This document shows, piece after piece, positions 1 to 64,000 of a stretch of 64,000 nucleotides of DNA. The stretch's first letter is position 1. Every line of letters starts with the position of its first letter. Where the stretch lies: the NCBI GenBank assembly GCA_031254105.1, contig JAIRVB010000016.1, positions 29,487 through 93,486 of the forward strand, given 5' to 3'. The notes beneath the pieces were generated by a model, which saw only the letters and a program-made list of their open reading frames with translations, was not told where the DNA came from and searched no databases. Origin of the DNA: Chitinispirillales bacterium. Its GTDB lineage: Bacteria; Fibrobacterota; Chitinivibrionia; Chitinivibrionales; Chitinispirillaceae. The position numbers were made by a program, and so were the translations under genes.

Positions 1-1
1 A

Positions 2-820
2 GAGGGCGATTTTTCTCAGGATAAAGCGCTTTTTGACGCGCTAAGGCAGTTTAGGGAAAAAATGTCTTTGTCATCATCTGAGTTGATTGTAACCTGTTTA
101 TCCGGCAAGCAGACTTTTGCGGCTGAGATGAACGTAAAAAAGCTTCCAGACGAAGAGATGAAGTCGATGTTAAAGCTTGAACTTCGCAAAACCATGCCAT
201 TTGAGCCAAGCGCGGCAATATTTGATTTTGCCTGGCTTCCTGTAGCGCCCGATACGCCACAAGAAAAGGGTGTGCCGATAATTGTAACCGCCTCTACAAA
301 CGCGGCTTTAACCAAGCACCTGAATGTTTACGAAAGAGCGGGTATAAAGCCTCAAATTGTCGATATTCTGCCTGTAGCGGTATCAAACGCGTTTTGGGCC
401 ATACACAGGGAAAATATGGAGAGCAATCAGACGTATGTGATTATGCATGTTGGCAGCGAGACCTGTACGCTTGTTATTGACGGAGACAGGAGTCCGTTTT
501 TCAACCGTTCGTTCTCTTTTGACATTAACGGCATAGCAAACCTGCCAACCGGTTCTCCGGAAGCCGCGCTTCAGATGAACATTTTGTCAGATGAATTAAA
601 CAAGTCACTCACTTATTACCGTAACACCTTTAAGAATGATAATATTTCGACTATAACGCTTATGGGCAGCCACGCGAGCCATCCCTCTTTTGAGACTCTG
701 GGTCGCAAAACAGGCCTTTCTGTAGAACCATCTCAAACCGCGCAGGTAGTAGGCAGGGCAAAACCACCGGCAGCGGGTAAATTTGACCTGGCGGTAGCAT
801 TAGCGATGCAGGCGGCATAG
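2..820 (+). CDS. pilM: PilM, type IV pilus assembly ATPase-like protein (5' partial)
   Basis: The reading frame is open to the left edge of the window, so the N-terminus with the first actin-like phosphate motif is missing; about 272 residues remain. The visible part matches the actin-fold PilM family, which sits on the cytoplasmic face of the inner membrane and binds the N-terminal tail of PilN. Supporting features are the LELRKTMPFEPS segment, a long central domain (YERAGIKPQIVDILPVAVSNAF), a second nucleotide-binding-like stretch (YVIMHVGSETCTLVIDGD) and an Ala-rich C-terminus ending LAVALAMQAA. An internal ATG at 62 exists, but codons upstream of it continue in frame and look coding. It is followed by pilN, pilO, a pilP-like gene and pilQ in the standard order, which strongly supports the call. 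Confidence 0.85.
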   Translation, partial: EGDFSQDKALFDALRQFREKMSLSSSELIVTCLSGKQTFAAEMNVKKLPDEEMKSMLKLELRKTMPFEPSAAIFDFAWLPVAPDTPQEKGVPIIVTASTNAALTKHLNVYERAGIKPQIVDILPVAVSNAFWAIHRENMESNQTYVIMHVGSETCTLVIDGDRSPFFNRSFSFDINGIANLPTGSPEAALQMNILSDELNKSLTYYRNTFKNDNISTITLMGSHASHPSFETLGRKTGLSVEPSQTAQVVGRAKPPAAGKFDLAVALAMQAA

Positions 821-821
821 G

Positions 822-950
822 AAATTTTGAATTATGAATTTTGGATTTTGAATGTAAAGCAGGAGATTCATAAATCAGGCAGTCAGAAAATTAAAGAGGT
901 ATTTTAGATTTTGAATTCAAAATTCAAAATTTAGAATTTGAAATTTTTAA
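822..950. repeat. AT-rich heptamer-periodic inverted repeat
   Basis: This is the pilM-pilN spacer. The left arm (about 824-853) reads as 7-base units of the TTTTGAA type. The right arm (about 903-949) reads as ATTCAAA-type units and is roughly 80% complementary to the left arm over 29 bases. The transcript could fold into a long hairpin. Similar architecture with different unit sequence is found at other gene junctions in this window. Confidence 0.6.
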
Positions 951-969
951 AAAAGGGGTTTTATACAAA

Positions 970-1578
970 ATGATCAAATACAAGTTAAATCTTGTAAAAT
1001 CGGTGCGTGTCGCCGAGAAGCGCGCAAGAGGTGAACGCGCGCAGATGACGCTCATCGCTATTGTGTGTTTCAGTATCTTAGCGATTGCGGCCTTTTCCAC
1101 ATATCTCAAAATTATGAGCATGGAGCAGACCATCGTAAATGAAAAAAACAAACTTGAGCTGATCAAGGCTGAATACCGTAATTATCAGGAAATGTATGTT
1201 TCTATAGACAAAGCCGATGTAGAGCTTTTAAACCAGCTTCAGATGAACAGGATTTACTGGACAAAGAAGCTTGAAGCTATCGCAAAACATCTTCCTGACC
1301 AGCAGCCGATCTCATACTGGATAACTAAATTCGGTTACCGTTCAAGCAGCAGAATCTTTAACGTACAGGGATACGGCTACATCACCCAAAAACAGGAGCA
1401 GCTTCTGGCGCTTGATAACTATCTTAATGATTTGCGGGCTGATGCCAGTTACTCAGATATTTTCAGCGCCACATATCTGAATTCGGCGATACGAAAGGAT
1501 GAGGAGGAACGCGGATTGAGCCGCGAAAGGGTAAGTTTTGAATATTCTTCTGTTAAAAAGGGAGCGCAGAGAAGATGA
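970..1578 (+). CDS. pilN: PilN-like type IV pilus inner-membrane protein
   Basis: 202 residues. A short basic cytoplasmic N-terminus (MIKYKLNLVKSVRVAEKRAR) is followed by one membrane span at about residues 26-47, a coiled-coil stretch to about residue 90 and a small periplasmic ferredoxin-like domain. That is the PilN/GspL-C layout. PilN bridges cytoplasmic PilM to periplasmic PilO in the pilus alignment complex. The stop codon overlaps the pilO start by 4 bases (ATGA), so the two are translationally coupled. An AAGGGG stretch lies about a dozen bases upstream of the ATG. Sequence identity in this family is low, so the call rests on topology, length and gene order. Confidence 0.8.
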   Translation: MIKYKLNLVKSVRVAEKRARGERAQMTLIAIVCFSILAIAAFSTYLKIMSMEQTIVNEKNKLELIKAEYRNYQEMYVSIDKADVELLNQLQMNRIYWTKKLEAIAKHLPDQQPISYWITKFGYRSSSRIFNVQGYGYITQKQEQLLALDNYLNDLRADASYSDIFSATYLNSAIRKDEEERGLSRERVSFEYSSVKKGAQRR

Positions 1579-2171
1579 ACGATAAAGGTTCTAAAAAAAA
1601 TACGAACAGCAGCGTAAGCGGAGCCGCGCTTATTCTTATTTTTGTTATAATAGCGTTCGCGGGAGTTCTGGCGGCTAACCATTACTATATGCCGAAATTC
1701 AAGAAAGAATTCAGTAAAGTTGAGAAAGAGAGAGTTATTACGTCCAACAAGCTGACTACGGCGAAGATTGTTCAGGAAAATCTTAACCATGTACGCGAGC
1801 TTGTGTTTAACAACATGGATTTTGCGAATCAGCCCGACACGATTGACCATGAGACGCAATTTTACAACTTCGTTACTACATGTTTAAATGATCTCAAACT
1901 CAAGCTTGTATCGTTTAAACCGGTAAACCCAATTACCGCCAACCGTACAACAACTTATGGTTATGATGTGGAAATTGAGGGTGATTTCTTCAAATTTGGC
2001 GAATTGTGCGCAAAGTTTGAAAACAGCCGCCGAATCATGGCAATAGAGTCCTTTGACGTTGATCTGATTAATACAGATAACAGAAACCATGATCCTAAAA
2101 CTCAAGCGCCCGAAGTCAAGGATATTAAAGTTAAAATGAGAGTTAATACATACAGGATAAGCAAAATCTGA
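1575..2171 (+). CDS. pilO: PilO-like type IV pilus inner-membrane protein
   Basis: 198 residues with one N-terminal membrane span (about residues 14-37), a coiled-coil linker (KFKKEFSKVEKERVITSNKL) and a C-terminal alpha/beta domain. PilO pairs with PilN and, with the PilP lipoprotein, links the inner-membrane platform to the PilQ secretin. It overlaps pilN by 4 bases. The closing segment (DIKVKMRVNTYRIS) fits the last strand of the PilO fold. The assignment depends on position and topology. Confidence 0.8.
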   Translation: MNDKGSKKNTNSSVSGAALILIFVIIAFAGVLAANHYYMPKFKKEFSKVEKERVITSNKLTTAKIVQENLNHVRELVFNNMDFANQPDTIDHETQFYNFVTTCLNDLKLKLVSFKPVNPITANRTTTYGYDVEIEGDFFKFGELCAKFENSRRIMAIESFDVDLINTDNRNHDPKTQAPEVKDIKVKMRVNTYRISKI

Positions 2172-2182
2172 CAACAACTAAC

Positions 2183-2216
2183 AATTATTAATTAATGATT
2201 ATTAATTAATAATTAC
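2183..2216. repeat. Heptamer-periodic AT repeat in the pilO-pilP spacer
   Basis: A short run made only of A, T and two Gs reads as consecutive 7-base units (AATTATT, AATTAAT, GATTATT, AATTAAT, AATTACT). It is largely self-complementary. It separates pilO from the next gene and lies just before a GGAGGG ribosome-binding site. Confidence 0.5.
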
Positions 2217-2236
2217 TGGAGGGATATAACATTACT

Positions 2237-2818
2237 ATGGTAGAGAAAGATTCTTTTGCGAAAAAATACTCAGTCATGATTTTTGCCTGTGTCCTTGCGC
2301 TTGCTCTGGCCGGGTTCATGGCTTATAATGTTGACAACCAGAAAAAGTCATTCGACAAAGTCGTAAGCGACGCGCTTAAGACCTCGGAAGGGTATGACCA
2401 GGCGTTTATCGACATGGTTAACAGGCTTGAGGATGAACTCGCCGAACGCGCAAGCTTCGGATACGCCGGACGCAAAGATCCGATGACGGGAACGGTACGC
2501 CAGGTAGCCGCCGCTCCCGTAAGGAGAACTCCGCCTAACAGAATCCGCTCCGCAAAGGACGAGCCGGGCGCTGCCAAAGAGGTAAAACAAGCCGCGGTGA
2601 TTGATCCTGTACGTCTGACCGCTATAATTTTTGACAACACCAGAAACACATTCACCGCCGTTGTAATGGATGGGGAACGTTCTTATTCTGTTGATGTGGG
2701 CGACAGAGTGGCCGGACGCCGTATCACGAGAATAGCCGCGCAGGAGATTACGATGGAATCTGATACTGAACGTTTTACATATCATATCCTGGGCAACAAC
2801 ACAAGAGTTCATAAGTAA
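2237..2818 (+). CDS. PilP-like periplasmic pilus protein (membrane-anchored)
   Basis: 193 residues. Cytoplasmic start MVEKDSFAKKY, one membrane span (about 12-29), a disordered Pro/Arg/Ala-rich linker (about 80-118), then a compact C-terminal beta domain of about 75 residues (VDPVRLTAIIFDN ... VDVGDRVAGRRITRI ... ITME). This is the homology-region fold shared by PilP and GspC, which contacts the secretin N0 domain. Unlike classical PilP there is no lipobox; it is anchored by a span, as in GspC. It lies between pilO and pilQ where pilP is expected. GGAGGG precedes the start with a longer than usual gap. Confidence 0.65.
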   Translation: MVEKDSFAKKYSVMIFACVLALALAGFMAYNVDNQKKSFDKVVSDALKTSEGYDQAFIDMVNRLEDELAERASFGYAGRKDPMTGTVRQVAAAPVRRTPPNRIRSAKDEPGAAKEVKQAAVIDPVRLTAIIFDNTRNTFTAVVMDGERSYSVDVGDRVAGRRITRIAAQEITMESDTERFTYHILGNNTRVHK

Positions 2819-2857
2819 ACTAATTATTTCATATCATATACCTTGAGGAGGTTTTTC

Positions 2858-4279
2858 TTGAAAAAGGCAACAGTTCTGATAGCAAGCGCCCTGTGCGCGC
2901 TGGTTATGGCGCAGCCGGCGCTCAGCGCCAAAGCTAAAAATGGGGAGAGTTCCCCTATTGTTTCGGCCAACACCAATCCGGCGTTAAAAGCGCCTATCAC
3001 TCTGAACGCGCGTGAAGCGAGCCTCTCGGAGGTGCTCAGAGTTTTGGCCGACCGTTCCGGTATGAACTTCGTTGTAGCAGAAGGCGTACACCGGGAAAAG
3101 ATCAGCATCATCCTGAACAATACCCCTCTTGATGAGGCAATCAACCTTTTAGTAAGAGCTTCCGGGCTCTCTTATGAGATCATCGGCAACTCAATTCTCA
3201 TCGCCGAAGCTGGAAAGCTTAAGGATGAGGTCGGGCTCTCATCTTATGTCGTAGAACTGAAATACGCCAAGGCTGATGAAGTGGCCGCAAGCCTGGCAGA
3301 CCTTACAAAAAGCATAAAGGTAGACAAAGGCGGCAACCGTCTTATCTGCTTTACAAGCCCCCGGATGATACTTGAAATTGAGCGCATTGTGAAAGCTCTG
3401 GACCAGCCTCATACTTTGGTTTTGCTTGAAACAAGGCTTATAGAGGTCGAAATGACCAAATTAGGCAAATACGGGGTCAACTGGGAGATGCTCGCGGGGG
3501 GTGAAGCAGGTCTTACAACCGCGTTAACCGTCCCCGGACAGCCTGTATCAAAAGGGTTTAATTTCGGCGGCGGAGAACGCACCGCTTTCCAGATTGACGC
3601 GGCTGTTAATCTTATGCTGCGCAACAACGACGCGCGCATCCTTATGGACTCCAAGCTCACTACAACCAACAACCGTGAAGCTTCTCTTCACATCGGCAAG
3701 GTGATCCCTTATGTGATTCAATCCTATAATCTTTCCGGATCAGGCGGCGCTAACCAGCAGATTGAGAAAGAAAACGTAGGCACCATGGTCACAATGACCC
3801 CTCATATCAACGACAAGAACCAGATCACCCTCAGCCTCAAGCCGGAAGTGTCAACAATCGCCGAATGGAGAGGCCCGAATCTGGATATTCCTGTTGTTTC
3901 AACCCGTAAAACCAGCACAACCGTCCGTGTTGAAAACGGACAGAAAGTGATACTGGCCGGCTTGTTGAATGAGGAGATCATAGAGAGCGTAAACAAGCTT
4001 CCGATCCTTGGCGATATTCCGATTATCGGCGCTCTGTTCCGTAACAAGCGGAGCGATGTTCTGAAAAAGAATCTGATTATTGAAGTTGTTCCCAGAATCA
4101 TTAACAACCCCGCGGAAATAGCTCAGTTCATGCGTACCCAGTACCCAACCGAAAGCGGTACGGAGCATGCCGGTGAATCCGCCCCGGCAGCCGCGGCCGC
4201 GCCTGTCCAGGCAGTTGCGATTCCCGCGGTTGTTGAGCCTGAATCTCAGACGGATACCAAGGCCGCGCCCGCGGAATAA
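2858..4279 (+). CDS. pilQ: PilQ-type outer-membrane secretin
   Basis: 473 residues from a TTG start at 2858, chosen because a strong GAGGAGG site ends 7 bases upstream; the in-frame TTG at 2843 lies inside that site. A signal peptide (KKATVLIASALCALVMAQPALSA) leads to an N0/STN-like domain (about 50-110: LSEVLRVLADRSGMNFVV), an N1 domain, and a C-terminal secretin domain (about 190-425) with the family hallmarks VPVVSTRKTSTTVRV, GLLNEE and PILGDIPIIGALFRN. The tail is Ala/Pro-rich. It forms the outer-membrane gate for the pilus. It is short for a PilQ because it lacks N-terminal AMIN domains. A strong terminator follows. Confidence 0.88.
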   Translation: MKKATVLIASALCALVMAQPALSAKAKNGESSPIVSANTNPALKAPITLNAREASLSEVLRVLADRSGMNFVVAEGVHREKISIILNNTPLDEAINLLVRASGLSYEIIGNSILIAEAGKLKDEVGLSSYVVELKYAKADEVAASLADLTKSIKVDKGGNRLICFTSPRMILEIERIVKALDQPHTLVLLETRLIEVEMTKLGKYGVNWEMLAGGEAGLTTALTVPGQPVSKGFNFGGGERTAFQIDAAVNLMLRNNDARILMDSKLTTTNNREASLHIGKVIPYVIQSYNLSGSGGANQQIEKENVGTMVTMTPHINDKNQITLSLKPEVSTIAEWRGPNLDIPVVSTRKTSTTVRVENGQKVILAGLLNEEIIESVNKLPILGDIPIIGALFRNKRSDVLKKNLIIEVVPRIINNPAEIAQFMRTQYPTESGTEHAGESAPAAAAAPVQAVAIPAVVEPESQTDTKAAPAE

Positions 4280-4337
4280 AATCATCATAGGAGCGCGCCT
4301 TTGGAACGTCCGGCTTTTTGACAAAAGATACATCTAA

Positions 4338-4359
4338 CCCCGCCCCGGCGGGGTTTTTT
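4338..4359 (+). terminator. Rho-independent terminator after pilQ
   Basis: A self-complementary CCCCGCC/GGCGGGG stem with a minimal loop is followed by six T residues, 59 bases after the pilQ stop. This marks the end of the pilM-Q transcription unit and implies that the downstream pilT genes have their own promoter. Confidence 0.85.
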
Positions 4360-4723
4360 ACTTATGGGGCGGGCGGCACTGAAGCCCGCGCCTTTTACCG
4401 AAGAAAGTTTCCTTTCAGGCAGATGTATATTGTATATTTATATATATTAGCAAACGATATGAATTACGTTCACGCTCCAGGGTGACAAAAGAATATATGA
4501 CTGATCAACTTGAAAGACATCTGCTGGCTATGTCCTCCCGCGCAGACGGGATCGTATTTATTAAACCGTAAGGCGTCTAATATTCCGTTCTTTTCTTAGA
4601 TAAAACACCAGATAAGAATAATGGATCCCCGCTTTCGCGGGCGGACAAGCCGGACTCTTTTGAAGTAAATTGAATATACCTTTCGAAAACAGTTGCACTT
4701 TAAAAAATGGACAGTAAACAGAT
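4360..4723. other. Intergenic region pilQ-pilT
   Basis: No convincing gene. It holds the end of the terminator and a partial copy of the GC-rich palindrome family seen elsewhere (CCCCGCTTTCGCGGG at about 4627-4641). A 24-codon ORF at 4497-4571 has no supporting features. The pilT promoter presumably lies here, but no clear -35/-10 pair could be assigned. Confidence 0.5.
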
Positions 4724-5836
4724 ATGCAACAAGCTTTAAACCAACCGCTGCCACAAATCCCTCAGCTGCCCCAACAGATAACACATATTAAAGAACTACT
4801 TATGGCGGCGGCTCAGAGCGGAGCGACAGATCTGCTGCTGTGCGTAGGCCAGCCTCCTAAAATACGCATCAACGGCTATCTGATGCCGCTTGAGTGCGAA
4901 TCATTGACTCCCGATAAATCGCTTGAGCTGTGCTACCAGGTGATGACCGAATCGCAGCAGAAAATGCTTGAAGACAACTGGGAGGTTGACTTTTCATTCG
5001 GCATGCGGGAGATCTCCCGTTTCAGGGCGAATGTGTTTATGCAAAGAGGCACTGTATCGGGAGCGTTCCGCAGAATTCCGGTTAACGTAAAATCATTTGA
5101 GGAATTAAATCTTCCATCCGTAGTTGAAGTTATGTGCGAAAAACCAAACGGTTTAATTTTGGTAACAGGACCGACAGGAAGCGGTAAATCAACAACACTC
5201 GCCGCAATGATTGACAAAATAAACGACACGCGCTATCAGCATATTATTACTATCGAAGACCCCATAGAGTATCTTCACAAGCACAAGCGCTGCACGGTTG
5301 AGCAGCGGGAGATTAACTCTGATACCAAGTCATTTCACAGCGCTCTGCGGAGCGTGCTGCGCCAGGACCCCGATGTGGTTCTATTGGGTGAAATGCGCGA
5401 CCCGGAATCTATCCAGGCAGCTCTTACAATCGCGGAAACAGGTCACCTCTGCCTTGCCACCCTGCACACCAACTCATGCTCGCAGACCCTGTCAAGAATT
5501 GTAGACGTATTCCCTTCCGAAAGGCAGCAGCAAATCCGTACCCAGCTGGCGATGAGCCTCAATTGCGTCTTTACGCAGGTACTGCTGCCGCGCATAGGCG
5601 GCGGTATCCAGCTTGCTATGGAGATTATGGTCGCAACCTCGGCAATAAGATCAATGATAAGAGAAAATAAAATCCATAACATCGACAACCATATTCAGCT
5701 CGGATCCAAATACGGTATGCAGACTTTGAACCAGTCTTTAGCCAGCGCGGTAAAGATGCGCCGCGTTACCGAGGAAGACGCGTTAACCGCAAGCACGGAT
5801 CATGATGATTTTAGGAAATGTATGTCGTACGCTTAA
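4724..5836 (+). CDS. pilT: PilT, type IV pilus retraction ATPase
   Basis: 370 residues, the usual PilT length. An N-terminal PAS-like domain precedes the RecA-like ATPase, with Walker A GPTGSGKST at about 147-155, Asp box (ITIEDPIEYLHKHKR), Walker B (RQDPDVVLLGEMRD), His box (ETGHLCLATLHTNS) and the C-terminal AIRSMIRE helix typical of PilT (AIRNLIRE). It powers pilus depolymerisation and twitching at the inner membrane. The first residues (MQQALNQPLPQIPQLPQQ) are extra compared with most PilT proteins, and no good ribosome site precedes this ATG, so a slightly later start is possible. Confidence 0.9.
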   Translation: MQQALNQPLPQIPQLPQQITHIKELLMAAAQSGATDLLLCVGQPPKIRINGYLMPLECESLTPDKSLELCYQVMTESQQKMLEDNWEVDFSFGMREISRFRANVFMQRGTVSGAFRRIPVNVKSFEELNLPSVVEVMCEKPNGLILVTGPTGSGKSTTLAAMIDKINDTRYQHIITIEDPIEYLHKHKRCTVEQREINSDTKSFHSALRSVLRQDPDVVLLGEMRDPESIQAALTIAETGHLCLATLHTNSCSQTLSRIVDVFPSERQQQIRTQLAMSLNCVFTQVLLPRIGGGIQLAMEIMVATSAIRSMIRENKIHNIDNHIQLGSKYGMQTLNQSLASAVKMRRVTEEDALTASTDHDDFRKCMSYA

Positions 5837-5842
5837 AAAATC

Positions 5843-5877
5843 AATGCAGAAATAATAATGCAGAATGCAGAAATATT
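5843..5877. repeat. Left arm of a perfect 35-bp inverted repeat around the S23 gene
   Basis: This stretch is the exact reverse complement of 6376-6410. It consists of five 7-base units (AATGCAG, AAATAAT, AATGCAG, AATGCAG, AAATATT). It begins 7 bases after the pilT stop. Confidence 0.9.
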
Positions 5878-5896
5878 AACAATGGAGAGGTACACT

Positions 5897-6262
5897 TTGA
5901 AGGAGAGTGTTATACTTGAAAAAAGTATGAATTTCTCGGTAAGAATTGTGAATATGTTTAAATATCTCTGCAATGAACAAAATGAATTTGTAATGTCTAA
6001 ACAATTATTACGTAGTGGAACGAGTATAGGAGCAAATGCGTGTGAGGCGCATAACGCACAATCAAATAAAGATTTTCTTGCAAAAATGTATATTGCGTAT
6101 AAGGAATCAACTGAAACTGAATACTGGCTGAAATTGCTTGCAAAAACCAATTACTTGCCATTGAAACTAAGCGAAAGCATATTAACCGATTGCGTGGAAA
6201 TTAAAAAAATTCTCACAGCAATCATTAAATCCGTAAAATCAAACAGTAATAAACAAAAATAG
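5897..6262 (+). CDS. S23 / four-helix-bundle protein (23S rRNA intervening-sequence type)
   Basis: About 121 residues from a TTG at 5897 preceded by GGAGAGG at optimal distance; an ATG at 5882 in the same frame is an alternative. Family marks are ILEKSMNFSVRIVNMFKYL, the conserved RSGTSIGANACEAHNAQSN turn, FLAKMYIAYKESTETEYWL and the final CVEIKKILTAIIKS helix. These proteins form four-helix bundles, often pentameric. They were first found in insertions within spirochete 23S rRNA and are also scattered as free genes; the fold is shared with the Avd accessory protein of some DGRs. Its cellular role is unknown. Here it sits between perfect 35-bp inverted repeats between pilT and pilB, and its base composition is more AT-rich than theirs, suggesting insertion. 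Confidence 0.88.
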   Translation: MKESVILEKSMNFSVRIVNMFKYLCNEQNEFVMSKQLLRSGTSIGANACEAHNAQSNKDFLAKMYIAYKESTETEYWLKLLAKTNYLPLKLSESILTDCVEIKKILTAIIKSVKSNSNKQK

Positions 6263-6375
6263 GACAAGGTTTTAGAGAGTGTAAATTATTTTCTATAATT
6301 TAGTTTGTTTAATGCAGAATGCAAAAACAAAGTAACTAATATTATAGGGTAGTTCTATTTTTACTAATGTTTTTA

Positions 6376-6410
6376 AATATTTCTGCATTCTGCATTATTA
6401 TTTCTGCATT
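6376..6410. repeat. Right arm of the perfect 35-bp inverted repeat
   Basis: Exact reverse complement of 5843-5877. A further partial direct copy of the unit (AATGCAGAATGC) occurs at about 6312-6323, so a local hairpin between 6312 and 6410 is also possible. The arm ends 27 bases before the pilB start. Confidence 0.9.
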
Positions 6411-6437
6411 AAATAGCCATTAAGAGAGGATATAAAA

Positions 6438-8609
6438 ATGAACTCAACCGCGGCTGTGACCGAACCAACCACCGTCTCCCCTTACTCCATCACTCTGCTT
6501 GGATATTCTAAAAGTGATTTTGAGTATCTAAGCAAACTTATCAATCAGGTAAACCTGGGGCGCCCTGTTAAGTTTTACGGGGGAGATCTCGCTAAATACC
6601 ATAATGTAGACTGCGATCTTGTGATAGTGGTTATTGACAACGCCGCCAATATTAACAGATATATCAAAGATATATCTGATGTAAAAAACCAGAGTCCGGC
6701 GGGTGAAATTATTATATGCACGGCACAGGATAAGGATCGTAAAATTATTGAAAACAATAAAGACAAAATAGAAGCAGATGAGATTCTTTTTTTGCCGATG
6801 CAGCCTCAGGAGCTTGCGAAGGCGATAATGGTTCATCTGTCAAAAAGGGACAACCGGCGGCCTCAGAGCGCCGTCCCAACCTCTAAAAACCCTGAAAGCG
6901 CCGGTTCAGGCGGCCCTGTAAGGCTTGGCGACTTATTAGTTAAAAGCAAGCTTATAACCGGCTCTAACCTCAAAACCGCTCTTGATCATCAGAAAAAAAC
7001 AGGTCAGCGCCTCGGAGATGTTCTCATTAATCTGGGTTTTATAACCGAAGAGCAGAAACTTGCCTGCCTGGCAAGCCAGCTTGACTTAGAGATCGCTACC
7101 GCGCGCCAGTACGCGTCTGTAGACCTCAACATCGCGGCGCTTATCCCTGAACACATGGCTAAACGGTTTTGCTGCCTTGCTCTTGAGAAAAACGGCGGAG
7201 AGCTTCTTGTTGTAATGACAGACGCGCTTGATCTGAAAATGCTTGATACCCTCAGAGACGCGACTGATCTGCGCATCTTACCTGTCCTTGGTAAAAAGGA
7301 TGACATCGAAACATCTATAGAGCGGTGTTACCGCGATATCTCCTCCCACAATGACGCGACAAAATTCGCCGAAAGCATGGAGGAAGAGGATATTGAGGTT
7401 GTCAAAAAAGAGGAGGATCTTGACCTTGAACAGTCGGCGGCTGCCGGAGCGGAAATCGGAATCGTTAAGCTTGTAAACATTTTAATTACAAACGCGATAC
7501 GGGACAAGGCAAGCGACATACACATTGAGCCGATGGAGACTGAAGTTGTGGTGCGTTACCGTATAGACGGCGACATGCGCAAAGTGATGTCCCCCCCAAA
7601 ACGCTCTCATCACGCCATAGTGGCCCGTATCAAAATTCTCTCAGATCTCAACATTGCGGAGCGGCGCTTGCCGCAGGATGGGCGCATGGCGATAAAATTG
7701 GGCAGCCGCGAGGTAGATATCCGCGTGTCCATACTCCCGACAATTTTCGGTGAGAAGGCGGTTCTGCGTATTCTTGACAAAGAGGCATTTGAAAAGAGTA
7801 CTTCAAATTTAGGTTTTACCCCTCACGATGACAAAATATTCAGATCTCAGATCGCCAAACCGTATGGAATAGTTATGGTAACAGGCCCAACGGGAAGCGG
7901 TAAATCCACCACCCTTTACAGCGCGCTTCAAATTGTAAAGGATGTCACTAAAAACGTTATAACAGTAGAGGATCCGGTTGAGTTTCACATGGCCGGTATA
8001 AACCAGGTTCATGTAAACTCCGCTATCGGCCTTACATTCGGGGCAGCCTTGCGCTCTATTCTCCGCCAAGACCCCGATGTGATACTTATAGGAGAGATCC
8101 GCGATTCCGAAACCGCTGATATTGCCACAAAAATGGCTCTTACAGGACACCTTGTGTTCTCTACCCTGCACACAAACGATGCCGCAAGTTCCATAGCGCG
8201 TTTGGTCGATATCGGAGTTCCGCCGATTCTTCTCGGTTCTTCTATTAACCTTATAATAGCGCAGCGGCTTGTGCGTAGAATTTGTACAAAATGTAAAGTT
8301 GAGTATGTTCCTGACCACGAACTTTTAGAAGGCATAGGCCTCCCGCCGGAAGCGGTTTCTCACCTTTACAAAGGTACAGGATGCGTAGCCTGCAACGGCA
8401 CCGGGTTTGCGGGCCGAATCGCCATATTCGAGATGCTTGAGGTATCAAAAACGATCCGTAAACTTATTCTAAAGGGCGCTTCCACCATCGACATTCAGGA
8501 ACAGGCTGAAAAAGAGGGCATGAAAACCCTTCGTAAAGCGGGACTTGAGCTTGCCATAAACGGCACGACTACTATTGAACAGATAATAGCGGCAACGATG
8601 GAAATTTAA
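6438..8609 (+). CDS. pilB: PilB, type IV pilus extension ATPase with extra N-terminal receiver-like domain
   Basis: 723 residues, longer than typical PilB (about 560-580). Residues about 15-135 form an extra alpha/beta domain resembling a degenerate response-regulator receiver (LLGYSKSDFEYLSKLI ... DCDLVIVVIDNA ... EIIICTAQDKDRK ... LFLPMQPQELAKAI). Then come a MshEN domain (about 155-290: RLGDLLVKSKLITGSNLKTA) and the ATPase core with Walker A GPTGSGKSTT near 482, Asp box VEDPVEF, Walker B RQDPDVILIGEIRD, His box GHLVFSTLHTND and a tetracysteine zinc site (CTKC near 614, CVAC near 648). It drives pilus polymerisation. MshEN domains commonly bind c-di-GMP. GAGAGGATATAAAA ahead of the ATG gives a good ribosome site. 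Confidence 0.9.
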   Translation: MNSTAAVTEPTTVSPYSITLLGYSKSDFEYLSKLINQVNLGRPVKFYGGDLAKYHNVDCDLVIVVIDNAANINRYIKDISDVKNQSPAGEIIICTAQDKDRKIIENNKDKIEADEILFLPMQPQELAKAIMVHLSKRDNRRPQSAVPTSKNPESAGSGGPVRLGDLLVKSKLITGSNLKTALDHQKKTGQRLGDVLINLGFITEEQKLACLASQLDLEIATARQYASVDLNIAALIPEHMAKRFCCLALEKNGGELLVVMTDALDLKMLDTLRDATDLRILPVLGKKDDIETSIERCYRDISSHNDATKFAESMEEEDIEVVKKEEDLDLEQSAAAGAEIGIVKLVNILITNAIRDKASDIHIEPMETEVVVRYRIDGDMRKVMSPPKRSHHAIVARIKILSDLNIAERRLPQDGRMAIKLGSREVDIRVSILPTIFGEKAVLRILDKEAFEKSTSNLGFTPHDDKIFRSQIAKPYGIVMVTGPTGSGKSTTLYSALQIVKDVTKNVITVEDPVEFHMAGINQVHVNSAIGLTFGAALRSILRQDPDVILIGEIRDSETADIATKMALTGHLVFSTLHTNDAASSIARLVDIGVPPILLGSSINLIIAQRLVRRICTKCKVEYVPDHELLEGIGLPPEAVSHLYKGTGCVACNGTGFAGRIAIFEMLEVSKTIRKLILKGASTIDIQEQAEKEGMKTLRKAGLELAINGTTTIEQIIAATMEI

Positions 8610-8612
8610 AAG

Positions 8613-8712
8613 GCAATGTATTAATGTATAATGTACAAATAAAACAAGAGAAAGGCGCAATTTGATTTGTTTTTGACTTTATTTGTATATTGTACATTAT
8701 AATTTGTACATT
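8613..8712. repeat. Heptamer-periodic inverted repeat, pilB-pilT2 spacer
   Basis: Left arm about 8617-8645 (TGTATTA, ATGTATA, ATGTACA, AATAAAA units) pairs with right arm about 8679-8712 (TATTTGTATATTGTACATT type). The two arms match each other but differ in sequence from the repeats at other junctions. Confidence 0.6.
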
Positions 8713-8721
8713 GGGGGTATT

Positions 8722-9792
8722 ATGGACTACGATGAACTATTAGGCAGACTCGCCACATCAAAAGGCGTTTCTGATATACACTTCAAGGTAGGCAGGCCGC
8801 CGCTTGTCAGGGTGAACGGCGATCTTTTACCTATAGACGCTCCGCCATTGCAAACAAACGATTTGGAATCAATGGCAAAGCATTTCATGAGTGATGATCT
8901 CTGGGAGCGTTTTCGTAAAAATCCGGAAGTTGACACCTCATATTCCTTAAAAAATGTAAGCAGATTCAGGGTGAACGCTTTCAGGCAGCGCGGCAGCGTT
9001 TCACTTGTTTTGCGCACTATTCCCTACCGCGTACCCTCGTTTGAGGATCTGGGTGTTCCTGAGGTCATCCGCCAGATCTGTAAATCCCGGCGCGGACTTG
9101 TAATTGTAACAGGTATAACGGGAAGCGGTAAATCCTCCACATTAGCGGCCATGGTTGACAATATAAACGAACAGTATGCCAGCCACGTAATAACTATCGA
9201 AGATCCGATTGAGTTTTTGCACCGGGATAAACGCGGATCGATAAATCAACGTGAAGTCGGACTTGACACCGAAGATTTCTCCTCAGCCTTCATATCCGCG
9301 CTCAGGCAGGATCCTGATGTTATCGTTGTCGGTGAGCTTAGAGACATAAAAACCATGACAACCGCCCTCCGCGCGGCGGAAACCGGCCACCTTGTACTCT
9401 CTACCCTGCACACAAGCGATGCCAAAGAGACAATAAACCGCTTTGTAGATTCCTTTCCGGCACATCAGCAAAAGCAGATAAGAATTCAGCTTGCCCACAA
9501 CCTCAATGCCGTTATTTCCCAGCGGCTCATCAGCCGCGCTGACGGCAGCGGACGGGCGCTTGCCTGCGAGATAATGGTCGTTAACGCGGCAATCAGAGAA
9601 TACATAATGGATCCGGAGAAACTATCTGAAATTGTAGCCAACATGGCCAAAGGCAAAGAAAAATACGGCTCGCAGACATTCGACCAGTCTATTATGGAAC
9701 TGGTGACCAAAGGCATAATATCTGAAAACGAAGCGCTGGCCAACGCGACAAGTCCCAATGATCTGAAGCTTAAACTTATGCAAGGCTTGTAA
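8722..9792 (+). CDS. Second PilT-family (PilU-like) ATPase
   Basis: 356 residues from the ATG at 8722, which follows a GGGGG site; the in-frame ATG at 8683 lies inside the upstream repeat and is unlikely. PAS-like N-domain, then Walker A with the unusual GITGSGKSS (about 131), Asp box ITIEDPIEFLHRDKRG, Walker B RQDPDVIVVGELRD and His box ETGHLVLSTLHTSD, with AIREYIMD in place of the PilT AIRNLIRE helix. It is therefore a PilT paralogue of the PilU sort, assisting or tuning retraction. It follows pilB in the same direction. Confidence 0.85.
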   Translation: MDYDELLGRLATSKGVSDIHFKVGRPPLVRVNGDLLPIDAPPLQTNDLESMAKHFMSDDLWERFRKNPEVDTSYSLKNVSRFRVNAFRQRGSVSLVLRTIPYRVPSFEDLGVPEVIRQICKSRRGLVIVTGITGSGKSSTLAAMVDNINEQYASHVITIEDPIEFLHRDKRGSINQREVGLDTEDFSSAFISALRQDPDVIVVGELRDIKTMTTALRAAETGHLVLSTLHTSDAKETINRFVDSFPAHQQKQIRIQLAHNLNAVISQRLISRADGSGRALACEIMVVNAAIREYIMDPEKLSEIVANMAKGKEKYGSQTFDQSIMELVTKGIISENEALANATSPNDLKLKLMQGL

Positions 9793-9795
9793 AGC

Positions 9796-9913
9796 AATGC
9801 ACAATGTACAAATTACAAATAAAACAGGAGAAAGAGGGGTAATTTGTGATTTGCTTTCAATGAGGTCATAATTTTGTTTTTTATTTGTACATTGTACATT
9901 GTATATTATAATT
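9796..9913. repeat. Heptamer-periodic inverted repeat, pilT2-glycosyltransferase spacer
   Basis: Left arm about 9796-9826 (CAATGCA, CAATGTA, CAAATTA, CAAATAA units) is complementary over most of its length to the right arm about 9877-9908. In between is about 50 bases of unpaired sequence. Confidence 0.6.
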
Positions 9914-9928
9914 TGTATTTTAATTATT

Positions 9929-11068
9929 ATGAACTTCACACTCTCCCTCATAGTCCCATGCTATAACGAAGCGCAGACCATAGAAATCTGCGTCAAAAAA
10001 CTTTTGGATTTTTCCAAAGGGCAGGACTTTTCACTTGAAATTATTACAGTAGATGACGCGTCAACCGACGGCTCTTTACAAATACTTGAGAGAATCGCCG
10101 AACGTCACAGTGAAATCAAGGTTTTAAAGCATGAAAAAAACCGGGGAAAGGGCGCGGCTTTACGAACCGGTTTTATCCATGCCTCAGGAGACTTTGTCGG
10201 AATACAGGACGCGGATGACGAGTACGACCCAAATGACTATTCCTTAATGCTTGAACCAATGACTAACGGCAAAGCCGATGTTGTGTATGGTTCCCGTTAC
10301 CTCCTCCCCGATACCCGCCGTGTACTTTATTTCTGGCACACGTGGATGAATAAAGCTCTGACCAAGGTATCAAATATGTTTACAAACCTTGACATCACAG
10401 ACATGGAAACATGCTACAAACTTTTTCGGCGTGATATTATTCAAAAAATCGCCCCGCAATTAAAGGAGGAACGCTTTGGATTTGAGCCTGAAATAACAGC
10501 GCTTGCGGCAAACGCCGGATGCCGTGTTTACGAATGCGCTATCTCCTATAACCCCAGAACTTACGAAGAGGGTAAAAAAATAGGGTGGAAAGATGGGATG
10601 AGGGCTCTTTACTGCATATTCCATTACAGCGCTCACAGGGCGCCGCTGCCAATGCAGATACTGATTTATCTGTTTATAGGCACAGTATCCATGCTTGCGA
10701 ATATGGCGTTTTTTATCTCCGGAAATTTAGCTGGGCTTCCTCTGAACTACTCTATTACCGCAGCCTTTATCCTCGCCGCAACTGTCAACTACATATTATG
10801 CGTTTTGATCTTGTTTAAACATAACGCGCGGTGGAAAACACCGGGTGAACTGCTTTTATACGGAATTACAATTACCTTTATGGGCTCTTTAGATTTTGGC
10901 CTGACCCGTTTATTAATGACGCTCAGCGGCGGACTGGTCTTACCAAAATTTATAGCCGCAACCGCCGGTTTTGCCGGTAACTTTTTATTAAGGAAATGGC
11001 TGGTATTCCCGGAGAAAAATAGAACTAAGAACTTAGAGCTCAGAACTCAGAAAAATCAAAACTCGTGA
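9929..11068 (+). CDS. Family 2 glycosyltransferase (DPM/DolP type) fused to GtrA-like membrane domain
   Basis: 379 residues from the ATG at 9929. The N-terminal GT-A domain starts SLIVPCYNEAQTIE, has the DD motif VDDASTDGS and the QDADDEYDP metal site, matching dolichyl/polyprenyl-phosphate mannosyl- or glucosyltransferases. From about residue 240 there are four predicted membrane spans (IYLFIGTVSMLANMAFFIS ... YGITITFMGSLDFGLTRLL) of the GtrA/DPMS type, ending FLLRKWLVF as is usual. The likely reaction is sugar transfer from a nucleotide sugar to polyprenyl phosphate, giving a donor for envelope glycan or protein glycosylation. Its last about 16 residues are encoded by a heptamer-periodic repeat (see 11027-11058). 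The stop overlaps the next gene. Confidence 0.85.
   Translation: MNFTLSLIVPCYNEAQTIEICVKKLLDFSKGQDFSLEIITVDDASTDGSLQILERIAERHSEIKVLKHEKNRGKGAALRTGFIHASGDFVGIQDADDEYDPNDYSLMLEPMTNGKADVVYGSRYLLPDTRRVLYFWHTWMNKALTKVSNMFTNLDITDMETCYKLFRRDIIQKIAPQLKEERFGFEPEITALAANAGCRVYECAISYNPRTYEEGKKIGWKDGMRALYCIFHYSAHRAPLPMQILIYLFIGTVSMLANMAFFISGNLAGLPLNYSITAAFILAATVNYILCVLILFKHNARWKTPGELLLYGITITFMGSLDFGLTRLLMTLSGGLVLPKFIAATAGFAGNFLLRKWLVFPEKNRTKNLELRTQKNQNS
11027..11058. repeat. Heptamer-periodic repeat inside a coding 3' end
   Basis: Units AGAACTA, AGAACTT, AGAGCTC, AGAACTC, AGAAAAA follow each other in the 3' end of the glycosyltransferase gene and encode its NRTKNLELRTQKNQNS tail. The tail is probably not part of the enzyme fold, because the GtrA-like domain is already complete. 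Confidence 0.6.
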
Positions 11069-11649
11069 ATGAACCTTTTCTTGAACCTGTTTTACGAAAA
11101 ATTCGTATATCAAAGATATTGCCTCTTATAAAACAATTTCCGGAATGCAGGCTTTTAGACATTGGATGCGGTTGGGAGGCAAAACTTTTAAAAAGCGCGG
11201 AAGCCTACATCGCAAGCGGCGTGGGAGTAGATTTTAAAGCGCCTGATCTGTCAAATGGTAAACTCAAAACCATAAGCCTTACTCTATACAGTAAACTCCC
11301 GTTCGATGATAATTCTTTTGACGCGGTAACGTTAATGGCTGTTCTGGAACATTTGGAGAAGCCGCTGGATATTTTGCGGGAAATTCACAGGGTTCTGAAA
11401 AAATCCAATTCAAATAATGACTCCGGCAGCGGTATATTAACCGGAACCGTGCCCGCCAAATCAGCCAAACCGGTATTGGAATTTTTGAGTTATAAACTGA
11501 AAATCATAAATGAAGCTGAGATCCGCGACCATAAACGCTACTTCGATAAAAAAGATTTAACTGAAATTCTTAAAACCGCGGGCTTTAAAAAGGTAGAACA
11601 TAAATATTTTCAGTTCGGAATGAACAACTTCTTTATAGCGCACACTTAA
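11065..11649 (+). CDS. Class I SAM-dependent methyltransferase
   Basis: 194 residues from a GTG that overlaps the stop of the preceding glycosyltransferase (GTGA). Motif I is LLDIGCGWEAKLL (about 31-43), an acidic motif II follows (GVGVDFKAPD), then PFDDNSFDAVTLMAVLEHL (the methyltransferase type 11 signature) and REIHRVLKKS. The substrate is not evident. Coupling to a polyprenyl-phosphate glycosyltransferase suggests a role in envelope glycan modification. The C-terminal NNFFIAHT ends the Rossmann sheet normally. Confidence 0.8.
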   Translation: MNEPFLEPVLRKIRISKILPLIKQFPECRLLDIGCGWEAKLLKSAEAYIASGVGVDFKAPDLSNGKLKTISLTLYSKLPFDDNSFDAVTLMAVLEHLEKPLDILREIHRVLKKSNSNNDSGSGILTGTVPAKSAKPVLEFLSYKLKIINEAEIRDHKRYFDKKDLTEILKTAGFKKVEHKYFQFGMNNFFIAHT

Positions 11650-11788
11650 AGCAAATTACAATGTACAAATTATAGCAATTTAACATGACATTGACATGTT
11701 TTCCGTGTTAAATAAATGATATTTTGACCTTTCGAATCTATAAACACAAACATGCCCTTTGCCGTTTGGTAAATTATGTTTTATAATA

Positions 11789-11897
11789 ATTCAACTTCAA
11801 AATAAATGTCCGAATGCAGAGATAAAAGATCAGATCACCTCATTTCTGCATTCTGCCATCTATTTCTGCATTAATAAAACTCTTTTTCAAGTTGAAT
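11789..11897. repeat. MITE-like element, family B copy 1
   Basis: A 109-bp element with inverted ends ATTCAACTTCAAAA / TTTTTCAAGTTGAAT. A closely similar copy is at 21468-21576 and a left-half copy at 18961-19015. Its interior contains the palindromic words CGAATGCAGA and TTTCTGCATT. No coding capacity. It fills most of the 295-bp gap between the methyltransferase and the AMMECR1 gene. Confidence 0.7.
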
Positions 11898-11944
11898 AAC
11901 TATAGAATAAACAAAACCACCAAAGGAGGCTTGGGAAGCATCCC

Positions 11945-12514
11945 CTACTCATTAAAATGCACAGTCTCATAAACCCACACTTCCGCGCTCTTCCATCCAT
12001 CTTTGTCAACGCCTGCTTTTAGGGAGAGGTGTTCCAGAAAAGTTATTTTATCGGGAAGCTGTTCCCAAACATGAGGTAAAAATGTTGATCTGTGAAGCCC
12101 ATGTTTAAGGATTACGCCATGTACACAGGGTTGAAGTTTTAACAATAAATCCTCCGGAGAGCTGAACTTAAGCGGCCTGGGTGTTGTCAAAACAGAAATT
12201 TCGATGTTTATGCAAGCAAGTTCGGAAGCGTTTACTTTGGGGAAACGGGGATCATACATGCCCGCGTTCACCGCGTTGCTCATAACAGATTCGTAGAGCG
12301 GGCCGGCAGGTTCAATATTTCCTATGCATCCTCTCAGCCTGCCTGAAGAGGTAAGTGTGACAAAGCAGCCGCGCTCCTGCATATACTTTGGCGCAAGTGA
12401 ATCTGGACCAGGCATTTTCTTACCGCAGACAACCGATTCAAGGGCGCCGCGCGCAAGACCTAAAAGATATTTTTCTTCATCGGGCTCAAACTTTTCCACT
12501 TCGCTATTTTCCAT
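11945..12514 (-). CDS. amrA: AMMECR1 / AmmeMemoRadiSam system protein A
   Basis: 189 residues from the ATG at 12514, preceded by AAGGGGGAAG; the longer frame to 12598 starts in a repeat-rich spacer. Family signatures are GCFVTLTSSGRLRGCIGN (the conserved LRGCIG), MYDPRFPKV, INIEISVLTTP and GVILKHGLHRSTFLPHVWEQ. The family forms a small two-lobed fold of unknown biochemical activity. It occurs as part of the AmmeMemoRadiSam set with a MEMO1-like protein and a radical SAM enzyme. The MEMO partner is the adjacent gene on the same strand; no radical SAM gene is visible in this window. Confidence 0.9.
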   Translation of the reverse strand: MENSEVEKFEPDEEKYLLGLARGALESVVCGKKMPGPDSLAPKYMQERGCFVTLTSSGRLRGCIGNIEPAGPLYESVMSNAVNAGMYDPRFPKVNASELACINIEISVLTTPRPLKFSSPEDLLLKLQPCVHGVILKHGLHRSTFLPHVWEQLPDKITFLEHLSLKAGVDKDGWKSAEVWVYETVHFNE

Positions 12515-12618
12515 CTCTCTTCCCCCTTGTATCCCGGCATTCCTGTTTGGACACCTCTTGCGGATGCCATATTTTGCGCCGTAATATCTTGCAATCATAT
12601 GCTATACGTATGCAGGAC

Positions 12619-12709
12619 GCGGCAGCCGCGAGGGCTGCCCCCACGGGGATCTTCTCTGTCCGTAAAAATCCCACGCCAACGCATGTGGGGCGGACGCGCA
12701 GGGCAGTCC
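12619..12709. repeat. GC-rich imperfect palindromic spacer
   Basis: This gap between the two genes holds words such as GCAGCCGCGAGGGCTGC and GGGGCGGACGCGCAGGGCAGTCCCTAC. Similar words recur at about 13582-13612, 14511-14545, 22864-22946, 40679-40750 and 51281-51350. They belong to a dispersed GC-rich hairpin family with no coding capacity. Confidence 0.5.
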
Positions 12710-13501
12710 CTACGGTACATATACTATACTGACATACCCCACCACCCTGTCAGGCGATCCATACTCAGGCGCGGTTTCGTATGATGTTCGCGCGTCAAGC
12801 AATTGCGGGTGAAGTCCCAGGCGTTTGGCTAAATCCATCACGACTCTGACCGCGGTTTCACCGCATCCGTCAATAAATCCATCGACAAGTCCTGTCATGA
12901 TTGTTTTAATACTCTCATTATCAACCCTGCGCGCTTCATTCTGATCAAAAAAATGAGAGAGATCACTTGAGGCTATGACAAGAGAAGTATCATCCAGAAA
13001 CGGCAGAAGCATTTCGGCTATGACGGATGGATTAACTTTTCCGGTTAGAACAGGGATAATTGTAAACCTGCCAAGCAAAATCTGCAAAAAAGGAAGCTGC
13101 ACTTCAAGACAGTGTTCCAGCTTTTCCGCGTCCGGAACTGTGCTGCAGAACGGATTATCTCTCAGCCGCTTAACAATATCCTGGTTGACCTCCACAACAC
13201 CAAGCGGAGTCTCAAAATACCGCGCGTCACTTACGTGCACCCCATTAAACCATTGATAATGCGATGGGCCGATTAAAAAAACATTCTTTACATCTTTGGA
13301 AACGCGGGCGTACCCTCCGGCTGCCACAGCGCCTGAAAATACATATCCCGCGTGAGGAGCTATAAGCATATTTACCGAAGGCAAAGCGTTGGAATTTTGG
13401 ATTGACAAATATTCCTCTGCCTCCTCCCGCAACGCTGACGGCGAGGAGGGATAAAATTTTCCGGCTGCTGCTGCTTTTCTTATCTTATTTTCATGATTCA
13501 T
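12710..13501 (-). CDS. amrB: MEMO1-like / AmmeMemoRadiSam system protein B
   Basis: 263 residues from the ATG at 13501 (AGGGTGAT upstream); an in-frame ATG at 13537 is less likely. Family motifs are RKAAAAGKFYPSSPSAL, MLIAPHAGYVFSGAVAA, VFLIGPSHYQWFNGV, DAEKLEHCLEVQLPFLQILL and VIASSDLSHF. MEMO proteins are related to class III extradiol dioxygenases, and the metal-ligand-like His residues (APHAGY, GPSHY, SSDLSH) are kept. Together with AMMECR1 downstream it forms two thirds of the AmmeMemoRadiSam system, whose function is not established. Confidence 0.9.
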   Translation of the reverse strand: MNHENKIRKAAAAGKFYPSSPSALREEAEEYLSIQNSNALPSVNMLIAPHAGYVFSGAVAAGGYARVSKDVKNVFLIGPSHYQWFNGVHVSDARYFETPLGVVEVNQDIVKRLRDNPFCSTVPDAEKLEHCLEVQLPFLQILLGRFTIIPVLTGKVNPSVIAEMLLPFLDDTSLVIASSDLSHFFDQNEARRVDNESIKTIMTGLVDGFIDGCGETAVRVVMDLAKRLGLHPQLLDARTSYETAPEYGSPDRVVGYVSIVYVP

Positions 13502-13629
13502 TCTATCACCCTGTACGGCGACTGCCCCTGCGGACACCCTCTCTCATACCCGCATATTCCATATCACATGCTGTATATCGACGCATGATATGAGGCAGCC
13601 GCAAGGCAGCCCCTACGCGTTACTAAAAA

Positions 13630-13842
13630 TCACCGGGCCGTAAAAAAACGGCTGCTGGTTCCGCCCTTGCCGACGACAAGCCTGACCCTTCTAAAACACT
13701 TGGGACACATGCCCTCGTACGCGTCTCCTTTTCTATTTTTGTAGACGCGGCAATAGACGCTGCAGCACTCGAAAGTTATTCCGATAAAAGGTCTTGGTTT
13801 GCGCTTGGGAGTAATGCCGTCTTCACCGGCGCGAATATCCAT
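13630..13842 (-). CDS. Small conserved Cys-containing protein
   Basis: 70 residues. Core FIGITFECCSVYCRVYKNR followed by YEGMCPKCFRRVRLVVG and a GGTSSRFF tail. The CC, C and CPKC cysteines suggest a small zinc-ribbon-like fold. The 5' end overlaps the end of nadD by 20 bases on the same strand, so the two are probably co-transcribed. The pattern resembles a small uncharacterised protein seen in several phyla, but no function can be named. Confidence 0.6.
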   Translation of the reverse strand: MDIRAGEDGITPKRKPRPFIGITFECCSVYCRVYKNRKGDAYEGMCPKCFRRVRLVVGKGGTSSRFFTAR

Positions 13843-14419
13843 ACAATCCCTTCTCCGCTATGTAATCAAGAACAACCTCAGGTATCAAATACCTGCATGA
13901 TAAACCATTTTTCAGATAACCGCGCAGTATTGTTGAACTCAACCCCCACTCAGGCCCGCAGAATGTCTCAATATCCGCACATAAGATCGTATCGGGAGGT
14001 GTAATATCATATCCGGGCCGCTTGGCGACACATAGCGTTACTTTACTTAAAATTTCATCGGAGTAGTGCCACGCGGGAATCTCGGCCAAATTATCAGCGC
14101 CAATAATAAAATAGAATTTGGCATCACCGTATACACCGCCAAGTTCCGCCACAGTGTCAACCGTGTAGGCGCATCCGTTTTTATTGACCTCACCCTCCCA
14201 GATACTGAAATGAGGAGTATTTGCCAAAGCGAGCTTTAGCATCTTCAAACGTTCAGAAGCAGCTGCAGAGACCGTCTGTTTATGAGGAGGCGTACCAGCG
14301 GGAACAAAAATTACCTGTTCAAGCCCGAAACCATCCTTTGCCAATTGCGCCATAGAAAGGTGTCCAAAATGAACCGGGTCGAATACTCCGCCTAAAATGC
14401 CGATACGTCTGTAAGACAT
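13823..14419 (-). CDS. nadD: Nicotinate-nucleotide adenylyltransferase
   Basis: 198 residues. The N-terminus RIGILGGVFDPVHFGHL carries the nucleotidyltransferase GxFxPxHxGH motif. VIFVPAGTPPHK follows, then YFIIGADNLAEIPAWHYSDEIL, typical of NadD, and the C-terminal LSSTILRGYLKNGLSCRYLIPEVVLDYI contains the (I/L)SST.(I/L)R motif. It makes deamido-NAD from nicotinate mononucleotide and ATP in NAD synthesis. Confidence 0.93.
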   Translation of the reverse strand: MSYRRIGILGGVFDPVHFGHLSMAQLAKDGFGLEQVIFVPAGTPPHKQTVSAAASERLKMLKLALANTPHFSIWEGEVNKNGCAYTVDTVAELGGVYGDAKFYFIIGADNLAEIPAWHYSDEILSKVTLCVAKRPGYDITPPDTILCADIETFCGPEWGLSSTILRGYLKNGLSCRYLIPEVVLDYIAEKGLYGYSRR

Positions 14420-14848
14420 AGTTGTTTGTTATCAAAATCAAAGATAAATAAAAAAGTCAAAGTCAAAATCTGTATTTGAGGGCTGGGGCTTCGCTCATCC
14501 CTCTTTTTCTTTGTACGGGCAACCCCTTGGGGCGCCCTTCTTTGCGCCAAATACCCTATACATACGCGCGACACGGCAGATTGTGTCAAAAATAACGATT
14601 TTTTGCTTAAATGACGCATTCGTCAACACAAATTGACAAATAGATTGCGGACTTTGCTCAAAAAAAGCGTTTTAGCCTCTGTTAATCTATCTGTTTTGAG
14701 TTTTGACACAGTCTCTCAAGGGGGCCTTATCGATTACACACACCATATCCATGTATGGTCAACCCCCATAACGCTCTCAGCAAAAATCTCTTTCAACACA
14801 AATCCTCAGGCAAAACACGCGGTCTTATATGGATAACGCTGTTCCCAC
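14420..14848. other. Intergenic region between nadD and the BamD-like gene
   Basis: No gene. It contains a GC-rich hairpin word near 14511-14545 and a MITE-like element (family A copy 1) at 14577-14715. Confidence 0.6.
14577..14715. repeat. MITE-like element, family A copy 1
   Basis: A 139-bp element with inverted ends CAGATTGTGTCAAAA / TTTTGACACAGTCT. Copy 3 at 55899-56038 is the same length, has the same ends and shares internal words (AATTGACAAATAG, TTTGAGTTTTGACACAGTCT). No ORF inside. This is the pattern expected of a non-autonomous transposable element. Confidence 0.7.
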
Positions 14849-16132
14849 CTATTCAGCTTTAGTTTCGGTATTCGGCTGCTTTGGTTCTGTTTCGAGCTGT
14901 TTAACCTCAACTTTATTTTTTTCAGCATCAAATTTCAGTTGCTGAGGTTCGACTTTGAGCTGTTCCGGTTCCGCTTTTAGCTGCTTAATCTCGGCTCCAC
15001 TCTTCCCCGTTTCAAATTTTACCGGCTCTGCGGAAGCCTTAGATTTTTCAGTTTCGGTTTCGGGTTGTTTGAGTTCGCCTTGAGCCTGTTCAGCTTGCGC
15101 TTCAGTCGGTTCGGTACCGGTTTTAGACTGTTCATTGTCCACATCACCCTGGTCAGCGGGAGCTTCCTCTTCTTCCGCTTCAACTTTCGCGGCTTCTTCC
15201 TCCGCTTTAATACGCGCGGCTTCATCAGCTTCCGCTTTAACGCGTGCGGCCTCAGCTTCAGCGGCTTCGGTTTCAGCTATTACGCGCGCGGCGTCAGCTA
15301 CAGCGGCTTGCGCTTTGGCTCTGGCGCGTTTGCTTTTACTTTTTCTGACTTCGGGGCCATGCAGACCGACAGGTGAAGCCAGCCTTAATTTCACCATATC
15401 AAGCCGTCTTCTCAAAGTTTCGCTGAAATCCGCGATATCAAGTTCATCAACAATTTCACGCGCGTCCTCAACACGTCCGAGAGCGGTCAACGCTTCCACC
15501 ATTCCAATTACGGACTCGGAGGTAAACTTTGATTCGGGGTATTGCGTCATCACTGTTCTGAAATAGATTAAAGCCGCTTCATGCTCTCTCTGTTTGCGGT
15601 AGAACATTGCGATATTGAACTCTTTTTCGGCAAGTTTGTTAACCGCGAGTGAAGAGAAATGCCGCGCGCTGTCAAGGTGAACGCCTTGAGGATAAAGATC
15701 CATATAATCGCCGAAAAGCCGCACTGCTTCCCTAGTCTCACTCTGGTCACGGCTGGAAGACCTTGATTGAAGGTAACGCATCTGAGCAAGCCTGTACCGC
15801 GCCTCTTCCACAAAAGGAGAGCGCGGATGCTCATGCTGAAGGTTCTCGAATTCAGTGCGGGCGTCAATGTACTGTTTGAGATGAAAATGAGACATCGCGG
15901 TATAATAAATAACAGTATCCATCATAGGACTGCCGCCGCACTGGTATTTTATCTCATCAAGAATACGTATGGCGCCGCCGTAATTTCTCTTGTCAAAATT
16001 CTTCTTTGCGGTCTCAAAACGGCTTTCACATTTATAAAGCCCTTTTTTGATAAGCTTACTCGAATTAGAGGCACAGCCGCATATAATAAAAGCTGCCGCA
16101 ACGGTAAAAACCAAAATCCATTTAACTTTCAT
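14849..16132 (-). CDS. BamD/YfiO-like TPR lipoprotein with long acidic C-terminal tail
   Basis: 427 residues. Signal peptide with lipobox-type cysteines (VAAAFIICGCASN, Cys near 18-20), then TPR repeats (about 40-240: FETAKKNFDKRNYGGAIRIL, ARTEFENLQHEHPRSPFVEEARYRLAQM, LIYFRTVMTQYPESKFTSESVIGM), the BamD arrangement. BamD is the essential lipoprotein of the outer-membrane protein assembly complex. The last about 170 residues are low-complexity, Ala/Glu/Lys-rich, first with ARVKAEAD-type repeats and then QLKxEP repeats; such a tail is not part of classical BamD and may be a coiled or extended linker. Related TPR proteins of other function cannot be excluded. Confidence 0.7.
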   Translation of the reverse strand: MKVKWILVFTVAAAFIICGCASNSSKLIKKGLYKCESRFETAKKNFDKRNYGGAIRILDEIKYQCGGSPMMDTVIYYTAMSHFHLKQYIDARTEFENLQHEHPRSPFVEEARYRLAQMRYLQSRSSSRDQSETREAVRLFGDYMDLYPQGVHLDSARHFSSLAVNKLAEKEFNIAMFYRKQREHEAALIYFRTVMTQYPESKFTSESVIGMVEALTALGRVEDAREIVDELDIADFSETLRRRLDMVKLRLASPVGLHGPEVRKSKSKRARAKAQAAVADAARVIAETEAAEAEAARVKAEADEAARIKAEEEAAKVEAEEEEAPADQGDVDNEQSKTGTEPTEAQAEQAQGELKQPETETEKSKASAEPVKFETGKSGAEIKQLKAEPEQLKVEPQQLKFDAEKNKVEVKQLETEPKQPNTETKAE

Positions 16133-16208
16133 AGACCAGTGTTTCCCAATCTTTTAGTTAGATTAAAACCAATTAAAACAAGAGTACGCTCGTGTATACT
16201 AAAGTAAT

Positions 16209-16350
16209 GCGGAAATAAAATGTCCGAATGCCGAAATCAAAATCACTCAATATCCCTTCAGATTCGCTGCCTTATATGCATACATTTTTTAACTTCTATT
16301 TTAAGTACTTTAATTTTATTCATTTCCGCATTCGGATATTTTATTTCCGC
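16209..16350. repeat. Heptamer-periodic inverted repeat downstream of the CpoB-like gene
   Basis: The left arm 16209-16237 and right arm 16322-16350 are 29 bases each and complementary at 27 positions, with unit words such as GTCCGAA and TGCCGAA. About 84 bases separate them. The right arm ends 7 bases from the stop of the minus-strand CpoB-like gene, so it could form a 3' hairpin for that transcript. Confidence 0.7.
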
Positions 16351-16357
16351 GCTGCCG

Positions 16358-17200
16358 CTACTGCTTCAAGTCCGCAAGATACCTCTTCGATCTCTCCACA
16401 TAATCACTTGCCGGATAGCGGTCAATCAGCCTGCGGAATTCCGCCTGCGCCTGACCTGACTGTCCAAGCTTCTGATACGAAAGACCTATTTTGAAATGCG
16501 CGGCATCAGCTTTGACAGAGTTTTGCACAGTAAAAACATTGCGGTACGCCTCTATTGCCGCGTTCATCTCACCTGTTTGATAATTGCACTCCCCAATCCA
16601 ATACCAGGCGTTATCCCTATACCTGCCCTCAGGAAATTTAGCTATACAATCGGCAAATACTTTAGCTGCCTCGCCGTATTTCCTGCTGTTAAAAAGCCGC
16701 AAACCGCTTTGGTACAGATCGTACTCCGGTGTTGTAAGGAGAAGATCATCAGTTGCGGTAATAATAGAGCCTTTTGGAGCCGCCGGAGCGGGTCTGGGAG
16801 GAGGCGGTCTGGTTGCCAAAGCGTTTGTTTCAAGGGTACGCATCTGACCATGAAGCTCCTTGTAGGCTTCAATCAAAAGTGTAAGTTTCGTCTCAACCTC
16901 TTCAATCTTTGCCGCGGAAACGCTTGATACCTCTTCCGAAAGCATAAGCACTTTGTTGTCAAGCTCACTTATCCTTGCGTTAAGCGCGTTAATCTCCTGC
17001 CTTAAACCCCGGGACATCCGCAGCGCCTCATCTGCCGCTTCCTTAACTTGTATTACATCGATCTGCGGTAAAACCGCCTCGTTGCCCATGCCCAGTTTTT
17101 GCCTGGCATTAACTTGCAAGACCAAAACAACCGTAAGCGCGGCTATAAACCGCCAGCCGTAAATACCCGCCATTCTACCAAAGATAAGGTCAGACCTCAT
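16358..17200 (-). CDS. CpoB/YbgF-like periplasmic coiled-coil TPR protein
   Basis: 280 residues from the ATG at 17200, preceded by GGGGAG; upstream in-frame ATGs lack a ribosome site. Signal peptide/anchor (YGWRFIAALTVVLVLQVNA), coiled coil (about 50-115: LRQEINALNARISELDNKVLMLSEEV), Pro-rich hinge (PPPPRPAPAAP), then C-terminal TPRs starting YDLYQSGLRLFNSRKYGEAAKVFADCIAKFP and ending ASDYVERSKRYLADLK. This is the layout of CpoB, which links outer-membrane constriction (Tol-Pal) with PBP1B activity. It is followed in the same direction by the BamD-like lipoprotein, and a PBP1A gene is nearby; tol/pal genes are not in the window. Confidence 0.8.
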   Translation of the reverse strand: MRSDLIFGRMAGIYGWRFIAALTVVLVLQVNARQKLGMGNEAVLPQIDVIQVKEAADEALRMSRGLRQEINALNARISELDNKVLMLSEEVSSVSAAKIEEVETKLTLLIEAYKELHGQMRTLETNALATRPPPPRPAPAAPKGSIITATDDLLLTTPEYDLYQSGLRLFNSRKYGEAAKVFADCIAKFPEGRYRDNAWYWIGECNYQTGEMNAAIEAYRNVFTVQNSVKADAAHFKIGLSYQKLGQSGQAQAEFRRLIDRYPASDYVERSKRYLADLKQ

Positions 17201-17330
17201 CCGCCGCTCCCCGCGTTTTGTGTAAAGGCAGATCACTGCGCGCCTGCCCATAAATATTAAAGATGATCTCCATCAATACAAAGATCCGCAGCAAATTAAC
17301 AGGTGCAACAAAAACTGCCGTTGACACGTC

Positions 17331-17390
17331 ACCCCCCGAAAACGGGGCTATTGTTCCGATCCGAAATTACGGAATAAGAACATTGCTTTC
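17331..17390. repeat. GC hairpin repeat, family C copy 1
   Basis: CCCCCCGAAAACGGGG followed by TATTGTTC, then GGAATAAGAACATTGCTT. The same arrangement appears at 25141-25237, 26095-26183 and, diverged, 42957-43025. It sits in the gap between the CpoB-like and beta-helix genes. Confidence 0.6.
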
Positions 17391-17514
17391 TAAATATCAG
17401 CAAGAACACCATCCCCCTCACTTTAGGCGGGAAGAGCTTTGTTGCGCCGTTCATACTATTAAATATAGTTTATGCTGCCCCCGCAATAAGAGAAGACCAC
17501 CGTTGAGCTCCATC

Positions 17515-18663
17515 TCATTGCGTCTCAACATTGACAGATGAATCTTGCGTTTGCGCGTCATCAACCTCTTCAGTTTGCGCGATACCACTCTTTGCGGCTT
17601 CCTGCGCCGCTTTTAACGGCGCTGCCAGTCCGCTTTGCTCAGGCTCATCTCTTTGCAATTTCGCGGGAAACGGCTCTTGACCGCCCTTTGCCCGCTTTTG
17701 TTCAAATTCGCCGGATGATCCGGCCTCTTCCTGACACACAGGTACAATATTTTTATCTTTGCCGGATCCGGTCTGCTTTGACGATTTTTCGATATTCACT
17801 TTCCGCGTCCCGCCGTCCTGCCCCGGCTGCCCTCCGTAAAACGTTCTCTTTAAAGGTCCGATCACTCTTCCGCCGCCGCCCTGATTTTTTGCCCCGCCCT
17901 GCCCATCATTCCAAAATGTAAAACCATTTGAGCTGACAGCGCTGTACTGCGGATCATAATGCTGGTTTGTTTGATCTATTGCCGAATACTGGTTACCGGA
18001 ATTGCGGTTTCCAAAAAAGTTATTATTAACGATACGCGACCTGCGCGCGCCTTCAGCGGCAAAAACTCCATACTGTTTGTTAAAATAAAAAATGTTGTTT
18101 TCTACCAAAACCTGACTCTGCCCCGCAAGCATTACCCCGCAGTAACCGTTTTCAGCTATCACGTTGTTTGAAACCGAGCCTCTGTGAGTGCGGGTCGTTT
18201 CGCAGAAAATCCCGCTCCACCTGTTGCGAAACACGATATTGTTGCGGATAAGGGGCAGTGCGATAACGCAATGTATCCCGGTTCTGTTGCCCTTAATGAC
18301 GCAGTTCTCAATTGTCATTATAGTGTTTTCGCACTGAATGCCGTTATAGCCGCCCTCTATTGTAAAATGACTTATCGACGCTCCGTGCGCCCCTGTTACA
18401 ACAGCGCCCTTTCTGTTGCCGCGCAGAATAGTATGCTCAGCGGACATACCCATAAGTATAACATCATCCCGCATAATAATTGGGCCTTTGTAAACCCCCT
18501 CGCTCACTAAAACCGTATCTCCCGCCTCCGCGTGGTCAAGAGCTGTCTGGATACTCTTGACCGTCTGGGGGACACGTATAAGCTTTGCGCACTGCGCAGG
18601 CTGATGCAAAACTAAAAGCGTTAACGCAATAGCAGAGATAGCTGTGTAATACCTGCCCCTCAT
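17515..18663 (-). CDS. Secreted right-handed beta-helix protein
   Basis: 382 residues. Signal peptide (YYTAISAIALTLLVLHQPAQC), then pectate-lyase-like parallel beta-helix coils from about residue 30 to 240: KSIQTALDHAEAGDTVLVSEGVY is the classic first coil (DUF1565/NosD-like), followed by repeating rungs NTIMTIENCVIKGNRTGIHC, LIRNNIVFRNRWSGIFC, SVSNNVIAENGYCGVML, QVLVENNIFYFNKQYGVFA. The C-terminal about 140 residues are Gln/Gly/Lys-rich and disordered. Catalytic residues of a lyase could not be recognised; a surface-associated carbohydrate-binding or structural role is possible. Confidence 0.75.
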   Translation of the reverse strand: MRGRYYTAISAIALTLLVLHQPAQCAKLIRVPQTVKSIQTALDHAEAGDTVLVSEGVYKGPIIMRDDVILMGMSAEHTILRGNRKGAVVTGAHGASISHFTIEGGYNGIQCENTIMTIENCVIKGNRTGIHCVIALPLIRNNIVFRNRWSGIFCETTRTHRGSVSNNVIAENGYCGVMLAGQSQVLVENNIFYFNKQYGVFAAEGARRSRIVNNNFFGNRNSGNQYSAIDQTNQHYDPQYSAVSSNGFTFWNDGQGGAKNQGGGGRVIGPLKRTFYGGQPGQDGGTRKVNIEKSSKQTGSGKDKNIVPVCQEEAGSSGEFEQKRAKGGQEPFPAKLQRDEPEQSGLAAPLKAAQEAAKSGIAQTEEVDDAQTQDSSVNVETQ

Positions 18664-19034
18664 ACCGCCATACCCCTTTCCCGGTTATACAAACTCACTT
18701 CTATAATTTAACAAAAAGCAACGGTGATAATCAAACTTCTCATACGGTTTGTAATTAGCAGCAAAAAACGGACTCAAAGATATAAACCCGCATTCACTTA
18801 TGGTAAGATGAAGCGCGAACAGAGAGTTTATCTTTTTTATTTGTAGAATTTCTTATTTTGCGATATATCTATTGCACTGATATGAAAAACATTGCAGGCC
18901 TGTGCAACACCGGATATTTGCGTTGGACAAACTGCATGCCTGAGAGGATTTTTCACCGTGTATAATAATTCAACTTTAAAATAGATGTTCGAATGCAAAA
19001 ATAAAAGATCAGATAACAACTTCAATGAGGGAGA
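18664..19034. other. Intergenic region with MITE remnant
   Basis: No supported gene. The left half of a family B element lies at about 18961-19015 (ATTCAACTTTAAAATAGATG, GAATGCAAAAATAAAAGATC). It is cut off close to the 3' end of the PBP1A gene. Confidence 0.5.
18961..19015. repeat. MITE-like family B, left-half remnant
   Basis: Matches the first about 55 bases of the copies at 11789-11897 and 21468-21576, including the end ATTCAACTT and the word ATAAAAGATCAGAT. The right half and right inverted end are absent. Confidence 0.6.
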
Positions 19035-21296
19035 TCAAAACATAAAGGAGCGTTTTCCCGGTTCCCCTGAGCGTTTGGAAGGGCCGAAAAGCTCTATCAT
19101 ACCACTGCCTTCGCGAGGAGCGCGCGCCGCGCCGTGCTGAGCGCAAGTATCAAGCGTTGTTTCGAAGGTAAAGTACTCTATTTTGCTCCTTGGGCAGGAG
19201 TTTCTTGATATCAAGTTAGATTCGGCGCAGATATATTCGGATTTAATATTTCCCGGACGTCTGAAATCCTCAACAGGCAGCTCTCTGTGAAGAGCTTTCA
19301 TAGCGTCAACCCACACAGGAATGGATCCCACTGAACCGGTGACTCCCCGGCCCATTGAGCGGCGTTCATCAACCCCGGCCCAAACCCCGCATACAACCTG
19401 GGGCGTATATCCGATGAACCATGTGTCGGAGTAATCGTTTGTCGTACCTGTTTTTCCGGCGGCAGGTCTCCTAAAGCCAAGCCCGGGAATTGAAGCTCCG
19501 GTACCGCAGCACACAACGCTGCCCATCATCGAATTCATTAAAAACGCGATCTGAGGAGAAATAACTTCCCTTTTCTTAGGAGCGGCTTCCTCAAGCACTC
19601 TACCGTTCTTATCAGTGATTTTCTGAATAAAATAGGGTTCGGCGTGCACGCCGTTATTTGCGAATATTGAATACGATGAGATGATCTCCATAGCCGTCAC
19701 CTCACAGGAACCCATTGCAAGCGACGGAACAGGATTAAGCTGCTGCCTGATCCCCATTCTGCGGGCGTAATCAACCACTGTCTCCCCGCCTATTCTGTTA
19801 AACACCTGAATCGCTACAAGGTTGTTAGATTTCGCAAGCGCATCGCGGATACTCATCGGGCCTGAAAACTTGCGGTCGTAATTCTCCGGCCTCCACTCGC
19901 CCTCAGGGGTAATCAGAGTAATCGGCTGGTCAAGAACCACAGTCGCGGGATGAAAACCGTTTTCAAGAGCGGCGGCATACACATAAGGCTTGAATGATGA
20001 CCCCGGCTGGCGCTTGCCCTGAACCGCGCGGTTAAATTTACTCTCCTCAAAATTCCTTCCGCCCACAAGGGTTAAAATCGCACCTGTTGAAACATCAAGC
20101 GCAACTACCGCAAGCTGCGCCTTGCGCAGCTTCATAGAATCCGGGAGCTGTGAATATTCAGCTTCGTTAAGAGCGTAAAGCGAATCGAAATTAGCAAGAA
20201 ACGTTTCACGATTGACTTTTAACTTCCGGTCAACATCTGTACTGTCAAGAAATAAACGGTTGAGGCGGTTCTGAAGCAGCGCAGCCTGGCGTGCGACACT
20301 TTTTTCCGTAGAATCCTGAGCCACGGGGTCAATAGTGGTTTGAATTACAAGACCGCCGTTGTATAACTGCTCGTCTCCATATTTATCCGAAACATACTTG
20401 CGCACCATCTCCATAAAATACGGCCCCATGGGCGGGCGGTATACTTTCGGGTTAGCTGTCAGCGGCTCATCAACAGCGGCGCGCGCCGTATTTCCATCAA
20501 TAAATTTAGAGGAAGCCATTGAGCGCAGTATGATATTGCGCCGCGCCGTAATACGGTCTATATTGTTTGGCCGGTCAGGCCGGTGATGTTCAGGCAGCTG
20601 GATGATCCCCGCAATAACAGCGCATTCACCAAGAGTAAGCTGCGAAACGTGTTTACTGAAGTAATGCTCCGCGGCAGCCTGTACCCCATACACCCCGGCC
20701 CCCAGGTAAGCCTGATTGAGATAGAGCTCCATAATCTCTTTTTTTGTATAGGTGCGCTCAAGTTTAATTGAGGTTAACATCTCCCGTATCTTACGGATAT
20801 AAGATTTTTCCGCTGTCAGATAAAGATTTCGCGCAAGCTGCTGAGTGATGGTGGATGCCCCCTGGGCGCGTTTTTTGCGCACTACATTTACCACGGTCGC
20901 GCCAAATACTCTATATACATCGATACCCCAGTGCCTGTAAAAGCCGCGGTCTTCTATGGCGATTACAGCGTTTTGGAGATCAGCCGGGATTTCATCCAGC
21001 GGCACCCAAAAGCGCCTCTCAACACTAAACTCATGAATGAGACTGCCATTTTTATCGAGCACTTTGGATACAAGCGACTGTTCAACATTCTGAAGCTGGC
21101 TGTGAGAAGGCAGTGTTTCATAGAGCCGGTAGAGGAAACGGCCGACAAGAGCGCTTCCAAAGGAGATTGCGAATAAAGCTATAAGAACTAAGGCAAAAAA
21201 CGGCTTGCCTTTTACTGCGCCGGCTACAGGTTCTTTGCCTGCGCCGCCGTTACTGTTTTTTTCCAATATATGAGAATCGTTGTTTTCTGTCTGCAT
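19035..21296 (-). CDS. mrcA: Bifunctional penicillin-binding protein 1A (transglycosylase/transpeptidase)
   Basis: 753 residues. N-terminal membrane span (FFALVLIALFAISFGSALVG). GT51 domain with IAIEDRGFYRHWGID (catalytic Glu), QGASTITQQLARNLYL, RKIREMLTSIKLERTYTKKEIMELYLNQAYLG. Transpeptidase domain with SSFK active site near 432 (RQPGSSFKPYVYAAALENG), SNN motif (AKSNNLVAIQ) and KTGTTNDYSDTWFIGYTP near 613. It polymerises and cross-links peptidoglycan. The predicted ATG has AAAGG directly abutting it, which is too close; a slightly later start is possible. LpoB, a PBP activator, is encoded at 51.4 kb. Confidence 0.93.
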   Translation of the reverse strand: MQTENNDSHILEKNSNGGAGKEPVAGAVKGKPFFALVLIALFAISFGSALVGRFLYRLYETLPSHSQLQNVEQSLVSKVLDKNGSLIHEFSVERRFWVPLDEIPADLQNAVIAIEDRGFYRHWGIDVYRVFGATVVNVVRKKRAQGASTITQQLARNLYLTAEKSYIRKIREMLTSIKLERTYTKKEIMELYLNQAYLGAGVYGVQAAAEHYFSKHVSQLTLGECAVIAGIIQLPEHHRPDRPNNIDRITARRNIILRSMASSKFIDGNTARAAVDEPLTANPKVYRPPMGPYFMEMVRKYVSDKYGDEQLYNGGLVIQTTIDPVAQDSTEKSVARQAALLQNRLNRLFLDSTDVDRKLKVNRETFLANFDSLYALNEAEYSQLPDSMKLRKAQLAVVALDVSTGAILTLVGGRNFEESKFNRAVQGKRQPGSSFKPYVYAAALENGFHPATVVLDQPITLITPEGEWRPENYDRKFSGPMSIRDALAKSNNLVAIQVFNRIGGETVVDYARRMGIRQQLNPVPSLAMGSCEVTAMEIISSYSIFANNGVHAEPYFIQKITDKNGRVLEEAAPKKREVISPQIAFLMNSMMGSVVCCGTGASIPGLGFRRPAAGKTGTTNDYSDTWFIGYTPQVVCGVWAGVDERRSMGRGVTGSVGSIPVWVDAMKALHRELPVEDFRRPGNIKSEYICAESNLISRNSCPRSKIEYFTFETTLDTCAQHGAARAPREGSGMIELFGPSKRSGEPGKRSFMF

Positions 21297-21467
21297 CCTT
21301 TAAAAATAATAAGAGGACGGAATAAATAAAAGGGGGAGTCTTCGCTTCGCGAAACGAACGAATTCGAACACAGATCCGAAAAGCAGTGGCAAAAGGATTG
21401 AAAAACGTAAGCGGTCGAACTTTCTCTGACTTTTCTTGCTTACAATTTCAAGCGTGTGATTATAATA

Positions 21468-21576
21468 ATTTAACTTCAAAATAGATGTTCGAATGCAGAA
21501 ATTAAAGATCAGATCACCTCATTTCTGTATTCGAACATCTATTTCTGCATTAATAAAACTCTTTTTCAAGTTGAAT
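21468..21576. repeat. MITE-like element, family B copy 2
   Basis: 109 bp with inverted ends ATTTAACTTCAAAA / TTTTTCAAGTTGAAT; nearly identical in length and interior to 11789-11897. The interior palindrome GATGTTCGAATGCAGAAAT / ATTTCTGTATTCGAACATC is better preserved here than in copy 1. Confidence 0.7.
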
Positions 21577-21727
21577 GACTGTAATACTTTGGGGACAAGA
21601 AAATTACTTGAATGCGATAGCAGCATAATGCTTACCATTTAAGCATTTTCTTTTAGTGTTATTGCCGTTTGGTTTTTAAACCTTATACATTCTTCCACAA
21701 AAAATTTATGTGTCGAAAAATTTAAGG

Positions 21728-21742
21728 TTTTGACACAATCTG
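21728..21742. repeat. MITE-like family A, right-end fragment
   Basis: TTTTGACACAATCTG matches the 15-base terminal repeat of the elements at 14577-14715 and 55899-56038 with one change. A degenerate TGTGTCGAAAA lies 17 bases to the left, so this may be an internally deleted copy. Confidence 0.45.
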
Positions 21743-21771
21743 GCGAGGCTGCTCTATAGACCCATAGAGTC

Positions 21772-22647
21772 CTAAGGCTCCAATACCTTCCTAATGTTTT
21801 CCGGCAAGCAAAACGCTCCAGTGTGAATCTCTTTATTGTAATATGCGCATGTTTCAGCTATCTGTTCATAAAGTTCGCTGTTAAACCCATCAAGTGAACC
21901 TTCCTCATTACAAACCATCAAAAAACTGCAGATTCCTGCCGGAAAAGTGCGCAGGTAACAAATATAAGATCTCCTGAGTTTGAAGGACGCTGAGGTGTCC
22001 GTGATGATTTGTCTTATCATATCGGCTTTGATTACAGGAGAGTCTGTCTGTAAAACAGCGATTCCCTGGGGTGTGAGGGCAGCGGCGGCGTTGTTAAAAA
22101 AATCGGCTGTCTCAAGACTGCGTACAGGCCCGCCTGGATCGTAGGAATCAACCACTATCAGATCAAACTTTTGTTTCGCCTCTTTGAGATATTCATATCC
22201 GTCATTAATAACCACTTCGGTTCTGGGGTCGCTGAAACCTGTAGCAAACGCGGGAATATAGTTCTCAACAGTTTCTTTAACAAGGCTGTCGATTTCAACC
22301 ACAATGACTCTTTTTACAGAAGGGTACTTAAGCACTTCTCTGAGACATCCGCCGTCCCCTCCGCCTATAATGCAGATGTTTTGAGGATCGGCTTGCGTCA
22401 TCATAGCCGGGTGTACTATCATCTCATGGTACGGCTCATAATCCCGTTCAGTAAGCACAACTGTTCCCCCTAAGCATAGAACAAGCCCAAAGCTGTAAGT
22501 GTCGAACACCTCAACTTTTTGAAAGGGGCTTGAGCCGCAGAACACAGATTGTTTTGCCTTGATGAGCAAACCGGATTGACCGTAAACAAGGTTTTGAAGC
22601 CAAAGGGAAGTTTCACTTTCAAGAGGATAACCGGAGTAACTGTTCAT
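21772..22647 (-). CDS. Aminopropyltransferase (spermidine synthase family), second copy
   Basis: 291 residues. SpeE fold with an N-terminal beta domain and Rossmann domain: VEVFDTYSFGLVLCLGGTVVLTERDYEPYHEMIVHPAM, IIGGGDGGCLREVLKYPSVKRVIVVEIDSLV (decarboxylated SAM site), INDGYEYL and VVDSYDPGGPVRSLETADFF. The catalytic Asp region reads DSYDPGGP, where most spermidine synthases have D(S/T)(S/T)DPxGP. It is the last gene of a speD-speE-decarboxylase-aminopropyltransferase series on the minus strand. It may make a different polyamine from the first SpeE (for example spermine or thermospermine), but substrate choice cannot be read from sequence. Confidence 0.85.
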   Translation of the reverse strand: MNSYSGYPLESETSLWLQNLVYGQSGLLIKAKQSVFCGSSPFQKVEVFDTYSFGLVLCLGGTVVLTERDYEPYHEMIVHPAMMTQADPQNICIIGGGDGGCLREVLKYPSVKRVIVVEIDSLVKETVENYIPAFATGFSDPRTEVVINDGYEYLKEAKQKFDLIVVDSYDPGGPVRSLETADFFNNAAAALTPQGIAVLQTDSPVIKADMIRQIITDTSASFKLRRSYICYLRTFPAGICSFLMVCNEEGSLDGFNSELYEQIAETCAYYNKEIHTGAFCLPENIRKVLEP

Positions 22648-22953
22648 ATTTTTAGTTCCTTATGTTAAACTTCTCAGGGAACGGCCAGGAAACCGTTTCT
22701 GCTGCTTAATTGAAAATAAACAATCAAAATCTACATGCGGGGGCCAAGTTCCGACGGCCTTGACAGGGGACACTCCCGTAAGCCCCGGCAAAAATATTTT
22801 ACCATTCCAAGTACTTTCAAGCTTACAATTATCTCAATGCCGCTCGCATGCCTCAACGCTCCCGTGTACGGGCGTTGCGTGCACGCCCTTTATCCGCAAA
22901 CGCAATCCACTATTCTATCATGTACGGGCGAATCTTATTCGGCCCCCGCTCTT
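22648..22953. other. Intergenic region with GC-rich hairpins
   Basis: 306 bases, no gene. Hairpin words GTACGGGCGTTGCGTGCACG (about 22865) and GGGCGAATCTTATTCGGCCC (about 22925) are two members of the dispersed GC-rich hairpin family. They separate the two last genes of the polyamine series and might terminate or stabilise its mRNA. Confidence 0.5.
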
Positions 22954-24060
22954 TCATTCCACCACCACGATCTTCGCCTTGGGAAATCCATTAAAATTAG
23001 AAGCGCTCGCAACCGTATAAGCCCCCATAGACTCAAAAACCAGGACATCCCCTATCTCAAGTAAAGGTAAAGAGATGTTCTCATAAAGCACATCAATCGA
23101 ATCACAGGTAGGCCCGGCTAATACCGAGTTATAACGCTCGCCACCCATAGATCCGAGAAACATCGGATAATCGGCATGATCAAACATCTTCCCAGAAAAT
23201 GAGCCGTAGATTCCTTCGTCAAGATAGTACCACCAGACTCCATTGCGTAAGGAACGTCCCATTACTTTTGTCGCAAGTGTCATTGTTGGCCCGCTTAGTA
23301 CGCGGCCAGGTTCCGCGATAATCCGGTAATTAGTAAAGTAACGGGAGATATACTCGACTATCGGCTGACAAAAGGAAGCTATGGGAAGTACCTGAGTGAG
23401 GTAAGAGATGGGAAATCCGCCCCCTATGTCAATAATCTCAATGTTTATGCCCGCAAGCGCGGCCCTGCCGCAGATATCTTTACAGTAATCAAGCGCTTCT
23501 ATATATTTAAGAGGATTTTCGTTTTGAGACCCCGCGTGAAATGAAATTCCCTTAACGCAAAGTCCCATATCATGCGCTTTCTTTATGAGATCATAAGTCT
23601 TTTCAGGCGCGACACCGAATTTTTGGGACAAGTTCACAAGACAGCCGGGATTCTGAATACTCATTCTTATAAGTATTCCCGCTTCGTTTTTATATGGAAT
23701 GAACTTAAGCAGTTCATCTTCGTTATCACACACAAAAAGCTTTATACCGTAGTCAAGCGCGTACCGAATATCGCTGTCCCGTTTTATTGGGTGAGTGTGA
23801 AGGCAGCGCTCAGCCCTGACGCCGCACCTTTTTACAATATCTATCTCGCCGTTCGTACAGACGTCAAAAAAGCTTCTCTCCTCAGTTTCAAGGATCGATA
23901 TCAGCTGAGGCTGCGCGTTTGATTTTACAGCGTAGTAAAGATCAACACCGGGCAAGGCTGCAGCCAGATTGCGGTACGCCTCGCGGCTGCGGCTCTCAGA
24001 AAGAAACAGAATCGGCGTACCATGTTCCGCAACTAATTCCTGTACACGAGTAAATTCCAT
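22954..24060 (-). CDS. Fold-III PLP decarboxylase, ornithine (or lysine/ornithine) decarboxylase type
   Basis: 368 residues, alanine-racemase-fold (group IV) decarboxylase. PLP lysine at about K46 in LYYAVKSNAQPQL; FFDVCTNGEIDIVKRCGV; ISFHAGSQ; IDIGGGFP; IAEPGR phosphate-binding motif; and the ODC-type active-site GPTCDS near 319. This Cys-Asp pair distinguishes ODC-like enzymes from diaminopimelate decarboxylase (which has GPxCES). It makes putrescine (or cadaverine) for the neighbouring aminopropyltransferases. A carboxynorspermidine decarboxylase is less likely because no carboxynorspermidine dehydrogenase is adjacent. Confidence 0.82.
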   Translation of the reverse strand: MEFTRVQELVAEHGTPILFLSESRSREAYRNLAAALPGVDLYYAVKSNAQPQLISILETEERSFFDVCTNGEIDIVKRCGVRAERCLHTHPIKRDSDIRYALDYGIKLFVCDNEDELLKFIPYKNEAGILIRMSIQNPGCLVNLSQKFGVAPEKTYDLIKKAHDMGLCVKGISFHAGSQNENPLKYIEALDYCKDICGRAALAGINIEIIDIGGGFPISYLTQVLPIASFCQPIVEYISRYFTNYRIIAEPGRVLSGPTMTLATKVMGRSLRNGVWWYYLDEGIYGSFSGKMFDHADYPMFLGSMGGERYNSVLAGPTCDSIDVLYENISLPLLEIGDVLVFESMGAYTVASASNFNGFPKAKIVVVE

Positions 24061-24158
24061 CTTTTTAAGTTAGCTTTCTTGGTTGATAGTTTCCAATTAC
24101 CAGTTAAAGAAAGAGTGTTTCTACTGTTTTTTCCGGCAAATGGTAACTTAAAAAACAT

Positions 24159-25088
24159 TCAATGCAAAAAATCATCCGGAAATTCCGCTTTCGCGTCGGT
24201 TATAATACGAGACGGTTTTGATAAAATTTCGGTTATATAAGGATAAGGCACCTGCATGGCGGCATGCGTAGAACCGTTGTAAAGCTTAAGGCAGCCGTCA
24301 AGTCCATATTTTTTCAGCTTTTTATCGATTATTGAAGGTTTACATTTGCTAATATCAGTTTCATCGCTTGAGACGGTGACAGACCAGAGTACCGCGTACA
24401 TCTGAATATAGGTATAAAGAGGGGTGACAGATTTAAAAACCGATTTCAAAGTCTTCTGGATGCATGAAAAAGCGCCGGGGCGCGACACCGGGGATTCCGA
24501 GTGCATGATAAATAAACCAGCCCTGTCACGCATAGACCTCTTCACTAAACGGTAAAACTCTTTTGTGTATAACATACGGGACGGCCCGCACGGATCCGTC
24601 ATATCCATAATCACCACATCAAACTGCCCCGGATGATCTTCTGTAAATTTACGGCCGTCAGTGATATTTACATTAACCCTGCCGTCATCAAAACCGCCCC
24701 CATGCACAGCTTCTAAATACTTTCGTGAAAACGAGACCACACCTTCGTCAAGTTCAGCAAGCTCTACACGTTTAACGGTTGGGTATTTGAGAACCTCATT
24801 CATTATCCCCCCATCCCCTCCCCCGACAATCAGAATATTTTGCGGGTTCGGATGGCTGCACATTGCCGGATGAACCATGGGCTCATGATACATAAAATGG
24901 TTACTCTCAACAACCTGAGTAATATCGTCAAGAAGAAGAACTTTCCCGAACTCATCAGTGTCAACAAGTTCGATTTTCTGATACTTTGTCGCAACTTTAC
25001 GCAGACTTTTCTTAATCGTATAAAAGTATCCGAAATAGGGGTTGAGCGCTTCAGTGTACACACGTCTTTTTTTTACTATTCTGTCCAT
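24159..25088 (-). CDS. speE: Spermidine synthase
   Basis: 309 residues from the ATG at 25088, which has AGGAAAG about 9 bases upstream; the longer frame to 25124 lacks a ribosome site. Motifs: VDTDEFGKVLLLDDITQVVESNHFMYHEPMVHPAM, ILIVGGGDGGIMNEVLKYPTVKRVELAELDEGVV, DGRKFTED, and VIMDMTDPCGPSRMLYTKEFY with the catalytic Asp. It transfers the aminopropyl group from decarboxylated SAM to putrescine. It follows speD and precedes the decarboxylase on the same strand. Confidence 0.9.
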   Translation of the reverse strand: MDRIVKKRRVYTEALNPYFGYFYTIKKSLRKVATKYQKIELVDTDEFGKVLLLDDITQVVESNHFMYHEPMVHPAMCSHPNPQNILIVGGGDGGIMNEVLKYPTVKRVELAELDEGVVSFSRKYLEAVHGGGFDDGRVNVNITDGRKFTEDHPGQFDVVIMDMTDPCGPSRMLYTKEFYRLVKRSMRDRAGLFIMHSESPVSRPGAFSCIQKTLKSVFKSVTPLYTYIQMYAVLWSVTVSSDETDISKCKPSIIDKKLKKYGLDGCLKLYNGSTHAAMQVPYPYITEILSKPSRIITDAKAEFPDDFLH

Positions 25089-25140
25089 TTCAGTAAGCTT
25101 TCCTATGGTAAAAACTACAAACATTTAAAATAATATGCTA

Positions 25141-25237
25141 ACATCTGTCACACATCCGCGAAGGCGGGGACTATTGTTCCTCTCCGGGGTTACGGAATAA
25201 GAACATTGCTTCCCGTTTTCGCGGGAATGACAGATGT
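25141..25237. repeat. GC hairpin repeat, family C copy 2
   Basis: Complete palindromic element: outer stem ACATCTGTCA / TGACAGATGT, inner stem CCGCGAAGGCGGG against CCCGTTTTCGCGGG, with GGAATAAGAACATTGCTTCCC between. It lies in the speD-speE spacer and could act as a processing or attenuation hairpin. Confidence 0.7.
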
Positions 25238-25247
25238 GATATTTACT

Positions 25248-26042
25248 TCACGATTCGCGATCAAAAATATTCTTACATTCAAAAATCTCCTGTATCTCCT
25301 TTTTAAGAAGAGTGCGCACTCTTGTCTTTTCCGTCTTTGACATTTTCTCGCTGTCGGAACCGAACAGGTAGTTTTCAAGCTTCATCTTTTTGAGCATCAT
25401 CTTTGAGTGAAATATATTGTCAGAAACAATGTTTATGTCATAAGCCGTATACTCGTCAAGGATCTCATCTGAGATATAGTCCTGAATAGAGGTTATGTCA
25501 TGGTCGATATAGACCTTGCGCCCCTTTACATCACGTGTAAAACCGCGAACCCTGTAGTCCATGAGTACGATATCCGAATCGAAACTGTCAATAAGAAAGT
25601 CAAGCGCCCGCAAAGGAGAGATTGTTCCGCAGGTGGAAACATCAATATCTACCCGAAAAGTCGCTATCCCGTTAACGGAATCATTTTCAGGATAGGTATG
25701 CGCCGCTATATGGCTTTTGTCAAGATGAGCCACAGCGCCGCCGCCCTTCTCATCCATTCTTGGGGAATGCCCCTCATTTATCAGAATAGTAACGCTTGCG
25801 CCGCGCGGATCATAATCCTGAGTAGAAATGTTTACAATCTTAGCTTCAATAATATTCGTCACCTCTTCAAGAATACTCCTGAGCTTCTCAGAATTGTACT
25901 CTTCGTCTATATATTCAAGATAGTCAATCTGAGATGATTTTGAAGCCGCATAGCATATGTCATAGATGTTGAAACTCAGCGACTTTGTAAGATTGTTAAA
26001 ACCTTGAAGCTTAATTTTCCTTCCACGGCAATGATTCAGCAA
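25248..26042 (-). CDS. speD: S-adenosylmethionine decarboxylase proenzyme (bacterial class 1A type)
   Basis: 264 residues from a TTG preceded by GAGAGG at 7 bases. Close to the E. coli SpeD type: self-cleavage site HLDKSHIAAHTYPEN, with the pyruvoyl-forming Ser at about residue 110; then FRVDIDVSTCGTISPLRALDFLI and DYRVRGFTRDVKGRKVYIDHDITSIQ. The enzyme cleaves itself to form a pyruvoyl group and makes decarboxylated SAM, the aminopropyl donor. It heads the polyamine gene series. Confidence 0.93.
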   Translation of the reverse strand: MLNHCRGRKIKLQGFNNLTKSLSFNIYDICYAASKSSQIDYLEYIDEEYNSEKLRSILEEVTNIIEAKIVNISTQDYDPRGASVTILINEGHSPRMDEKGGGAVAHLDKSHIAAHTYPENDSVNGIATFRVDIDVSTCGTISPLRALDFLIDSFDSDIVLMDYRVRGFTRDVKGRKVYIDHDITSIQDYISDEILDEYTAYDINIVSDNIFHSKMMLKKMKLENYLFGSDSEKMSKTEKTRVRTLLKKEIQEIFECKNIFDRES

Positions 26043-26357
26043 TTTTTTACCTCTCTAATTATGATTTTGGAGTGTAACAAAGAGCTTCATTTCACCTCAC
26101 CGCCGCAAAGGCAAGTGTTTATTGTTCCGATCTGTGATCACGAATAAGAACAACGCTTCCCGCCTTCGCAGGGACAATGAGGATATGCTTTTGTTACTGC
26201 CCGTTCATGAGAAAAAATCAACGATTACTAAATATAAATTAAAGATACTGTCGTTTTGGCTTTTCCAGGCGTTAAATTGCCCATTAAAAACTGGGCGGCC
26301 GCAGACCGTCCCCCCTGCAAACATTTATTCCTTATCATGACCACTAATCACTAACCG
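26043..26357. other. Intergenic region upstream of speD
   Basis: 315 bases. Contains hairpin repeat family C copy 3 at 26095-26183 and otherwise nothing recognisable. It should hold the promoter for the polyamine series. Confidence 0.5.
26095..26183. repeat. GC hairpin repeat, family C copy 3
   Basis: Outer stem CCTCA / TGAGG with GCCGCAAAGGCAAG, ATTGTTCCGATC, GAATAAGAACAACGCTTCCC and CGCCTTCGCAGGGA. Same order of words as the copy at 25141-25237. Confidence 0.65.
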
Positions 26358-27257
26358 CTATATTTCATTTATATAAAGCGGCTTATAGCCCCGGTACTTA
26401 CCTGATAAGTAGTTCATTATGATTACCTCAGTGCGTTTATTGCGTTCAATATTTATGACCATACGGTCCGCAAACAGACGGCTCATATGAAGCCCGCGTC
26501 CGGAATCATCTAAAACGCCTGCGCCTGTGATCTGGCGCTCCATTTTGCTCAGGACAACATCTCTGGTCAATCTGCCCTGCATGTCAAGTACCGAAACAGC
26601 GTACTTTTCCGAATCGTATCCGACTTGCGCGTAAATATATTCCGAAGGTTCAAGCTCTACCTCTGTAAACTGAGCGTATTTTTCGGAACCCTCCTCCTTA
26701 GCCGGAGCGTGATAAATCGCGTTAGACAAAATCTCGTCAAGTATAAGTCTTGTATCTCCGGAGCTCTTAAATCTTTCTTCAAGTTCAGTCACGATTTTTT
26801 CCCTCACATCACGCGACTCCGCAGAGGATTTTATACAGTATTTATTTGAAATAATGCCATCTTCCAGGCGCAGAAAACGTGAAATTCCAAAAATTTCGCC
26901 GCTGAGCAGTCCCTGTAAAATCAACTCTATCTCATTAAAATTAAAAGGCGCTGTCTTTGGAATTATACTTGAGATTGAATTCTCGCGGGCAAGAGTGATG
27001 TATTCATCAATATTTAAACAGGTAAGAAGCGCGGTTTTGACCGTTGGATAGAGCCTGTGAACCTCCGCGAGAAACTGAGGTCCTTTCATTCCAGGCATGT
27101 TTATATCGGAAACAACCAGATCAAAACCGCCGTTACTCAAAACATTCAACCCTGCCGACGCGTTTTCAACTGTAACAACTTCGAACTGTTCCCTGAAATA
27201 TTCAAAGAGCATGTCGCGGATAAAATCTTCATCGTCAACAAACAGTACTTTGTACAT
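26358..27257 (-). CDS. Response regulator: receiver domain fused to HATPase (anti-sigma/RsbW-like) output domain
   Basis: 299 residues. N-terminal receiver (1-120) with acidic pair VDDED, phospho-acceptor in DLVVSDINMPG (about D54), TALLTCL and the conserved Lys in PKTAPF. The C-terminal half has a GHKL ATPase pattern: N-box RLILDEILSNAIYHAP, G1-like VLDMQGRL and G2-like DDSGRGLHMSRLFADRMVIN. Such receiver-HATPase proteins usually control partner-switching circuits by phosphorylating an anti-sigma antagonist; no STAS partner is seen here. No cognate histidine kinase is adjacent. It is flanked by the polyamine genes and the divergent type II secretion operon. Confidence 0.82.
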   Translation of the reverse strand: MYKVLFVDDEDFIRDMLFEYFREQFEVVTVENASAGLNVLSNGGFDLVVSDINMPGMKGPQFLAEVHRLYPTVKTALLTCLNIDEYITLARENSISSIIPKTAPFNFNEIELILQGLLSGEIFGISRFLRLEDGIISNKYCIKSSAESRDVREKIVTELEERFKSSGDTRLILDEILSNAIYHAPAKEEGSEKYAQFTEVELEPSEYIYAQVGYDSEKYAVSVLDMQGRLTRDVVLSKMERQITGAGVLDDSGRGLHMSRLFADRMVINIERNKRTEVIIMNYLSGKYRGYKPLYINEI

Positions 27258-27589
27258 CTTGACAGCCTGGCCTATTTATGCAATTTTTAGAATTTCGTTT
27301 CCGCAGTCCACACGGCGCTGCCGGTACTTCCGCCCGCTCATCAGGTACGTTTTGTTTGAGCAGGCGCGAAATGAAGCGGTTATACTTTTAATTATAAAAT
27401 ATATAAAGACGCGCAAAGAGGTACCGATTTGTTTGGCGAAAGTTACGGCCAATAGCTGCCGGCAGCCAAACTTATTTATCCGGCCAGGCGCAATAGTCTC
27501 CTGCTTTTTTTTACTTTACTCCTACACAATAGTTATTTTAGTTGTACTATAGTACTCCTTAAATCGCGCATAATATCAGGAATAGAGCT
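27258..27589. other. Divergent promoter region (response regulator / gspE)
   Basis: 332 bases between divergent genes with no supported ORF. It should contain promoters for both directions. A TTGACTTT- or TTGACA-type -35 could not be placed with confidence. Confidence 0.4.
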
Positions 27590-29311
27590 GTGATCACAAG
27601 AATAGGCGAGATAATAGAGACTCTGCACCCTGTTGACCGGGCGGCGCTTGATACAGCGGAGCGGCAAGCGCTCAATGCAGGCAGGCTTATTGGGGAGCTG
27701 CTGCTTGAAAAGTGCGCAGTGAGTGAGATAGTACTGTTCAAGGCGCTTGCGAAGCAGTTCTCTCTTGAATTCATTACTTGCTTCGATCAGGAGATCAGTA
27801 TGGAGCTTATCCGCGAACTTCCTGCGCAAGCTTTTAAACAGGGGCGCTGCCTGCCTCTTATAAGTGAAAATGACCTTTTGCGCATCGTAAGCGCTGATCC
27901 GCTTGATCTTGACACATCATTAGAGATTGCATCGGTAAGCAATCTGCCTGTACAGACTGTTCTCACCACACCATCGGAACTTAAGGCCGCTGTGGCGCGG
28001 CTTTTTGAGGGGGACAGCGTTTTTAAACAATCAACCGGAAAAATCCTTAAGGAATATGAACGGATCTCTCAACAAGGGGACGACGCTCTGAGTCTTGACG
28101 AGATCCGTGAAAGAACCGAGTCTGAGCCGGTAGTAAAGCTTGCGTCCCTTATTTTTGATGAAGCGATCAAGTGCAGAGCTTCAGATATTCATATTGAACC
28201 TTATGAACAGAGCGCGGCGGTAAGATTCAGAGTAGACGGGATGCTGCGGCAGCATATTGAGGTCACACGCTATATGTACACTCCGCTCACCTCGCGAATA
28301 AAGATTCTTGCGGATCTTGATATCGCTGAAAAGCGGATTCCTCAGGATGGCCGCATACGCTACAGCGCGGAGGGTGAAGCTTTTGATCTGCGTGTATCTA
28401 CCCTGCCGACGCATTACGGTGAGAAAACCGTTATCCGCATACTCAAGCATGATAAGACTCTTTTGAGCTTTTCAAACATCGGGATGGCTCCCGTCCAGCT
28501 TGAGCAGCTAAGCGAACTGATTGAGAAACCGCAGGGGATTGTATTTGTAACCGGGCCTACCGGAAGCGGCAAGAGCTCTACCCTATTCTCCTGTCTGAAC
28601 AGGATACGGGGCAAAGCGATAAATATAACTACTATTGAAAACCCTATTGAGTATAAACTGGAGGGTATTAATCAGGTACAGATAAATGAAAAAGCGGGCG
28701 TTACTTTCGCGGCGGCTCTTCGCTCTATACTGCGCCAGGATCCGGATGTTATACTTATAGGAGAGATTCGTGATCCGGAAACAGCGCAGATCGCTGTTCA
28801 GTCAGCTCAAACAGGGCACCTTGTATTTTCCACACTGCATACAAACGACGCGATCAGCGCTGTAACGCGGTTGAGGGATCTGGGAATTCCCGGATTTTTG
28901 ATCTCATCATCTCTTATAGGTATATTAGCTCAGAGGCTTGTAAGAGTGTTGTGTCCCGAATGTAAGCGTGAGCAGCCCATGCTTGCGGAAACTCAGGCGC
29001 GCTGGAGGGCGATTTTCGGCAAATCACAGCCGCTGCCGCGGTCTTTCTCCGCTTCAGGGTGTAAAAATTGCCGCGAGAGCGGTTATAAAGGAAGAATAGG
29101 TATTTTTGAGTTGGTTACTGTAAGCGAAGATATGCGTTCCATGATCGCCGACAATGTTACGGAGAGCGGCCTGCGCAAATATCTCAAGGAAACAGGATTC
29201 GTATCTCTTGTGCAGGACGGCATACATAAAATCGAAACTGGGATCACCTCACCCGAAGAACTTTTGAGAGTAGTGCAGGTGGAAGATTCCATGCAGATGA
29301 GAACAAATTAA
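27590..29311 (+). CDS. gspE: GspE, type II secretion ATPase
   Basis: 573 residues from GTG (AGGAATAG just upstream). N-terminal MshEN-like domain (about 1-150: RLIGELLLEKCAVSEIVLFKALAKQFSLEF), then the ATPase: LIFDEAIKCRASDIHIEPYE, Walker A GPTGSGKSS near 322, IENPIEYKLEGINQVQ, Walker B RQDPDVILIGEIRD, GHLVFSTLHTND, and a tetracysteine zinc site (CPECKRE near 455, CKNCRESGYKG near 490). It energises pseudopilus growth. It begins an operon running gspE-D-L-M and then C-K-I-J. Distinct from pilB at 6.4 kb, which lies with pilus genes. Confidence 0.88.
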   Translation: MITRIGEIIETLHPVDRAALDTAERQALNAGRLIGELLLEKCAVSEIVLFKALAKQFSLEFITCFDQEISMELIRELPAQAFKQGRCLPLISENDLLRIVSADPLDLDTSLEIASVSNLPVQTVLTTPSELKAAVARLFEGDSVFKQSTGKILKEYERISQQGDDALSLDEIRERTESEPVVKLASLIFDEAIKCRASDIHIEPYEQSAAVRFRVDGMLRQHIEVTRYMYTPLTSRIKILADLDIAEKRIPQDGRIRYSAEGEAFDLRVSTLPTHYGEKTVIRILKHDKTLLSFSNIGMAPVQLEQLSELIEKPQGIVFVTGPTGSGKSSTLFSCLNRIRGKAINITTIENPIEYKLEGINQVQINEKAGVTFAAALRSILRQDPDVILIGEIRDPETAQIAVQSAQTGHLVFSTLHTNDAISAVTRLRDLGIPGFLISSSLIGILAQRLVRVLCPECKREQPMLAETQARWRAIFGKSQPLPRSFSASGCKNCRESGYKGRIGIFELVTVSEDMRSMIADNVTESGLRKYLKETGFVSLVQDGIHKIETGITSPEELLRVVQVEDSMQMRTN

Positions 29312-29461
29312 ACCGGTGCTGAAATATTAACGCAAAATGCAGAAATAAAACAACAAGTATATGGAATCGTGTATCTTTATACTATAAAATACGCTTTTAA
29401 TATTCGCCTTATAGATCAATAAACACGGCCTGCATTACACAAGGGATAAGAGGTTTACTCT

Positions 29462-31414
29462 ATGAAAAATACCGCGTTCTTTTTAGTTTTCCTGCTTTTT
29501 GCGGGCCAGCTCCACGCCCAGCAAAATGCGGCTGATTCGCCAGCGCCAAAAGAGCCGCAGCTTTTGTCACTTGACGTAAAAGATACAGATCTGCGTGATG
29601 TTATCCGCATGATCTCAAAAGGTTATAATTTGAATATTATTTTGGATCATGACGTCAAAGGCAAAGTAACCCTGCACCTCACCGATGTGCCTATAATGGA
29701 AGGACTGCGCAAGATCGCCCAGTCCAACGGTCTTGACGTAATACAGGATGGCAGCGTATACAAAATACAGCGCGCGGCGGAACAGTTTCAATCGATGGTT
29801 AAATTTGCCGATGGAAAACTTACTGTAGACGTGCAGAATGTAGATGTAAAGGAGTTTCTCACAGAAGTCAGCGCTAAAACATCGGTAAGCATTGTGCCAG
29901 ACTCTAAAGTCGAGGGAAGGCTGACGGGAAAGCTCTATGGGGTGTCAATTGACGACGGGCTTAGGGCGATGCTTGAGGGAAACGGATTTAAAGTTACCAA
30001 AAGAAGAAATATCTATCAGATCAGTCCCGGAGAAACAGCCCCTCCTTCGACCAGCGCCGCGCGTCCGCGTACAGGCAGCGGGCCTAACAGCGACTTTTAT
30101 GTTGACTACACAAACGGACTGATTACTATCAGTGTGATCAACGGAGACCTTGAGGAGATTATCAGGGCGATTTCAGAGCAGGGGGATGTTGAGATCATAA
30201 CCTACGGCAGTATTAAAAGTGAAGTTAACGCCAAAATAATCAGCGCTCCGATCACAGACGCGCTGGCGCTTCTTTTGGGCGGAACCAGGTTTACATTTGT
30301 TCAGCGGGGAAATATTATCCTTATCGGAGACCGCAACGCCTCTACCCCCTCAGGACAAACGTTGTCCAAATCCGAACTTATTCATCTGCGCCACATTAAG
30401 GCCGACAACATTCCGTCCATACTGCCCAGAAGCATCCCCGCCGCTAATGTGCGTGTAGTAAAGGAACAGAACGCGCTTCTGATTTCAGGCACTTCCGAAG
30501 ATATAATCACAGCGCGCGAATTTTTGCAAACGATTGATATACCTACCCCTCAGGTGCGCATAGACGCGGTAATTGTAGAATACAAGGAAAATCTCGACAA
30601 AGAGAAAGGTATCAGGTACGGGAAAAAAGAGAAAGAGTACACGGGCGGCAACTCATATTTCGCAACTCCCGCCCCCGCAACGCGGATCAGCGATGAATCC
30701 GCATACACGGAAGCGGGTATCAGCGGTAAAGGCATTCTTGATTTTGTTAAGAAAAACATATCAAGTTCAGAGACCATTATTAAAAATCTCATATCAGATG
30801 ATTTTTTTCTTGTACTGAAATTTCTCGAAGATCAAAACAAAGCGAAAGTACTAGCTCAGCCGTCCATAATGACCCTTAACGGCAACAAGGCTTCTATTGA
30901 CGTAAGCGAGACACAGTATTTTAAAGTTACTACCGGAACAGCCGATAATTATACGATCCGCTTCCAGCCGATAAAATTCGGTATACAGCTTGACATCACC
31001 CCATGGATAAGCCAGAGCGGTCAGATTACAGCTGAGATAGTTCCCGTAATATCCAACTCGGATAAAACCAATGTTGAAGGATACCCTAACGTCTCTTCCC
31101 GCTCTCTGAGCACCACGGTGCAGCTTAACGACGGCGAAACTCTGATTCTTGGCGGGCTCATCAAAAATCAGGAGAGCCAGTTCAGATACAAGGTGCCTGT
31201 TTTAGGCAGTCTTCCCATTTTGGGCGCTCTCTTCAGGCACAGCGGAATAACAAGAAACAAAACAAACCTAGTTATGTATATCACCCCAACCATAGTCACA
31301 CGCGATCATGTTGTTAATCTTGATACTGAACTTAAACAATTTGAGATGCAGCAAAAGGACTTTTTAAATTCTACGAAGAAAAAACCGGCGGATGAAAACG
31401 ACGAGCAGTACTGA
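29462..31414 (+). CDS. gspD: GspD-type outer-membrane secretin
   Basis: 650 residues. Signal peptide (NTAFFLVFLLFAGQLHAQ), then a series of small domains: STN/N0 (LRDVIRMISKGYNLNIIL), a second similar unit (VKEFLTEVSAKTSVSIV), a third (LEEIIRAISEQGDVEII) and an NolW-type N3 (SELIHLRHIKADNIPSILPRSI). The C-terminal secretin domain (about 430-615) has VLAQPSIMTLNG, VSSRSLSTTVQLNDGETLILGGLI and VPVLGSLPILGALFRH. It forms the outer-membrane channel of the type II system. Three STN-like repeats before the secretin core is more than the usual GspD plan. Confidence 0.88.
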   Translation: MKNTAFFLVFLLFAGQLHAQQNAADSPAPKEPQLLSLDVKDTDLRDVIRMISKGYNLNIILDHDVKGKVTLHLTDVPIMEGLRKIAQSNGLDVIQDGSVYKIQRAAEQFQSMVKFADGKLTVDVQNVDVKEFLTEVSAKTSVSIVPDSKVEGRLTGKLYGVSIDDGLRAMLEGNGFKVTKRRNIYQISPGETAPPSTSAARPRTGSGPNSDFYVDYTNGLITISVINGDLEEIIRAISEQGDVEIITYGSIKSEVNAKIISAPITDALALLLGGTRFTFVQRGNIILIGDRNASTPSGQTLSKSELIHLRHIKADNIPSILPRSIPAANVRVVKEQNALLISGTSEDIITAREFLQTIDIPTPQVRIDAVIVEYKENLDKEKGIRYGKKEKEYTGGNSYFATPAPATRISDESAYTEAGISGKGILDFVKKNISSSETIIKNLISDDFFLVLKFLEDQNKAKVLAQPSIMTLNGNKASIDVSETQYFKVTTGTADNYTIRFQPIKFGIQLDITPWISQSGQITAEIVPVISNSDKTNVEGYPNVSSRSLSTTVQLNDGETLILGGLIKNQESQFRYKVPVLGSLPILGALFRHSGITRNKTNLVMYITPTIVTRDHVVNLDTELKQFEMQQKDFLNSTKKKPADENDEQY

Positions 31415-32654
31415 GCGCAAAAACAAAAAGCGGGTAACCGGTGTGATTCATACCCAGGACGGTTCAATTGTCTGCGCTAAACTTAAGATAAAGAACGGAT
31501 GCTGGAAAATAAAGACCGCGCAGTGGCCTGTGTCCAAGGTATTTAAAACGGCTCTGACTCTTTCAAACGGCGCACAATCGGCGCTTCACGCTCAATGGCA
31601 TAGAACCCTTCCGGACGCTGAGCTTGAACCGCCGCTCCGCGCGCCAAATTCAGATACAGCGCTTACCCCTTACCTGGATCCTCAAAGAACTTCCATTATT
31701 TTAGAAGCGCTCAGCGGCCAGCTTACATCCATTGTCACAGAGGATTCTTTTCTTCTCACCTTTCCTCTTGCTTTCAGAAAAGAGGCGCCCCCCTCCTTTC
31801 TGTCTGTTTTTTGTGAAGATGGTATTGTAACATTCGGCGTAGTAACCGCAAGAAAACTTGAGGCTGTATTTTCTTTTCCGCAAAGCGGCGTTTCCTGCGT
31901 GGAAGCGTCCGCTGCAAGAATCAGGCGCTACTGGGTTCATGTGCTGAAGCGCGGCGATTTTCCTCAAAAAGCTTTTGTTCTTGATCGGGACAGCAAAATA
32001 AGCGAGTGCGACGGTTTAGAGGTAGAAAAACTAACGCTTCCAAAAGAGCTTTATGACAGCAGCGCAATGAAAGCTGCCGGCGCGGCGTTAACAGCGCTCT
32101 ACCATGCCCCCGCATTCAAAGTACCCGATGAGCGCCGCTTTAAAATTCACCGCCCGCTGCTCTTAAAAGCCGCCGCGGTTCTGCTTTGCGTATCGCTTGT
32201 TACCGCATTAGTGCCCGCAGCGGCAAATATTCACGCCGAAAGAAAGCTTGGCCGAAGCGAAAATATTTATAATACAAAACTCAATGAAAATAAGGCTTTA
32301 CAAAATCTTGAAAAAACAGCAGGTGAACTCTCTGCTAAAGTTCTCTCTATTAAAAAAACATACGCGCAAAGTTCACGCTGGGGAAATCTGTTGCAGCTTC
32401 TGGGAGAGATTAAACCCGACGATCTGTTTTTAGAACGGCTTGGATCCGATCAAATACAGGGATCTGAAAACAGAGTAAGGATCGCGCTGAGCGGCTGGTC
32501 GCGGTCGGAAACATCGGTAACGGAATTTATCTCCTCCCTGCAAAAGTCAGGGTTTATCAGCGGCGCTTCGTTAGCTTCAATAGAAAGAGACGCTAAAAAT
32601 AAAAACATCTGCAGGTTCAGGGTATTATGCACAATGCAACCGCAAAACGACTGA
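31392..32654 (+). CDS. GspL-like (PilM-PilN fusion type) inner-membrane protein
   Basis: 420 residues, overlapping the gspD 3' end by 23 bases. The N-terminal about 240 residues form a cytoplasmic domain, diverged but placed like the actin-fold part of GspL. A membrane span (LLLKAAAVLLCVSLVTALVPA, about 257-277), a coiled coil and a periplasmic ferredoxin-like domain of the PilN type (WGNLLQLLGEIKPDDLFLERLG ... VTEFISSLQKSGFISGASL) follow. GspL recruits the GspE ATPase and pairs with GspM. The call rests on order and topology because the cytoplasmic part is poorly conserved. Confidence 0.7.
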   Translation: MKTTSSTERKNKKRVTGVIHTQDGSIVCAKLKIKNGCWKIKTAQWPVSKVFKTALTLSNGAQSALHAQWHRTLPDAELEPPLRAPNSDTALTPYLDPQRTSIILEALSGQLTSIVTEDSFLLTFPLAFRKEAPPSFLSVFCEDGIVTFGVVTARKLEAVFSFPQSGVSCVEASAARIRRYWVHVLKRGDFPQKAFVLDRDSKISECDGLEVEKLTLPKELYDSSAMKAAGAALTALYHAPAFKVPDERRFKIHRPLLLKAAAVLLCVSLVTALVPAAANIHAERKLGRSENIYNTKLNENKALQNLEKTAGELSAKVLSIKKTYAQSSRWGNLLQLLGEIKPDDLFLERLGSDQIQGSENRVRIALSGWSRSETSVTEFISSLQKSGFISGASLASIERDAKNKNICRFRVLCTMQPQND

Positions 32655-33196
32655 TTCACGACAGCCCGGTAATTGTTCTATTCAGCATTGCAAGCCTGCT
32701 GTGCTGCGCTTCCATAATATATTTGGCCATACCGCAATGGTCAATGTACAAAGAGCGCATGGAACGCATCAGCCATTATGACACATTTATCTCCTCCACC
32801 GAAGGATTTGACAAAATGCGCCGGGAGTTTGAGCTGAAAAACGAAGCTCTAAGCTCAAAACTCAACAACGCGTCATCCCACACTCCCTCACGTTCCCTTT
32901 CAGGCATACTTGAGGAGCTGATAAGCCGCAGTAAGGAAAACGGCATTGTGCTGGCAAAGATCCAGCCTCAACCCGAAATAAAACCGCAGTCCGCAAACTC
33001 CGCGTTAACATATATTCCCGTATTTTTAGAAACAAACACCGATTATCATAAACTCGGCAGATTTACCGCGTCGCTTGAAACGCTGCCCCAAATTTTACAG
33101 ATAAGCAAGATGGCTGTTGAAACAAATAAGAACGGTGAATTAAATGTAAAGCTTTTAGTTACGTGTTTAGCGGCGGCTGATAAATCCGATGAATAA
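32627..33196 (+). CDS. GspM/PilO-like inner-membrane protein
   Basis: 189 residues, overlapping the previous gene by 28 bases. One membrane span (VIVLFSIASLLCCASIIYLAI, about 14-34), a coiled-coil (EGFDKMRREFELKNEALSSKLN) and a C-terminal ferredoxin-like domain (LEELISRSKENGIVLAKIQPQPE ... FLETNTDYHKLGRFTASLETL). This is the PilO/GspM plan. The downstream partner gspC is separated from it by the inserted ATPase-nuclease cassette. Confidence 0.75.
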   Translation: MHNATAKRLIHDSPVIVLFSIASLLCCASIIYLAIPQWSMYKERMERISHYDTFISSTEGFDKMRREFELKNEALSSKLNNASSHTPSRSLSGILEELISRSKENGIVLAKIQPQPEIKPQSANSALTYIPVFLETNTDYHKLGRFTASLETLPQILQISKMAVETNKNGELNVKLLVTCLAAADKSDE

Positions 33197-33252
33197 AAAA
33201 TAATATGTAAACAGCATCAACAATTCAATAAAGATAGCAGCCGTAATCAATT

Positions 33253-33837
33253 CTACGCTACTGTTTGCGGAACAGTCTCCGTAAAGTATTTAGAAACGAA
33301 TTCCCTCTCGAATTCTGCCTTTGAATAAGTAAAAACATCCTTAAAATACAACTTTTTGAAACGGTGAATGCCAAACCGTATCATATGAGTATTGGCACGT
33401 TTGAAAATCGGTTTTTGCACCAGTCCTATTCCTGTATCTTCAAATTGTTTCTCCCCATGAGAAACGCTTTCATTATATACAAGAATGAAATTCATATATT
33501 CCCGCGTATATTTAATTGTTTTATCAAACTTCTCAGAAAGCATGAGCAATGTTTCAAAAATTTTCACATTTATCTCATAATTTTCTATACCTTTAATTAT
33601 ACCGTTTTTAAATTCAATCATAAAAAATTCATCCTGAGGAGTCATATATAAAGCATCACAGGATTTAGGAGCTTTAGTTAATTTCATATTCTTAACAAAA
33701 CTATCTTTTAACTTGTCAATATTGACGACATCGTCTTGACACGCAGTCATATTTACATGTTGAGTACAATCCTCAGATGTCTTTTCAAGCGTTTCATGGA
33801 AATCATTTAACATTTCGTTATAAACATTTTCTACCAT
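33253..33837 (-). CDS. Putative PD-(D/E)xK nuclease-like partner of the ATPase
   Basis: 194 residues from the ATG at 33837, which follows the ATPase stop by one base with GAGG 7 bases upstream; an overlapping in-frame ATG at 33849 exists. A segment SCDALYMTPQDEFFMIEFKNG matches the PD-(D/E)xK nuclease core (Asp near 61, Glu-x-Lys near 75-77), with the strand-turn-strand spacing of that superfamily. The rest (KIFETLLMLSEKFDKTIKYTREYMNFILVYN) is compatible with the following helix and strand. It is tightly coupled to the upstream ATPase, is AT-rich compared with neighbours, and contains many Lys/Asn/Ile codons, which suggests acquisition. A defence role is inferred from the ATPase-nuclease pairing. 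Confidence 0.55.
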   Translation of the reverse strand: MVENVYNEMLNDFHETLEKTSEDCTQHVNMTACQDDVVNIDKLKDSFVKNMKLTKAPKSCDALYMTPQDEFFMIEFKNGIIKGIENYEINVKIFETLLMLSEKFDKTIKYTREYMNFILVYNESVSHGEKQFEDTGIGLVQKPIFKRANTHMIRFGIHRFKKLYFKDVFTYSKAEFEREFVSKYFTETVPQTVA

Positions 33838-33838
33838 T

Positions 33839-35095
33839 TCAATCCTCATAAATTAGATCTTCAAGTTTTTGAAAAGGCGCCGCTAATTGCTTATATATGG
33901 TATCAATACTATCGGTGACTTCCCTAACATTAGATATATCGCCGTCATTTTCAGCTAAATAAAAGTTTAGACGGTTTTCAATGTCATGTTTTTTACCATA
34001 AGCCTCTATAGCATAAAGAAAATATGGGCTGTGAGTATTAAGAAGTATTGTTAAATTGAATTCTTTCTGTAAAAGTACCAAAAGTTCGGCAAATTGTAAC
34101 TGCCATGACGGATGAAGATGTATTTCCGGTTCATCAAGAATAAGAACATCGCGCTCTTTGATTTCACCCAATTCTAAAAGACGCTTAATGATGAGAAATG
34201 TTTTAATCCCTGTTGAAATACCTGAAAGAGGAACAGGTTTATTTAATCCGTTTTCCATAAACATTAACCCGCGGTTATCTTCTTTGAACTCCCCGTTAGC
34301 AATAAAAGATAGTTTTAACAAAATATCCGAAATCTTTTCGTTAATCATTACCTCTTCGAGAACGTTATTATTTGAATATCGTTTAGCAAGACGACGCTTA
34401 AGAACTTGCCTATGATTATAAACCATCTCCGGGAAATGTTGCAACTGTTCTCTAATCCGTGTTTCTCGAATATCATCCAAGACAAGCGGAGTATCTATAT
34501 ATATTGCTTTATGGCAAATACCAATATCATCAGAAAAATCATTGCATTCATTGTTTTGTATATTTACATAAACATCCTTTCTTTGAATTATGATACAAAT
34601 ATTTCCTTTTGAATTAAACCTGTTAAGATGATTGATACTATCTTGAAACTCTATTTTAAAGTAACGATCAATTAGTTTTTTTTGTATATCCTCATCCCTA
34701 ATAGCAAAAGATCCTTTGATCTTATCCACTAAACCAGGATCTATGGTTTCTTTAGGTTGTCGTTCCAATATAGTTATAGCATCAATAATACTTTTTTGAA
34801 TATCTTCTTCTGATAACTTAACCTTTCTGCTTTCCATCATTTCTTTAACTAGTTTACTAAGTGAACTCTCCGTATAATAAGGAAATTTTTCAGAATTATG
34901 GATAATATCTTCGATATGATTTATTCGTTCATTACGAATCATTAACTCTGCTTTGTTAAAAACATTAAACATGCAATACAGCGCTTTACCAAAAGTACTC
35001 TTCCCGGTATTGTTATCTCCGGCAATAACAGTTATCCCATTCATTTCAATTTCGGAATTACCGATTTTGCCAATTCCACTTACTTTAAGACGCAT
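33839..35095 (-). CDS. OLD/RecF-like ABC-type ATPase
   Basis: 418 residues, ATG with GAGG at 7 bases. N-terminal Walker A GDNNTGKSTFG (about 26-36) after ITVIAG; signature-like PLSGISTGIKTF; Walker B DVLILDEPEIHLHPSWQ followed by the H-loop LNTHSPYFLYAIE. This is the AAA_15/AAA_21 type of ATPase used in OLD, PARIS (AriA) and Septu (PtuA). The C-terminus stops about 50 residues after the H-loop, so there is no fused TOPRIM nuclease. A helical insert of about 200 residues lies between the two ATPase halves. Transcribed against the type II secretion operon it interrupts. Confidence 0.8.
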   Translation of the reverse strand: MRLKVSGIGKIGNSEIEMNGITVIAGDNNTGKSTFGKALYCMFNVFNKAELMIRNERINHIEDIIHNSEKFPYYTESSLSKLVKEMMESRKVKLSEEDIQKSIIDAITILERQPKETIDPGLVDKIKGSFAIRDEDIQKKLIDRYFKIEFQDSINHLNRFNSKGNICIIIQRKDVYVNIQNNECNDFSDDIGICHKAIYIDTPLVLDDIRETRIREQLQHFPEMVYNHRQVLKRRLAKRYSNNNVLEEVMINEKISDILLKLSFIANGEFKEDNRGLMFMENGLNKPVPLSGISTGIKTFLIIKRLLELGEIKERDVLILDEPEIHLHPSWQLQFAELLVLLQKEFNLTILLNTHSPYFLYAIEAYGKKHDIENRLNFYLAENDGDISNVREVTDSIDTIYKQLAAPFQKLEDLIYED

Positions 35096-35388
35096 TGCGT
35101 TACCTCAATCAACATTAAAATGACGGCTAAACATAATAATATACAGCAAAAAACATATTGCATCAACAAATTTTAAATAAATCCACCTCTTAAAAATATA
35201 TCGTACCAAATGTTGAATATTTTATATCGTTTTTCGTATAACAAAAATAGTTCTTATGCAGCCTCTTTACTCTTTGCAGGTTCGGCAAAAGTTATCTTTA
35301 TAATATTATTTGGTATATCAACTGACAGCCCTGTTACTATACTTTATACAGATATGAGATACCCTGAAATTATTAAAGGATATATTAA
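35096..35388. other. AT-rich spacer between the inserted cassette and gspC
   Basis: 293 bases, markedly AT-rich, with a short meaningless frame at 35210-35482 that overlaps the gspC start in another frame. It probably contains the promoter of the cassette and, reading the other way, that of gspC onward. Confidence 0.4.
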
Positions 35389-35883
35389 TTGCACTCATCA
35401 AGAACACCAATTTTACTTCTTTCACTTTCGGCTATATGTATCGCTTCTGTTTTTGGAATACTTTATGATTTCTTTGTTATAAATCCAAAACCTGAAGGGA
35501 ACGCGTCAGCGGAAACCATTTCTAAATATGAAGTTTCCGCACTTATAGACTCCGCGCTTAACGCGGAGATAATTACCCCAACGGCCAGCTTTCCCTCAGA
35601 GATAAACTCCCCGTTCAGACCGCAAAGATTTGAACCTGCGGTTATTGTCCCAAAAGCTGCCGTTACCCCTCCTCCGGCAGCGCCTAAGCGTTCACCTCTG
35701 CGGCTCAGGGGGTTGATGAGAAACCCTTCGCTTGCGATTATTGAGGACGCGGCAGGGGAAACGTACATAAGGGCGCAGGGCGATTATGTGAAAGAGGCGC
35801 TTATTGTTTCCATTAAAAACAACAGCGTGACTTTTAAGGACAGCAGCGGAAGCTTTGAACTTATGGTAGAGGAAAACAGGTGA
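35389..35883 (+). CDS. GspC-like type II secretion protein
   Basis: 164 residues from a TTG preceded by AAAGGA. Membrane anchor near the N-terminus (ILLLSLSAICIASVFGILYDFFV), a Pro/Ala-rich linker, then a small beta domain (LRLRGLMRNPSLAIIEDAAGETYIRAQGDYVKEALIVSIKNNSVTF) typical of the homology region of GspC/PilP that binds the secretin N0. Its stop overlaps the next start (GTGA). Confidence 0.7.
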   Translation: MHSSRTPILLLSLSAICIASVFGILYDFFVINPKPEGNASAETISKYEVSALIDSALNAEIITPTASFPSEINSPFRPQRFEPAVIVPKAAVTPPPAAPKRSPLRLRGLMRNPSLAIIEDAAGETYIRAQGDYVKEALIVSIKNNSVTFKDSSGSFELMVEENR

Positions 35884-37286
35884 ATCCCCCCCAATACGCC
35901 AGGAGCGGGAGCACGCTCAGCGCTGTACTTATTTTCGCGTCTGTCGGATTGATCGTTGTCACGCTGTACCTGGCTCATCAGGCCCGCAGTTCGGCCCAGG
36001 CTTTACGCTCCCCCGCCGCGCTGCAGGCTTTGCTTAACGCGCGCTCAGGAATTTACCACGGTATCGAAATACTTGAATTTGGAGATGCGCGGGATACCTC
36101 TGATATCATTGATACCATCTCCGCGCTTGATCATCTCTTTCGCATGGATATGTTTAACGGCGTGGAACAAGACACCACCGGTTCGGATGAATTTACCGAT
36201 ATGAATATCGCTAAAACGGCATTCCTTTACACAGATGACAGCGTTAACGTATCGGAAATCACCACCTCTGTTCATGGTATATATAATCTTATCACATCGG
36301 TCTCTACAGTAAACGATATAAAGCGCACGGTTGAGGCGCTATTGGGCTGCGGGCCGCCGGCAAAACCCGATACTGTTTTGATCCTTGAAAACAATTTGCC
36401 TGTCACGGGTCAATTCAGAGGCAAAGCGCATCAGGAAATTAAAGCTCTGGATACGTTATCAGGCACTACCGGCAAGCCTTATTCAAAGAGCCTGGAAGAG
36501 CGGGTGAAAAGCTTTATTTCTGAGATCAACAATCAAAACAGTACAGCCGAAGACAGCACCATTTTTGACGTTCCGCTCACAATTCAGTCAAGCAGCGCTC
36601 TTGGCACAATACCCGATACCGTCAAGGGGCATCTGCTGCTTGACGGCGCGTTTTCAGAGGTTGTATGGAGAGAAAAGCGTAAAATAATAATTTACGGCGA
36701 TTTGCAAATTACCGGTTCATTTAAACTGCAGGATCTGGAACTCAGCGCGGGCGGAGAGATCAGAATTCTGGATAAAGCGTCGCTTATAAATGTATCTCTT
36801 TTTTCAAAAAACAGAATCTTCATAGGCGACAACGCAGTATTTCAAGGAAACGGCCTAAGCATGGGCAGTATTAATGTTTATGGTAAAGCGGAAATCAAAG
36901 GCAAAAGTTCCCTTATAGCAACCGGCTCCTTAAGCAATCAGAGCAAGCATAATAATTACTCGATTTTTATCTCTGAGTCGTCAACGTTTGACGGCACGGC
37001 TGTAGCGCTTGGTAATCCAGGGGGGATCAAAACCGATCCCGACACAAAACTCAAAGGCATACTGTGGGCTCAAAAACTTGTGTGCCACAGCGGTAAACTT
37101 TCAGGGATCATAAGAGCGCGGTACCTGTTTGACTGTTCAAACTCAAGCAGCGACTCAATTGTTAATGTTTCAAAGCTTACCGAAAACAGCTTTACCGGCA
37201 CTATTGAACCGCTCTCCTCTATAGTCAATTACAAGATGCCTTACTTTATGGGCGCGCTTCAGATCATAAACTGGAGAGAGTTCTAA
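35880..37286 (+). CDS. Large pseudopilin-like protein (GspK position) with beta-solenoid-like C-terminal half
   Basis: 468 residues, GTG start coupled to gspC. N-terminal hydrophobic helix (STLSAVLIFASVGLIVVTLYLAHQARS) resembles a pilin stem but lacks a clear GFxxxE cleavage motif. Residues about 50-180 contain GspK-like text (LLNARSGIYHGIEIL). From about 270 on there is a run of short beta strands (IIIYGDLQITGSFKL, ILDKASLINVSLFSKNRIFI, MGSINVYGKAEIKGKSSLIAT), suggesting a beta-solenoid like that of bactofilins. In position it matches GspK, the tip minor pseudopilin; the solenoid half is unusual. Confidence 0.55.
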   Translation: MNPPQYARSGSTLSAVLIFASVGLIVVTLYLAHQARSSAQALRSPAALQALLNARSGIYHGIEILEFGDARDTSDIIDTISALDHLFRMDMFNGVEQDTTGSDEFTDMNIAKTAFLYTDDSVNVSEITTSVHGIYNLITSVSTVNDIKRTVEALLGCGPPAKPDTVLILENNLPVTGQFRGKAHQEIKALDTLSGTTGKPYSKSLEERVKSFISEINNQNSTAEDSTIFDVPLTIQSSSALGTIPDTVKGHLLLDGAFSEVVWREKRKIIIYGDLQITGSFKLQDLELSAGGEIRILDKASLINVSLFSKNRIFIGDNAVFQGNGLSMGSINVYGKAEIKGKSSLIATGSLSNQSKHNNYSIFISESSTFDGTAVALGNPGGIKTDPDTKLKGILWAQKLVCHSGKLSGIIRARYLFDCSNSSSDSIVNVSKLTENSFTGTIEPLSSIVNYKMPYFMGALQIINWREF

Positions 37287-37682
37287 ATGATAACAAAGCT
37301 CTCAAACCAGCGCGGCTTTACCATACTTGAACTCATGACAACAATTTTCATTTTTTCTATTGTCTCAATCTCGCTTTTTAAAGGGCTGTCAGCGGGAGAT
37401 AAAATCAGAGGCAGGGCAAACATGGTCAGAGTAGCCGCCGTACTTGCCTCTAACGAAGCGGAGCGCATACGCAACGCCGCATTGCAGGGTATTGAACCGC
37501 AGGAGTTAACATACACGGAAACAGTATCCGGCATTACCTTTGACGTGTTCAGAAGAAAAATAGATAATATAGACGAATCCGGAAGCGGGAAACTTACAGA
37601 GATGGAGATAAGCGTTGAACCGCAAAACAACAACCTTTTTCCATCTTACAAATTCAAACTCGTTCAGGGTTTACACCAATGA
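37287..37682 (+). CDS. Minor pseudopilin (GspI/GspH-like)
   Basis: 131 residues. Type IV pilin-like leader and stem: RGFTILELMTTIFIFSIVSISLF, with the prepilin peptidase site after Gly and Glu at +5. A short globular domain with EAERIRNAALQGIEPQELTYTE follows. Starts directly after the stop of the preceding gene and overlaps the next by 4 bases. Part of the pseudopilus tip complex of the type II system. Confidence 0.8.
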   Translation: MITKLSNQRGFTILELMTTIFIFSIVSISLFKGLSAGDKIRGRANMVRVAAVLASNEAERIRNAALQGIEPQELTYTETVSGITFDVFRRKIDNIDESGSGKLTEMEISVEPQNNNLFPSYKFKLVQGLHQ

Positions 37683-38179
37683 GAAAAGCCGGCATAAATG
37701 GTATGACCCTTATGGAACTTATGGTAACCATATCAATTTCTACCATAGTTTTCACCCTTATACTTTCCTCATGGAATTATCTCAATAAGCACGTTTTTTA
37801 TCAGGAAAGCAAAGGCATTATCCAGGATGAAACCGCCCGCATCGCCCAGGAATTGATGCTCAAACTGCGAAGAACGCCGGGAGTTCTGGAGTTTACTTAC
37901 AGTTCAGTAAAACTCCTTGAGCACGACGGCGGCGACACTCTCGAATATGCCTTTGACGGAAGAGACCTGACTAGGAACGGGATGCCGGTGGCATTTAATA
38001 CCAGCGGCGGCAGGATAACTTCATTCGATGTAAACAGCCAAAGCGATCAGACCGCCGAACACCTGCTGCTTGAGATCGCCATCTCCTCCTCAGATAACCG
38101 CAACAACAGCGATACAAACCGTTTTGTTGTAAATGTAAAAAATGGCGGCGCGTTTTCAGAGTCTGATTTTTTGTGGTAA
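37679..38179 (+). CDS. Minor pseudopilin (GspJ-like)
   Basis: 166 residues, ATGA overlap with the previous pseudopilin. Leader GMTLMELMVTISISTIVFTLIL with the cleavage-site Gly and Glu +5. The body (IIQDETARIAQELMLKLRRTPGVLEFTYSSVKLLEHDGGDTLEYAF) matches the prepilin-like/GspJ pattern. It is the last gene of the type II operon visible here; gspF and gspG are not in the window. Confidence 0.75.
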   Translation: MRKAGINGMTLMELMVTISISTIVFTLILSSWNYLNKHVFYQESKGIIQDETARIAQELMLKLRRTPGVLEFTYSSVKLLEHDGGDTLEYAFDGRDLTRNGMPVAFNTSGGRITSFDVNSQSDQTAEHLLLEIAISSSDNRNNSDTNRFVVNVKNGGAFSESDFLW

Positions 38180-38341
38180 CAGCAGCTGTTAATCACGATA
38201 ATTCTCAATAACTTTTGTTGTTTACCTTATCAAAAAAAGATACTCTGCGGTAATAAGCGCTCATTTTGTCTTTGGGCATACAGTTATAAATATTTCTAAC
38301 GCGCAAACCAAACTTTAAGCCAGGAACATGTTTATCCGACC

Positions 38342-40660
38342 TCATGTCAAAAGATCCGCTTCACCCGTAGACTGTATCAAAATAGTGGTAGGCATCCCGT
38401 GAAGAAGCGATCCGAAAGAATCCTGAAACCGCAAAGCATCGGTATCAGCGTTAACCTGAAAGCCCATAAACACAACTGTCGCGCAGGCGGAATGCTTACG
38501 CAGCAGATTGGGGAATGTGTCCTCAGAAAAGATCAGCTCAATAGCAACATCCATTCTCGCAGCCTCAATGAGCTGCTTCAGCTCTTTATAGGCGCGGGAA
38601 CGTTCTTCGGAGGAACTTACAACGCGCAAGATTCTGATTTTAGTACCTGACCATTCGGAGTTAAGCGAGATCAGATAAGCCAGAATTACCATAAGAGAAC
38701 CATTGCGCATCCCCCGCCACCAAATATCAATACACCTCGGAGAGCCTTTGCGCGCAACAGGATCGGGAAGATCTTTACCGTGAATAAGCCCAACGCTCAT
38801 GTTGAGACTTGCGGCGGTGTGTACGGAGTTTATGACACCACGGGCGTTAGCGGTATCGCTTGACCAGCCAAAAATAGCCAGGTTAGGCTTTATAGGCCCC
38901 AGGGAGTTTGACTGCAAAAAGTGAGTCATACCCAAATTAAAATCAGGCGTGACAAGTACTTCGGGGAACGCTTTTATATCGTTTTTATTGACAAATTCAT
39001 TAAATGAAAGAAGCGCCTCCGCGCGTTTTTGGGCCATCTCCGAAAACTCTCCCTTAACAAACGCTGCAACTGTCATTATGCCGCGCCCGCTTGAAAGCCA
39101 TTCGGAATACTTGATTAGCTCAAGCCTGCTTGTCGGGCTGCCGGAAAAAACCACTATTGTCGGACGCCAGTTTTTGGAGTGCATCGGAAGAGAGGAGAGC
39201 GTCAATAAATTATCGCGTGTGCGTGAGTAGTAAAACCCTCTGCGGCCGTCACCGAAAGAGGCTGCCATAACATATTTCTGAACATACAGATATATAACGG
39301 CAAAGAAAGCCGCCGCAAAAGCCGCCGCTTTAAAGTTTATGACAAAAGTTACCGCAAAACATATAATAGCCCCCAAAAGCGCCGCTGACCAATGAAAAAA
39401 TTTAAACCTTGGGCGAAAAGAGGGATTGCGGCCAAAAGACTCCGTAAACGCCGCCAGATTGACAGTTCCATAAGACCACAAAAAAAGCATAGTGACAACA
39501 GAAGCCACCATATTTAAAGCTTTACCGTCTCCGCCGTTACGCGCCGCGTATATTACAATAAATGTTAAGATAATTGACAGAATAAGCGCCCTGCGGGGTT
39601 CCCCGGTTTTAGTTACTTTCGCGAAAATGTTCACAGGCTTCAAAAGTTTATCCTGCGCAAGCGCCTGCAAAACCCTTGGCGCCCCAAGAATCGATCCGAG
39701 CGCGTTTGAAAGCGTTGCCGCAAACACTCCAAGCACAACAAGAAAACCAAAAACCGAACCCAACCTAATGAGGCTGAAATACGGACTGGTCAAAAGCGCC
39801 TCGCGGTCTACCGCGCCGCCTACAAGAATTATCTGAACCACGTATACCGCAAGCCCGGTAAAAATAGCGGCTAATGTTCCCTGCGGAATAGAGCGGCTTG
39901 GAGTCTTGAGGTCGCCGGACATATTCACACCTGTAAGTATTCCGGTGGCAGCCGGAAAGTAGATAGCAAACAGCACCCAGAACGGAACAGGAATCTCTTT
40001 TATTGACTTTAGAAATTCGGGGTCTGCGGCTGTGAGGTTTGTCATCAACAATTGAGGATCAAATTTTACCGCCGCGCCTATAAGAAATGTAAGCACAGAC
40101 AGAGCAAGTATTATTAAAATGAAAAACTGAGCTTTTAGAATTACAGAAGCGCCCTTTAATGAAAAAAACGCGACCGCCGCAAAAACAGTAAACACTATTA
40201 CGGCAAAATGAGGCTCAAGAACGGGAAACGTGCGTACAACCGCTTCTGTAAATCCAAGCAGATAGAAGGGAATAGAAAGCGCGTTGGCTAAAAAAAGCGT
40301 CAGCGCGATGGTTCCGCCGAATTCAGGTCCAAGCGTGCGTGAGATAAGATAGTAAACTCCCCCGCCCTTAACCTCGGTATTTGTCGCTATCGCTGATATG
40401 GAAATTCCCGTAAGGGTGGTGATAAGTTTTGCGATTCCAAGGATAAAAAGAGCGCCGTATATCCCTGAATGCCCCATAACAAAACCGGCGCGCAGGAACA
40501 TGACAAGACCCAATATCGTAAGTATCGTTGGAGTAAACACACCGGCGAAAGTGCCGAATTTTTTTATTTCAACAGCCTCTTCGCCCCCACTCCGCTCACT
40601 GCCGCCGGCTTTCTTGGATTGGGATTGGAACGGCGGTGCGGATACCTCTGAAACTGACAT
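38342..40660 (-). CDS. Amino acid-polyamine-organocation family permease, SLC12 (cation-chloride cotransporter)-like
   Basis: 772 residues. After a short polar N-terminus, about 12 membrane spans begin KFGTFAGVFTPTILTILGLVMFLRAGFVMG, the hallmark of SLC12-type transporters, with TGISISAIATNTEVKGGGVYYLISRTLGPEFGG and FPAATGILTGVNMSGDLKTPSRSIPQGTL. A soluble C-terminal domain of about 280 residues (RPTIVVFSGSPTSRLELIKYSEWLSSG) follows, as in the eukaryotic cation-chloride cotransporters. Transported ions cannot be read from the sequence. Confidence 0.85.
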   Translation of the reverse strand: MSVSEVSAPPFQSQSKKAGGSERSGGEEAVEIKKFGTFAGVFTPTILTILGLVMFLRAGFVMGHSGIYGALFILGIAKLITTLTGISISAIATNTEVKGGGVYYLISRTLGPEFGGTIALTLFLANALSIPFYLLGFTEAVVRTFPVLEPHFAVIVFTVFAAVAFFSLKGASVILKAQFFILIILALSVLTFLIGAAVKFDPQLLMTNLTAADPEFLKSIKEIPVPFWVLFAIYFPAATGILTGVNMSGDLKTPSRSIPQGTLAAIFTGLAVYVVQIILVGGAVDREALLTSPYFSLIRLGSVFGFLVVLGVFAATLSNALGSILGAPRVLQALAQDKLLKPVNIFAKVTKTGEPRRALILSIILTFIVIYAARNGGDGKALNMVASVVTMLFLWSYGTVNLAAFTESFGRNPSFRPRFKFFHWSAALLGAIICFAVTFVINFKAAAFAAAFFAVIYLYVQKYVMAASFGDGRRGFYYSRTRDNLLTLSSLPMHSKNWRPTIVVFSGSPTSRLELIKYSEWLSSGRGIMTVAAFVKGEFSEMAQKRAEALLSFNEFVNKNDIKAFPEVLVTPDFNLGMTHFLQSNSLGPIKPNLAIFGWSSDTANARGVINSVHTAASLNMSVGLIHGKDLPDPVARKGSPRCIDIWWRGMRNGSLMVILAYLISLNSEWSGTKIRILRVVSSSEERSRAYKELKQLIEAARMDVAIELIFSEDTFPNLLRKHSACATVVFMGFQVNADTDALRFQDSFGSLLHGMPTTILIQSTGEADLLT

Positions 40661-40678
40661 GAATTCCTCTTTTTATTT

Positions 40679-40750
40679 GTATGGGCAGTAAACGCCCGTG
40701 AGATAATTTTATCATTTGTACGGGTAGCGGGCACCCGCAAGGGTTACCCC
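40679..40750. repeat. GC-rich hairpins upstream of the permease gene
   Basis: GGGCAGTAAACGCCC and GGGTAGCGGGCACCCGCAAGGGTTACCC are palindromic words of the dispersed GC-rich family also seen at 12.6, 14.5, 22.9 and 51.3 kb. Confidence 0.5.
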
Positions 40751-40826
40751 TATGACGCAATTATTACTCATTATCATTTGTATAGGCATCTCTCCTGTCC
40801 TCCGCCCTATCACACATACCCTGTCT

Positions 40827-42212
40827 CTACTGGCCGATTCTTTTCTCAGGAACCGTTAAGTGCTCCTCCTCCACGACAGAGTCTATTACCTCATCTGTTT
40901 TCTCATCATCGCCAAAAAGCGCCCTGTAAACTTCCGAAGCTGTAAACGCTACTGCCGTATCAGAATCTTCCCGCAATGTTTTAAGAGCGTCGCGGCTTCG
41001 TGTTTCCTTAAGCTTTCCCAGCGCGATCATAATCTCTATTTTAAGCTCCGGCTCCTCAAACCTGCTCAGCATTGAAACAAGAATGGCTGAAGAGGACCTA
41101 TCCCCTGTCTCTCCAATAAGAGAGACCGCAAGCCTGCGCAAACGAAGCTGTATCTTCGGATCTGTGACAATAACACTCAGGTGAGGCAAATAAGTCTCGT
41201 ACTGATCCTTTATCCTGTCTATAGCCGCTTTAACAATCTCAGGGTCAAAAGGAATTTGATCGTAAAGGTTTTGAAGCTTTATAAGTTCATCGACAACCTG
41301 AATTCTTCGCTCGAAATGCTCTTGCGGCATTCCGGAAAGCGCGTCTATCCGCAACGCGTTCCACTGCGATTCCTCTTTCAGCATTTTAAGCTCACGCCTG
41401 AAAGCGGTAAGCGTATCGCGTTGAGCGTCTATTCTGTCTTCGATACCCGCAAGACCATCCATGCTGTTAAGCCCGTGTCCAATATTTACTTTAAGACCTG
41501 CCCGCACACCTGGTTTTATAACTTTACGGTTTTTGTCAGAAAACATCCCAGGCAGATCAACCACGCCTACGCTGAACTCAAGCCTGTCGCGTATTATGCG
41601 TTTTGTAGCAAAAAGAGCAAAGATTATTTCCGCGGAGCGCCTCTGCGCTTCAAGGGTGACATAGGCCCCTGCGCCTATGTATTTTTCAAAGCCAACAAAC
41701 GGGTTAAACCTGTCGGGCTTTATAATGTAATCTATCGCGGTGATAACGCCGGTATGCACCCGCAGTTTCAACTCCTCACTGCTTTTGGCTGCCGCGATAT
41801 ACAGCTCGTTATGCGGATATCCCCTTTTTCCCTTCCCAAAATAAACAGCCTCACGGTTAGCGTACAGATTCTGTGTCCCTATTGTAACCGTTGGCCAGTA
41901 CAGGGCAGGCCCTTCCTTTAAAACACAAGCCTTGAATCCCATCGTAAATCCATCAGCGTAGCCCAGATCAAAATTCACCCATTCGGAAATCCCAAGGTGA
42001 ACCCTGTGGAAAGAGGAAGCTTGAGAGAAAGAGAATGTATCTGTCAGCCAAAAAAGATCCGCGTCAACTACAATTCTATCGCCGGCAATCATATCCGCAC
42101 TCGGGACAAGCTGAAGCGTCCCCCAGCGGGTCTTTGCAGATGGTACAAAAAACAACCCTGCCGCCAAAAGTATAACGACAAACCTCGCGAGATTACGTCC
42201 GTCAATCCACAT
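40827..42212 (-). CDS. Exported barrel-like protein with HEAT repeats
   Basis: 461 residues. Signal peptide (LARFVVILLAAGLFFVPSAKT). Residues about 30-250 are rich in alternating polar/hydrophobic strands (FHRVHLGISEWVNFDLGYADGFTMGFKA ... FNPFVGFEKYIGAGAYVTLEAQRRSAEIIFALFATKR), consistent with an outer-membrane-like beta barrel. A coiled-coil section (IDAQRDTLTAFRRELKMLKEES) and HEAT-like repeats follow (LRRLAVSLIGETGDRSSSAILVSMLSRFEEPELKIEIMIALGKLKE). Function not recognised. Confidence 0.65.
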   Translation of the reverse strand: MWIDGRNLARFVVILLAAGLFFVPSAKTRWGTLQLVPSADMIAGDRIVVDADLFWLTDTFSFSQASSFHRVHLGISEWVNFDLGYADGFTMGFKACVLKEGPALYWPTVTIGTQNLYANREAVYFGKGKRGYPHNELYIAAAKSSEELKLRVHTGVITAIDYIIKPDRFNPFVGFEKYIGAGAYVTLEAQRRSAEIIFALFATKRIIRDRLEFSVGVVDLPGMFSDKNRKVIKPGVRAGLKVNIGHGLNSMDGLAGIEDRIDAQRDTLTAFRRELKMLKEESQWNALRIDALSGMPQEHFERRIQVVDELIKLQNLYDQIPFDPEIVKAAIDRIKDQYETYLPHLSVIVTDPKIQLRLRRLAVSLIGETGDRSSSAILVSMLSRFEEPELKIEIMIALGKLKETRSRDALKTLREDSDTAVAFTASEVYRALFGDDEKTDEVIDSVVEEEHLTVPEKRIGQ

Positions 42213-42298
42213 TTGAGACGCCCTTTCAGGCTGTTAAGTAAAAACAACCGGCCGAAGCTAACTAATAATTAACAACTGATAATCACCGGCTAAAAGCC

Positions 42299-42784
42299 TC
42301 AACAGTTGAAGTTATCCTCTTCCCGCTCACCTTCCGCCTCAAAATCCGCAGCCGCTTCCTCTGTCACTTTGTCAACACTGGCCGATACATCAAAAACACT
42401 CTCATCCTGCTGCGCCGGTTCATCGGAAACACTGGCCGGATGCTCCGCCGCGTCTGACTGGGGCTGCTGCGCGGCTTGCGTACGGGGCGCAGCCGGCAAT
42501 CGGTCGCGGATCTCCGTAAGCAGCCTTATAATAATATCATTCTGCTTCACAACCCTGTCAAGAGGATTGAATTGACGGGTTCGGTTGTTAGTGTTAGGAT
42601 TATTGCTGCCGCTGTCGGGACGGCGGCGCAAACCGCCGTTATTGTGCTGCTGGCCGCTGTTGTAGCCGCCGTATTGATAACCGGGACTCTGATATGGACG
42701 GCTCTTGTTGTCGCCGTATTTGTTGGGGATAGATCTGCGGGTCAGGGGGCTGTGATTGCCCCGGTTAGACTCATCATGAAACAT
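42299..42784 (-). CDS. Hypothetical Asn/Gly/Pro-rich protein
   Basis: 161 residues from the ATG at 42784, chosen because AAGGAG lies 8 bases upstream; the longer frame has no such site. N-terminal half disordered and rich in Asn, Gly, Tyr and Arg (YGGYNSGQQHNNGG). Then a short helix QFNPLDRVVKQNDIIIRLLTEIRDRL, then an acidic Ala/Glu tail ending NFNC. No domain recognised. The helix might mediate oligomerisation. Confidence 0.55.
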   Translation of the reverse strand: MFHDESNRGNHSPLTRRSIPNKYGDNKSRPYQSPGYQYGGYNSGQQHNNGGLRRRPDSGSNNPNTNNRTRQFNPLDRVVKQNDIIIRLLTEIRDRLPAAPRTQAAQQPQSDAAEHPASVSDEPAQQDESVFDVSASVDKVTEEAAADFEAEGEREEDNFNC

Positions 42785-43178
42785 GACAGGAAAACTCCTT
42801 TTCTGGTAATGATTGGTGCGATGCGAGAACATAACCGCGTCAGCACTTTTTTTGGTAATAATTAACGCAATGCGGGAACACTGCCGCATCCGCGCCTGTT
42901 TTAGTATCTGTTTTTTTACAGTATAGTTTATCCATCCGAAAAAAACCGCGCACGTTACCCCGCGAAAGCGGGAGTCTGTTGTTCTTATCCTGAAACAAAA
43001 GATGTGAACACCGCTTCCCGGAACGAATGAGAGATACGTCCCTTTTCAAGCAAATCAGCTATAAATATAACTTAAAATACTAATACCGTGAATTATACAA
43101 CAAAACTATGCACAGTTACAAGTTGATGGCACCGGATAACTAAAAAACACTTGCTTTTTGCTTTACTGGTTCTAAGTT
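42785..43178. other. Intergenic region between miaA and the Asn-rich gene
   Basis: About 390 bases without a supported gene. Contains a family C hairpin at 42957-43025 and a short heptamer-periodic stretch at about 43166-43192 (ACTGGTT, CTAAGTT, CTAAAAT, TCTAAAC) that overlaps the 3' end of miaA. Confidence 0.5.
42957..43025. repeat. GC hairpin repeat, family C copy 4 (diverged)
   Basis: CCCCGCGAAAGCGGGAGTC, TTGTTCTTATCC and CACCGCTTCCCGGAACGAATG keep the word order of the copies at 25.1 and 26.1 kb, but the right-hand stem is degenerate. Confidence 0.5.
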
Positions 43179-44105
43179 CTAAAATTCTAAACGCTCAAAC
43201 CACCTATACAGCCGCGAATCATCTTCATCCGACAGATCTATAAAATGCTGCGCGCCGGTTTTATTACGCAGCCAGGTCATCTGGCGCTTTGCATAACGGC
43301 GTGAATTCTGTTTTATAAGGTTTGAGGCGCAAGTTAAACCGCACTCCCCCCTCTCAACGTCAAAAAACTCCCGGTAGCCCACACATACCATCCCAGGACT
43401 CATTTCCGTATAGCCTCTGGCGCGTAAACTCAAAAATTCTTCACGCAGCCCCTGTCCAATCATCATATCAACGCGCCGGTTAATTCTTTCATAAAGAATC
43501 TCCCTGGGGCGGCTGATAACAATGGTACGGAAATCAATATCCTGCGGAGGAGACAGCCGTTCTTTTTGTAAAGCCGAAACAGACTGCCCGCTTCTACTAA
43601 ATATATCAAGCGCCCTCAGCAGCCGCTGTAGATCATTGGGATGTATTCTGGAAGCGGTCTGCGGATCAACCTTCTTTAATCTCTCATGAAGCGAGGGCGC
43701 ACCGCTCACTTTTGCCTCTTCAAGAAGCCTTGTCCTGACTTGCGCATCCGCCTCATCCAAAGCGCGCGCGCCGTTCGACAATATATAAAAATAAAGACCG
43801 GTACCGCCGCAAATCAAAACTTTTTTTTTCCGAACTGCGGATTCCCTTATAATCTTAAGCGCGTCGGACGCAAACGCAAACGCGCTGTAAGCCTGCGACG
43901 GCTCAAGTATATCAATCAACCAGTGATGAACCCTGCCTCTCTGCTCCAGGGTAGGTTTAGCGGTACCCACATCCATAAACCGGTAGATCTGACGAGAATC
44001 GCAGGAGATCACCTCATAGCCGAACCTCTCAGCGGCAGCCAGCGCAAGATCGGTTTTTCCTACAGCCGTAGGGCCAAGAATTACAGGTACTACTATTTTT
44101 TCCAT
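43179..44105 (-). CDS. miaA: tRNA dimethylallyltransferase
   Basis: 308 residues. P-loop ILGPTAVGKTDLAL (10-17), CDSRQIYRFMDVGTAKPT, HHWLIDILEPSQAYS, CGGTGLYFYIL, and the C-terminal GYREF ... QNSRRYAKRQMTWLRN motif. It transfers a dimethylallyl group to A37 of tRNAs reading UNN codons. The last codons coincide with a heptamer-periodic sequence, encoding YRWFERLEF. Confidence 0.93.
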   Translation of the reverse strand: MEKIVVPVILGPTAVGKTDLALAAAERFGYEVISCDSRQIYRFMDVGTAKPTLEQRGRVHHWLIDILEPSQAYSAFAFASDALKIIRESAVRKKKVLICGGTGLYFYILSNGARALDEADAQVRTRLLEEAKVSGAPSLHERLKKVDPQTASRIHPNDLQRLLRALDIFSRSGQSVSALQKERLSPPQDIDFRTIVISRPREILYERINRRVDMMIGQGLREEFLSLRARGYTEMSPGMVCVGYREFFDVERGECGLTCASNLIKQNSRRYAKRQMTWLRNKTGAQHFIDLSDEDDSRLYRWFERLEF

Positions 44106-44410
44106 TTTTTGAGAATGATCATTGCTGCTCGGCGGACCGGTTTCCTTATGGATATGGTATTCTTATGCATGTATCCTATCCCCGCGCTAACCCGCGGAGC
44201 AAAGATACAGCGCCCTTTCAGGGCCGGGATAAACATTACGCATGAATATACATTAAAAAATCAAATCTCTCACATGTTAATAATTATAATCAACCGCTGC
44301 AAGAATGATTATACACGCGTATTGATAATCACAATTAAAAAAGCTATTTTCTAATGCGACGTTTCGTTCAACTATCCTATAAAATATATTAAAGCTAAGA
44401 AGGCTGTCCA
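44106..44410. other. Divergent intergenic region miaA / polysaccharide deacetylase-like gene
   Basis: 305 bases, increasingly AT-rich to the right, no gene. Expected to hold promoters in both directions; none assigned. Confidence 0.4.
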
Positions 44411-45604
44411 ATGAGCGGCAAGAAAAAAAACATTCCACCAAAATCACCACCCAAAAAAAAGTTCTCAATATGGACTTTGTTGATAATAACTGTAATATTT
44501 GGCGCAGCGGGCCTTTTTATTTACCCCGCAGCGCGCGGAATTGCTCTTAGTCTGTTTACAAACATTAATCACGGTCTTACAGCGTCTAAAAATCAGCCGC
44601 AGCGCCCCAGCAGTAAACCGATAACTGCGGACGGCGCGGCTAAACTGCAGAATAATCTTAGCAAAAAATTTGCCGGACTTGAGATGCGTGAATCCGACTA
44701 TTCCACGCAGTTCTACCATCAGGACAGCGTTCTTGAGATAAAAGCAGCGCTTCCGCGAGGACGCCCAATGGAGTGGCTTATATGGAACCTCGCAAGCGCC
44801 GCCTCCTCAACGCCGTACAGCGTTGAGGATGGTGTTTGTGCCACAGAAAATAATTGTGCGGTAACGTTCAGAAGCGCCGACCCCAAATACCCAAAAGTCA
44901 ACTTGAAATTACAACGCTCAGGCCGCTATTTCTCAAACACCGCCAAAATGGCCATACTAATAGAAAACTTCGGGTTTGAAGCAACCCAGACCGCGGTAGA
45001 GTACCTCTCTTTCCCCGAACCGCTCACCATGTCGCTTGTACCAGCTCAGAAACTTGCCCCCTGGACGGCAAAAATAGCTGATGAATACAAAAAAGAAATT
45101 GTGATGCTTCTTCCAATGGAACCGCTTCCCGCGCAGTTCGGCAAATATAAGCAGTCTACGATAATGATACACTATACAGAAGAAAATATACGCGGCCTGA
45201 TATCACAGGCAGCAGCCGCAATACCCAACTTCTCAGGCATATCAAACTTCTACGGAAACCGTGCGCTCGAAGACTCAAGAGTTATGGAGATAGTTCTTTC
45301 TGAAGTTAACAGGCGCAAAGCTTATTTCGTATATACCGAATCCAACCGCAAATCCGTAGCGCCGTCCATTGCGCAAAAACTAAAAGTTCCCGGAGGGCCG
45401 ATTCAAGGGTCAATAGAAGCGTCCGATTCGCCTGAACAGATTAGAGAAAAACTGCGCAGATATTCTGTGGTGGCTGAAAAAACCGGCAAGATTCTTATAA
45501 AAGCGCCGCCCTCACCGGCGTTTATTCAAGCGCTGAAAGGGGAACTTGAGACGTTAAGGCATAACGGGATACGGTTGGTTTATGTGTCGGAGTTGGTGAG
45601 GTAA
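44411..45604 (+). CDS. Divergent polysaccharide deacetylase family protein (YibQ-like)
   Basis: 397 residues. Basic N-terminus (MSGKKKNIPPKSPPKKK), a membrane span (FSIWTLLIITVIFGAAGLFIYPA), a spacer domain, then a YibQ-type domain from about 175: KMAILIENFGFEATQTAVEYLSFPEPLTMSLVP, EIVMLLPMEP, IPNFSGISNFYGNRAL, and LAKP-like terminal strands. In this branch of the deacetylase fold the metal site is only partly kept, so activity is uncertain. Likely acts at the periplasmic side of the envelope. Confidence 0.78.
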   Translation: MSGKKKNIPPKSPPKKKFSIWTLLIITVIFGAAGLFIYPAARGIALSLFTNINHGLTASKNQPQRPSSKPITADGAAKLQNNLSKKFAGLEMRESDYSTQFYHQDSVLEIKAALPRGRPMEWLIWNLASAASSTPYSVEDGVCATENNCAVTFRSADPKYPKVNLKLQRSGRYFSNTAKMAILIENFGFEATQTAVEYLSFPEPLTMSLVPAQKLAPWTAKIADEYKKEIVMLLPMEPLPAQFGKYKQSTIMIHYTEENIRGLISQAAAAIPNFSGISNFYGNRALEDSRVMEIVLSEVNRRKAYFVYTESNRKSVAPSIAQKLKVPGGPIQGSIEASDSPEQIREKLRRYSVVAEKTGKILIKAPPSPAFIQALKGELETLRHNGIRLVYVSELVR

Positions 45605-45737
45605 ATATAATCCCAAATTGTCCGTTAGAAGATTTTTGAAAAATGAAAAGTATTACTCCTAATGGACATCATTAGAATAACGCATTGGCAGTTAATGAGT
45701 TATAAAAAATAGCCATTTACATTAGAGTAGTCAAAAT

Positions 45738-46020
45738 TTGGCTGTTCGTTTACGCGATGCTATTGACAAACTAAACCCCAGCATAACGCAAGAAGCACGC
45801 GAAGACGCACTCAAAAAAGTGTTGCGCGCCGAAAGTCCCAATTTACTAATCAACAACGAAATTTTTCATAAATATTTAACCGACGGCGTAGATGTAGAAG
45901 TGCGCGCAGACGGCGGTATTCGCGGCGAAAATATATATATATCGTTGATTTCAAAAATCCCGAAAGCAACGAATTTCTTGCCGTTAATCAATTTACCGTT
46001 ATCTGAAAATCTTCTCCGAG
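45738..46020 (+). pseudogene. Remnant of the N-terminus of a type I restriction enzyme R subunit (hsdR)
   Basis: LAVRLRDAIDKLNPSITQEAREDALKKVLRAESPNLLINNEIFHKYLTDGVDVEVRADGGIRGE is typical of the start of HsdR. The frame then breaks at an (AT)n run (about 45929-45942). Removing one TA unit would continue the protein as NIYIVDFKNPESNEFLAVNQ ending FTVI, which is the expected next segment, and then a TGA stops it at about 46014. Nothing of the nuclease or helicase domains follows. It is a dead fragment and suggests a lost restriction island. Confidence 0.8.
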
Positions 46021-46611
46021 TTCAAAAATCAACCGGATTGCTGTAAGCTTACGATCCCAGGCAATGATAACGCGATTTTATATGCCTTTGCGTAACACGC
46101 TTTTTGCGACAAACTATCCAACTGCGCTTTAAGTCTTTTCCGCTGTTCTTGATGTATGCAATGTCTCTCCTTTTTTAGTTTCCAGTTACCAGCTACCAGT
46201 AAAAATCAGATTTTTGGGACACCAAAAATTACATATAAAATATAGCTTTTGCAGAATGGCAGGTGTGTTCGACCGTTCAAAAACAAAAAATGTATTGCAT
46301 TATCAGCAAAAAAACATTATAATATATATAGATGCAGTATCCTTATTCTCGGTTTACCACTCTTGACGCCCGCTCTCGCATCCTACTCTCTCCTCTGCAT
46401 TCTTAAAATCTCAGTAGTGGTGTATGTTGTATGTCTCATGCACATTTTAGGCGTTTCTGCGCTTAAAAAACGAAAAGGGGAATAATATAATAGCTGATAC
46501 GACAACTTCTCTATGGGATTGCAAAGATTTAAACAAACGCGGAGTTGTTAAAAATTTAGTAACGGCTTGTAACTTTCAACGCTTTTCAAATTTTTAAGAA
46601 GGAGTATGAGG
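46021..46611. other. AT-rich intergenic region
   Basis: About 590 bases. A 78-codon frame at 46249-46485 has no recognisable features or ribosome site. A short heptamer-periodic run (AGTTTCC, AGTTACC, AGCTACC, AGTAAAA) is at about 46177-46204. No other structure noted. Confidence 0.45.
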
Positions 46612-47772
46612 ATGAGTTCAAAAATCAAAACGTTTGGGTTTGCTTTGGTCAGTGTAATGGTTTTTAATGCGGTATCTTATGGTCAAATAGCTTTTAGCGG
46701 CGTAAGGGACGTTGGAGCCCAGGAACAAGTATTGGATCATACGATTTCTCTGCACCGTTCATGGAGTGAGTTAGCATCAGATTCATCACTCAGAGATGAA
46801 TATGAACAAACGATTGGCTATTGGGCGGACGCAATATATGAAATGACAAACGGCGGGCATAGACTCGGCAAGGTAAGAATTTTCCCCAGAAGTAAATACA
46901 AAGGTAAAACGGATGTTAATTGGGTTGCTAATTTACACCCTAGTGCAAATCCGGGGAGTTTTATGACATCAAACGGCAGAATTAATATGAGTGATATGTT
47001 CTCATATAGAATTCCCAGCAATAGTACAACTAATAAACGAAGGGATTGGGAAGGCGCAGGTTATGTATTAGCCCATGAAAGCGGCCATTATGTTTACTCT
47101 TTATACGATGAATACAAAGGGGATACAATCAATAATCTGATTTACTGGCCTCAGCTTACCGATGAACCTGTAGTGCCGTCCATAATGAATAATCAATGGA
47201 ACGCAAGAGGAGGTAACTACGAATGGTTGAATTTTTCAACACCAGATAACATTGGCATTACTTCAGAAACTGCGCAGGGACGAATGCATGGTGTTGACGC
47301 ATGGACATTTTTAACATCAAACAGAGGAAAGTATGATGTATTGAAAAGCCGTGCCCCTTCGAATAGCGACATATATAATGGTTACAGAATGAAAATAGAG
47401 CTTCCTTCAACACGCGCAAGAGACAGTCTGAAAGTTATTTGGATGAGTGATACTATAGCTATTGATATGGTGCTTGACAGATCAGGCAGTATGATAGGAA
47501 CACCTCTTCGGGATCTGAAGATTGCCGCAAAAGCATTTGTGGACATTATAAATAAATTCAGCGATACTACCGGACTTATTGTTACCATTGGTATAACTAC
47601 ATTCAGCGACAGTACCGAAAACGCTTATCCGCTTACTGTTCTAAACAACAGTACCGCCAGCCAAATCAAGAATATTATTGATAATATCAATGTTCAAAAT
47701 ATGACCGCAATGTACGATGGCGTACTTGCGAGCGGTAATAAACTGTTATCCGCTTCATCGGATGTTGGTTAA
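46612..47772 (+). CDS. CLCA-like metalloprotease/VWA protein, truncated
   Basis: 386 residues from the ATG at 46612 (AAGGAG 7-8 bases upstream; the ATG at 46606 is too close to it). Signal peptide ending AVSYG. The middle has a zinc-protease motif of the CLCA type, VLAHESGHYVYSLYDEYKG (HExxH near 155), like the HExxHxxxGxxDEY of calcium-activated chloride channel regulator proteins. A VWA domain starts at about 283 with MIDAS DRSGS and a Thr in NMTAMYDG. The frame stops about 100 residues into the VWA, well short of its usual 180, and no continuation is visible in other frames. It looks cut at about 47.77 kb. Confidence 0.7.
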   Translation: MSSKIKTFGFALVSVMVFNAVSYGQIAFSGVRDVGAQEQVLDHTISLHRSWSELASDSSLRDEYEQTIGYWADAIYEMTNGGHRLGKVRIFPRSKYKGKTDVNWVANLHPSANPGSFMTSNGRINMSDMFSYRIPSNSTTNKRRDWEGAGYVLAHESGHYVYSLYDEYKGDTINNLIYWPQLTDEPVVPSIMNNQWNARGGNYEWLNFSTPDNIGITSETAQGRMHGVDAWTFLTSNRGKYDVLKSRAPSNSDIYNGYRMKIELPSTRARDSLKVIWMSDTIAIDMVLDRSGSMIGTPLRDLKIAAKAFVDIINKFSDTTGLIVTIGITTFSDSTENAYPLTVLNNSTASQIKNIIDNINVQNMTAMYDGVLASGNKLLSASSDVG

Positions 47773-47851
47773 TTTCGCTGAGACTTTTATTGTATTATTT
47801 TTTTGGAGCGTAGTTGGATTGTTCGAGATAGCAGAGTAACGGAAAGTTTAT

Positions 47852-47871
47852 CAGCGGTCTCACGACCGCTG
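47852..47871. other. Perfect 8-bp stem hairpin
   Basis: CAGCGGTCTCACGACCGCTG has an 8-base perfect stem and 4-base loop. It lies between the truncated CLCA-like gene and the convergent unknown gene pair. There is no T-run on either strand, so it is not a clear terminator; it may mark a junction. Confidence 0.5.
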
Positions 47872-47888
47872 TGAGTGTGATGTTTTAT

Positions 47889-48293
47889 CTATGCTGCGGA
47901 TTCCCAAGGAATTTCATCCAATTCGGTTACAGAAATGCACTCTGATTTTATCAGATCATTTAGTCCACCGCGTTCTAATATAAACCCATCAATATATCCA
48001 TAGTTATTAATGATTTTATAATAAAAATATAATGGTGTCGTGGTCATACTATTTGCTGTTCGACGCCAATCAACACTAACTTGCCTTAGGCATTCTCGCT
48101 CACGACAATATTCTGGATTGTTCTGATAACGACAATTTTTACCATTAGGAAGGTCAAAATCACTGGCAGGACAAACAGGACAAATCAGAGTATCTAAATC
48201 TTTTATATATACCCTTCTACCACCGACACCATCTTTTTGTAGCTTTTCCAATGCTCTTCTTACTGAACTGGCAGTATACCTTTTTATGCACAT
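47889..48293 (-). CDS. Hypothetical Cys-rich protein, second gene of an unknown pair
   Basis: 134 residues, overlapping the upstream gene by 10 bases. The N-terminus (ASSVRRALEKLQKDG) could be a winged-helix fragment. The middle has clustered cysteines (ICPVCPASDFDLPNGKNC, YCRERECLR), consistent with a metal site. C-terminal part FYYKIINNYGYIDGFILERGGLNDLI. No family recognised. Tight overlap with the partner means they are probably translated together. Confidence 0.5.
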   Translation of the reverse strand: MCIKRYTASSVRRALEKLQKDGVGGRRVYIKDLDTLICPVCPASDFDLPNGKNCRYQNNPEYCRERECLRQVSVDWRRTANSMTTTPLYFYYKIINNYGYIDGFILERGGLNDLIKSECISVTELDEIPWESAA

Positions 48294-48853
48294 TCTGTAT
48301 ACTCGTAACGTTCAAGGGTTTCAGGATCTACACCTAATTGTTGCAGTTGTTCTTTGAAATCTTTATTCAACTTTTTTAATGCTTTTATTTCTTTACACAT
48401 CTTTGAGTACAGATCTATAGAGGTGCCTTTTCTCGCAAAATTGATTTTCATCTCATTATAAGCATCCCACAAATGATTAACCTCTGGGTTGGACTTCAAC
48501 AATGTAAGGATGTTGCCCCATGCATCATCCACATGTTTTTTTTCATTAAAACAATTGAGTAAAAAATAGCGAACATTAGAAAACATCGTACTTATTGCTT
48601 TTTGCGCAGAATTGTGGCCATACCCATCTATTTGCAAGTCGATACATGTTGCTAAATACTCATTACTTTCTTCGCTTTTGGTAACAATAAAGCAAAATAA
48701 TGGAATTTCAAAATTGGAACCAAGTTCAGGAAATCCTGAAAATTTGAATTGTCCAAGTCCTATTACAAGACCTTCACCTTCAGGTAATTGTACCGCACTG
48801 TCACCAATCGTTGTAGTTACATCCGGTCTATCCGAATCATGAATTTCAAGCAT
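48284..48853 (-). CDS. Hypothetical protein, first gene of an unknown pair
   Basis: 189 residues with a strong AAGGAGG site before the ATG, so expression is likely. N-terminal half beta-rich (GLVIGLGQFKFSGFPELGSNFEIPLFCFIV), C-terminal half helical with a coiled coil (MCKEIKALKKLNKDFKEQLQQLG). No signal peptide. No family recognised. It lies in a degraded accessory stretch beside an hsdR remnant and a truncated gene, so it may be mobile-element cargo such as a toxin-antitoxin or defence pair; that is inference only. Confidence 0.5.
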   Translation of the reverse strand: MLEIHDSDRPDVTTTIGDSAVQLPEGEGLVIGLGQFKFSGFPELGSNFEIPLFCFIVTKSEESNEYLATCIDLQIDGYGHNSAQKAISTMFSNVRYFLLNCFNEKKHVDDAWGNILTLLKSNPEVNHLWDAYNEMKINFARKGTSIDLYSKMCKEIKALKKLNKDFKEQLQQLGVDPETLERYEYTECA

Positions 48854-49767
48854 AGAATCCTCCTTGATAAGTTCATTTGTCGTACCGTTCTTAGTTTAAA
48901 AAAGGCACGCCCATACTGTTGTTCAGGTTGATGTTTATTTAGTTTATTCAATTCTTATTCTCAATAATTAAAGTCGACCAATATCGTTTATGCCAGTTTT
49001 TAGCGCAAGTCTTTTTTCATATTTTTTGATAAACGTTTAATCCAATCCGATTTCATCCTATTTTAAGTCCTTTTTAAAATTTATGTTGAGTGCATACTAA
49101 AAAGCAATGTTTTCATCGTTTAGCGACTATTAATTTACTGCACGCAATATATGTGTTTTTTAACTCCTTTTTTAACGCGAACGATCAATCGAGATTCATT
49201 TTGGTTTAGGCAGGGACTTCGCTAAGAATTATGACTTATAGAAATTCGCAAAAATATGCTTCGACCCGAAGCAGTGCTTTTACAGAAATATGCAATGATA
49301 ATGCCGGAAAACCCCGTTCCTTAGTGCTAAAATAGCCTGTTTTTTAATGCGTTCTTAATATTAGTAGGAATGATTTTTGATTATGCGAAAATGGGATTCT
49401 TTTTCATCACTTTTTTCTGCTTCAGCGCTCTTAATCATGCGCGATTAGAGAAACTACCGTAACCTTGCTAAACCCTGAGACAACATCTCGGTTGATGATC
49501 TGCCGTAGCGCCATTTTTATTTTCCACTGCCTATCTCCTTACTTGCTTAAACCTCAATCTTCCCCGTTACTCCTTATTAAGGTCTAAAATAAAGGCTCTG
49601 TTCATCTTAGAATTTTATCTTATATATAATGTATATAATATTTGGCTTACGCCTCAATAAACACAGTCTGCATCCAACCATCTATTTCTGCATTTGTTTT
49701 TGATCGATTAAAAGATGAATTTACAGAGAAATTTTACAGACTCAATCTCAGCTTATATAAACTCCTG
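48854..49767. other. Long non-coding, AT-rich region
   Basis: 914 bases with no supported gene on either strand. At about 49651-49690 the words TCAATAAACACAGTCTGCAT and CCATCTATTTCTGCATT resemble the spacer at 29412-29440 and the family B element at about 11860. The rest shows no repeats or frames. It probably contains decayed sequence. Confidence 0.5.
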
Positions 49768-51231
49768 TTATCTAAGCGAATGATGCAGAAGCACCTTCTT
49801 CTCCCCGCGCTTCACCTCAATATTGGCGTACTCTTTTTTGCCGATAACCCTGCCGGAAGCGTCATGGACGTTCAGGGTAACGCTATGGGTTCCAGGTTCA
49901 ACAGGAACGCGCGTTGCGTGGATCGTTTTCGGCATGAGGAAGCAGATGCGCACATCCGCTTTTTCAAGCTGGCTTGAAGCGACATCTGTGCCGAGATTCG
50001 TTACAAGATTAAGCAGCGGGCTGCTGGACTGCATCGCGCCCTTGGCTTTCTGAGCCGCTATGGTTCTAAGTACTACTCTGACAGCTGTTCTGGTTAGAAC
50101 TTCTCCCCATATGTCTCCCTGAGCCTTGGTTAGCTGACTGTCAATATCATTGACAATAACAGATCTTATGTTTTCCGAAGCATCGTTAACGCGTGCGGAG
50201 AAGTAAGCGGTTTGGGAGGTGAAGGTTTGTACTTCGGGGAGAGAGAGCTTAATGTAAAAAGTTGTTCCCGATTTGGTTTTTTCTCCCCGAGACGCTTTTT
50301 CGTACTCTGAAGCCGGCAGCATAGGTGCGGCTATGGAGATAACATTTGGCTTGCCATCTTTACCGGGAGTTTGAACAACAAGCAGACCATCTTGAACATA
50401 AGTGCCCGACCAGTTTTGTTCCCGCAGATTCGGCCCCTTGCCGGCGTAACCTACGATTACAATCTCAGAAGCTCCCGCAGGGGCGCTCCATTTGCCCGGC
50501 CCATCGCTTGCGGAGATTTTAAGACGCGCTAAATCCCCCTCCCTGTCTCCGGCTTCGAGGCGGTGAGCGGCAAAATCCCTGACTTCCGCAGACAGCCTTA
50601 CAGGCCCCATATTATACGCTTCAACAGCTTTATAAAGAGAGATCAGAGAGTTGTCATCCTCGCCGACACTTTCGTAGGCTAAAGATGAAAGCAGGTGAAA
50701 CATCCCATCGCTGTGGTACTTGTTTGACTTGGCTCCGGTGCGCTCCCATTCGTTAAAATGAAGCTGAACCCTGCGGGTTTCCACTAAAGATTCCTGAAAT
50801 TTGCCCATTGCCATATAGTTCAGAGCCTTAAACTGATGCATAAGAACGATCTCAAACGGTCTTGAGCGGTAGGGACGCATATTATCATTAGTAAGAAGCG
50901 CGGCAGCTTCATTTGTTACGGATTTTGTAAACAGATCATCGTAAACCGCGGCCGCCTGCTCAAGATAGTGGTTACTGGAATCATACATTCCTGCATAGTG
51001 AAAAAGAACGCCGATGTCCATATAGTAGAGAAACGCGTTGGTCTCTCCGTAAAGTTTTGTATTCTTCTGAATATGGGTTATCGCCGCGGAAAAATCGCCG
51101 TCGCTGACCGACTTCTCCAGAGCCTGATTACGCTTTACCGCACGGCTTGTACATGACGCGAAAAAAAGACAAAGCAGCAGTACCGACACATTACACACAA
51201 AGCGGCGCAAGCGAAAGCTCGCACTTTTCAT
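49768..51231 (-). CDS. COG3014-type TPR lipoprotein
   Basis: 487 residues. Signal peptide with lipobox (VLLLCLFFASCTSRA, Cys near 27). TPR-like helices to about residue 240 (FLYYMDIGVLFHYAGMYDSSNHYLEQAAAVYDDL, FKALNYMAMGKFQESLVETRRV), then a C-terminal beta-rich domain (ASEIVIVGYAGKGPNLREQ ... VRVVLRTIAAQKAKGAM ... RVPVEPGTHSVTLNVHDASGRVIG). This matches the uncharacterised COG3014 family, which is often found next to lpoB, as here. Proposed role in outer-membrane/peptidoglycan assembly by association only. Confidence 0.75.
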   Translation of the reverse strand: MKSASFRLRRFVCNVSVLLLCLFFASCTSRAVKRNQALEKSVSDGDFSAAITHIQKNTKLYGETNAFLYYMDIGVLFHYAGMYDSSNHYLEQAAAVYDDLFTKSVTNEAAALLTNDNMRPYRSRPFEIVLMHQFKALNYMAMGKFQESLVETRRVQLHFNEWERTGAKSNKYHSDGMFHLLSSLAYESVGEDDNSLISLYKAVEAYNMGPVRLSAEVRDFAAHRLEAGDREGDLARLKISASDGPGKWSAPAGASEIVIVGYAGKGPNLREQNWSGTYVQDGLLVVQTPGKDGKPNVISIAAPMLPASEYEKASRGEKTKSGTTFYIKLSLPEVQTFTSQTAYFSARVNDASENIRSVIVNDIDSQLTKAQGDIWGEVLTRTAVRVVLRTIAAQKAKGAMQSSSPLLNLVTNLGTDVASSQLEKADVRICFLMPKTIHATRVPVEPGTHSVTLNVHDASGRVIGKKEYANIEVKRGEKKVLLHHSLR

Positions 51232-51280
51232 ATCAGGCTCTCTCTTTCCTTAAATTATCTATTTATATTTTTAAGGTATA

Positions 51281-51298
51281 GACAGGGCATGCCCTGTC
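51281..51298. repeat. Perfect 18-bp palindrome
   Basis: GACAGGGCATGCCCTGTC, a member of the dispersed GC-rich hairpin family, lies between the lpoB-like gene and the COG3014-type lipoprotein gene on the minus strand. Confidence 0.6.
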
Positions 51299-51389
51299 TC
51301 CCCAATTCCATACACATCAGCAAAGGACACAGGGGCGAATCTACGTGTTCGCTCCCTCTTTGCACAAGTATGATCACTACCGAAAAAAA

Positions 51390-51989
51390 TTATAACTTAG
51401 CGGAAGATTTCTGAACGAATTTTTTAATCTTTTTCTCGCCGATCCACACCTTGGCGTTTGTTTCAAGATTAATGAGCTCCATATTGACCTGGTAATAGAT
51501 AACAGAGCGCTTACCTTCCTGATCAACAATTGTGTTTATTGAACCAATCATCATGAAGTCCGCGCCCGTTTCATTCCCATGCGCCGAGCGGGTTTCTTCA
51601 GAAACGTTTCCAACCTGTTCATCCCGCTCCGCGCGCAGTTGGCTGCGTTCGTTGCTTGAAGCGACAAAATTGACAGAACCGGAATTAAGAAGCGCGCGTT
51701 CCATATCTTTTGTAAATGTTTCGACACTGATATGCTCATGGCTCTTGTTAGTCACCTTGCCTACAATGACATTGGGAACTTTATTCTCAGCTTCCCATCT
51801 GTAAAGCCAGCGCTGGCTGAGGGCGTCCTTGATCATCTCCTCTGATACGAGCCTTGAGTCTGTATCATTCCACCTGCCGGAAAGATCCATAGTAGAATCG
51901 GAACTCACGCGAGCTACTTTTGTACCTCCGCAGCCCATAATAATGAGAGGAAGAACCACACACAGAATACTACGTAACTTCAACCCCAT
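51390..51989 (-). CDS. lpoB: Penicillin-binding protein activator LpoB-like lipoprotein
   Basis: 199 residues. Lipobox VLPLIIMGCGGTK (Cys near 20), then DLSGRWNDTDSRLVSEEMIKDALSQRWL and VIVGKVTNKSHEHISVETFTKDMERALLNSGSVNFVAS, with GADFMMIGSINTIVDQEG and YYQVNMELINLETNAKVWIGEKKIKK, the TolB-N-like LpoB fold. LpoB activates a class A PBP from the outer membrane. It is followed by the COG3014-type lipoprotein on the same strand. Confidence 0.88.
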   Translation of the reverse strand: MGLKLRSILCVVLPLIIMGCGGTKVARVSSDSTMDLSGRWNDTDSRLVSEEMIKDALSQRWLYRWEAENKVPNVIVGKVTNKSHEHISVETFTKDMERALLNSGSVNFVASSNERSQLRAERDEQVGNVSEETRSAHGNETGADFMMIGSINTIVDQEGKRSVIYYQVNMELINLETNAKVWIGEKKIKKFVQKSSAKL

Positions 51990-52275
51990 AACCCCTCCTT
52001 TTTTGGTAACGATTATTTCGGCGCGTGGGTCATCGCCGCCATATATTCATTTGTTATATTCTCAATGTACAGACAACTTTCCCGGCTGCCTCTTGACACT
52101 GCACCACCCACAATAAACGAGGCGCGGTAAACCGAACCCCGCAATATTCCGCAATACCCTGCTTGTATGGGCTAATCTTATCCGCCTTATTGTATCAGCA
52201 ATATCTAAGTCTTCTAAATATACACTACGCCATTTGTGCCAGTTCAAAAAATTATCCAAATACGCATTTACAAAA

Positions 52276-54204
52276 TTAATTTTGATCATCGGGAGCGGAA
52301 ATTTCCGGTTCAGCCGAATTATCGGAATCAAGATCGGAATCGTCCAGGTCTGTGCCGCCGGTATCCGCAACATCCGTTATATCCATTGTATTCGGAGAAT
52401 CATCCGCAGGAGCGGCTGAGTCTGCCGAGCTGCTGTCCGCGGAAAGCGGTGCTGCGCCTTGATCAGACGTTTTCTTATCTCTTCCTGCCTTGCGGGCGGA
52501 AAGAGTATCGCGGGCAGCCGCAAGTCTTGGTTCCGCGCTGTTAACGCAATAATCAGATTCAGGATATTTATCACAGAGTTCCTCATAAAGCCTCATGGCA
52601 GCCCTGTTTTTCTGCAGGGAATTATCGCTGTACCACGCCGAAGCATGGAGGCTTTTGGCCGCGATATCCAGATCCGGGTATTGTTTAAATATATTGTAAA
52701 ACGACTTAACCGCCTCAACCATGTTACTCTCCATGACCGCCTCAGCAGCGCCAAAATCACGCTCAGCAAGATCACGCCTGGTAGTTACTGTAATATCCAC
52801 ATCCATCCCGGCTTGCGCCCGCTTCGCAAGTTCGGTTCCCGGATATCCATCTATAACAAGCTTAAGCAAACTATCGGAGCGCACCGTATCGGCGACAGCC
52901 GCGCTTCTGGCTACAGAAGCTGCCATGATAAGACTTTGGGGTCGTAAAAGCGAATCCGTGACAGTACTATCCGACGAAAGTTCCATATAGTAAAAATACG
53001 CTGAGTCAGGCTCCGCCAAATCCAACCAAAAAAGTTCCGCGATAGAGTAGCGCGCAGCAGGCGTAACAACTCCTGTTGAATCGCCCCTGCGCAATTCAAA
53101 GAGTCTTCTCAGCGCCACCAATCTCTGGTGCGCTCCGGCAAGAGCCGGATCATTAAAACCTGCCGCGCGTTCAAAAGCATCCATCGCGAGGGCGTAATCC
53201 CCTTTGTTCATCTGATAAAGAAGCGCCAGTTCGTAGTACGCCCGTCCGCACAGGCTTGCCGTATCGGACGGGCCGCCCTTTTCGCACATACGTGTAATAT
53301 CCGTTAAAATGGCTATGGCCCCATCAACGTTGCCCAACTTAGCCAGAGTAACCGCCTTATAAAAAAGAATCTCATTTCTGTGCTCCCTGTAATTGCGGTT
53401 TCTATGCATTCTTTCAAGATGGGCAAGAGCGGCGCTCAAAGAATCCATAACATCATAACAGAAATAAAACGAGCGGTCAATCCTGTACATAAGATACGGA
53501 TGCTTCTTACTCCTTGGAGCTCCGTGCAAAAGACCCAAAGCTGTTGAATACTGTCCAAGATCATAGTGTAAATCCGCCATCCTCAGAATTATATCGATCC
53601 GCTTTTCTAACGGCAGTGAAGAGAGGCGCAGCGTGGAAAGCAGCCCCAGCGCCTGAGAACGGCCCTCACGGCGCAGCGCTATCTCCACAAGAAGCATCGT
53701 TATTTCCTGGTTTTTGTCAAACTGCGGATAATCCTCCAGAAACTTATGCAGTATCTCCTCCGCCATTGCCAGATTATCAAGCAAAATATGGGATTTTGCC
53801 ACATATATGTGAGACTGCGGTACGCTGGGGCTCTCCGGAAATTCGATCTGCAAATCGCGCATGCGGCTTATTGAGACCTCAAACTCTTTCGTATAAAAAG
53901 AGGATCTTCCCATAAGAAAATGCGCCTTGTCCCTGTTCTTTCTGTCCCTTGGGTAAACTTCCATCATCTTGAGGGATTTTTCGATAGCGCGGCTGTATCG
54001 CGCCTCCATCTCAGCGGTCGGAGTAACCACAAGACTGTCGGGAAACATCCTCATTAACTTTGAGTGAGGCCTGTGCGCACTGCGGAAAGCCTCTTTGGCA
54101 TTGTAAAAAGTATTATAATAAGGATGGCAGCCGATGGAAAGAATCACCGCAATTAATGACAGGAGAATTTTAAGTTTTTTACTCACAGCTTTTACGCGCC
54201 CCAA
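52276..54204 (-). CDS. Large TPR lipoprotein
   Basis: 642 residues. Signal peptide with lipobox-like LSLIAVILSIGCHPYYNTFYNAK (Cys near 26). About ten TPR-type repeats to residue about 560 (AHFLMGRSSFYTKEFEVSISRMRDLQIEFP, AMAEEILHKFLEDYPQFDKNQEITMLLVEIALRREG, AYYELALLYQMNKGDYALAMDAFERAAGF). The C-terminal 80 residues are acidic and disordered (SADSSSADSAAPADDSP). The YYNTFYNAK motif after the cysteine is seen in Bacteroidetes/Fibrobacterota outer-membrane TPR lipoproteins. Probably a scaffold for envelope assembly. Confidence 0.7.
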   Translation of the reverse strand: MGRVKAVSKKLKILLSLIAVILSIGCHPYYNTFYNAKEAFRSAHRPHSKLMRMFPDSLVVTPTAEMEARYSRAIEKSLKMMEVYPRDRKNRDKAHFLMGRSSFYTKEFEVSISRMRDLQIEFPESPSVPQSHIYVAKSHILLDNLAMAEEILHKFLEDYPQFDKNQEITMLLVEIALRREGRSQALGLLSTLRLSSLPLEKRIDIILRMADLHYDLGQYSTALGLLHGAPRSKKHPYLMYRIDRSFYFCYDVMDSLSAALAHLERMHRNRNYREHRNEILFYKAVTLAKLGNVDGAIAILTDITRMCEKGGPSDTASLCGRAYYELALLYQMNKGDYALAMDAFERAAGFNDPALAGAHQRLVALRRLFELRRGDSTGVVTPAARYSIAELFWLDLAEPDSAYFYYMELSSDSTVTDSLLRPQSLIMAASVARSAAVADTVRSDSLLKLVIDGYPGTELAKRAQAGMDVDITVTTRRDLAERDFGAAEAVMESNMVEAVKSFYNIFKQYPDLDIAAKSLHASAWYSDNSLQKNRAAMRLYEELCDKYPESDYCVNSAEPRLAAARDTLSARKAGRDKKTSDQGAAPLSADSSSADSAAPADDSPNTMDITDVADTGGTDLDDSDLDSDNSAEPEISAPDDQN

Positions 54205-54611
54205 GCTTTGCGGTTAAACTCTATTTAGAGATGATAAAAATAAAAATATACCAGGGGCGGGGAAAAATGGAAATTTTTGGTTGGGTTTTATTTATATTAA
54301 TGACTTTGTGTATTGCCGTAAACCCCTTACTATACCGAAACATCATAAAAATCAATATTCCACCGTAAATGATTTGGGCAGATTGGCGGCAATGGAGTCA
54401 TAATACATAAATTATCAACTTATTTACCTTCACGCGCGGCAAGAACTATTTTGATATTTAATTGCCTTTTGATTGTTATTATTATTGTTATTATTATTTA
54501 AGTTGTTTCTCTCAATCTCTGTATTTTCACCCATTTCAACTCTCATTATGAATCTCGCTGTAGATATGTTACTTTTATTAAAGTTTAACACTTGATATGG
54601 ATGATGATAAT
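54205..54611. other. Intergenic region with trinucleotide run
   Basis: About 400 AT-rich bases. An ATT-type microsatellite (about 54472-54498, TTGTTATTATTATTGTTATTATTATT-like) is the only structure seen. Promoters for the divergent genes are expected here. Confidence 0.45.
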
Positions 54612-55523
54612 ATGAGCGACCGCACAATAATCTCATTTGACTACGCAATGAAAACCGCCCTGCGCGACAAGGCCAATTTCGGTATTTTAGAAGGCTTTCT
54701 CAGTGAACTTCTGTCAAAGAATATCACAATACTTGATCTGTTGGAAAGCGAAAGCAATACCGATTGCAAAGACGGCAAAACCAACCGCGTAGACCTCAAA
54801 GCAAGGATAGACGGCAGCGAGCTTGCGATAATTGAGATACAATTCGCTACCCAGTTAGACTTTTTCGGCAGAGCGCTGTGGGCGGCAAGCAAGGCTATAG
54901 TGGAGCAGGTCTCGGCAGGCGGCGAATACCATATAAAGAAAGTTTACTCCATAAATATCGCGTATTTTGATCTTGGCGCAAAGTTAGAGTACATGTTCCG
55001 CGCTGATATGCTTAATTTTAATGGAATCCATTACGACGAAAAAATCCCATTTTCGCAATATGACTCGCCGCCGCTGTCAACAAAGAGTTATATCCATCCA
55101 GAATACTATCTTATACTGCCTAACAAATTTAACGAACAGATAAACAACGGCGTCGATGAGTGGGTTTATCTTTTCAAGAATTCTACCGTTAAAGATAACT
55201 TTAAGGCAAAAGGTATACAGGAAGCAGGGGTCAAGTTAGACACATTAAAAATGACTAAGGCGCAGAGGGAAGCTTACGAGAAATACCTTACAGACAGGCA
55301 AAGCGTTGACAGCGCCATCAAAACCGCAAGGGTAGAGGGAAGAGAAGAGGGCGAAGCGGTTGGCTTGGCAAAAGGTAAAGCTGAGGGCGAAGCGGCTGGC
55401 TTGGCAAAAGGTAAGGCTGAGGGCAGAAAAGAGGTTGCGAAAGCGATGAAAAATAAAGGGATAGACGCCAATACTATCGCGGAGCTGACTGGGTTTGCGG
55501 CGGATGAAATTTCGGAACTTTGA
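54612..55523 (+). CDS. Rpn/PDDEXK_2-family recombination-promoting nuclease
   Basis: 303 residues from the ATG at 54612 (SDRTIISFDYAMK is the usual family start). N-terminal PD-(D/E)xK core: ISFDYAMKTALRDKANFGILEGFLSELL, NRVDLKARIDGSELAIIEIQFA (Asp plus E-x-Q variant) and ALWAASKAIVEQVSAGGEY. The C-terminal region has a 12-residue repeat encoded by a 36-bp tandem repeat (GEAVGLAKGKAE / GEAAGLAKGKAE) and ends in a short helix pair. The family is widespread in clusters of transposase-associated genes; some members promote recombination in vivo. Not a classical transposase. Confidence 0.85.
   Translation: MSDRTIISFDYAMKTALRDKANFGILEGFLSELLSKNITILDLLESESNTDCKDGKTNRVDLKARIDGSELAIIEIQFATQLDFFGRALWAASKAIVEQVSAGGEYHIKKVYSINIAYFDLGAKLEYMFRADMLNFNGIHYDEKIPFSQYDSPPLSTKSYIHPEYYLILPNKFNEQINNGVDEWVYLFKNSTVKDNFKAKGIQEAGVKLDTLKMTKAQREAYEKYLTDRQSVDSAIKTARVEGREEGEAVGLAKGKAEGEAAGLAKGKAEGRKEVAKAMKNKGIDANTIAELTGFAADEISEL
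55347..55418. repeat. 36-bp tandem repeat inside the nuclease gene
   Basis: Two adjacent units (55347-55382, 55383-55418) differ at two positions, followed by the start of a third (GAGGGC). Each encodes 12 residues, so copy-number change keeps frame. Such repeats are common in the C-terminal part of Rpn-type proteins. Confidence 0.85.
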
Positions 55524-55898
55524 ATGAACGCTTACACAAATAAAAAAGTGATGTAGACTATTCGCCCTTTTGTATTAATCAAAAAAACAGGCGTAGACCT
55601 CATTAGAAAATCTCTCCTGAAACAACGGATTTTGAATCTTACCGCAGAATGAAACGGATATGTCGCGAAACAGGAAAAAGCTTTGACAGAGAAATAACGC
55701 GATTGTTTTATTTTTGCGTTAATAATGTTTTTCCCGCACATCGCGTTTTTTGAAATACAGAAACTGCTTTATAATGTCAATCCGCGCGTTTGCCATACCC
55801 GCTGACGGATAGGAACCAATCAGCCGGGAAGCGCTGTCTTTTCAGCCTCGTGTTTCAACGCGGGGCATTCCGGCGAGATATGCGGAGGAGCAGCGCGG
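55524..55898. other. Spacer upstream of the family A element
   Basis: 375 bases; no supported gene. A minus-strand frame of 69 codons (55532-55741) shows no features. Confidence 0.4.
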
Positions 55899-56038
55899 CA
55901 GACTGTGTCAAAAGTACAAAATCTTTGCCAAAAATGTCGATTTGTCAAAATTAATTGACAAATAGGCTGCGAAATTAGCTCAAAAACAGCAATTTTCTTT
56001 TTGTCAATGCTGTTCGTTTTGAGTTTTGACACAGTCTG
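55899..56038. repeat. MITE-like element, family A copy 3
   Basis: 140 bp with perfect 15-bp inverted ends CAGACTGTGTCAAAA / TTTTGACACAGTCTG. The flanks are a direct GCGG (55895-55898 and 56039-56042), a possible 4-bp target duplication. No ORF. Shares ends and interior words with 14577-14715. It sits just beyond the template repeat of the DGR. Confidence 0.75.
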
Positions 56039-56183
56039 GCGGAACTCCAAATGGAAAATTTGGGATAAAAAATGCCGCGGCTTTCAAAAGCGCATCCATC
56101 GCTCTTACTAACTAAGGCATTATGCTAAAATGTTCAACCGCAATTATTTGAAAAATCACGGTTTGGAAACCGGCCGGTTCGCA

Positions 56184-56201
56184 AATGCACTTCTGTGCAT
56201 T
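56184..56201. other. Hairpin beyond the template repeat
   Basis: AATGCAC-TTCT-GTGCATT, a 7-bp stem with 4-base loop, lies 11 bases past the 3' end (in minus-strand sense) of the TR. It might define or protect the 3' end of the TR transcript. Confidence 0.4.
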
Positions 56202-56212
56202 CATTTTGCAAG

Positions 56213-56347
56213 CTCAGGGGGACAAGGCAAGGCGGAAGCCCAAATTGTTGTTGCGATTACTCGGATTGTCGTTGTTGCGATTAGACACACGGCAATTCCT
56301 CGCATCGTTGTTCCAACTGCCCCCGCGATTTACGCGGTTACTGCCTG
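56213..56347 (-). repeat. DGR template repeat (TR)
   Basis: 135 bp, immediately downstream of the RT stop (2-base gap). On the minus strand, read in the frame of the target, it encodes SWNNDARNCRVSNRNNDNPS followed by NRNNNLGFRLALSP and a stop: Asn codons (AAC/AAT) stand where variation is expected. It aligns with the VR at 58041-58180 with 19 substitutions, each at a TR adenine, plus one 5-bp gap. The invariant ends are CTCAGGGGGACAAGGCAAGG (plus strand) and GCGGTTACTGCCTG. Confidence 0.95.
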
Positions 56348-56349
56348 TC

Positions 56350-57423
56350 CTAAGCCGGTTTCCGTTGTTTGAACTCTGTAAAAACTTTTCTCCTCAATTC
56401 AACTGTATTTGCAAATCGTGTAAACGCTACTAAAGGTTCAACATGCCTCGCATACTCTTTTTGCGACCAAAGTCCGTTACTTAGTTGTTTCCCGTAATTT
56501 TCTGCTTTCATAATAAATCTTTTTTTGCTGCTTTTATTCAATCTTACGTTATTAGAAAATAAAACATAACCTAAAAAAGGAATGCCTCTATCTATAGAAT
56601 TTAAGACAGGAGCTTTTAACTGCAAATCTAACTTTTCTCTGCAATATGCCTCAACTTTTTTGTAAATATCTAATAATACGCTTTTGTTTTTGTGAATAAA
56701 AACCATATCATCCATATAACGGACGTATTTTACCGAAGATGAAAGCTCCTCAATGTAATGGTCTAAGTGCGCTAAATAAAAATTGCCAAAATATTGACTG
56801 GTTAAATTACCTATCGGAACGCCGCGCAGCTCTGTTACCGAATAAGAATTTATTATCTCCCAAAAGAGTTTTAACAGGTACGGGTCTTTAAATTTCCTTG
56901 ATAGTTTCTCGAACAAAATTCTATGGTTTATGCTGTCAAAATACTTACGTACATCTAATTTTAAAAAATATAAATTGCAAGGCAGGTTATTGTGTTGTAA
57001 AGTAACTGAGTTGGGGATACTCATAGCTGGATATGCCTCTTGGACAATCCATTGTTTTACACGGTTTAACGCCGCGTACTGGCCTTTGCCTGTCCGCGTG
57101 GCATAACTGTCGTTAATTTGGAATTTTTCAAAAAACTGATGACATACATTCATAATAGCGTGATGCAAAACGCGCTCTCTGAAACTTGCCGCGCAAATAA
57201 GACGTTCCTTGGGATCATAAATTTTAAAATAGTAATAATTGCCTACATTTACATTGGCGGTTAATATTTCGTCGCGCAGTTCTGTTAAAAATGATTCAGT
57301 ATTTACGGATGGACAACCTTGCGGAATTGAACCGGAAGCCGCGGCCCTTTTGGTTTTCCAAAAAGCTAAACGTAAATTTTCCATCTCCGCAATTTTTTCT
57401 ATCAAAAAACCAATTCGTTTCAT
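56350..57423 (-). CDS. Diversity-generating retroelement reverse transcriptase
   Basis: 357 residues. RT motifs: SFRERVLHHAIMNVCHQFFE, LYFLKLDVRKYFDSINH (motif A), RGVPIGNLTSQYFGNFYLAHLDHYI with the DGR-specific IGxxxSQ in place of QGxxxSP of group II and retroviral RTs, and YVRYMDDMVFIH (catalytic YxDD near 237). DGR RTs copy the TR RNA with errors at adenines and the cDNA replaces the VR. The start overlaps the HRDC gene by 4 bases (ATGA). Homologous to the Bordetella phage Brt family. Confidence 0.93.
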   Translation of the reverse strand: MKRIGFLIEKIAEMENLRLAFWKTKRAAASGSIPQGCPSVNTESFLTELRDEILTANVNVGNYYYFKIYDPKERLICAASFRERVLHHAIMNVCHQFFEKFQINDSYATRTGKGQYAALNRVKQWIVQEAYPAMSIPNSVTLQHNNLPCNLYFLKLDVRKYFDSINHRILFEKLSRKFKDPYLLKLFWEIINSYSVTELRGVPIGNLTSQYFGNFYLAHLDHYIEELSSSVKYVRYMDDMVFIHKNKSVLLDIYKKVEAYCREKLDLQLKAPVLNSIDRGIPFLGYVLFSNNVRLNKSSKKRFIMKAENYGKQLSNGLWSQKEYARHVEPLVAFTRFANTVELRRKVFTEFKQRKPA

Positions 57424-57881
57424 AAGGCTACGTACTTTTCTACCATAGATTTTCCGTATTTTTCAATCTTTTTCTCGCCTATGCCCTTTACATTTTTCAT
57501 CTGAGAAACTATTTCGAGAATAGACGTTGTAACGGAAATAATTTTTACGATCTCCGCAAGCTCAGCGTCTGTAAATACAATGTAAGGCTGAACAGCATCG
57601 GCTATAGCCAAATCTTTGCGAATTACGCGCAGTTTTGAAAATATTGAAAACTCCGCTTCACTCAATACCTCTTTGTAGTCTATTTTTTTACCGTATTGCT
57701 CTTTAGACAACACAGCAACAGAGGTGATGTAACGAATACAAAACGACCAGTACGCGCCGTTCTCGTTTTGGAAAAATTTTTGTTCCGCTTCCAACACTTT
57801 ATGATTTGACAAAAATGCGTTCAGCTCCGCGTGCAGCGCGCCTGTGTCGGTAATCGGAATGGTGAAAATTTTTATTTGCAT
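57420..57881 (-). CDS. DGR-associated HRDC-domain accessory protein
   Basis: 153 residues from the ATG at 57881 (GGGG upstream); the frame extends to 57947 but those codons lie in the spacer. N-terminal part MQIKIFTIPITDTGALHAELNAFLSNHKVLEAEQKFF is characteristic of DGR/HRDC and related proteins. C-terminal HRDC-like helices (EAEFSIFSKLRVIRKDLAIADAVQPYIVFTDAELAEIV ... VKGIGEKKIEKYGKSMVEKY), a nucleic-acid-binding fold. HRDC proteins are a known alternative to Avd as DGR accessory factors. Coupled to the RT by a 4-base overlap. Confidence 0.85.
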   Translation of the reverse strand: MQIKIFTIPITDTGALHAELNAFLSNHKVLEAEQKFFQNENGAYWSFCIRYITSVAVLSKEQYGKKIDYKEVLSEAEFSIFSKLRVIRKDLAIADAVQPYIVFTDAELAEIVKIISVTTSILEIVSQMKNVKGIGEKKIEKYGKSMVEKYVAL

Positions 57882-58011
57882 AAACGATGCCCCAACATTT
57901 AAAAAACAATTTACAAAGGGATGAAGTTTCAACGGAGCTTTAATCAAAAATTAAAATCAAAACAAGCTCCGTTCGTCCCTCTCTGCGCTAAAACATAAAA
58001 CCAAAAGCTGC

Positions 58012-58038
58012 CGCTGGGGCTCCGCCCAAAAACCAGCG
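58012..58038. other. Hairpin directly after the variable repeat
   Basis: On the minus strand CGCTGG ... GGC-GGA-GCC ... CCAGCG forms a bulged hairpin starting 3 bases after the VR. In the Bordetella phage system a hairpin/cruciform just downstream of the VR boosts retrohoming; this is in the same place. Confidence 0.5.
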
Positions 58039-58040
58039 AA

Positions 58041-58180
58041 CTCAGGGGGACAAGGCAAGGCGGAAGCCCAAATCGTCGTAGCGAAAACTCGGATTGACGA
58101 GGCCGCGAAGCGATAAGACACACGGCAAGACCTCGCACCGCTGAACCAACTGCCCCCGCGATAAACGCGGTTACTGCCTG
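58041..58180 (-). repeat. DGR variable repeat (VR) with 5-bp insertion
   Basis: 140 bp at the 3' end of the target gene, aligned with the TR at 56213-56347. All 19 substitutions fall on TR adenines (for example AAT to TCT, AAC to GGC, AAC to TTC). It also has 5 extra bases (TTCGC on the coding strand, within 58105-58115) after the TATCGC codons. Without them the frame would read SYRGLVNPSFRYDDLGFRLALSP and stop at 58042. Confidence 0.93.
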
Positions 58181-59186
58181 ATGATGGGCCTGTAGGATTC
58201 GTCATGGAAGTGTCTGTATAAAAGTCATACCAATCACTAACCCACTCCCAAACATTACCGCTCATATCATAGATGCCCAACTCATTGGGACGCTTTGTAC
58301 CAATAGCACGGGTTTTACTACCGCTGTTATTACCATACCAAGCAACCTCATCAATATTATTACTACCAGAATACTTAAAGTTTTTACTGTTTGAACCGCC
58401 CCGTGCCGCATATTCCCACTCCGCTTCTGTCGGCAAACGATACTTTCTACCTGTAATCGTATTTAACTTTTTGATAAACTCTTGAATATCGTTCCAGCTA
58501 ACTTGCTCAACAGGTAACTTATTCCCTTTAAAATGAGATGGATTATTACCCATTACTTTTACCCACAGCTCCTGCGTTACTTCATATTTGCCAATATAAA
58601 AATTTCTTAGTGTTATGCGGCGTGTTGGTCCTTCATCTTCATAGCACTCGTTTCCCTGCTCCTCCGTACAACCCATTGTAAAAGCTCCGCCTCTGACAAG
58701 GATCATTTCGGGATCTTTGAATTTATGCGCCTGCATATCTTTCATATAATCATCAACAACGTCACTGAACGCTTTTTCGATATCTGGATCAACTTGATAG
58801 TCTTTCATATAATCATCTATGACATTTTTAAGCGCGTTTCTCGCGTCTTTACTGTTCGGATCAATTAACATAGATTTCATATAATCATCCATGGCGGTTT
58901 TAAGCGCTCTTCTCGCTTCCTTACTGTTCGGATCGGCCAGTATAGATTTCATATAATCATCCAAGGCGGTTTTAAGCGACTTTTTCGCGTTTTTGTGACG
59001 CAGAGCAACGCTGTCCAACTCAGGTTCCGGTTCATCGGGCTGCGGTTCCAAAACAGGAGACTGCAAGGACGCCGAATCGCTGACAGCGGCAGGAACATTT
59101 TCTCTATCTTTAGGAGTATCTTTCTTTCCGCAAAAAATAAACATTAAAAAAAACGCCGTGAGAACAATCTTAATACCACACTTCAT
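58042..59186 (-). CDS. DGR target: FGE/C-type-lectin-fold lipoprotein with variable C-terminus (current allele frameshifted)
   Basis: ATG at 59186 with GAGGAAG 6 bases upstream. Signal peptide ending at a cysteine (LMFIFCGKK, Cys 19), probably lipidated. Residues 67-138 are three 24-residue repeats (cores ALDDYMKS, AMDDYMKS, VIDDYMKD). The FGE (SUMF1) fold starts at about 160: MILVRGGAFTMGCTEEQ, YEVTQELWVKVMGNNPSHF, YRLPTEAEWEYAARGG, GIYDMSGNVWEWVSDWY, YRGGSW. Only one cysteine lies in the C-terminal motif (SCRVSYR), so it is a binding fold rather than an oxidase. The VR covers the last about 45 residues. Because of a 5-bp insertion the frame as it stands reads past 58042 to 57957 with an unrelated 50-residue tail; the coordinates given end at the stop used by the TR frame. 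Confidence 0.85.
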
Positions 59187-59295
59187 TACCGCTTCCTCAC
59201 TTTCTTAACCGGTTGAATATTTACTTTTCGTTGAGCATCCGACTCTTCCGGGTAATACGCCCGTTTTAAACCCGATTTCTCCTGTCTTGACAAAC

Positions 59296-61638
59296 TTATT
59301 GAGAAGGAGAGATTGCTATACGGAAGCCTACTCCGTTACGGCGAAGCCCCGGATTATTATTGCCGCGATAGGAAACCCGGCAAGAATTTTTGTCGAAACT
59401 CCAATTGCCGCCGCGAAAAACGCGGCGTTTAGTATCTCCTGGAGCCCCCTGGGGATTGGTCTCGCTGTATTCCTCATACGTGTCGTACCAATCATTGACC
59501 CATTCAAAAACATTGCCGCTCATATCATATATTCCCAACTCATTCGGCGCTTTTCTGCCTGCCGGCTGAGTTCTATTTTTGCTGTTATCTCTGTGCCATG
59601 CCACAGCGTCCGCATCATCGCCTCCGGCATACTTGTATCCCCTGCTTTTCGCCCCGCCCCGCGCGGCGTATTCCCATTCCGCTTCCGTAAGAAGCCGGTA
59701 ATTTTTGCCGGTTTTTTTATTTAACGAATCAATAAACATAACGGCATGATACCAACTTACATAAACTACCGGATGATTGCCGTCACTCTCACCCCACGGA
59801 ACATCCCGCTGATCACGGGTCACCTCAAACATCAATTTACGCGGAGTAATTCCGGTTACCTTTTCCCATTGCTTTTGTGTTACAGGAAATTTACTTATAT
59901 AAAAGTCACTGAGGGTTACATCACGCACCAGCCTTTCGTCAATATTACAATCATCACCCTGCTCCTCCGTACAGCCCATTTTGAATTTACCGCCCTTTAC
60001 AAACACCATTTCTATCTCTATTTCATCTTTGCTGATATCGTATTTTGTTCCCTCAATTGTAAACGTGCTACGGTTAAGCATTTTATCATTGTACCAAATT
60101 TCGTGAGAATATTCGCCGTGAGTACGGTCGCTCCCTTTGGTAAAATCCCATCCTGATAATACAACAGTATCAATACTCCTGTTAGGTTCTATGGAGATAT
60201 TATCCCTGTACGTATACCCTTTGGGAGAGGATGGAAATGACACAAGTACACTGTCTTGATCAAGTATTTTAACATAAAAGTCTATCTTGTCGGAATGGAG
60301 CCAGTTTTTATGTCCATAGACGACGCGGGGTTTAAGATATTTGAGCTGAGCCGCGTAAAATTTCGAGCCATATTGATCAACAGTATTGCCATTATCATCG
60401 AAATCAGCGAATTTAACTTCACTAATTGTAACCGGAACGCTGTGTATTTGTGTAAAGATATCTTTAACCGCTTCTCTGACAGTTGCGTGATCTTCTAAAT
60501 TGCTTATATTAGATTCGCCTGCGTTCTTAAATATTCTGCGGGTTTCCACATCTAACAGTTTGGCGGAAAGAACATATGAACGCGAATCTTTTTTTAAATA
60601 ATCAACCATACAGACATATTCAAAACCCTCTTTTGCGGCAGATTTAAAAATATAGCTGCTATCCTCAGAATTGATTGAGCGATTGTATTTTGATTCCTGC
60701 GGCTTTTGCCATCCTCTTACGAAGTATTTTTTGTTGATTGAAAAAGTATCCACGAATATTTGCGTCAAATTCGGATAACCGCTGCCAACTACATCAAGAG
60801 GAGCCGTGTAAACCATAACCATAGGGGGATCTGAAGCGTAATAGCTTTTTACTTCATTTCGTAAAGTATTGACTCTTTTCGACAATTCGCTGATTTTCTG
60901 ATTCAAATCAGGGTATTTGTTTTTACCTGAAATATTATTCAGTCTCTCTATAAGGTCAAACAGGCTTATAAGAGAATTTGTTTTACCATCGGATTTGTAT
61001 TTTTCGCCGAGATTGGAAACCTGTGCATTGATATTACTAATTTCCAATTTTAAATTACGTTGTTCTCTTTCTATAGAGTCTTGTTTAGCTATAGCATCAT
61101 TTATAGAATCTTGTTCTGCCTTTATACTTGCTTCTCTTATAGAATTTTGGTTATCTCGTATGCATTTTAATATATGCGGCGTCTGATTGCAATTAGGTAA
61201 TGCAGACTTTTGGGATTCTTTGCCTCTTTTTATTCTCTTTCTCGCTTCATTCCATGCTTTGTTAATATCCTCAAACTTGTCATTAAATTTTTTAATTTCC
61301 GCAAATATTTCAACGGTATAATGATCAGAATTGCAGCAGTCGGCCACAATTATCGTCCCGTGCTGAAGCGAGAATGTTGCGATATTCTCACTTAGAAATT
61401 CCTTACCACCAAGATGGTTTATTATTTGTCCTTCTAACTCTTGCCGCGCCTTTTCTGTTGCGGATTCCTTTGTTGGAGCCCATCCCCTAGCTGTTACAAA
61501 TTTAGATTCCGTTGTCCTTGGCAAATCGTCTCTGCTATCCCACCATGGACGTTTATCTTCTGTATCAATACAAAGGCAATCAGCCATTAAAATTTTATTG
61601 GCAAATAGCAAAAAAATTAACAGTTTCAAAATTTTCAT
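59296..61638 (-). CDS. Multi-domain exported protein with LPP20-like N-terminus and C-terminal FGE fold
   Basis: 780 residues, GGAGGGAG before the ATG. Signal peptide (ILKLLIFLLFANKILMADC). N-terminal domain about 25-130 (FVTARGWAPTKESATEKARQELEGQIINHLGG) is LPP20/LPP-like and shared with the 271-residue neighbour. Coiled coil about 140-260. A middle domain (about 275-400: MVYTAPLDVVGSGYPNLTQIFVDTF ... YVLSAKLLDVETRRIFKNAG) is TolB/CsgG-like in appearance. FGE fold from about 545 (MVFVKGGKFKMGCTEEQG ... YRLLTEAEWEYAARGG ... GIYDMSGNVFEWVNDWYD ... FRGGNW). The C-terminus SCRVSYRGNNNPGLRRNGVGFR resembles a VR, but its invariant codons do not match the TR. Immediately upstream of the DGR target, same strand. 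Confidence 0.75.
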   Translation of the reverse strand: MKILKLLIFLLFANKILMADCLCIDTEDKRPWWDSRDDLPRTTESKFVTARGWAPTKESATEKARQELEGQIINHLGGKEFLSENIATFSLQHGTIIVADCCNSDHYTVEIFAEIKKFNDKFEDINKAWNEARKRIKRGKESQKSALPNCNQTPHILKCIRDNQNSIREASIKAEQDSINDAIAKQDSIEREQRNLKLEISNINAQVSNLGEKYKSDGKTNSLISLFDLIERLNNISGKNKYPDLNQKISELSKRVNTLRNEVKSYYASDPPMVMVYTAPLDVVGSGYPNLTQIFVDTFSINKKYFVRGWQKPQESKYNRSINSEDSSYIFKSAAKEGFEYVCMVDYLKKDSRSYVLSAKLLDVETRRIFKNAGESNISNLEDHATVREAVKDIFTQIHSVPVTISEVKFADFDDNGNTVDQYGSKFYAAQLKYLKPRVVYGHKNWLHSDKIDFYVKILDQDSVLVSFPSSPKGYTYRDNISIEPNRSIDTVVLSGWDFTKGSDRTHGEYSHEIWYNDKMLNRSTFTIEGTKYDISKDEIEIEMVFVKGGKFKMGCTEEQGDDCNIDERLVRDVTLSDFYISKFPVTQKQWEKVTGITPRKLMFEVTRDQRDVPWGESDGNHPVVYVSWYHAVMFIDSLNKKTGKNYRLLTEAEWEYAARGGAKSRGYKYAGGDDADAVAWHRDNSKNRTQPAGRKAPNELGIYDMSGNVFEWVNDWYDTYEEYSETNPQGAPGDTKRRVFRGGNWSFDKNSCRVSYRGNNNPGLRRNGVGFRIAISPSQ

Positions 61639-61796
61639 TATTCACTCCCTCCGCGAACGCATTTTTCCCATATCAACAGTAATTTGCTGAACTTGATATT
61701 TTACCAGACTATATATCCTCAGTGTACGAAACGAAAAGAGCCGATGTTGCCACTAAACAGAAAACAAGAAACACTTTGGGCAATTCTTTTCCTCTA

Positions 61797-62612
61797 TTAA
61801 AAGTTTAATGTAAAATTCAAACCGCCCGACCACAGCGTAGCATAAGGTGTTATTTGCAAATCAGAGTTACTTGCGCTGCCAGCCCGCGATTGCGCGAGGT
61901 TTTTGGCCGCAAATCCGTCTATAACATTCCATATGTAGACAGCCGCAGCCCCGGCGATTACCGCGTTTCGTATATTGGCCATATTATCGGTATCGCTTCT
62001 ATATTCCATTCTTAATTGTGAACTGTTTGCGTCATTTGCTTTTGAGACGTATGAAGACCTCATGCTCTCGGTTACTATTATGCCGCCCACGCAAACCGCC
62101 TCTAACGTTATGAATATTCCGCCTTTTAAAGCGCTTCCTTTATGAATTTGAGCCCACCCGGGAACGAAAGGCTTTATGATATCCGCACCTAAATCTTTTT
62201 CCATTTTTCTGATAATTTTAGTGATATCCATCGGTTTTGTGTTATAACCTCTGATTTCTACGTACATTACAACTCCATAAATATTATCGCCTCTCCTGCA
62301 CGCGGACTCGTTCGATATCACCTGCTCAAATAAATGGTAATATTTCGCGTAATCTCCCTTTTTTTCATACTGGTGTCCCAAAAAGCCCATGATTTGTCTC
62401 TCTATGTCGTCTATTGTTTTTTTCTGTGCAGATACCAATGTTGAGCAGGATCCTCTGGCAACCGTAAAATGAGAACCTGTCGTACTATATCTATACTCCC
62501 ACCATTTCGGTTTCTCACCGCTCACAACGGTACAACCTCTACCAGAAACTGCATCCCCCATTAAAAATTTGCATGTAAACAGCAGTAAAATAACCGTTGT
62601 TGAAATTTTCAT
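61797..62612 (-). CDS. Exported hypothetical protein, paralogous N-terminus to the FGE protein
   Basis: 271 residues. Signal peptide (VILLLFTCKFLMGDA). N-terminal domain with WWEYRYSTTGSHFTVARGSCSTLVSAQKKTIDDIERQIMGFLG parallels the 780-residue neighbour (WW, ARG, IxxxLG positions). A later hydrophobic pair (GGIFITLEAVCVGGIIVTESM, NAVIAGAAAVYIWNVIDGFA) resembles the DUF5683-type membrane hairpin with PGWAQIHKGSALKG. Start is 2 bases after the stop of the upstream gene; coupled. Function unknown. Confidence 0.6.
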   Translation of the reverse strand: MKISTTVILLLFTCKFLMGDAVSGRGCTVVSGEKPKWWEYRYSTTGSHFTVARGSCSTLVSAQKKTIDDIERQIMGFLGHQYEKKGDYAKYYHLFEQVISNESACRRGDNIYGVVMYVEIRGYNTKPMDITKIIRKMEKDLGADIIKPFVPGWAQIHKGSALKGGIFITLEAVCVGGIIVTESMRSSYVSKANDANSSQLRMEYRSDTDNMANIRNAVIAGAAAVYIWNVIDGFAAKNLAQSRAGSASNSDLQITPYATLWSGGLNFTLNF

Positions 62613-62614
62613 TT

Positions 62615-63169
62615 CTACTTCCCGCTACCCAAACTCATTTTATTCATAAATTTTTTTTGAGCGTCATCAATCTTTTTTTTGGTTTCGTTGCTCAACAATG
62701 CGTTCGTATCTTTTATGTTACGCATCTCTTCTCTGCCCAGCTCCATCTGCTTCATGATTGCGACTGTGTCTTCGGGTTTCAATTCTGGTAATACGACCGA
62801 AGTCGGTAGCTCCGTTGTTTCTTCGGGATTTTCTGTATTTATGCTATCAGGAACTTTTTTGAGAAATGCGGCAGCTTTGGTTTCTACAGGTTTTTTATCA
62901 TCCGGCAACACTTCATTTTGGGCAGAGTTCACAGGCTGCGTTTGCATCTGCGAGTCAAGACTGACAATATTCTTATTTAGGGTTTCTATCTGTTTCTCAA
63001 GCTCCTCCATTTTATCAACAGTAGTGGTATTGGGTGAATTAACGACTTCTATTTTCATTGGTGATTTATCGGCAATACCTATTATTGAAGTAGTAATAAT
63101 AGTAACAGCGGAAACTATAGAAGCAATCAACCCACCTTTTTTTACCGCATTTATATTTACTTTTGCCAT
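62615..63169 (-). CDS. Hypothetical protein with N-terminal anchor and coiled coil
   Basis: 184 residues. One hydrophobic segment near the N-terminus (GGLIASIVSAVTIITTSIIGIAD), a coiled coil (VDKMEELEKQIETLNKNIVSLDSQMQ), a Pro/Glu/Thr-rich middle, and a helical C-terminus (AIMKQMELGREEMRNIKDTNALLSNETKKKIDDAQKKFMNKM). It sits between the LPP20-like lipoprotein gene and the 271-residue protein gene on the same strand. It could be a scaffold; no family recognised. Confidence 0.6.
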   Translation of the reverse strand: MAKVNINAVKKGGLIASIVSAVTIITTSIIGIADKSPMKIEVVNSPNTTTVDKMEELEKQIETLNKNIVSLDSQMQTQPVNSAQNEVLPDDKKPVETKAAAFLKKVPDSINTENPEETTELPTSVVLPELKPEDTVAIMKQMELGREEMRNIKDTNALLSNETKKKIDDAQKKFMNKMSLGSGK

Positions 63170-63202
63170 ATAATTTCCGCTGTTAAAAACCGTTGATTGC
63201 GA

Positions 63203-63808
63203 TTAGTTATTTCCCTTGAATTCCTCAAAAGCATGTTTGAAACGGTCTTTAAACTGACTTTCCTTAAAGTCAATACTCAGTTTTTCGTCTTCGGTAAGTT
63301 TATCCGTTACAGCCTGAGTAACATGGTTTGAAAAATCGGCTCTGGAAATTCTGAAGCTCACAAAAACGCTTTGATGCCCATCATCACCTATAGGCCCCTG
63401 TTTAGCGCAGGTAGCGTGCATATCATTTAAGTATTTACTTATGACTTCTTCATAACCTTGCTCCATCTTGTTAATTACGTCATTACCCTGGTTATTACCG
63501 TGTGATGCCCTGTATGATGTAGCAACTCCTTTAAAAGCTCCGCCCATTTTTTGTCTCGCATTGTCTTTTGCCCTATTGGTTGCGTGTATGACATTTTCTC
63601 CAAACTGATGACTGGAACCCCTGTATTCGCCAAATCCGGTCATATATTCTTTGGTGTCAAACTCATAACAAGGTATGGGCCCTGTTCCCGGCCCTTCTTT
63701 ATCTGCCCCACCACTTCCCTGCATTGTCTTTCCACCACAAGAAACAACCCCAACAGCCAAAACCGAAACAATAACAGCGTTAAACAGAACACTTTTAATA
63801 ATGTTCAT
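63203..63808 (-). CDS. LPP20-like lipoprotein
   Basis: 201 residues. Lipobox at LAVGVVSCGGKT (Cys near 24). Then a domain with MTGFGEYRGSSHQFGENVIHATNRAKDNARQKMGGAFKGV, the pattern of LPP20-family proteins (G-x-G, then A-x-x-x-A-R-x-x-M), and VFVSFRISRADF. It heads the minus-strand series ending in the DGR, suggesting it and the following genes encode one envelope complex. Confidence 0.65.
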   Translation of the reverse strand: MNIIKSVLFNAVIVSVLAVGVVSCGGKTMQGSGGADKEGPGTGPIPCYEFDTKEYMTGFGEYRGSSHQFGENVIHATNRAKDNARQKMGGAFKGVATSYRASHGNNQGNDVINKMEQGYEEVISKYLNDMHATCAKQGPIGDDGHQSVFVSFRISRADFSNHVTQAVTDKLTEDEKLSIDFKESQFKDRFKHAFEEFKGNN

Positions 63809-64000
63809 AAAGAACCCTTTCCGATAAAGTGATTATATGAATTATTACAAACAGAAGATAATTGCCGACGGGAAATTATTAACGGAATAAGCTGATACCA
63901 CGCGCTGGTTTTAAACGTAAAAAAGGAAATTATGCTATGAAAGACATTAATTCTTAAGGGTTTATAAATACAGAAAACTGGGGGGGGGGGGGGGGGGGGG
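63809..64000. other. Upstream region and poly-G end
   Basis: Leader region for the lipoprotein series. The final 21 bases (63980-64000) are all G, most simply a contig-end sequencing artefact. Confidence 0.7.

What the first reader, a model, noticed from the sequence alone, without database searches (positions are those of the whole stretch)
56184..59186. Complete diversity-generating retroelement with an FGE-fold lipoprotein target
On one strand and within 3 kb lie a target gene, an HRDC accessory gene, a DGR-type RT (IGNLTSQ, YMDD) and a TR starting 2 bases after the RT stop. By hand alignment, VR 58041-58180 and TR 56213-56347 differ at 19 positions, and all 19 are adenines in TR on the coding strand; no other base differs. 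The TR is Asn-codon rich exactly at the surface positions of the lectin-like fold. This is direct sequence evidence for adenine-specific mutagenic retrohoming. The target carries a lipoprotein-like signal and 24-residue spacer repeats, so it probably displays a variable receptor on the cell envelope.
Basis: partly seen in the sequence, partly recalled or inferred. Interest (0 to 1): 0.85.

Follow-up and report, generated by a model that had tools for sequence, protein, structure and literature searches.

The report
Gene-rewriting retroelement with frameshifted target
This bacterial element likely rewrites the end of one predicted surface-protein gene by error-prone copying of a nearby template: template and target differ at 19 bases, all of them A in the template, but the present target copy is also five bases too long and so out of frame; in most of the related elements compared, the DNA just after each target is the reverse complement of the DNA just after the template, so the template's RNA would be able to find its target by base pairing.

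Summary
TR and VR differ at 19 positions, all TR adenines (35 of 135 TR bases are A; p about 6e-14). The RT groups with diversity-generating retroelement (DGR) RTs, inside an HRDC-bearing clade.

A 5-nt insertion, readable as a tandem copy of ATCGC with its A changed to T, shifts the frame: the present protein loses the LGFRLALSP end and gains an unrelated tail. RT slippage is the likeliest cause; assembly error is not excluded.

Surveying relatives gave a pattern I did not find in print. In HRDC-clade DGRs the ~31 nt after TR are complementary to the ~34 nt after VR (61 of 64 distinct pairs with a C>T boundary; swaps between unlike loci 15 of 3052). Phage-type DGRs lack it (1 of 69 pairs; that one carries HRDC). 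It suggests RNA-guided target choice. The window's own VR1 lacks this pairing, and a second, older VR-like place elsewhere in the genome is followed by a TR-type flank. The window's element may be stalled.

The parts
57957..59186 (-). Target gene as read: 409 aa, signal-like N terminus, 24-residue repeats, FGE-sulfatase domain; frameshifted inside VR, so the last 27 residues of VR and the tail are out of frame with TR
58803..59018 (-). Three 72-nt tandem repeats (24-residue spacer repeats); a fourth partial copy starts at 58738
   Evidence: families D1, D2
58041..58180 (-). VR1, 140 nt: 19 substitutions against TR, all at TR-A, plus a 5-nt insertion
58105..58113 (-). The inserted bases: 58109-58113 as the aligner places them; read as a tandem copy, ATCGC is followed by TTCGC at 58105-58109
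   Evidence: reading of the letters
57996..58040 (-). 3' flank of VR1: starts TTC after the AG of the repeat (the AGTT end usual for VRs of this clade), but not complementary to the TR flank; possible weak hairpin CGCTGG/CCAGCG
57420..57881 (-). HRDC-domain accessory gene, 153 aa, overlaps the RT gene by 4 nt
56350..57423 (-). DGR reverse transcriptase, 357 aa
56213..56347 (-). TR (template repeat), 135 nt, 35 A, 13 Asn codons in the target frame, in-frame stop at its end
56113..56212 (-). 3' flank of TR (spacer of the likely DGR RNA): hairpin AATGCAC-AGAA-GTGCATT, then GAACCGGCCGGTTTCCAAACCG (56159-56180) and CGGTTGAACA; same plan in L044, L046 and after VR2
   Evidence: hairpin z -2.73 as DNA

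Best explanation
This is a diversity-generating retroelement of the HRDC-accessory clade: its template and variable repeats differ by 19 substitutions, every one at a template adenine, plus a 5-base insertion that shifts the target's reading frame, and its reverse transcriptase likely wrote this copy over the 3' end of the target gene while slipping once on the template. Shown: the parts, the adenine-only substitutions, the insertion and its frameshift, the RT's place in the tree. Inferred: TR RNA is copied into cDNA with errors opposite A, and the cDNA replaces the VR at the 3' end of an FGE/C-type-lectin-type gene whose product is probably exported. Inferred: the insertion arose in cDNA synthesis, because the extra 5 bases fit a second copy of TR ATCGC whose A became T while no non-A base changed. 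As assembled, the target protein lacks its last conserved strand; because TR is intact, a later round of copying would give an in-frame VR again if the element is still active. Whether it is active is open: VR1 lacks the 3' flank, complementary to the TR flank, that nearly all scored HRDC-clade relatives have.
For: 19 of 19 substitutions at TR-A, 0 of 100 non-A bases changed, p 6e-14. RT inside the DGR side (100/100) and the HRDC clade (100/99), sister to a Fibrobacterota DGR RT (99/97); best PDB match of the RT profile is 8ub7, 206 bits, next best a group II RT at 96 bits (that 8ub7 is the BPP-1 enzyme is recalled). HRDC gene; HRDC was found in 60 of 60 scored genome contigs relatives. Target matches the T. 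denticola DGR variable protein. Relatives keep the VR-HRDC-RT-TR plan. Insertion robust to two alignment schemes; it fits a tandem TR copy with an A position mutated. Slippage of a DGR RT is discussed in PMC12875486 (passages); a +18 VR with A-mutated extra units is seen in L029. TR/VR boundary AGCT/AGTT as in 120 of 160 scored pairs.
Against: One assembly, no reads: the insertion could be an assembly error. The published slippage is in multiples of three within AAC repeats; this one is 5 nt and outside such a run, and I saw no other multi-base out-of-frame indel among 162 pairs. VR1's flank has neither the pairing of its relatives nor a significant hairpin. The other VR-like place, VR2, has 9 non-A changes of 96. 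No same-species second genome: the one genome of the same genus searched has no match to the RT.
Confidence: 0.8

Rival explanations
1. The 5-nt insertion is an assembly or population artefact: VR variants from sibling cells were joined in assembly, and the real VR is in frame.
For: The genome is a 56-contig assembly of unnamed origin; VRs are hypervariable; in-frame or single-base indels are the only others in 162 pairs.
Against: The extra bases fit exactly a tandem TR copy with only an A position changed, and all flanking non-A bases match TR. Misjoining two variants would not by itself give that.
Confidence: 0.2
2. Ordinary replication slippage in VR DNA duplicated 5 bases after retrohoming, and a later point mutation changed the A.
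For: Tandem duplications of a few bases are common in general (general knowledge).
Against: 0 of 100 non-A bases in VR1 have changed, so a background point mutation at just a TR-A position is unlikely.
Confidence: 0.07
3. The element is no longer able to rewrite VR1: the target flank has diverged from the guide-like TR flank, and the frameshift is a fossil of one of the last rounds.
For: No flank complementarity in VR1 (score 5, z -1.4; ddG -4.2 against shuffle mean -5.3) where 61 of 64 distinct C>T pairs of relatives have it; frameshifted VR; VR2 is drifting.
Against: VR1 has no non-A change at all, so its last rewriting is recent; the RT ORF and TR are intact; other HRDC relatives with split or weak pairing exist (L047, L077, L096), and the nearest relatives (L044, L046) have no VR on their contigs for comparison.
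Confidence: 0.4
4. The RT is a group II intron, retron or defence RT, and the repeat resemblance is incidental.
For: NCBIfam has no DGR RT model and gives partial hits to group II, Drt3a and retron models, all far below their cut-offs.
Against: Tree, 8ub7 match, adenine-only differences, same plan in relatives.
Confidence: 0.01

Closest known systems
Treponema denticola DGR (variable protein 1 / TvpA; HRDC accessory)
   Same: FGE/C-type-lectin-type variable protein (best PDB sequence match of the target, 2y3c); HRDC accessory gene overlapping the RT gene (PMC4891356, passages)
   Different: Here HRDC overlaps RT by 4 nt rather than 47 nt and TR follows RT (in T. denticola the accessory gene lies between TR and RT); VR here is frameshifted. 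Its TR and VR flanks were not compared.
Bordetella phage BPP-1 DGR
   Same: Adenine-specific TR to VR changes; TR/VR end difference (IMH*/IMH); RTs on the same side of the tree
   Different: BPP-1 uses Avd and a VR hairpin (PMC3240598, PMC12875486, passages); the window has HRDC and no significant VR hairpin
HRDC-clade DGRs of Bacteroidota, Chlorobi and Fibrobacterota (loci L044-L123, L028, L041)
   Same: RT clade, HRDC gene, VR-HRDC-RT-TR order, C>T boundary
   Different: In 55 of 60 scored loci the VR flank is complementary to the TR flank; the window's VR1 flank is not
Group II intron RT
   Same: Distant RT homology (TIGR04416 partial match, 80 bits against a cut-off of 300)
   Different: Separate side of the tree, 100/100; no intron sought or seen

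Membership tests
Diversity-generating retroelement | RT belongs to the DGR clade | tested here: met
   48-row tree with BPP-1 brt and 9 group II RTs (some long branches flagged); RT profile against PDB
Diversity-generating retroelement | TR/VR pair whose substitutions lie at TR adenines | tested here: met
   19 of 19
Diversity-generating retroelement | Accessory gene (avd or HRDC) | tested here: met
   HRDC, PF00570, 1.8e-11
Diversity-generating retroelement | VR in the 3' end of a gene of the C-type-lectin/FGE type | tested here: met
   PF03781, 2y3c; by sequence only, no structure was predicted
Diversity-generating retroelement | VR keeps the target reading frame | tested here: not met
   +5 nt against TR, out of frame; usual but not defining, and repairable if active
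Diversity-generating retroelement | TR and VR 3' ends differ (IMH* against IMH) | tested here: met
   AGCT against AGTT
Diversity-generating retroelement | DNA hairpin 3' of VR (proposed as conserved in PMC3240598) | tested here: inconclusive
   CGCTGG/CCAGCG possible; z -1.05, 31 of 200 shuffles as good (an earlier fold, cut off the stem's start)
Diversity-generating retroelement | Mutagenic retrohoming in living cells | not testable with these tools
   no reads, no experiment
HRDC-clade DGR with trans-complementary flanks (pattern described here) | VR flank complementary to TR flank | tested here: not met
   score 5, z -1.4; ddG -4.2 against shuffle mean -5.3
Group II intron RT | Groups with group II RTs / passes TIGR04416 | tested here: not met
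   80 bits against a cut-off of 300; tree

The most novel reading that the evidence does not exclude
HRDC-clade DGRs choose their targets by a built-in RNA guide. The ~31 nt right after TR in the DGR RNA pair with ~34 nt on the coding strand right after each VR, so that this RNA stretch and the mutated cDNA it carries anneal side by side to the same strand; TR is spared because its own flank is the guide, not the guide's complement. In place of the fixed hairpin of phage DGRs, each locus has its own guide/target pair. The window's element has lost this match, and its target is stuck with a slippage-made frameshift.
Probability: 0.55. Interest if true: 0.85.

Novelty: new variant of a known kind. 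Interest (0 to 1): 0.66.

Why it matters
How a DGR finds its targets and spares its template is still partly open outside the BPP-1 model. A locus-specific complementarity between TR flank and VR flank in a whole RT clade is directly testable by compensatory mutation and, if functional, would mean that HRDC DGRs are aimed by about 30 nt of RNA. The window's locus adds a natural case in which RT slippage likely knocked the target out of frame, and a case without the flank match, which bears on whether the match is required. The element by itself is a new member of a known kind; the flank pairing in its relatives is what makes it a new variant.

Tried and rejected
A second active target in this genome: one further TR-like place exists (VR2, G000:C15:258370-258496), but it has 9 non-A differences beside 15 at TR-A, a TR-type AGCT end and a TR-type flank (96 of 127 aligned bases identical to the TR flank of L046), so I do not count it as a current recipient. 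The 780-aa FGE gene at 59296-61638 aligns poorly with TR and I do not take it as a target.

Searches for the reverse complement of the VR2 flank and of the TR flank in the genome found the known places and a few weak chance-level matches (E 0.7 or more). In G019 the TR of L046 finds only 72% identical or weaker copies (the best, L233, was looked at); not used.

Prediction tests of the flank pattern, both ways: of 17 genome-contig loci without a TR/VR pair, a TR with a usable 3' boundary was located in 12 (4 had no TR core near the RT, 1 no usable boundary). In 3 of these 12 a complement of the TR flank scored 18 or more; the other 9 scored 9 to 13. Of the 3, L049 follows a real VR (126 aligned, 20 of 27 mismatches at TR-A), L060 follows 12 matching bases at the contig edge, L093 follows an IMH-like end with no VR. 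In the genome of L059 the only match of a 17-nt guide complement was the TR itself, so no new target was found.

Rows read in the wrong direction or register (second rows of L076, L103, L115; L108; L048) stayed in the counts as misses. Three of 81 rows were repeats of the same place (L082, L102, L111); one search gives the counts without them. All-against-all swaps without regard to flank likeness reach the threshold in 667 of 6426, because many loci share similar flanks; the 15 of 3052 leaves out 1332 like-flank swaps.

BPP-1 itself shows a complementarity score of 16 (3 of 1000 shuffles as high), but stem-swap data (PMC3240598) speak against sequence-specific pairing there; I draw nothing from it. 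A first hairpin test of the VR1 flank had cut off four bases; repeated. The association of HRDC with the flank pattern is one clade, not many independent gains.
Full report
WHAT IS IN THE WINDOW. On the minus strand, in order of transcription, lie a target ORF (59186-57957, 409 aa), an HRDC-domain ORF (57881-57420), an RT ORF (57423-56350, overlapping the HRDC gene by 4 nt) and the TR (56347-56213), two bases after the RT stop. Pfam gives FGE-sulfatase (3.5e-47), HRDC (1.8e-11) and RVT_1 (2.2e-17). The genome (G000, 3.68 Mb in 56 contigs, judged 100% complete and 1.5% contaminated) has no other RVT_1 match. In the tree the RT is sister to that of L044 (record title Fibrobacteria bacterium GUT77). 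G019, of the window's family, holds the contig of L046 by its length (13,653 bases; record title Chitinispirillales), so the host is probably a Chitinispirillales-type member of the Fibrobacterota (inference).

TR AND VR. An alignment that is lenient at TR-A and one that treats all bases alike agree: 19 substitutions, all at TR-A (11 to T, 6 to G, 2 to C), none at the 100 non-A bases; 35 of 135 TR bases are A, hypergeometric p 6e-14. VR1 also has 5 more bases than TR. TR reads ..TCT AATCGC AACAACG.., VR1 reads ..TCT TATCGC TTCGC GGCCTCG... The extra bases fit a second copy of ATCGC with its A changed to T. In the target frame the TR would give GSNRVNRGGSWNNDARNCRVSNRNNDNPSNRNNNLGFRLALSP-stop; VR1 gives GSNRVYRGGSWFSGARSCRVSYR and then the unrelated FAASSIRVFATTIWASALPCPPEFAGFWAEPQRQLLVLCFSAERDERSLF-stop. 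The Pfam match of the present protein stops at profile position 238 of 255, while that of the neighbouring 780-aa FGE protein reaches 254.

HOW UNUSUAL THE INSERTION IS. I collected DGR loci with an RT alignment (A1, 33 of the 120 listed homologues): the best 80 of 334 in genome contigs, the best 80 of 570 in viral contigs, plus loci of the phylum (some overlap each other). Of 179 loci examined, 144 gave a candidate TR/VR pair and 35 none; 171 pairs, of which 162 were kept after dropping repeats and weak ones. Six of 162 have an internal indel by my filter: +18, -3, -3, -3, -1, -1; single-base gaps near the edge of a repeat (for example L183, L196) fail the filter. VR1 itself was not run through that filter; its gap has matching sequence on both sides. 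The +18 (L029) lies in an AAC/GAC run and its extra units are changed at A positions too. Slippage in multiples of three inside AAC repeats is discussed in PMC12875486 (passages). A 5-nt step outside such a run is not among the 162.

MEMBERSHIP. A 48-row tree (own RT, BPP-1 brt and 71 RTs found, thinned to 48) places the RT in a clade of HRDC-bearing elements (100/99), sister to L044 (99/97), on a side with BPP-1 brt and phage DGR RTs that is separate from 9 group II RTs (100/100); some long branches are flagged. The RT profile's best PDB match is 8ub7, 'Reverse transcriptase', 6.9e-60 (that it is the BPP-1 enzyme is recalled). The target's best PDB match is T. denticola variable protein 1, 2y3c, 2.2e-38.

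THE FLANKS OF TR AND VR IN RELATIVES. At the 3' end of the TR/VR match the first non-A difference is C in TR and T in VR in 120 of 160 pairs (2 of 162 had no scorable end). The window fits: AGCT at the end of TR, AGTT at the end of VR1. In the genome contigs set the sequence after this point in VR is the reverse complement of the sequence after it in TR. A local complementarity score of at least 14 with shuffle p below 0.01 is reached in 72 of 81 rows, 69 of 78 distinct places. For C>T pairs a score of at least 14 is reached in 64 of 67 rows, 61 of 64 distinct places, against 15 of 3052 swaps between loci with unlike flanks (1332 like-flank swaps left out), 6 of 4050 shuffles and 0 of 67 for same-strand similarity; all swaps regardless of likeness give 667 of 6426. 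In 62 of the 64 rows the paired stretch starts at the first base of the TR flank; its median end is base 31 of the TR flank and base 34 of the VR flank. The flanks fall into 21 clusters, so it is not one inherited sequence. Of 213 non-Watson-Crick positions 118 are G.T/T.G wobbles (55% against 44% expected from the letters, 0 of 2000 shuffles as high; T.T, 66, is the next commonest non-pair). In the 9 genome-contig loci with two or more distinct C>T VRs, each VR reached at least 15. Ten recipient VRs lie downstream of TR, and six are scored more than 3 kb upstream (of these the L102 place may belong to that locus's second TR), so folding of one operon transcript is not enough to explain it. 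In 57 loci 139 matches to the flank complement were found: 60 on the minus strand, which are the TR flanks themselves (57, and two of score 29 belonging to second TRs) and one of score 15; and 79 on the plus strand, of which 70 directly follow the 8-nt IMH.

WHO HAS IT. Of the 80 genome-contig loci 63 gave a kept pair and 60 could be scored (L058, L078, L084 not). By phmmer with the window's HRDC protein, 60 of these 60 carry HRDC and 55 of 60 show the pattern at the threshold. The other five (L047, L048, L077, L096, L108) show split or partial pairing by co-folding, of which L077 and L096 are not clearly better than shuffles (12 and 9 of 100 as good), and L048 and L108 were scored in a shifted register. 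In the viral contigs set 2 of 69 loci carry HRDC and 1 of 71 rows (69 distinct) shows the pattern: L124, one of the two with HRDC; the other, L125, does not show it. Among phylum relatives L028 and L041 have HRDC and the pattern; L029, L030, L032, L033 and L038 have neither. HRDC loci form one clade in the tree, so this is one association, not many. Phage-type VR flanks instead tend to be self-complementary: 31 of 71 rows reach 14, against 7 of 67 here, as known from PMC3240598 (passages).

THE WINDOW AS EXCEPTION. VR1's flank does not pair with the TR flank (score 5, z -1.4; ddG -4.2 against shuffle mean -5.3, 194 of 300 shuffles as good), and its own hairpin is not significant. The TR flank is a hairpin (z -2.73) followed by GAACCGGCCGGTTTCC and AACCG..CGGTTGAACA, a plan shared with L044 and L046. 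A second TR-like place, VR2 (C15, 3' end of a 324-aa FGE protein with a better lipobox), differs from TR at 15 of 31 A and 9 of 96 non-A (Fisher p 9e-6). It is followed by a flank identical to the TR flank of L046 at 96 of 127 aligned bases, including a terminator-like end, and shares a 22-mer found at only these two places of the genome with up to 2 mismatches. VR2 therefore looks like an old product of mutagenic copying that carries a TR-type 3' domain; how it came about is open.

MECHANISM, SHOWN AND INFERRED. Shown: adenine-only differences, insertion, frameshift, shared order, flank complementarity in relatives. From PMC12875486 for BPP-1 (passages): the spacer after TR recruits the RT complex, an adenine of the spacer primes cDNA at IMH*, and the cDNA is thought to anneal to single-stranded target. 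Inferred here for HRDC DGRs: the TR flank in the RNA pairs with the coding strand just 3' of VR; as 60 of 64 C>T flanks hold GAAC or TTAAAC at about the end of the paired stretch, an adenine there could be the primer, so that RNA flank and cDNA would lie end to end on one strand. That the same complementarity pairs RNA with target mRNA is not excluded.

LITERATURE. I searched open papers for DGRs with frameshift, HRDC (twice), indel, IMH, inverted repeat/hairpin, complementary/spacer, base pairing and complementarity and saw passages of PMC3521204, PMC4891356, PMC8144416, PMC3240598, PMC4372165, PMC12875486, PMC6642488 and PMC10053308; the other papers I saw as search listings only. None of these passages describes complementarity between TR and VR flanks. 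Most subscription papers and all preprints are outside this library, so this is no proof of novelty.

Noticed in passing
L044-L123, L028, L041, L124 (flanks after TR and VR): In HRDC-clade DGRs the ~31 nt after TR are complementary to the ~34 nt after VR, with a different sequence pair in different loci; absent in phage-type DGRs.
   Followed up: yes
G000:C15:258370-258496 (L003, L008): A second VR-like place at the 3' end of a 324-aa FGE lipoprotein-like gene, followed by a TR-type DGR RNA flank with a terminator-like end.
   Followed up: partly
L029 918-1058 (G006, same family): A VR with an 18-nt in-frame expansion that reads as extra GACAAC units, each changed at A positions.
   Followed up: no
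window 56950-57050 (RT residues about 130-150): The RT has a stretch of about 21 residues that 31 of the 32 other aligned RTs lack; P0002 keeps three of its columns.
   Followed up: no
window 54597-55523 and L003 430-1287: A PD-(D/E)XK transposase-family gene lies near the DGR (PF12784), and a gene that looks of the same kind lies near VR2 (by eye, not scanned).
   Followed up: no
window 59296-61638: A 780-aa protein whose C-terminal FGE domain is paralogous to the target lies just upstream of it; its 3' end resembles VR but differs at many non-A bases.
   Followed up: partly
window 55896-56041: Imperfect 25-nt inverted repeat (84%) with 96 nt between the arms, downstream of TR; may be a small mobile element.
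   Followed up: no
P0034, P0050, P0078: In some relatives the RT reading frame runs on through TR, so the database marks one protein as RT plus FGE domain.
   Followed up: no
L093 2526: A TR-flank complement follows an IMH-like end with no recognisable VR before it: perhaps an orphan target end.
   Followed up: no
window about 57960-57985 and VR flanks of L086, L090 and others: GAGGGACGA(A/G)CG recurs some tens of bases after VR in the window and in several relatives (seen by eye, not counted).
   Followed up: no
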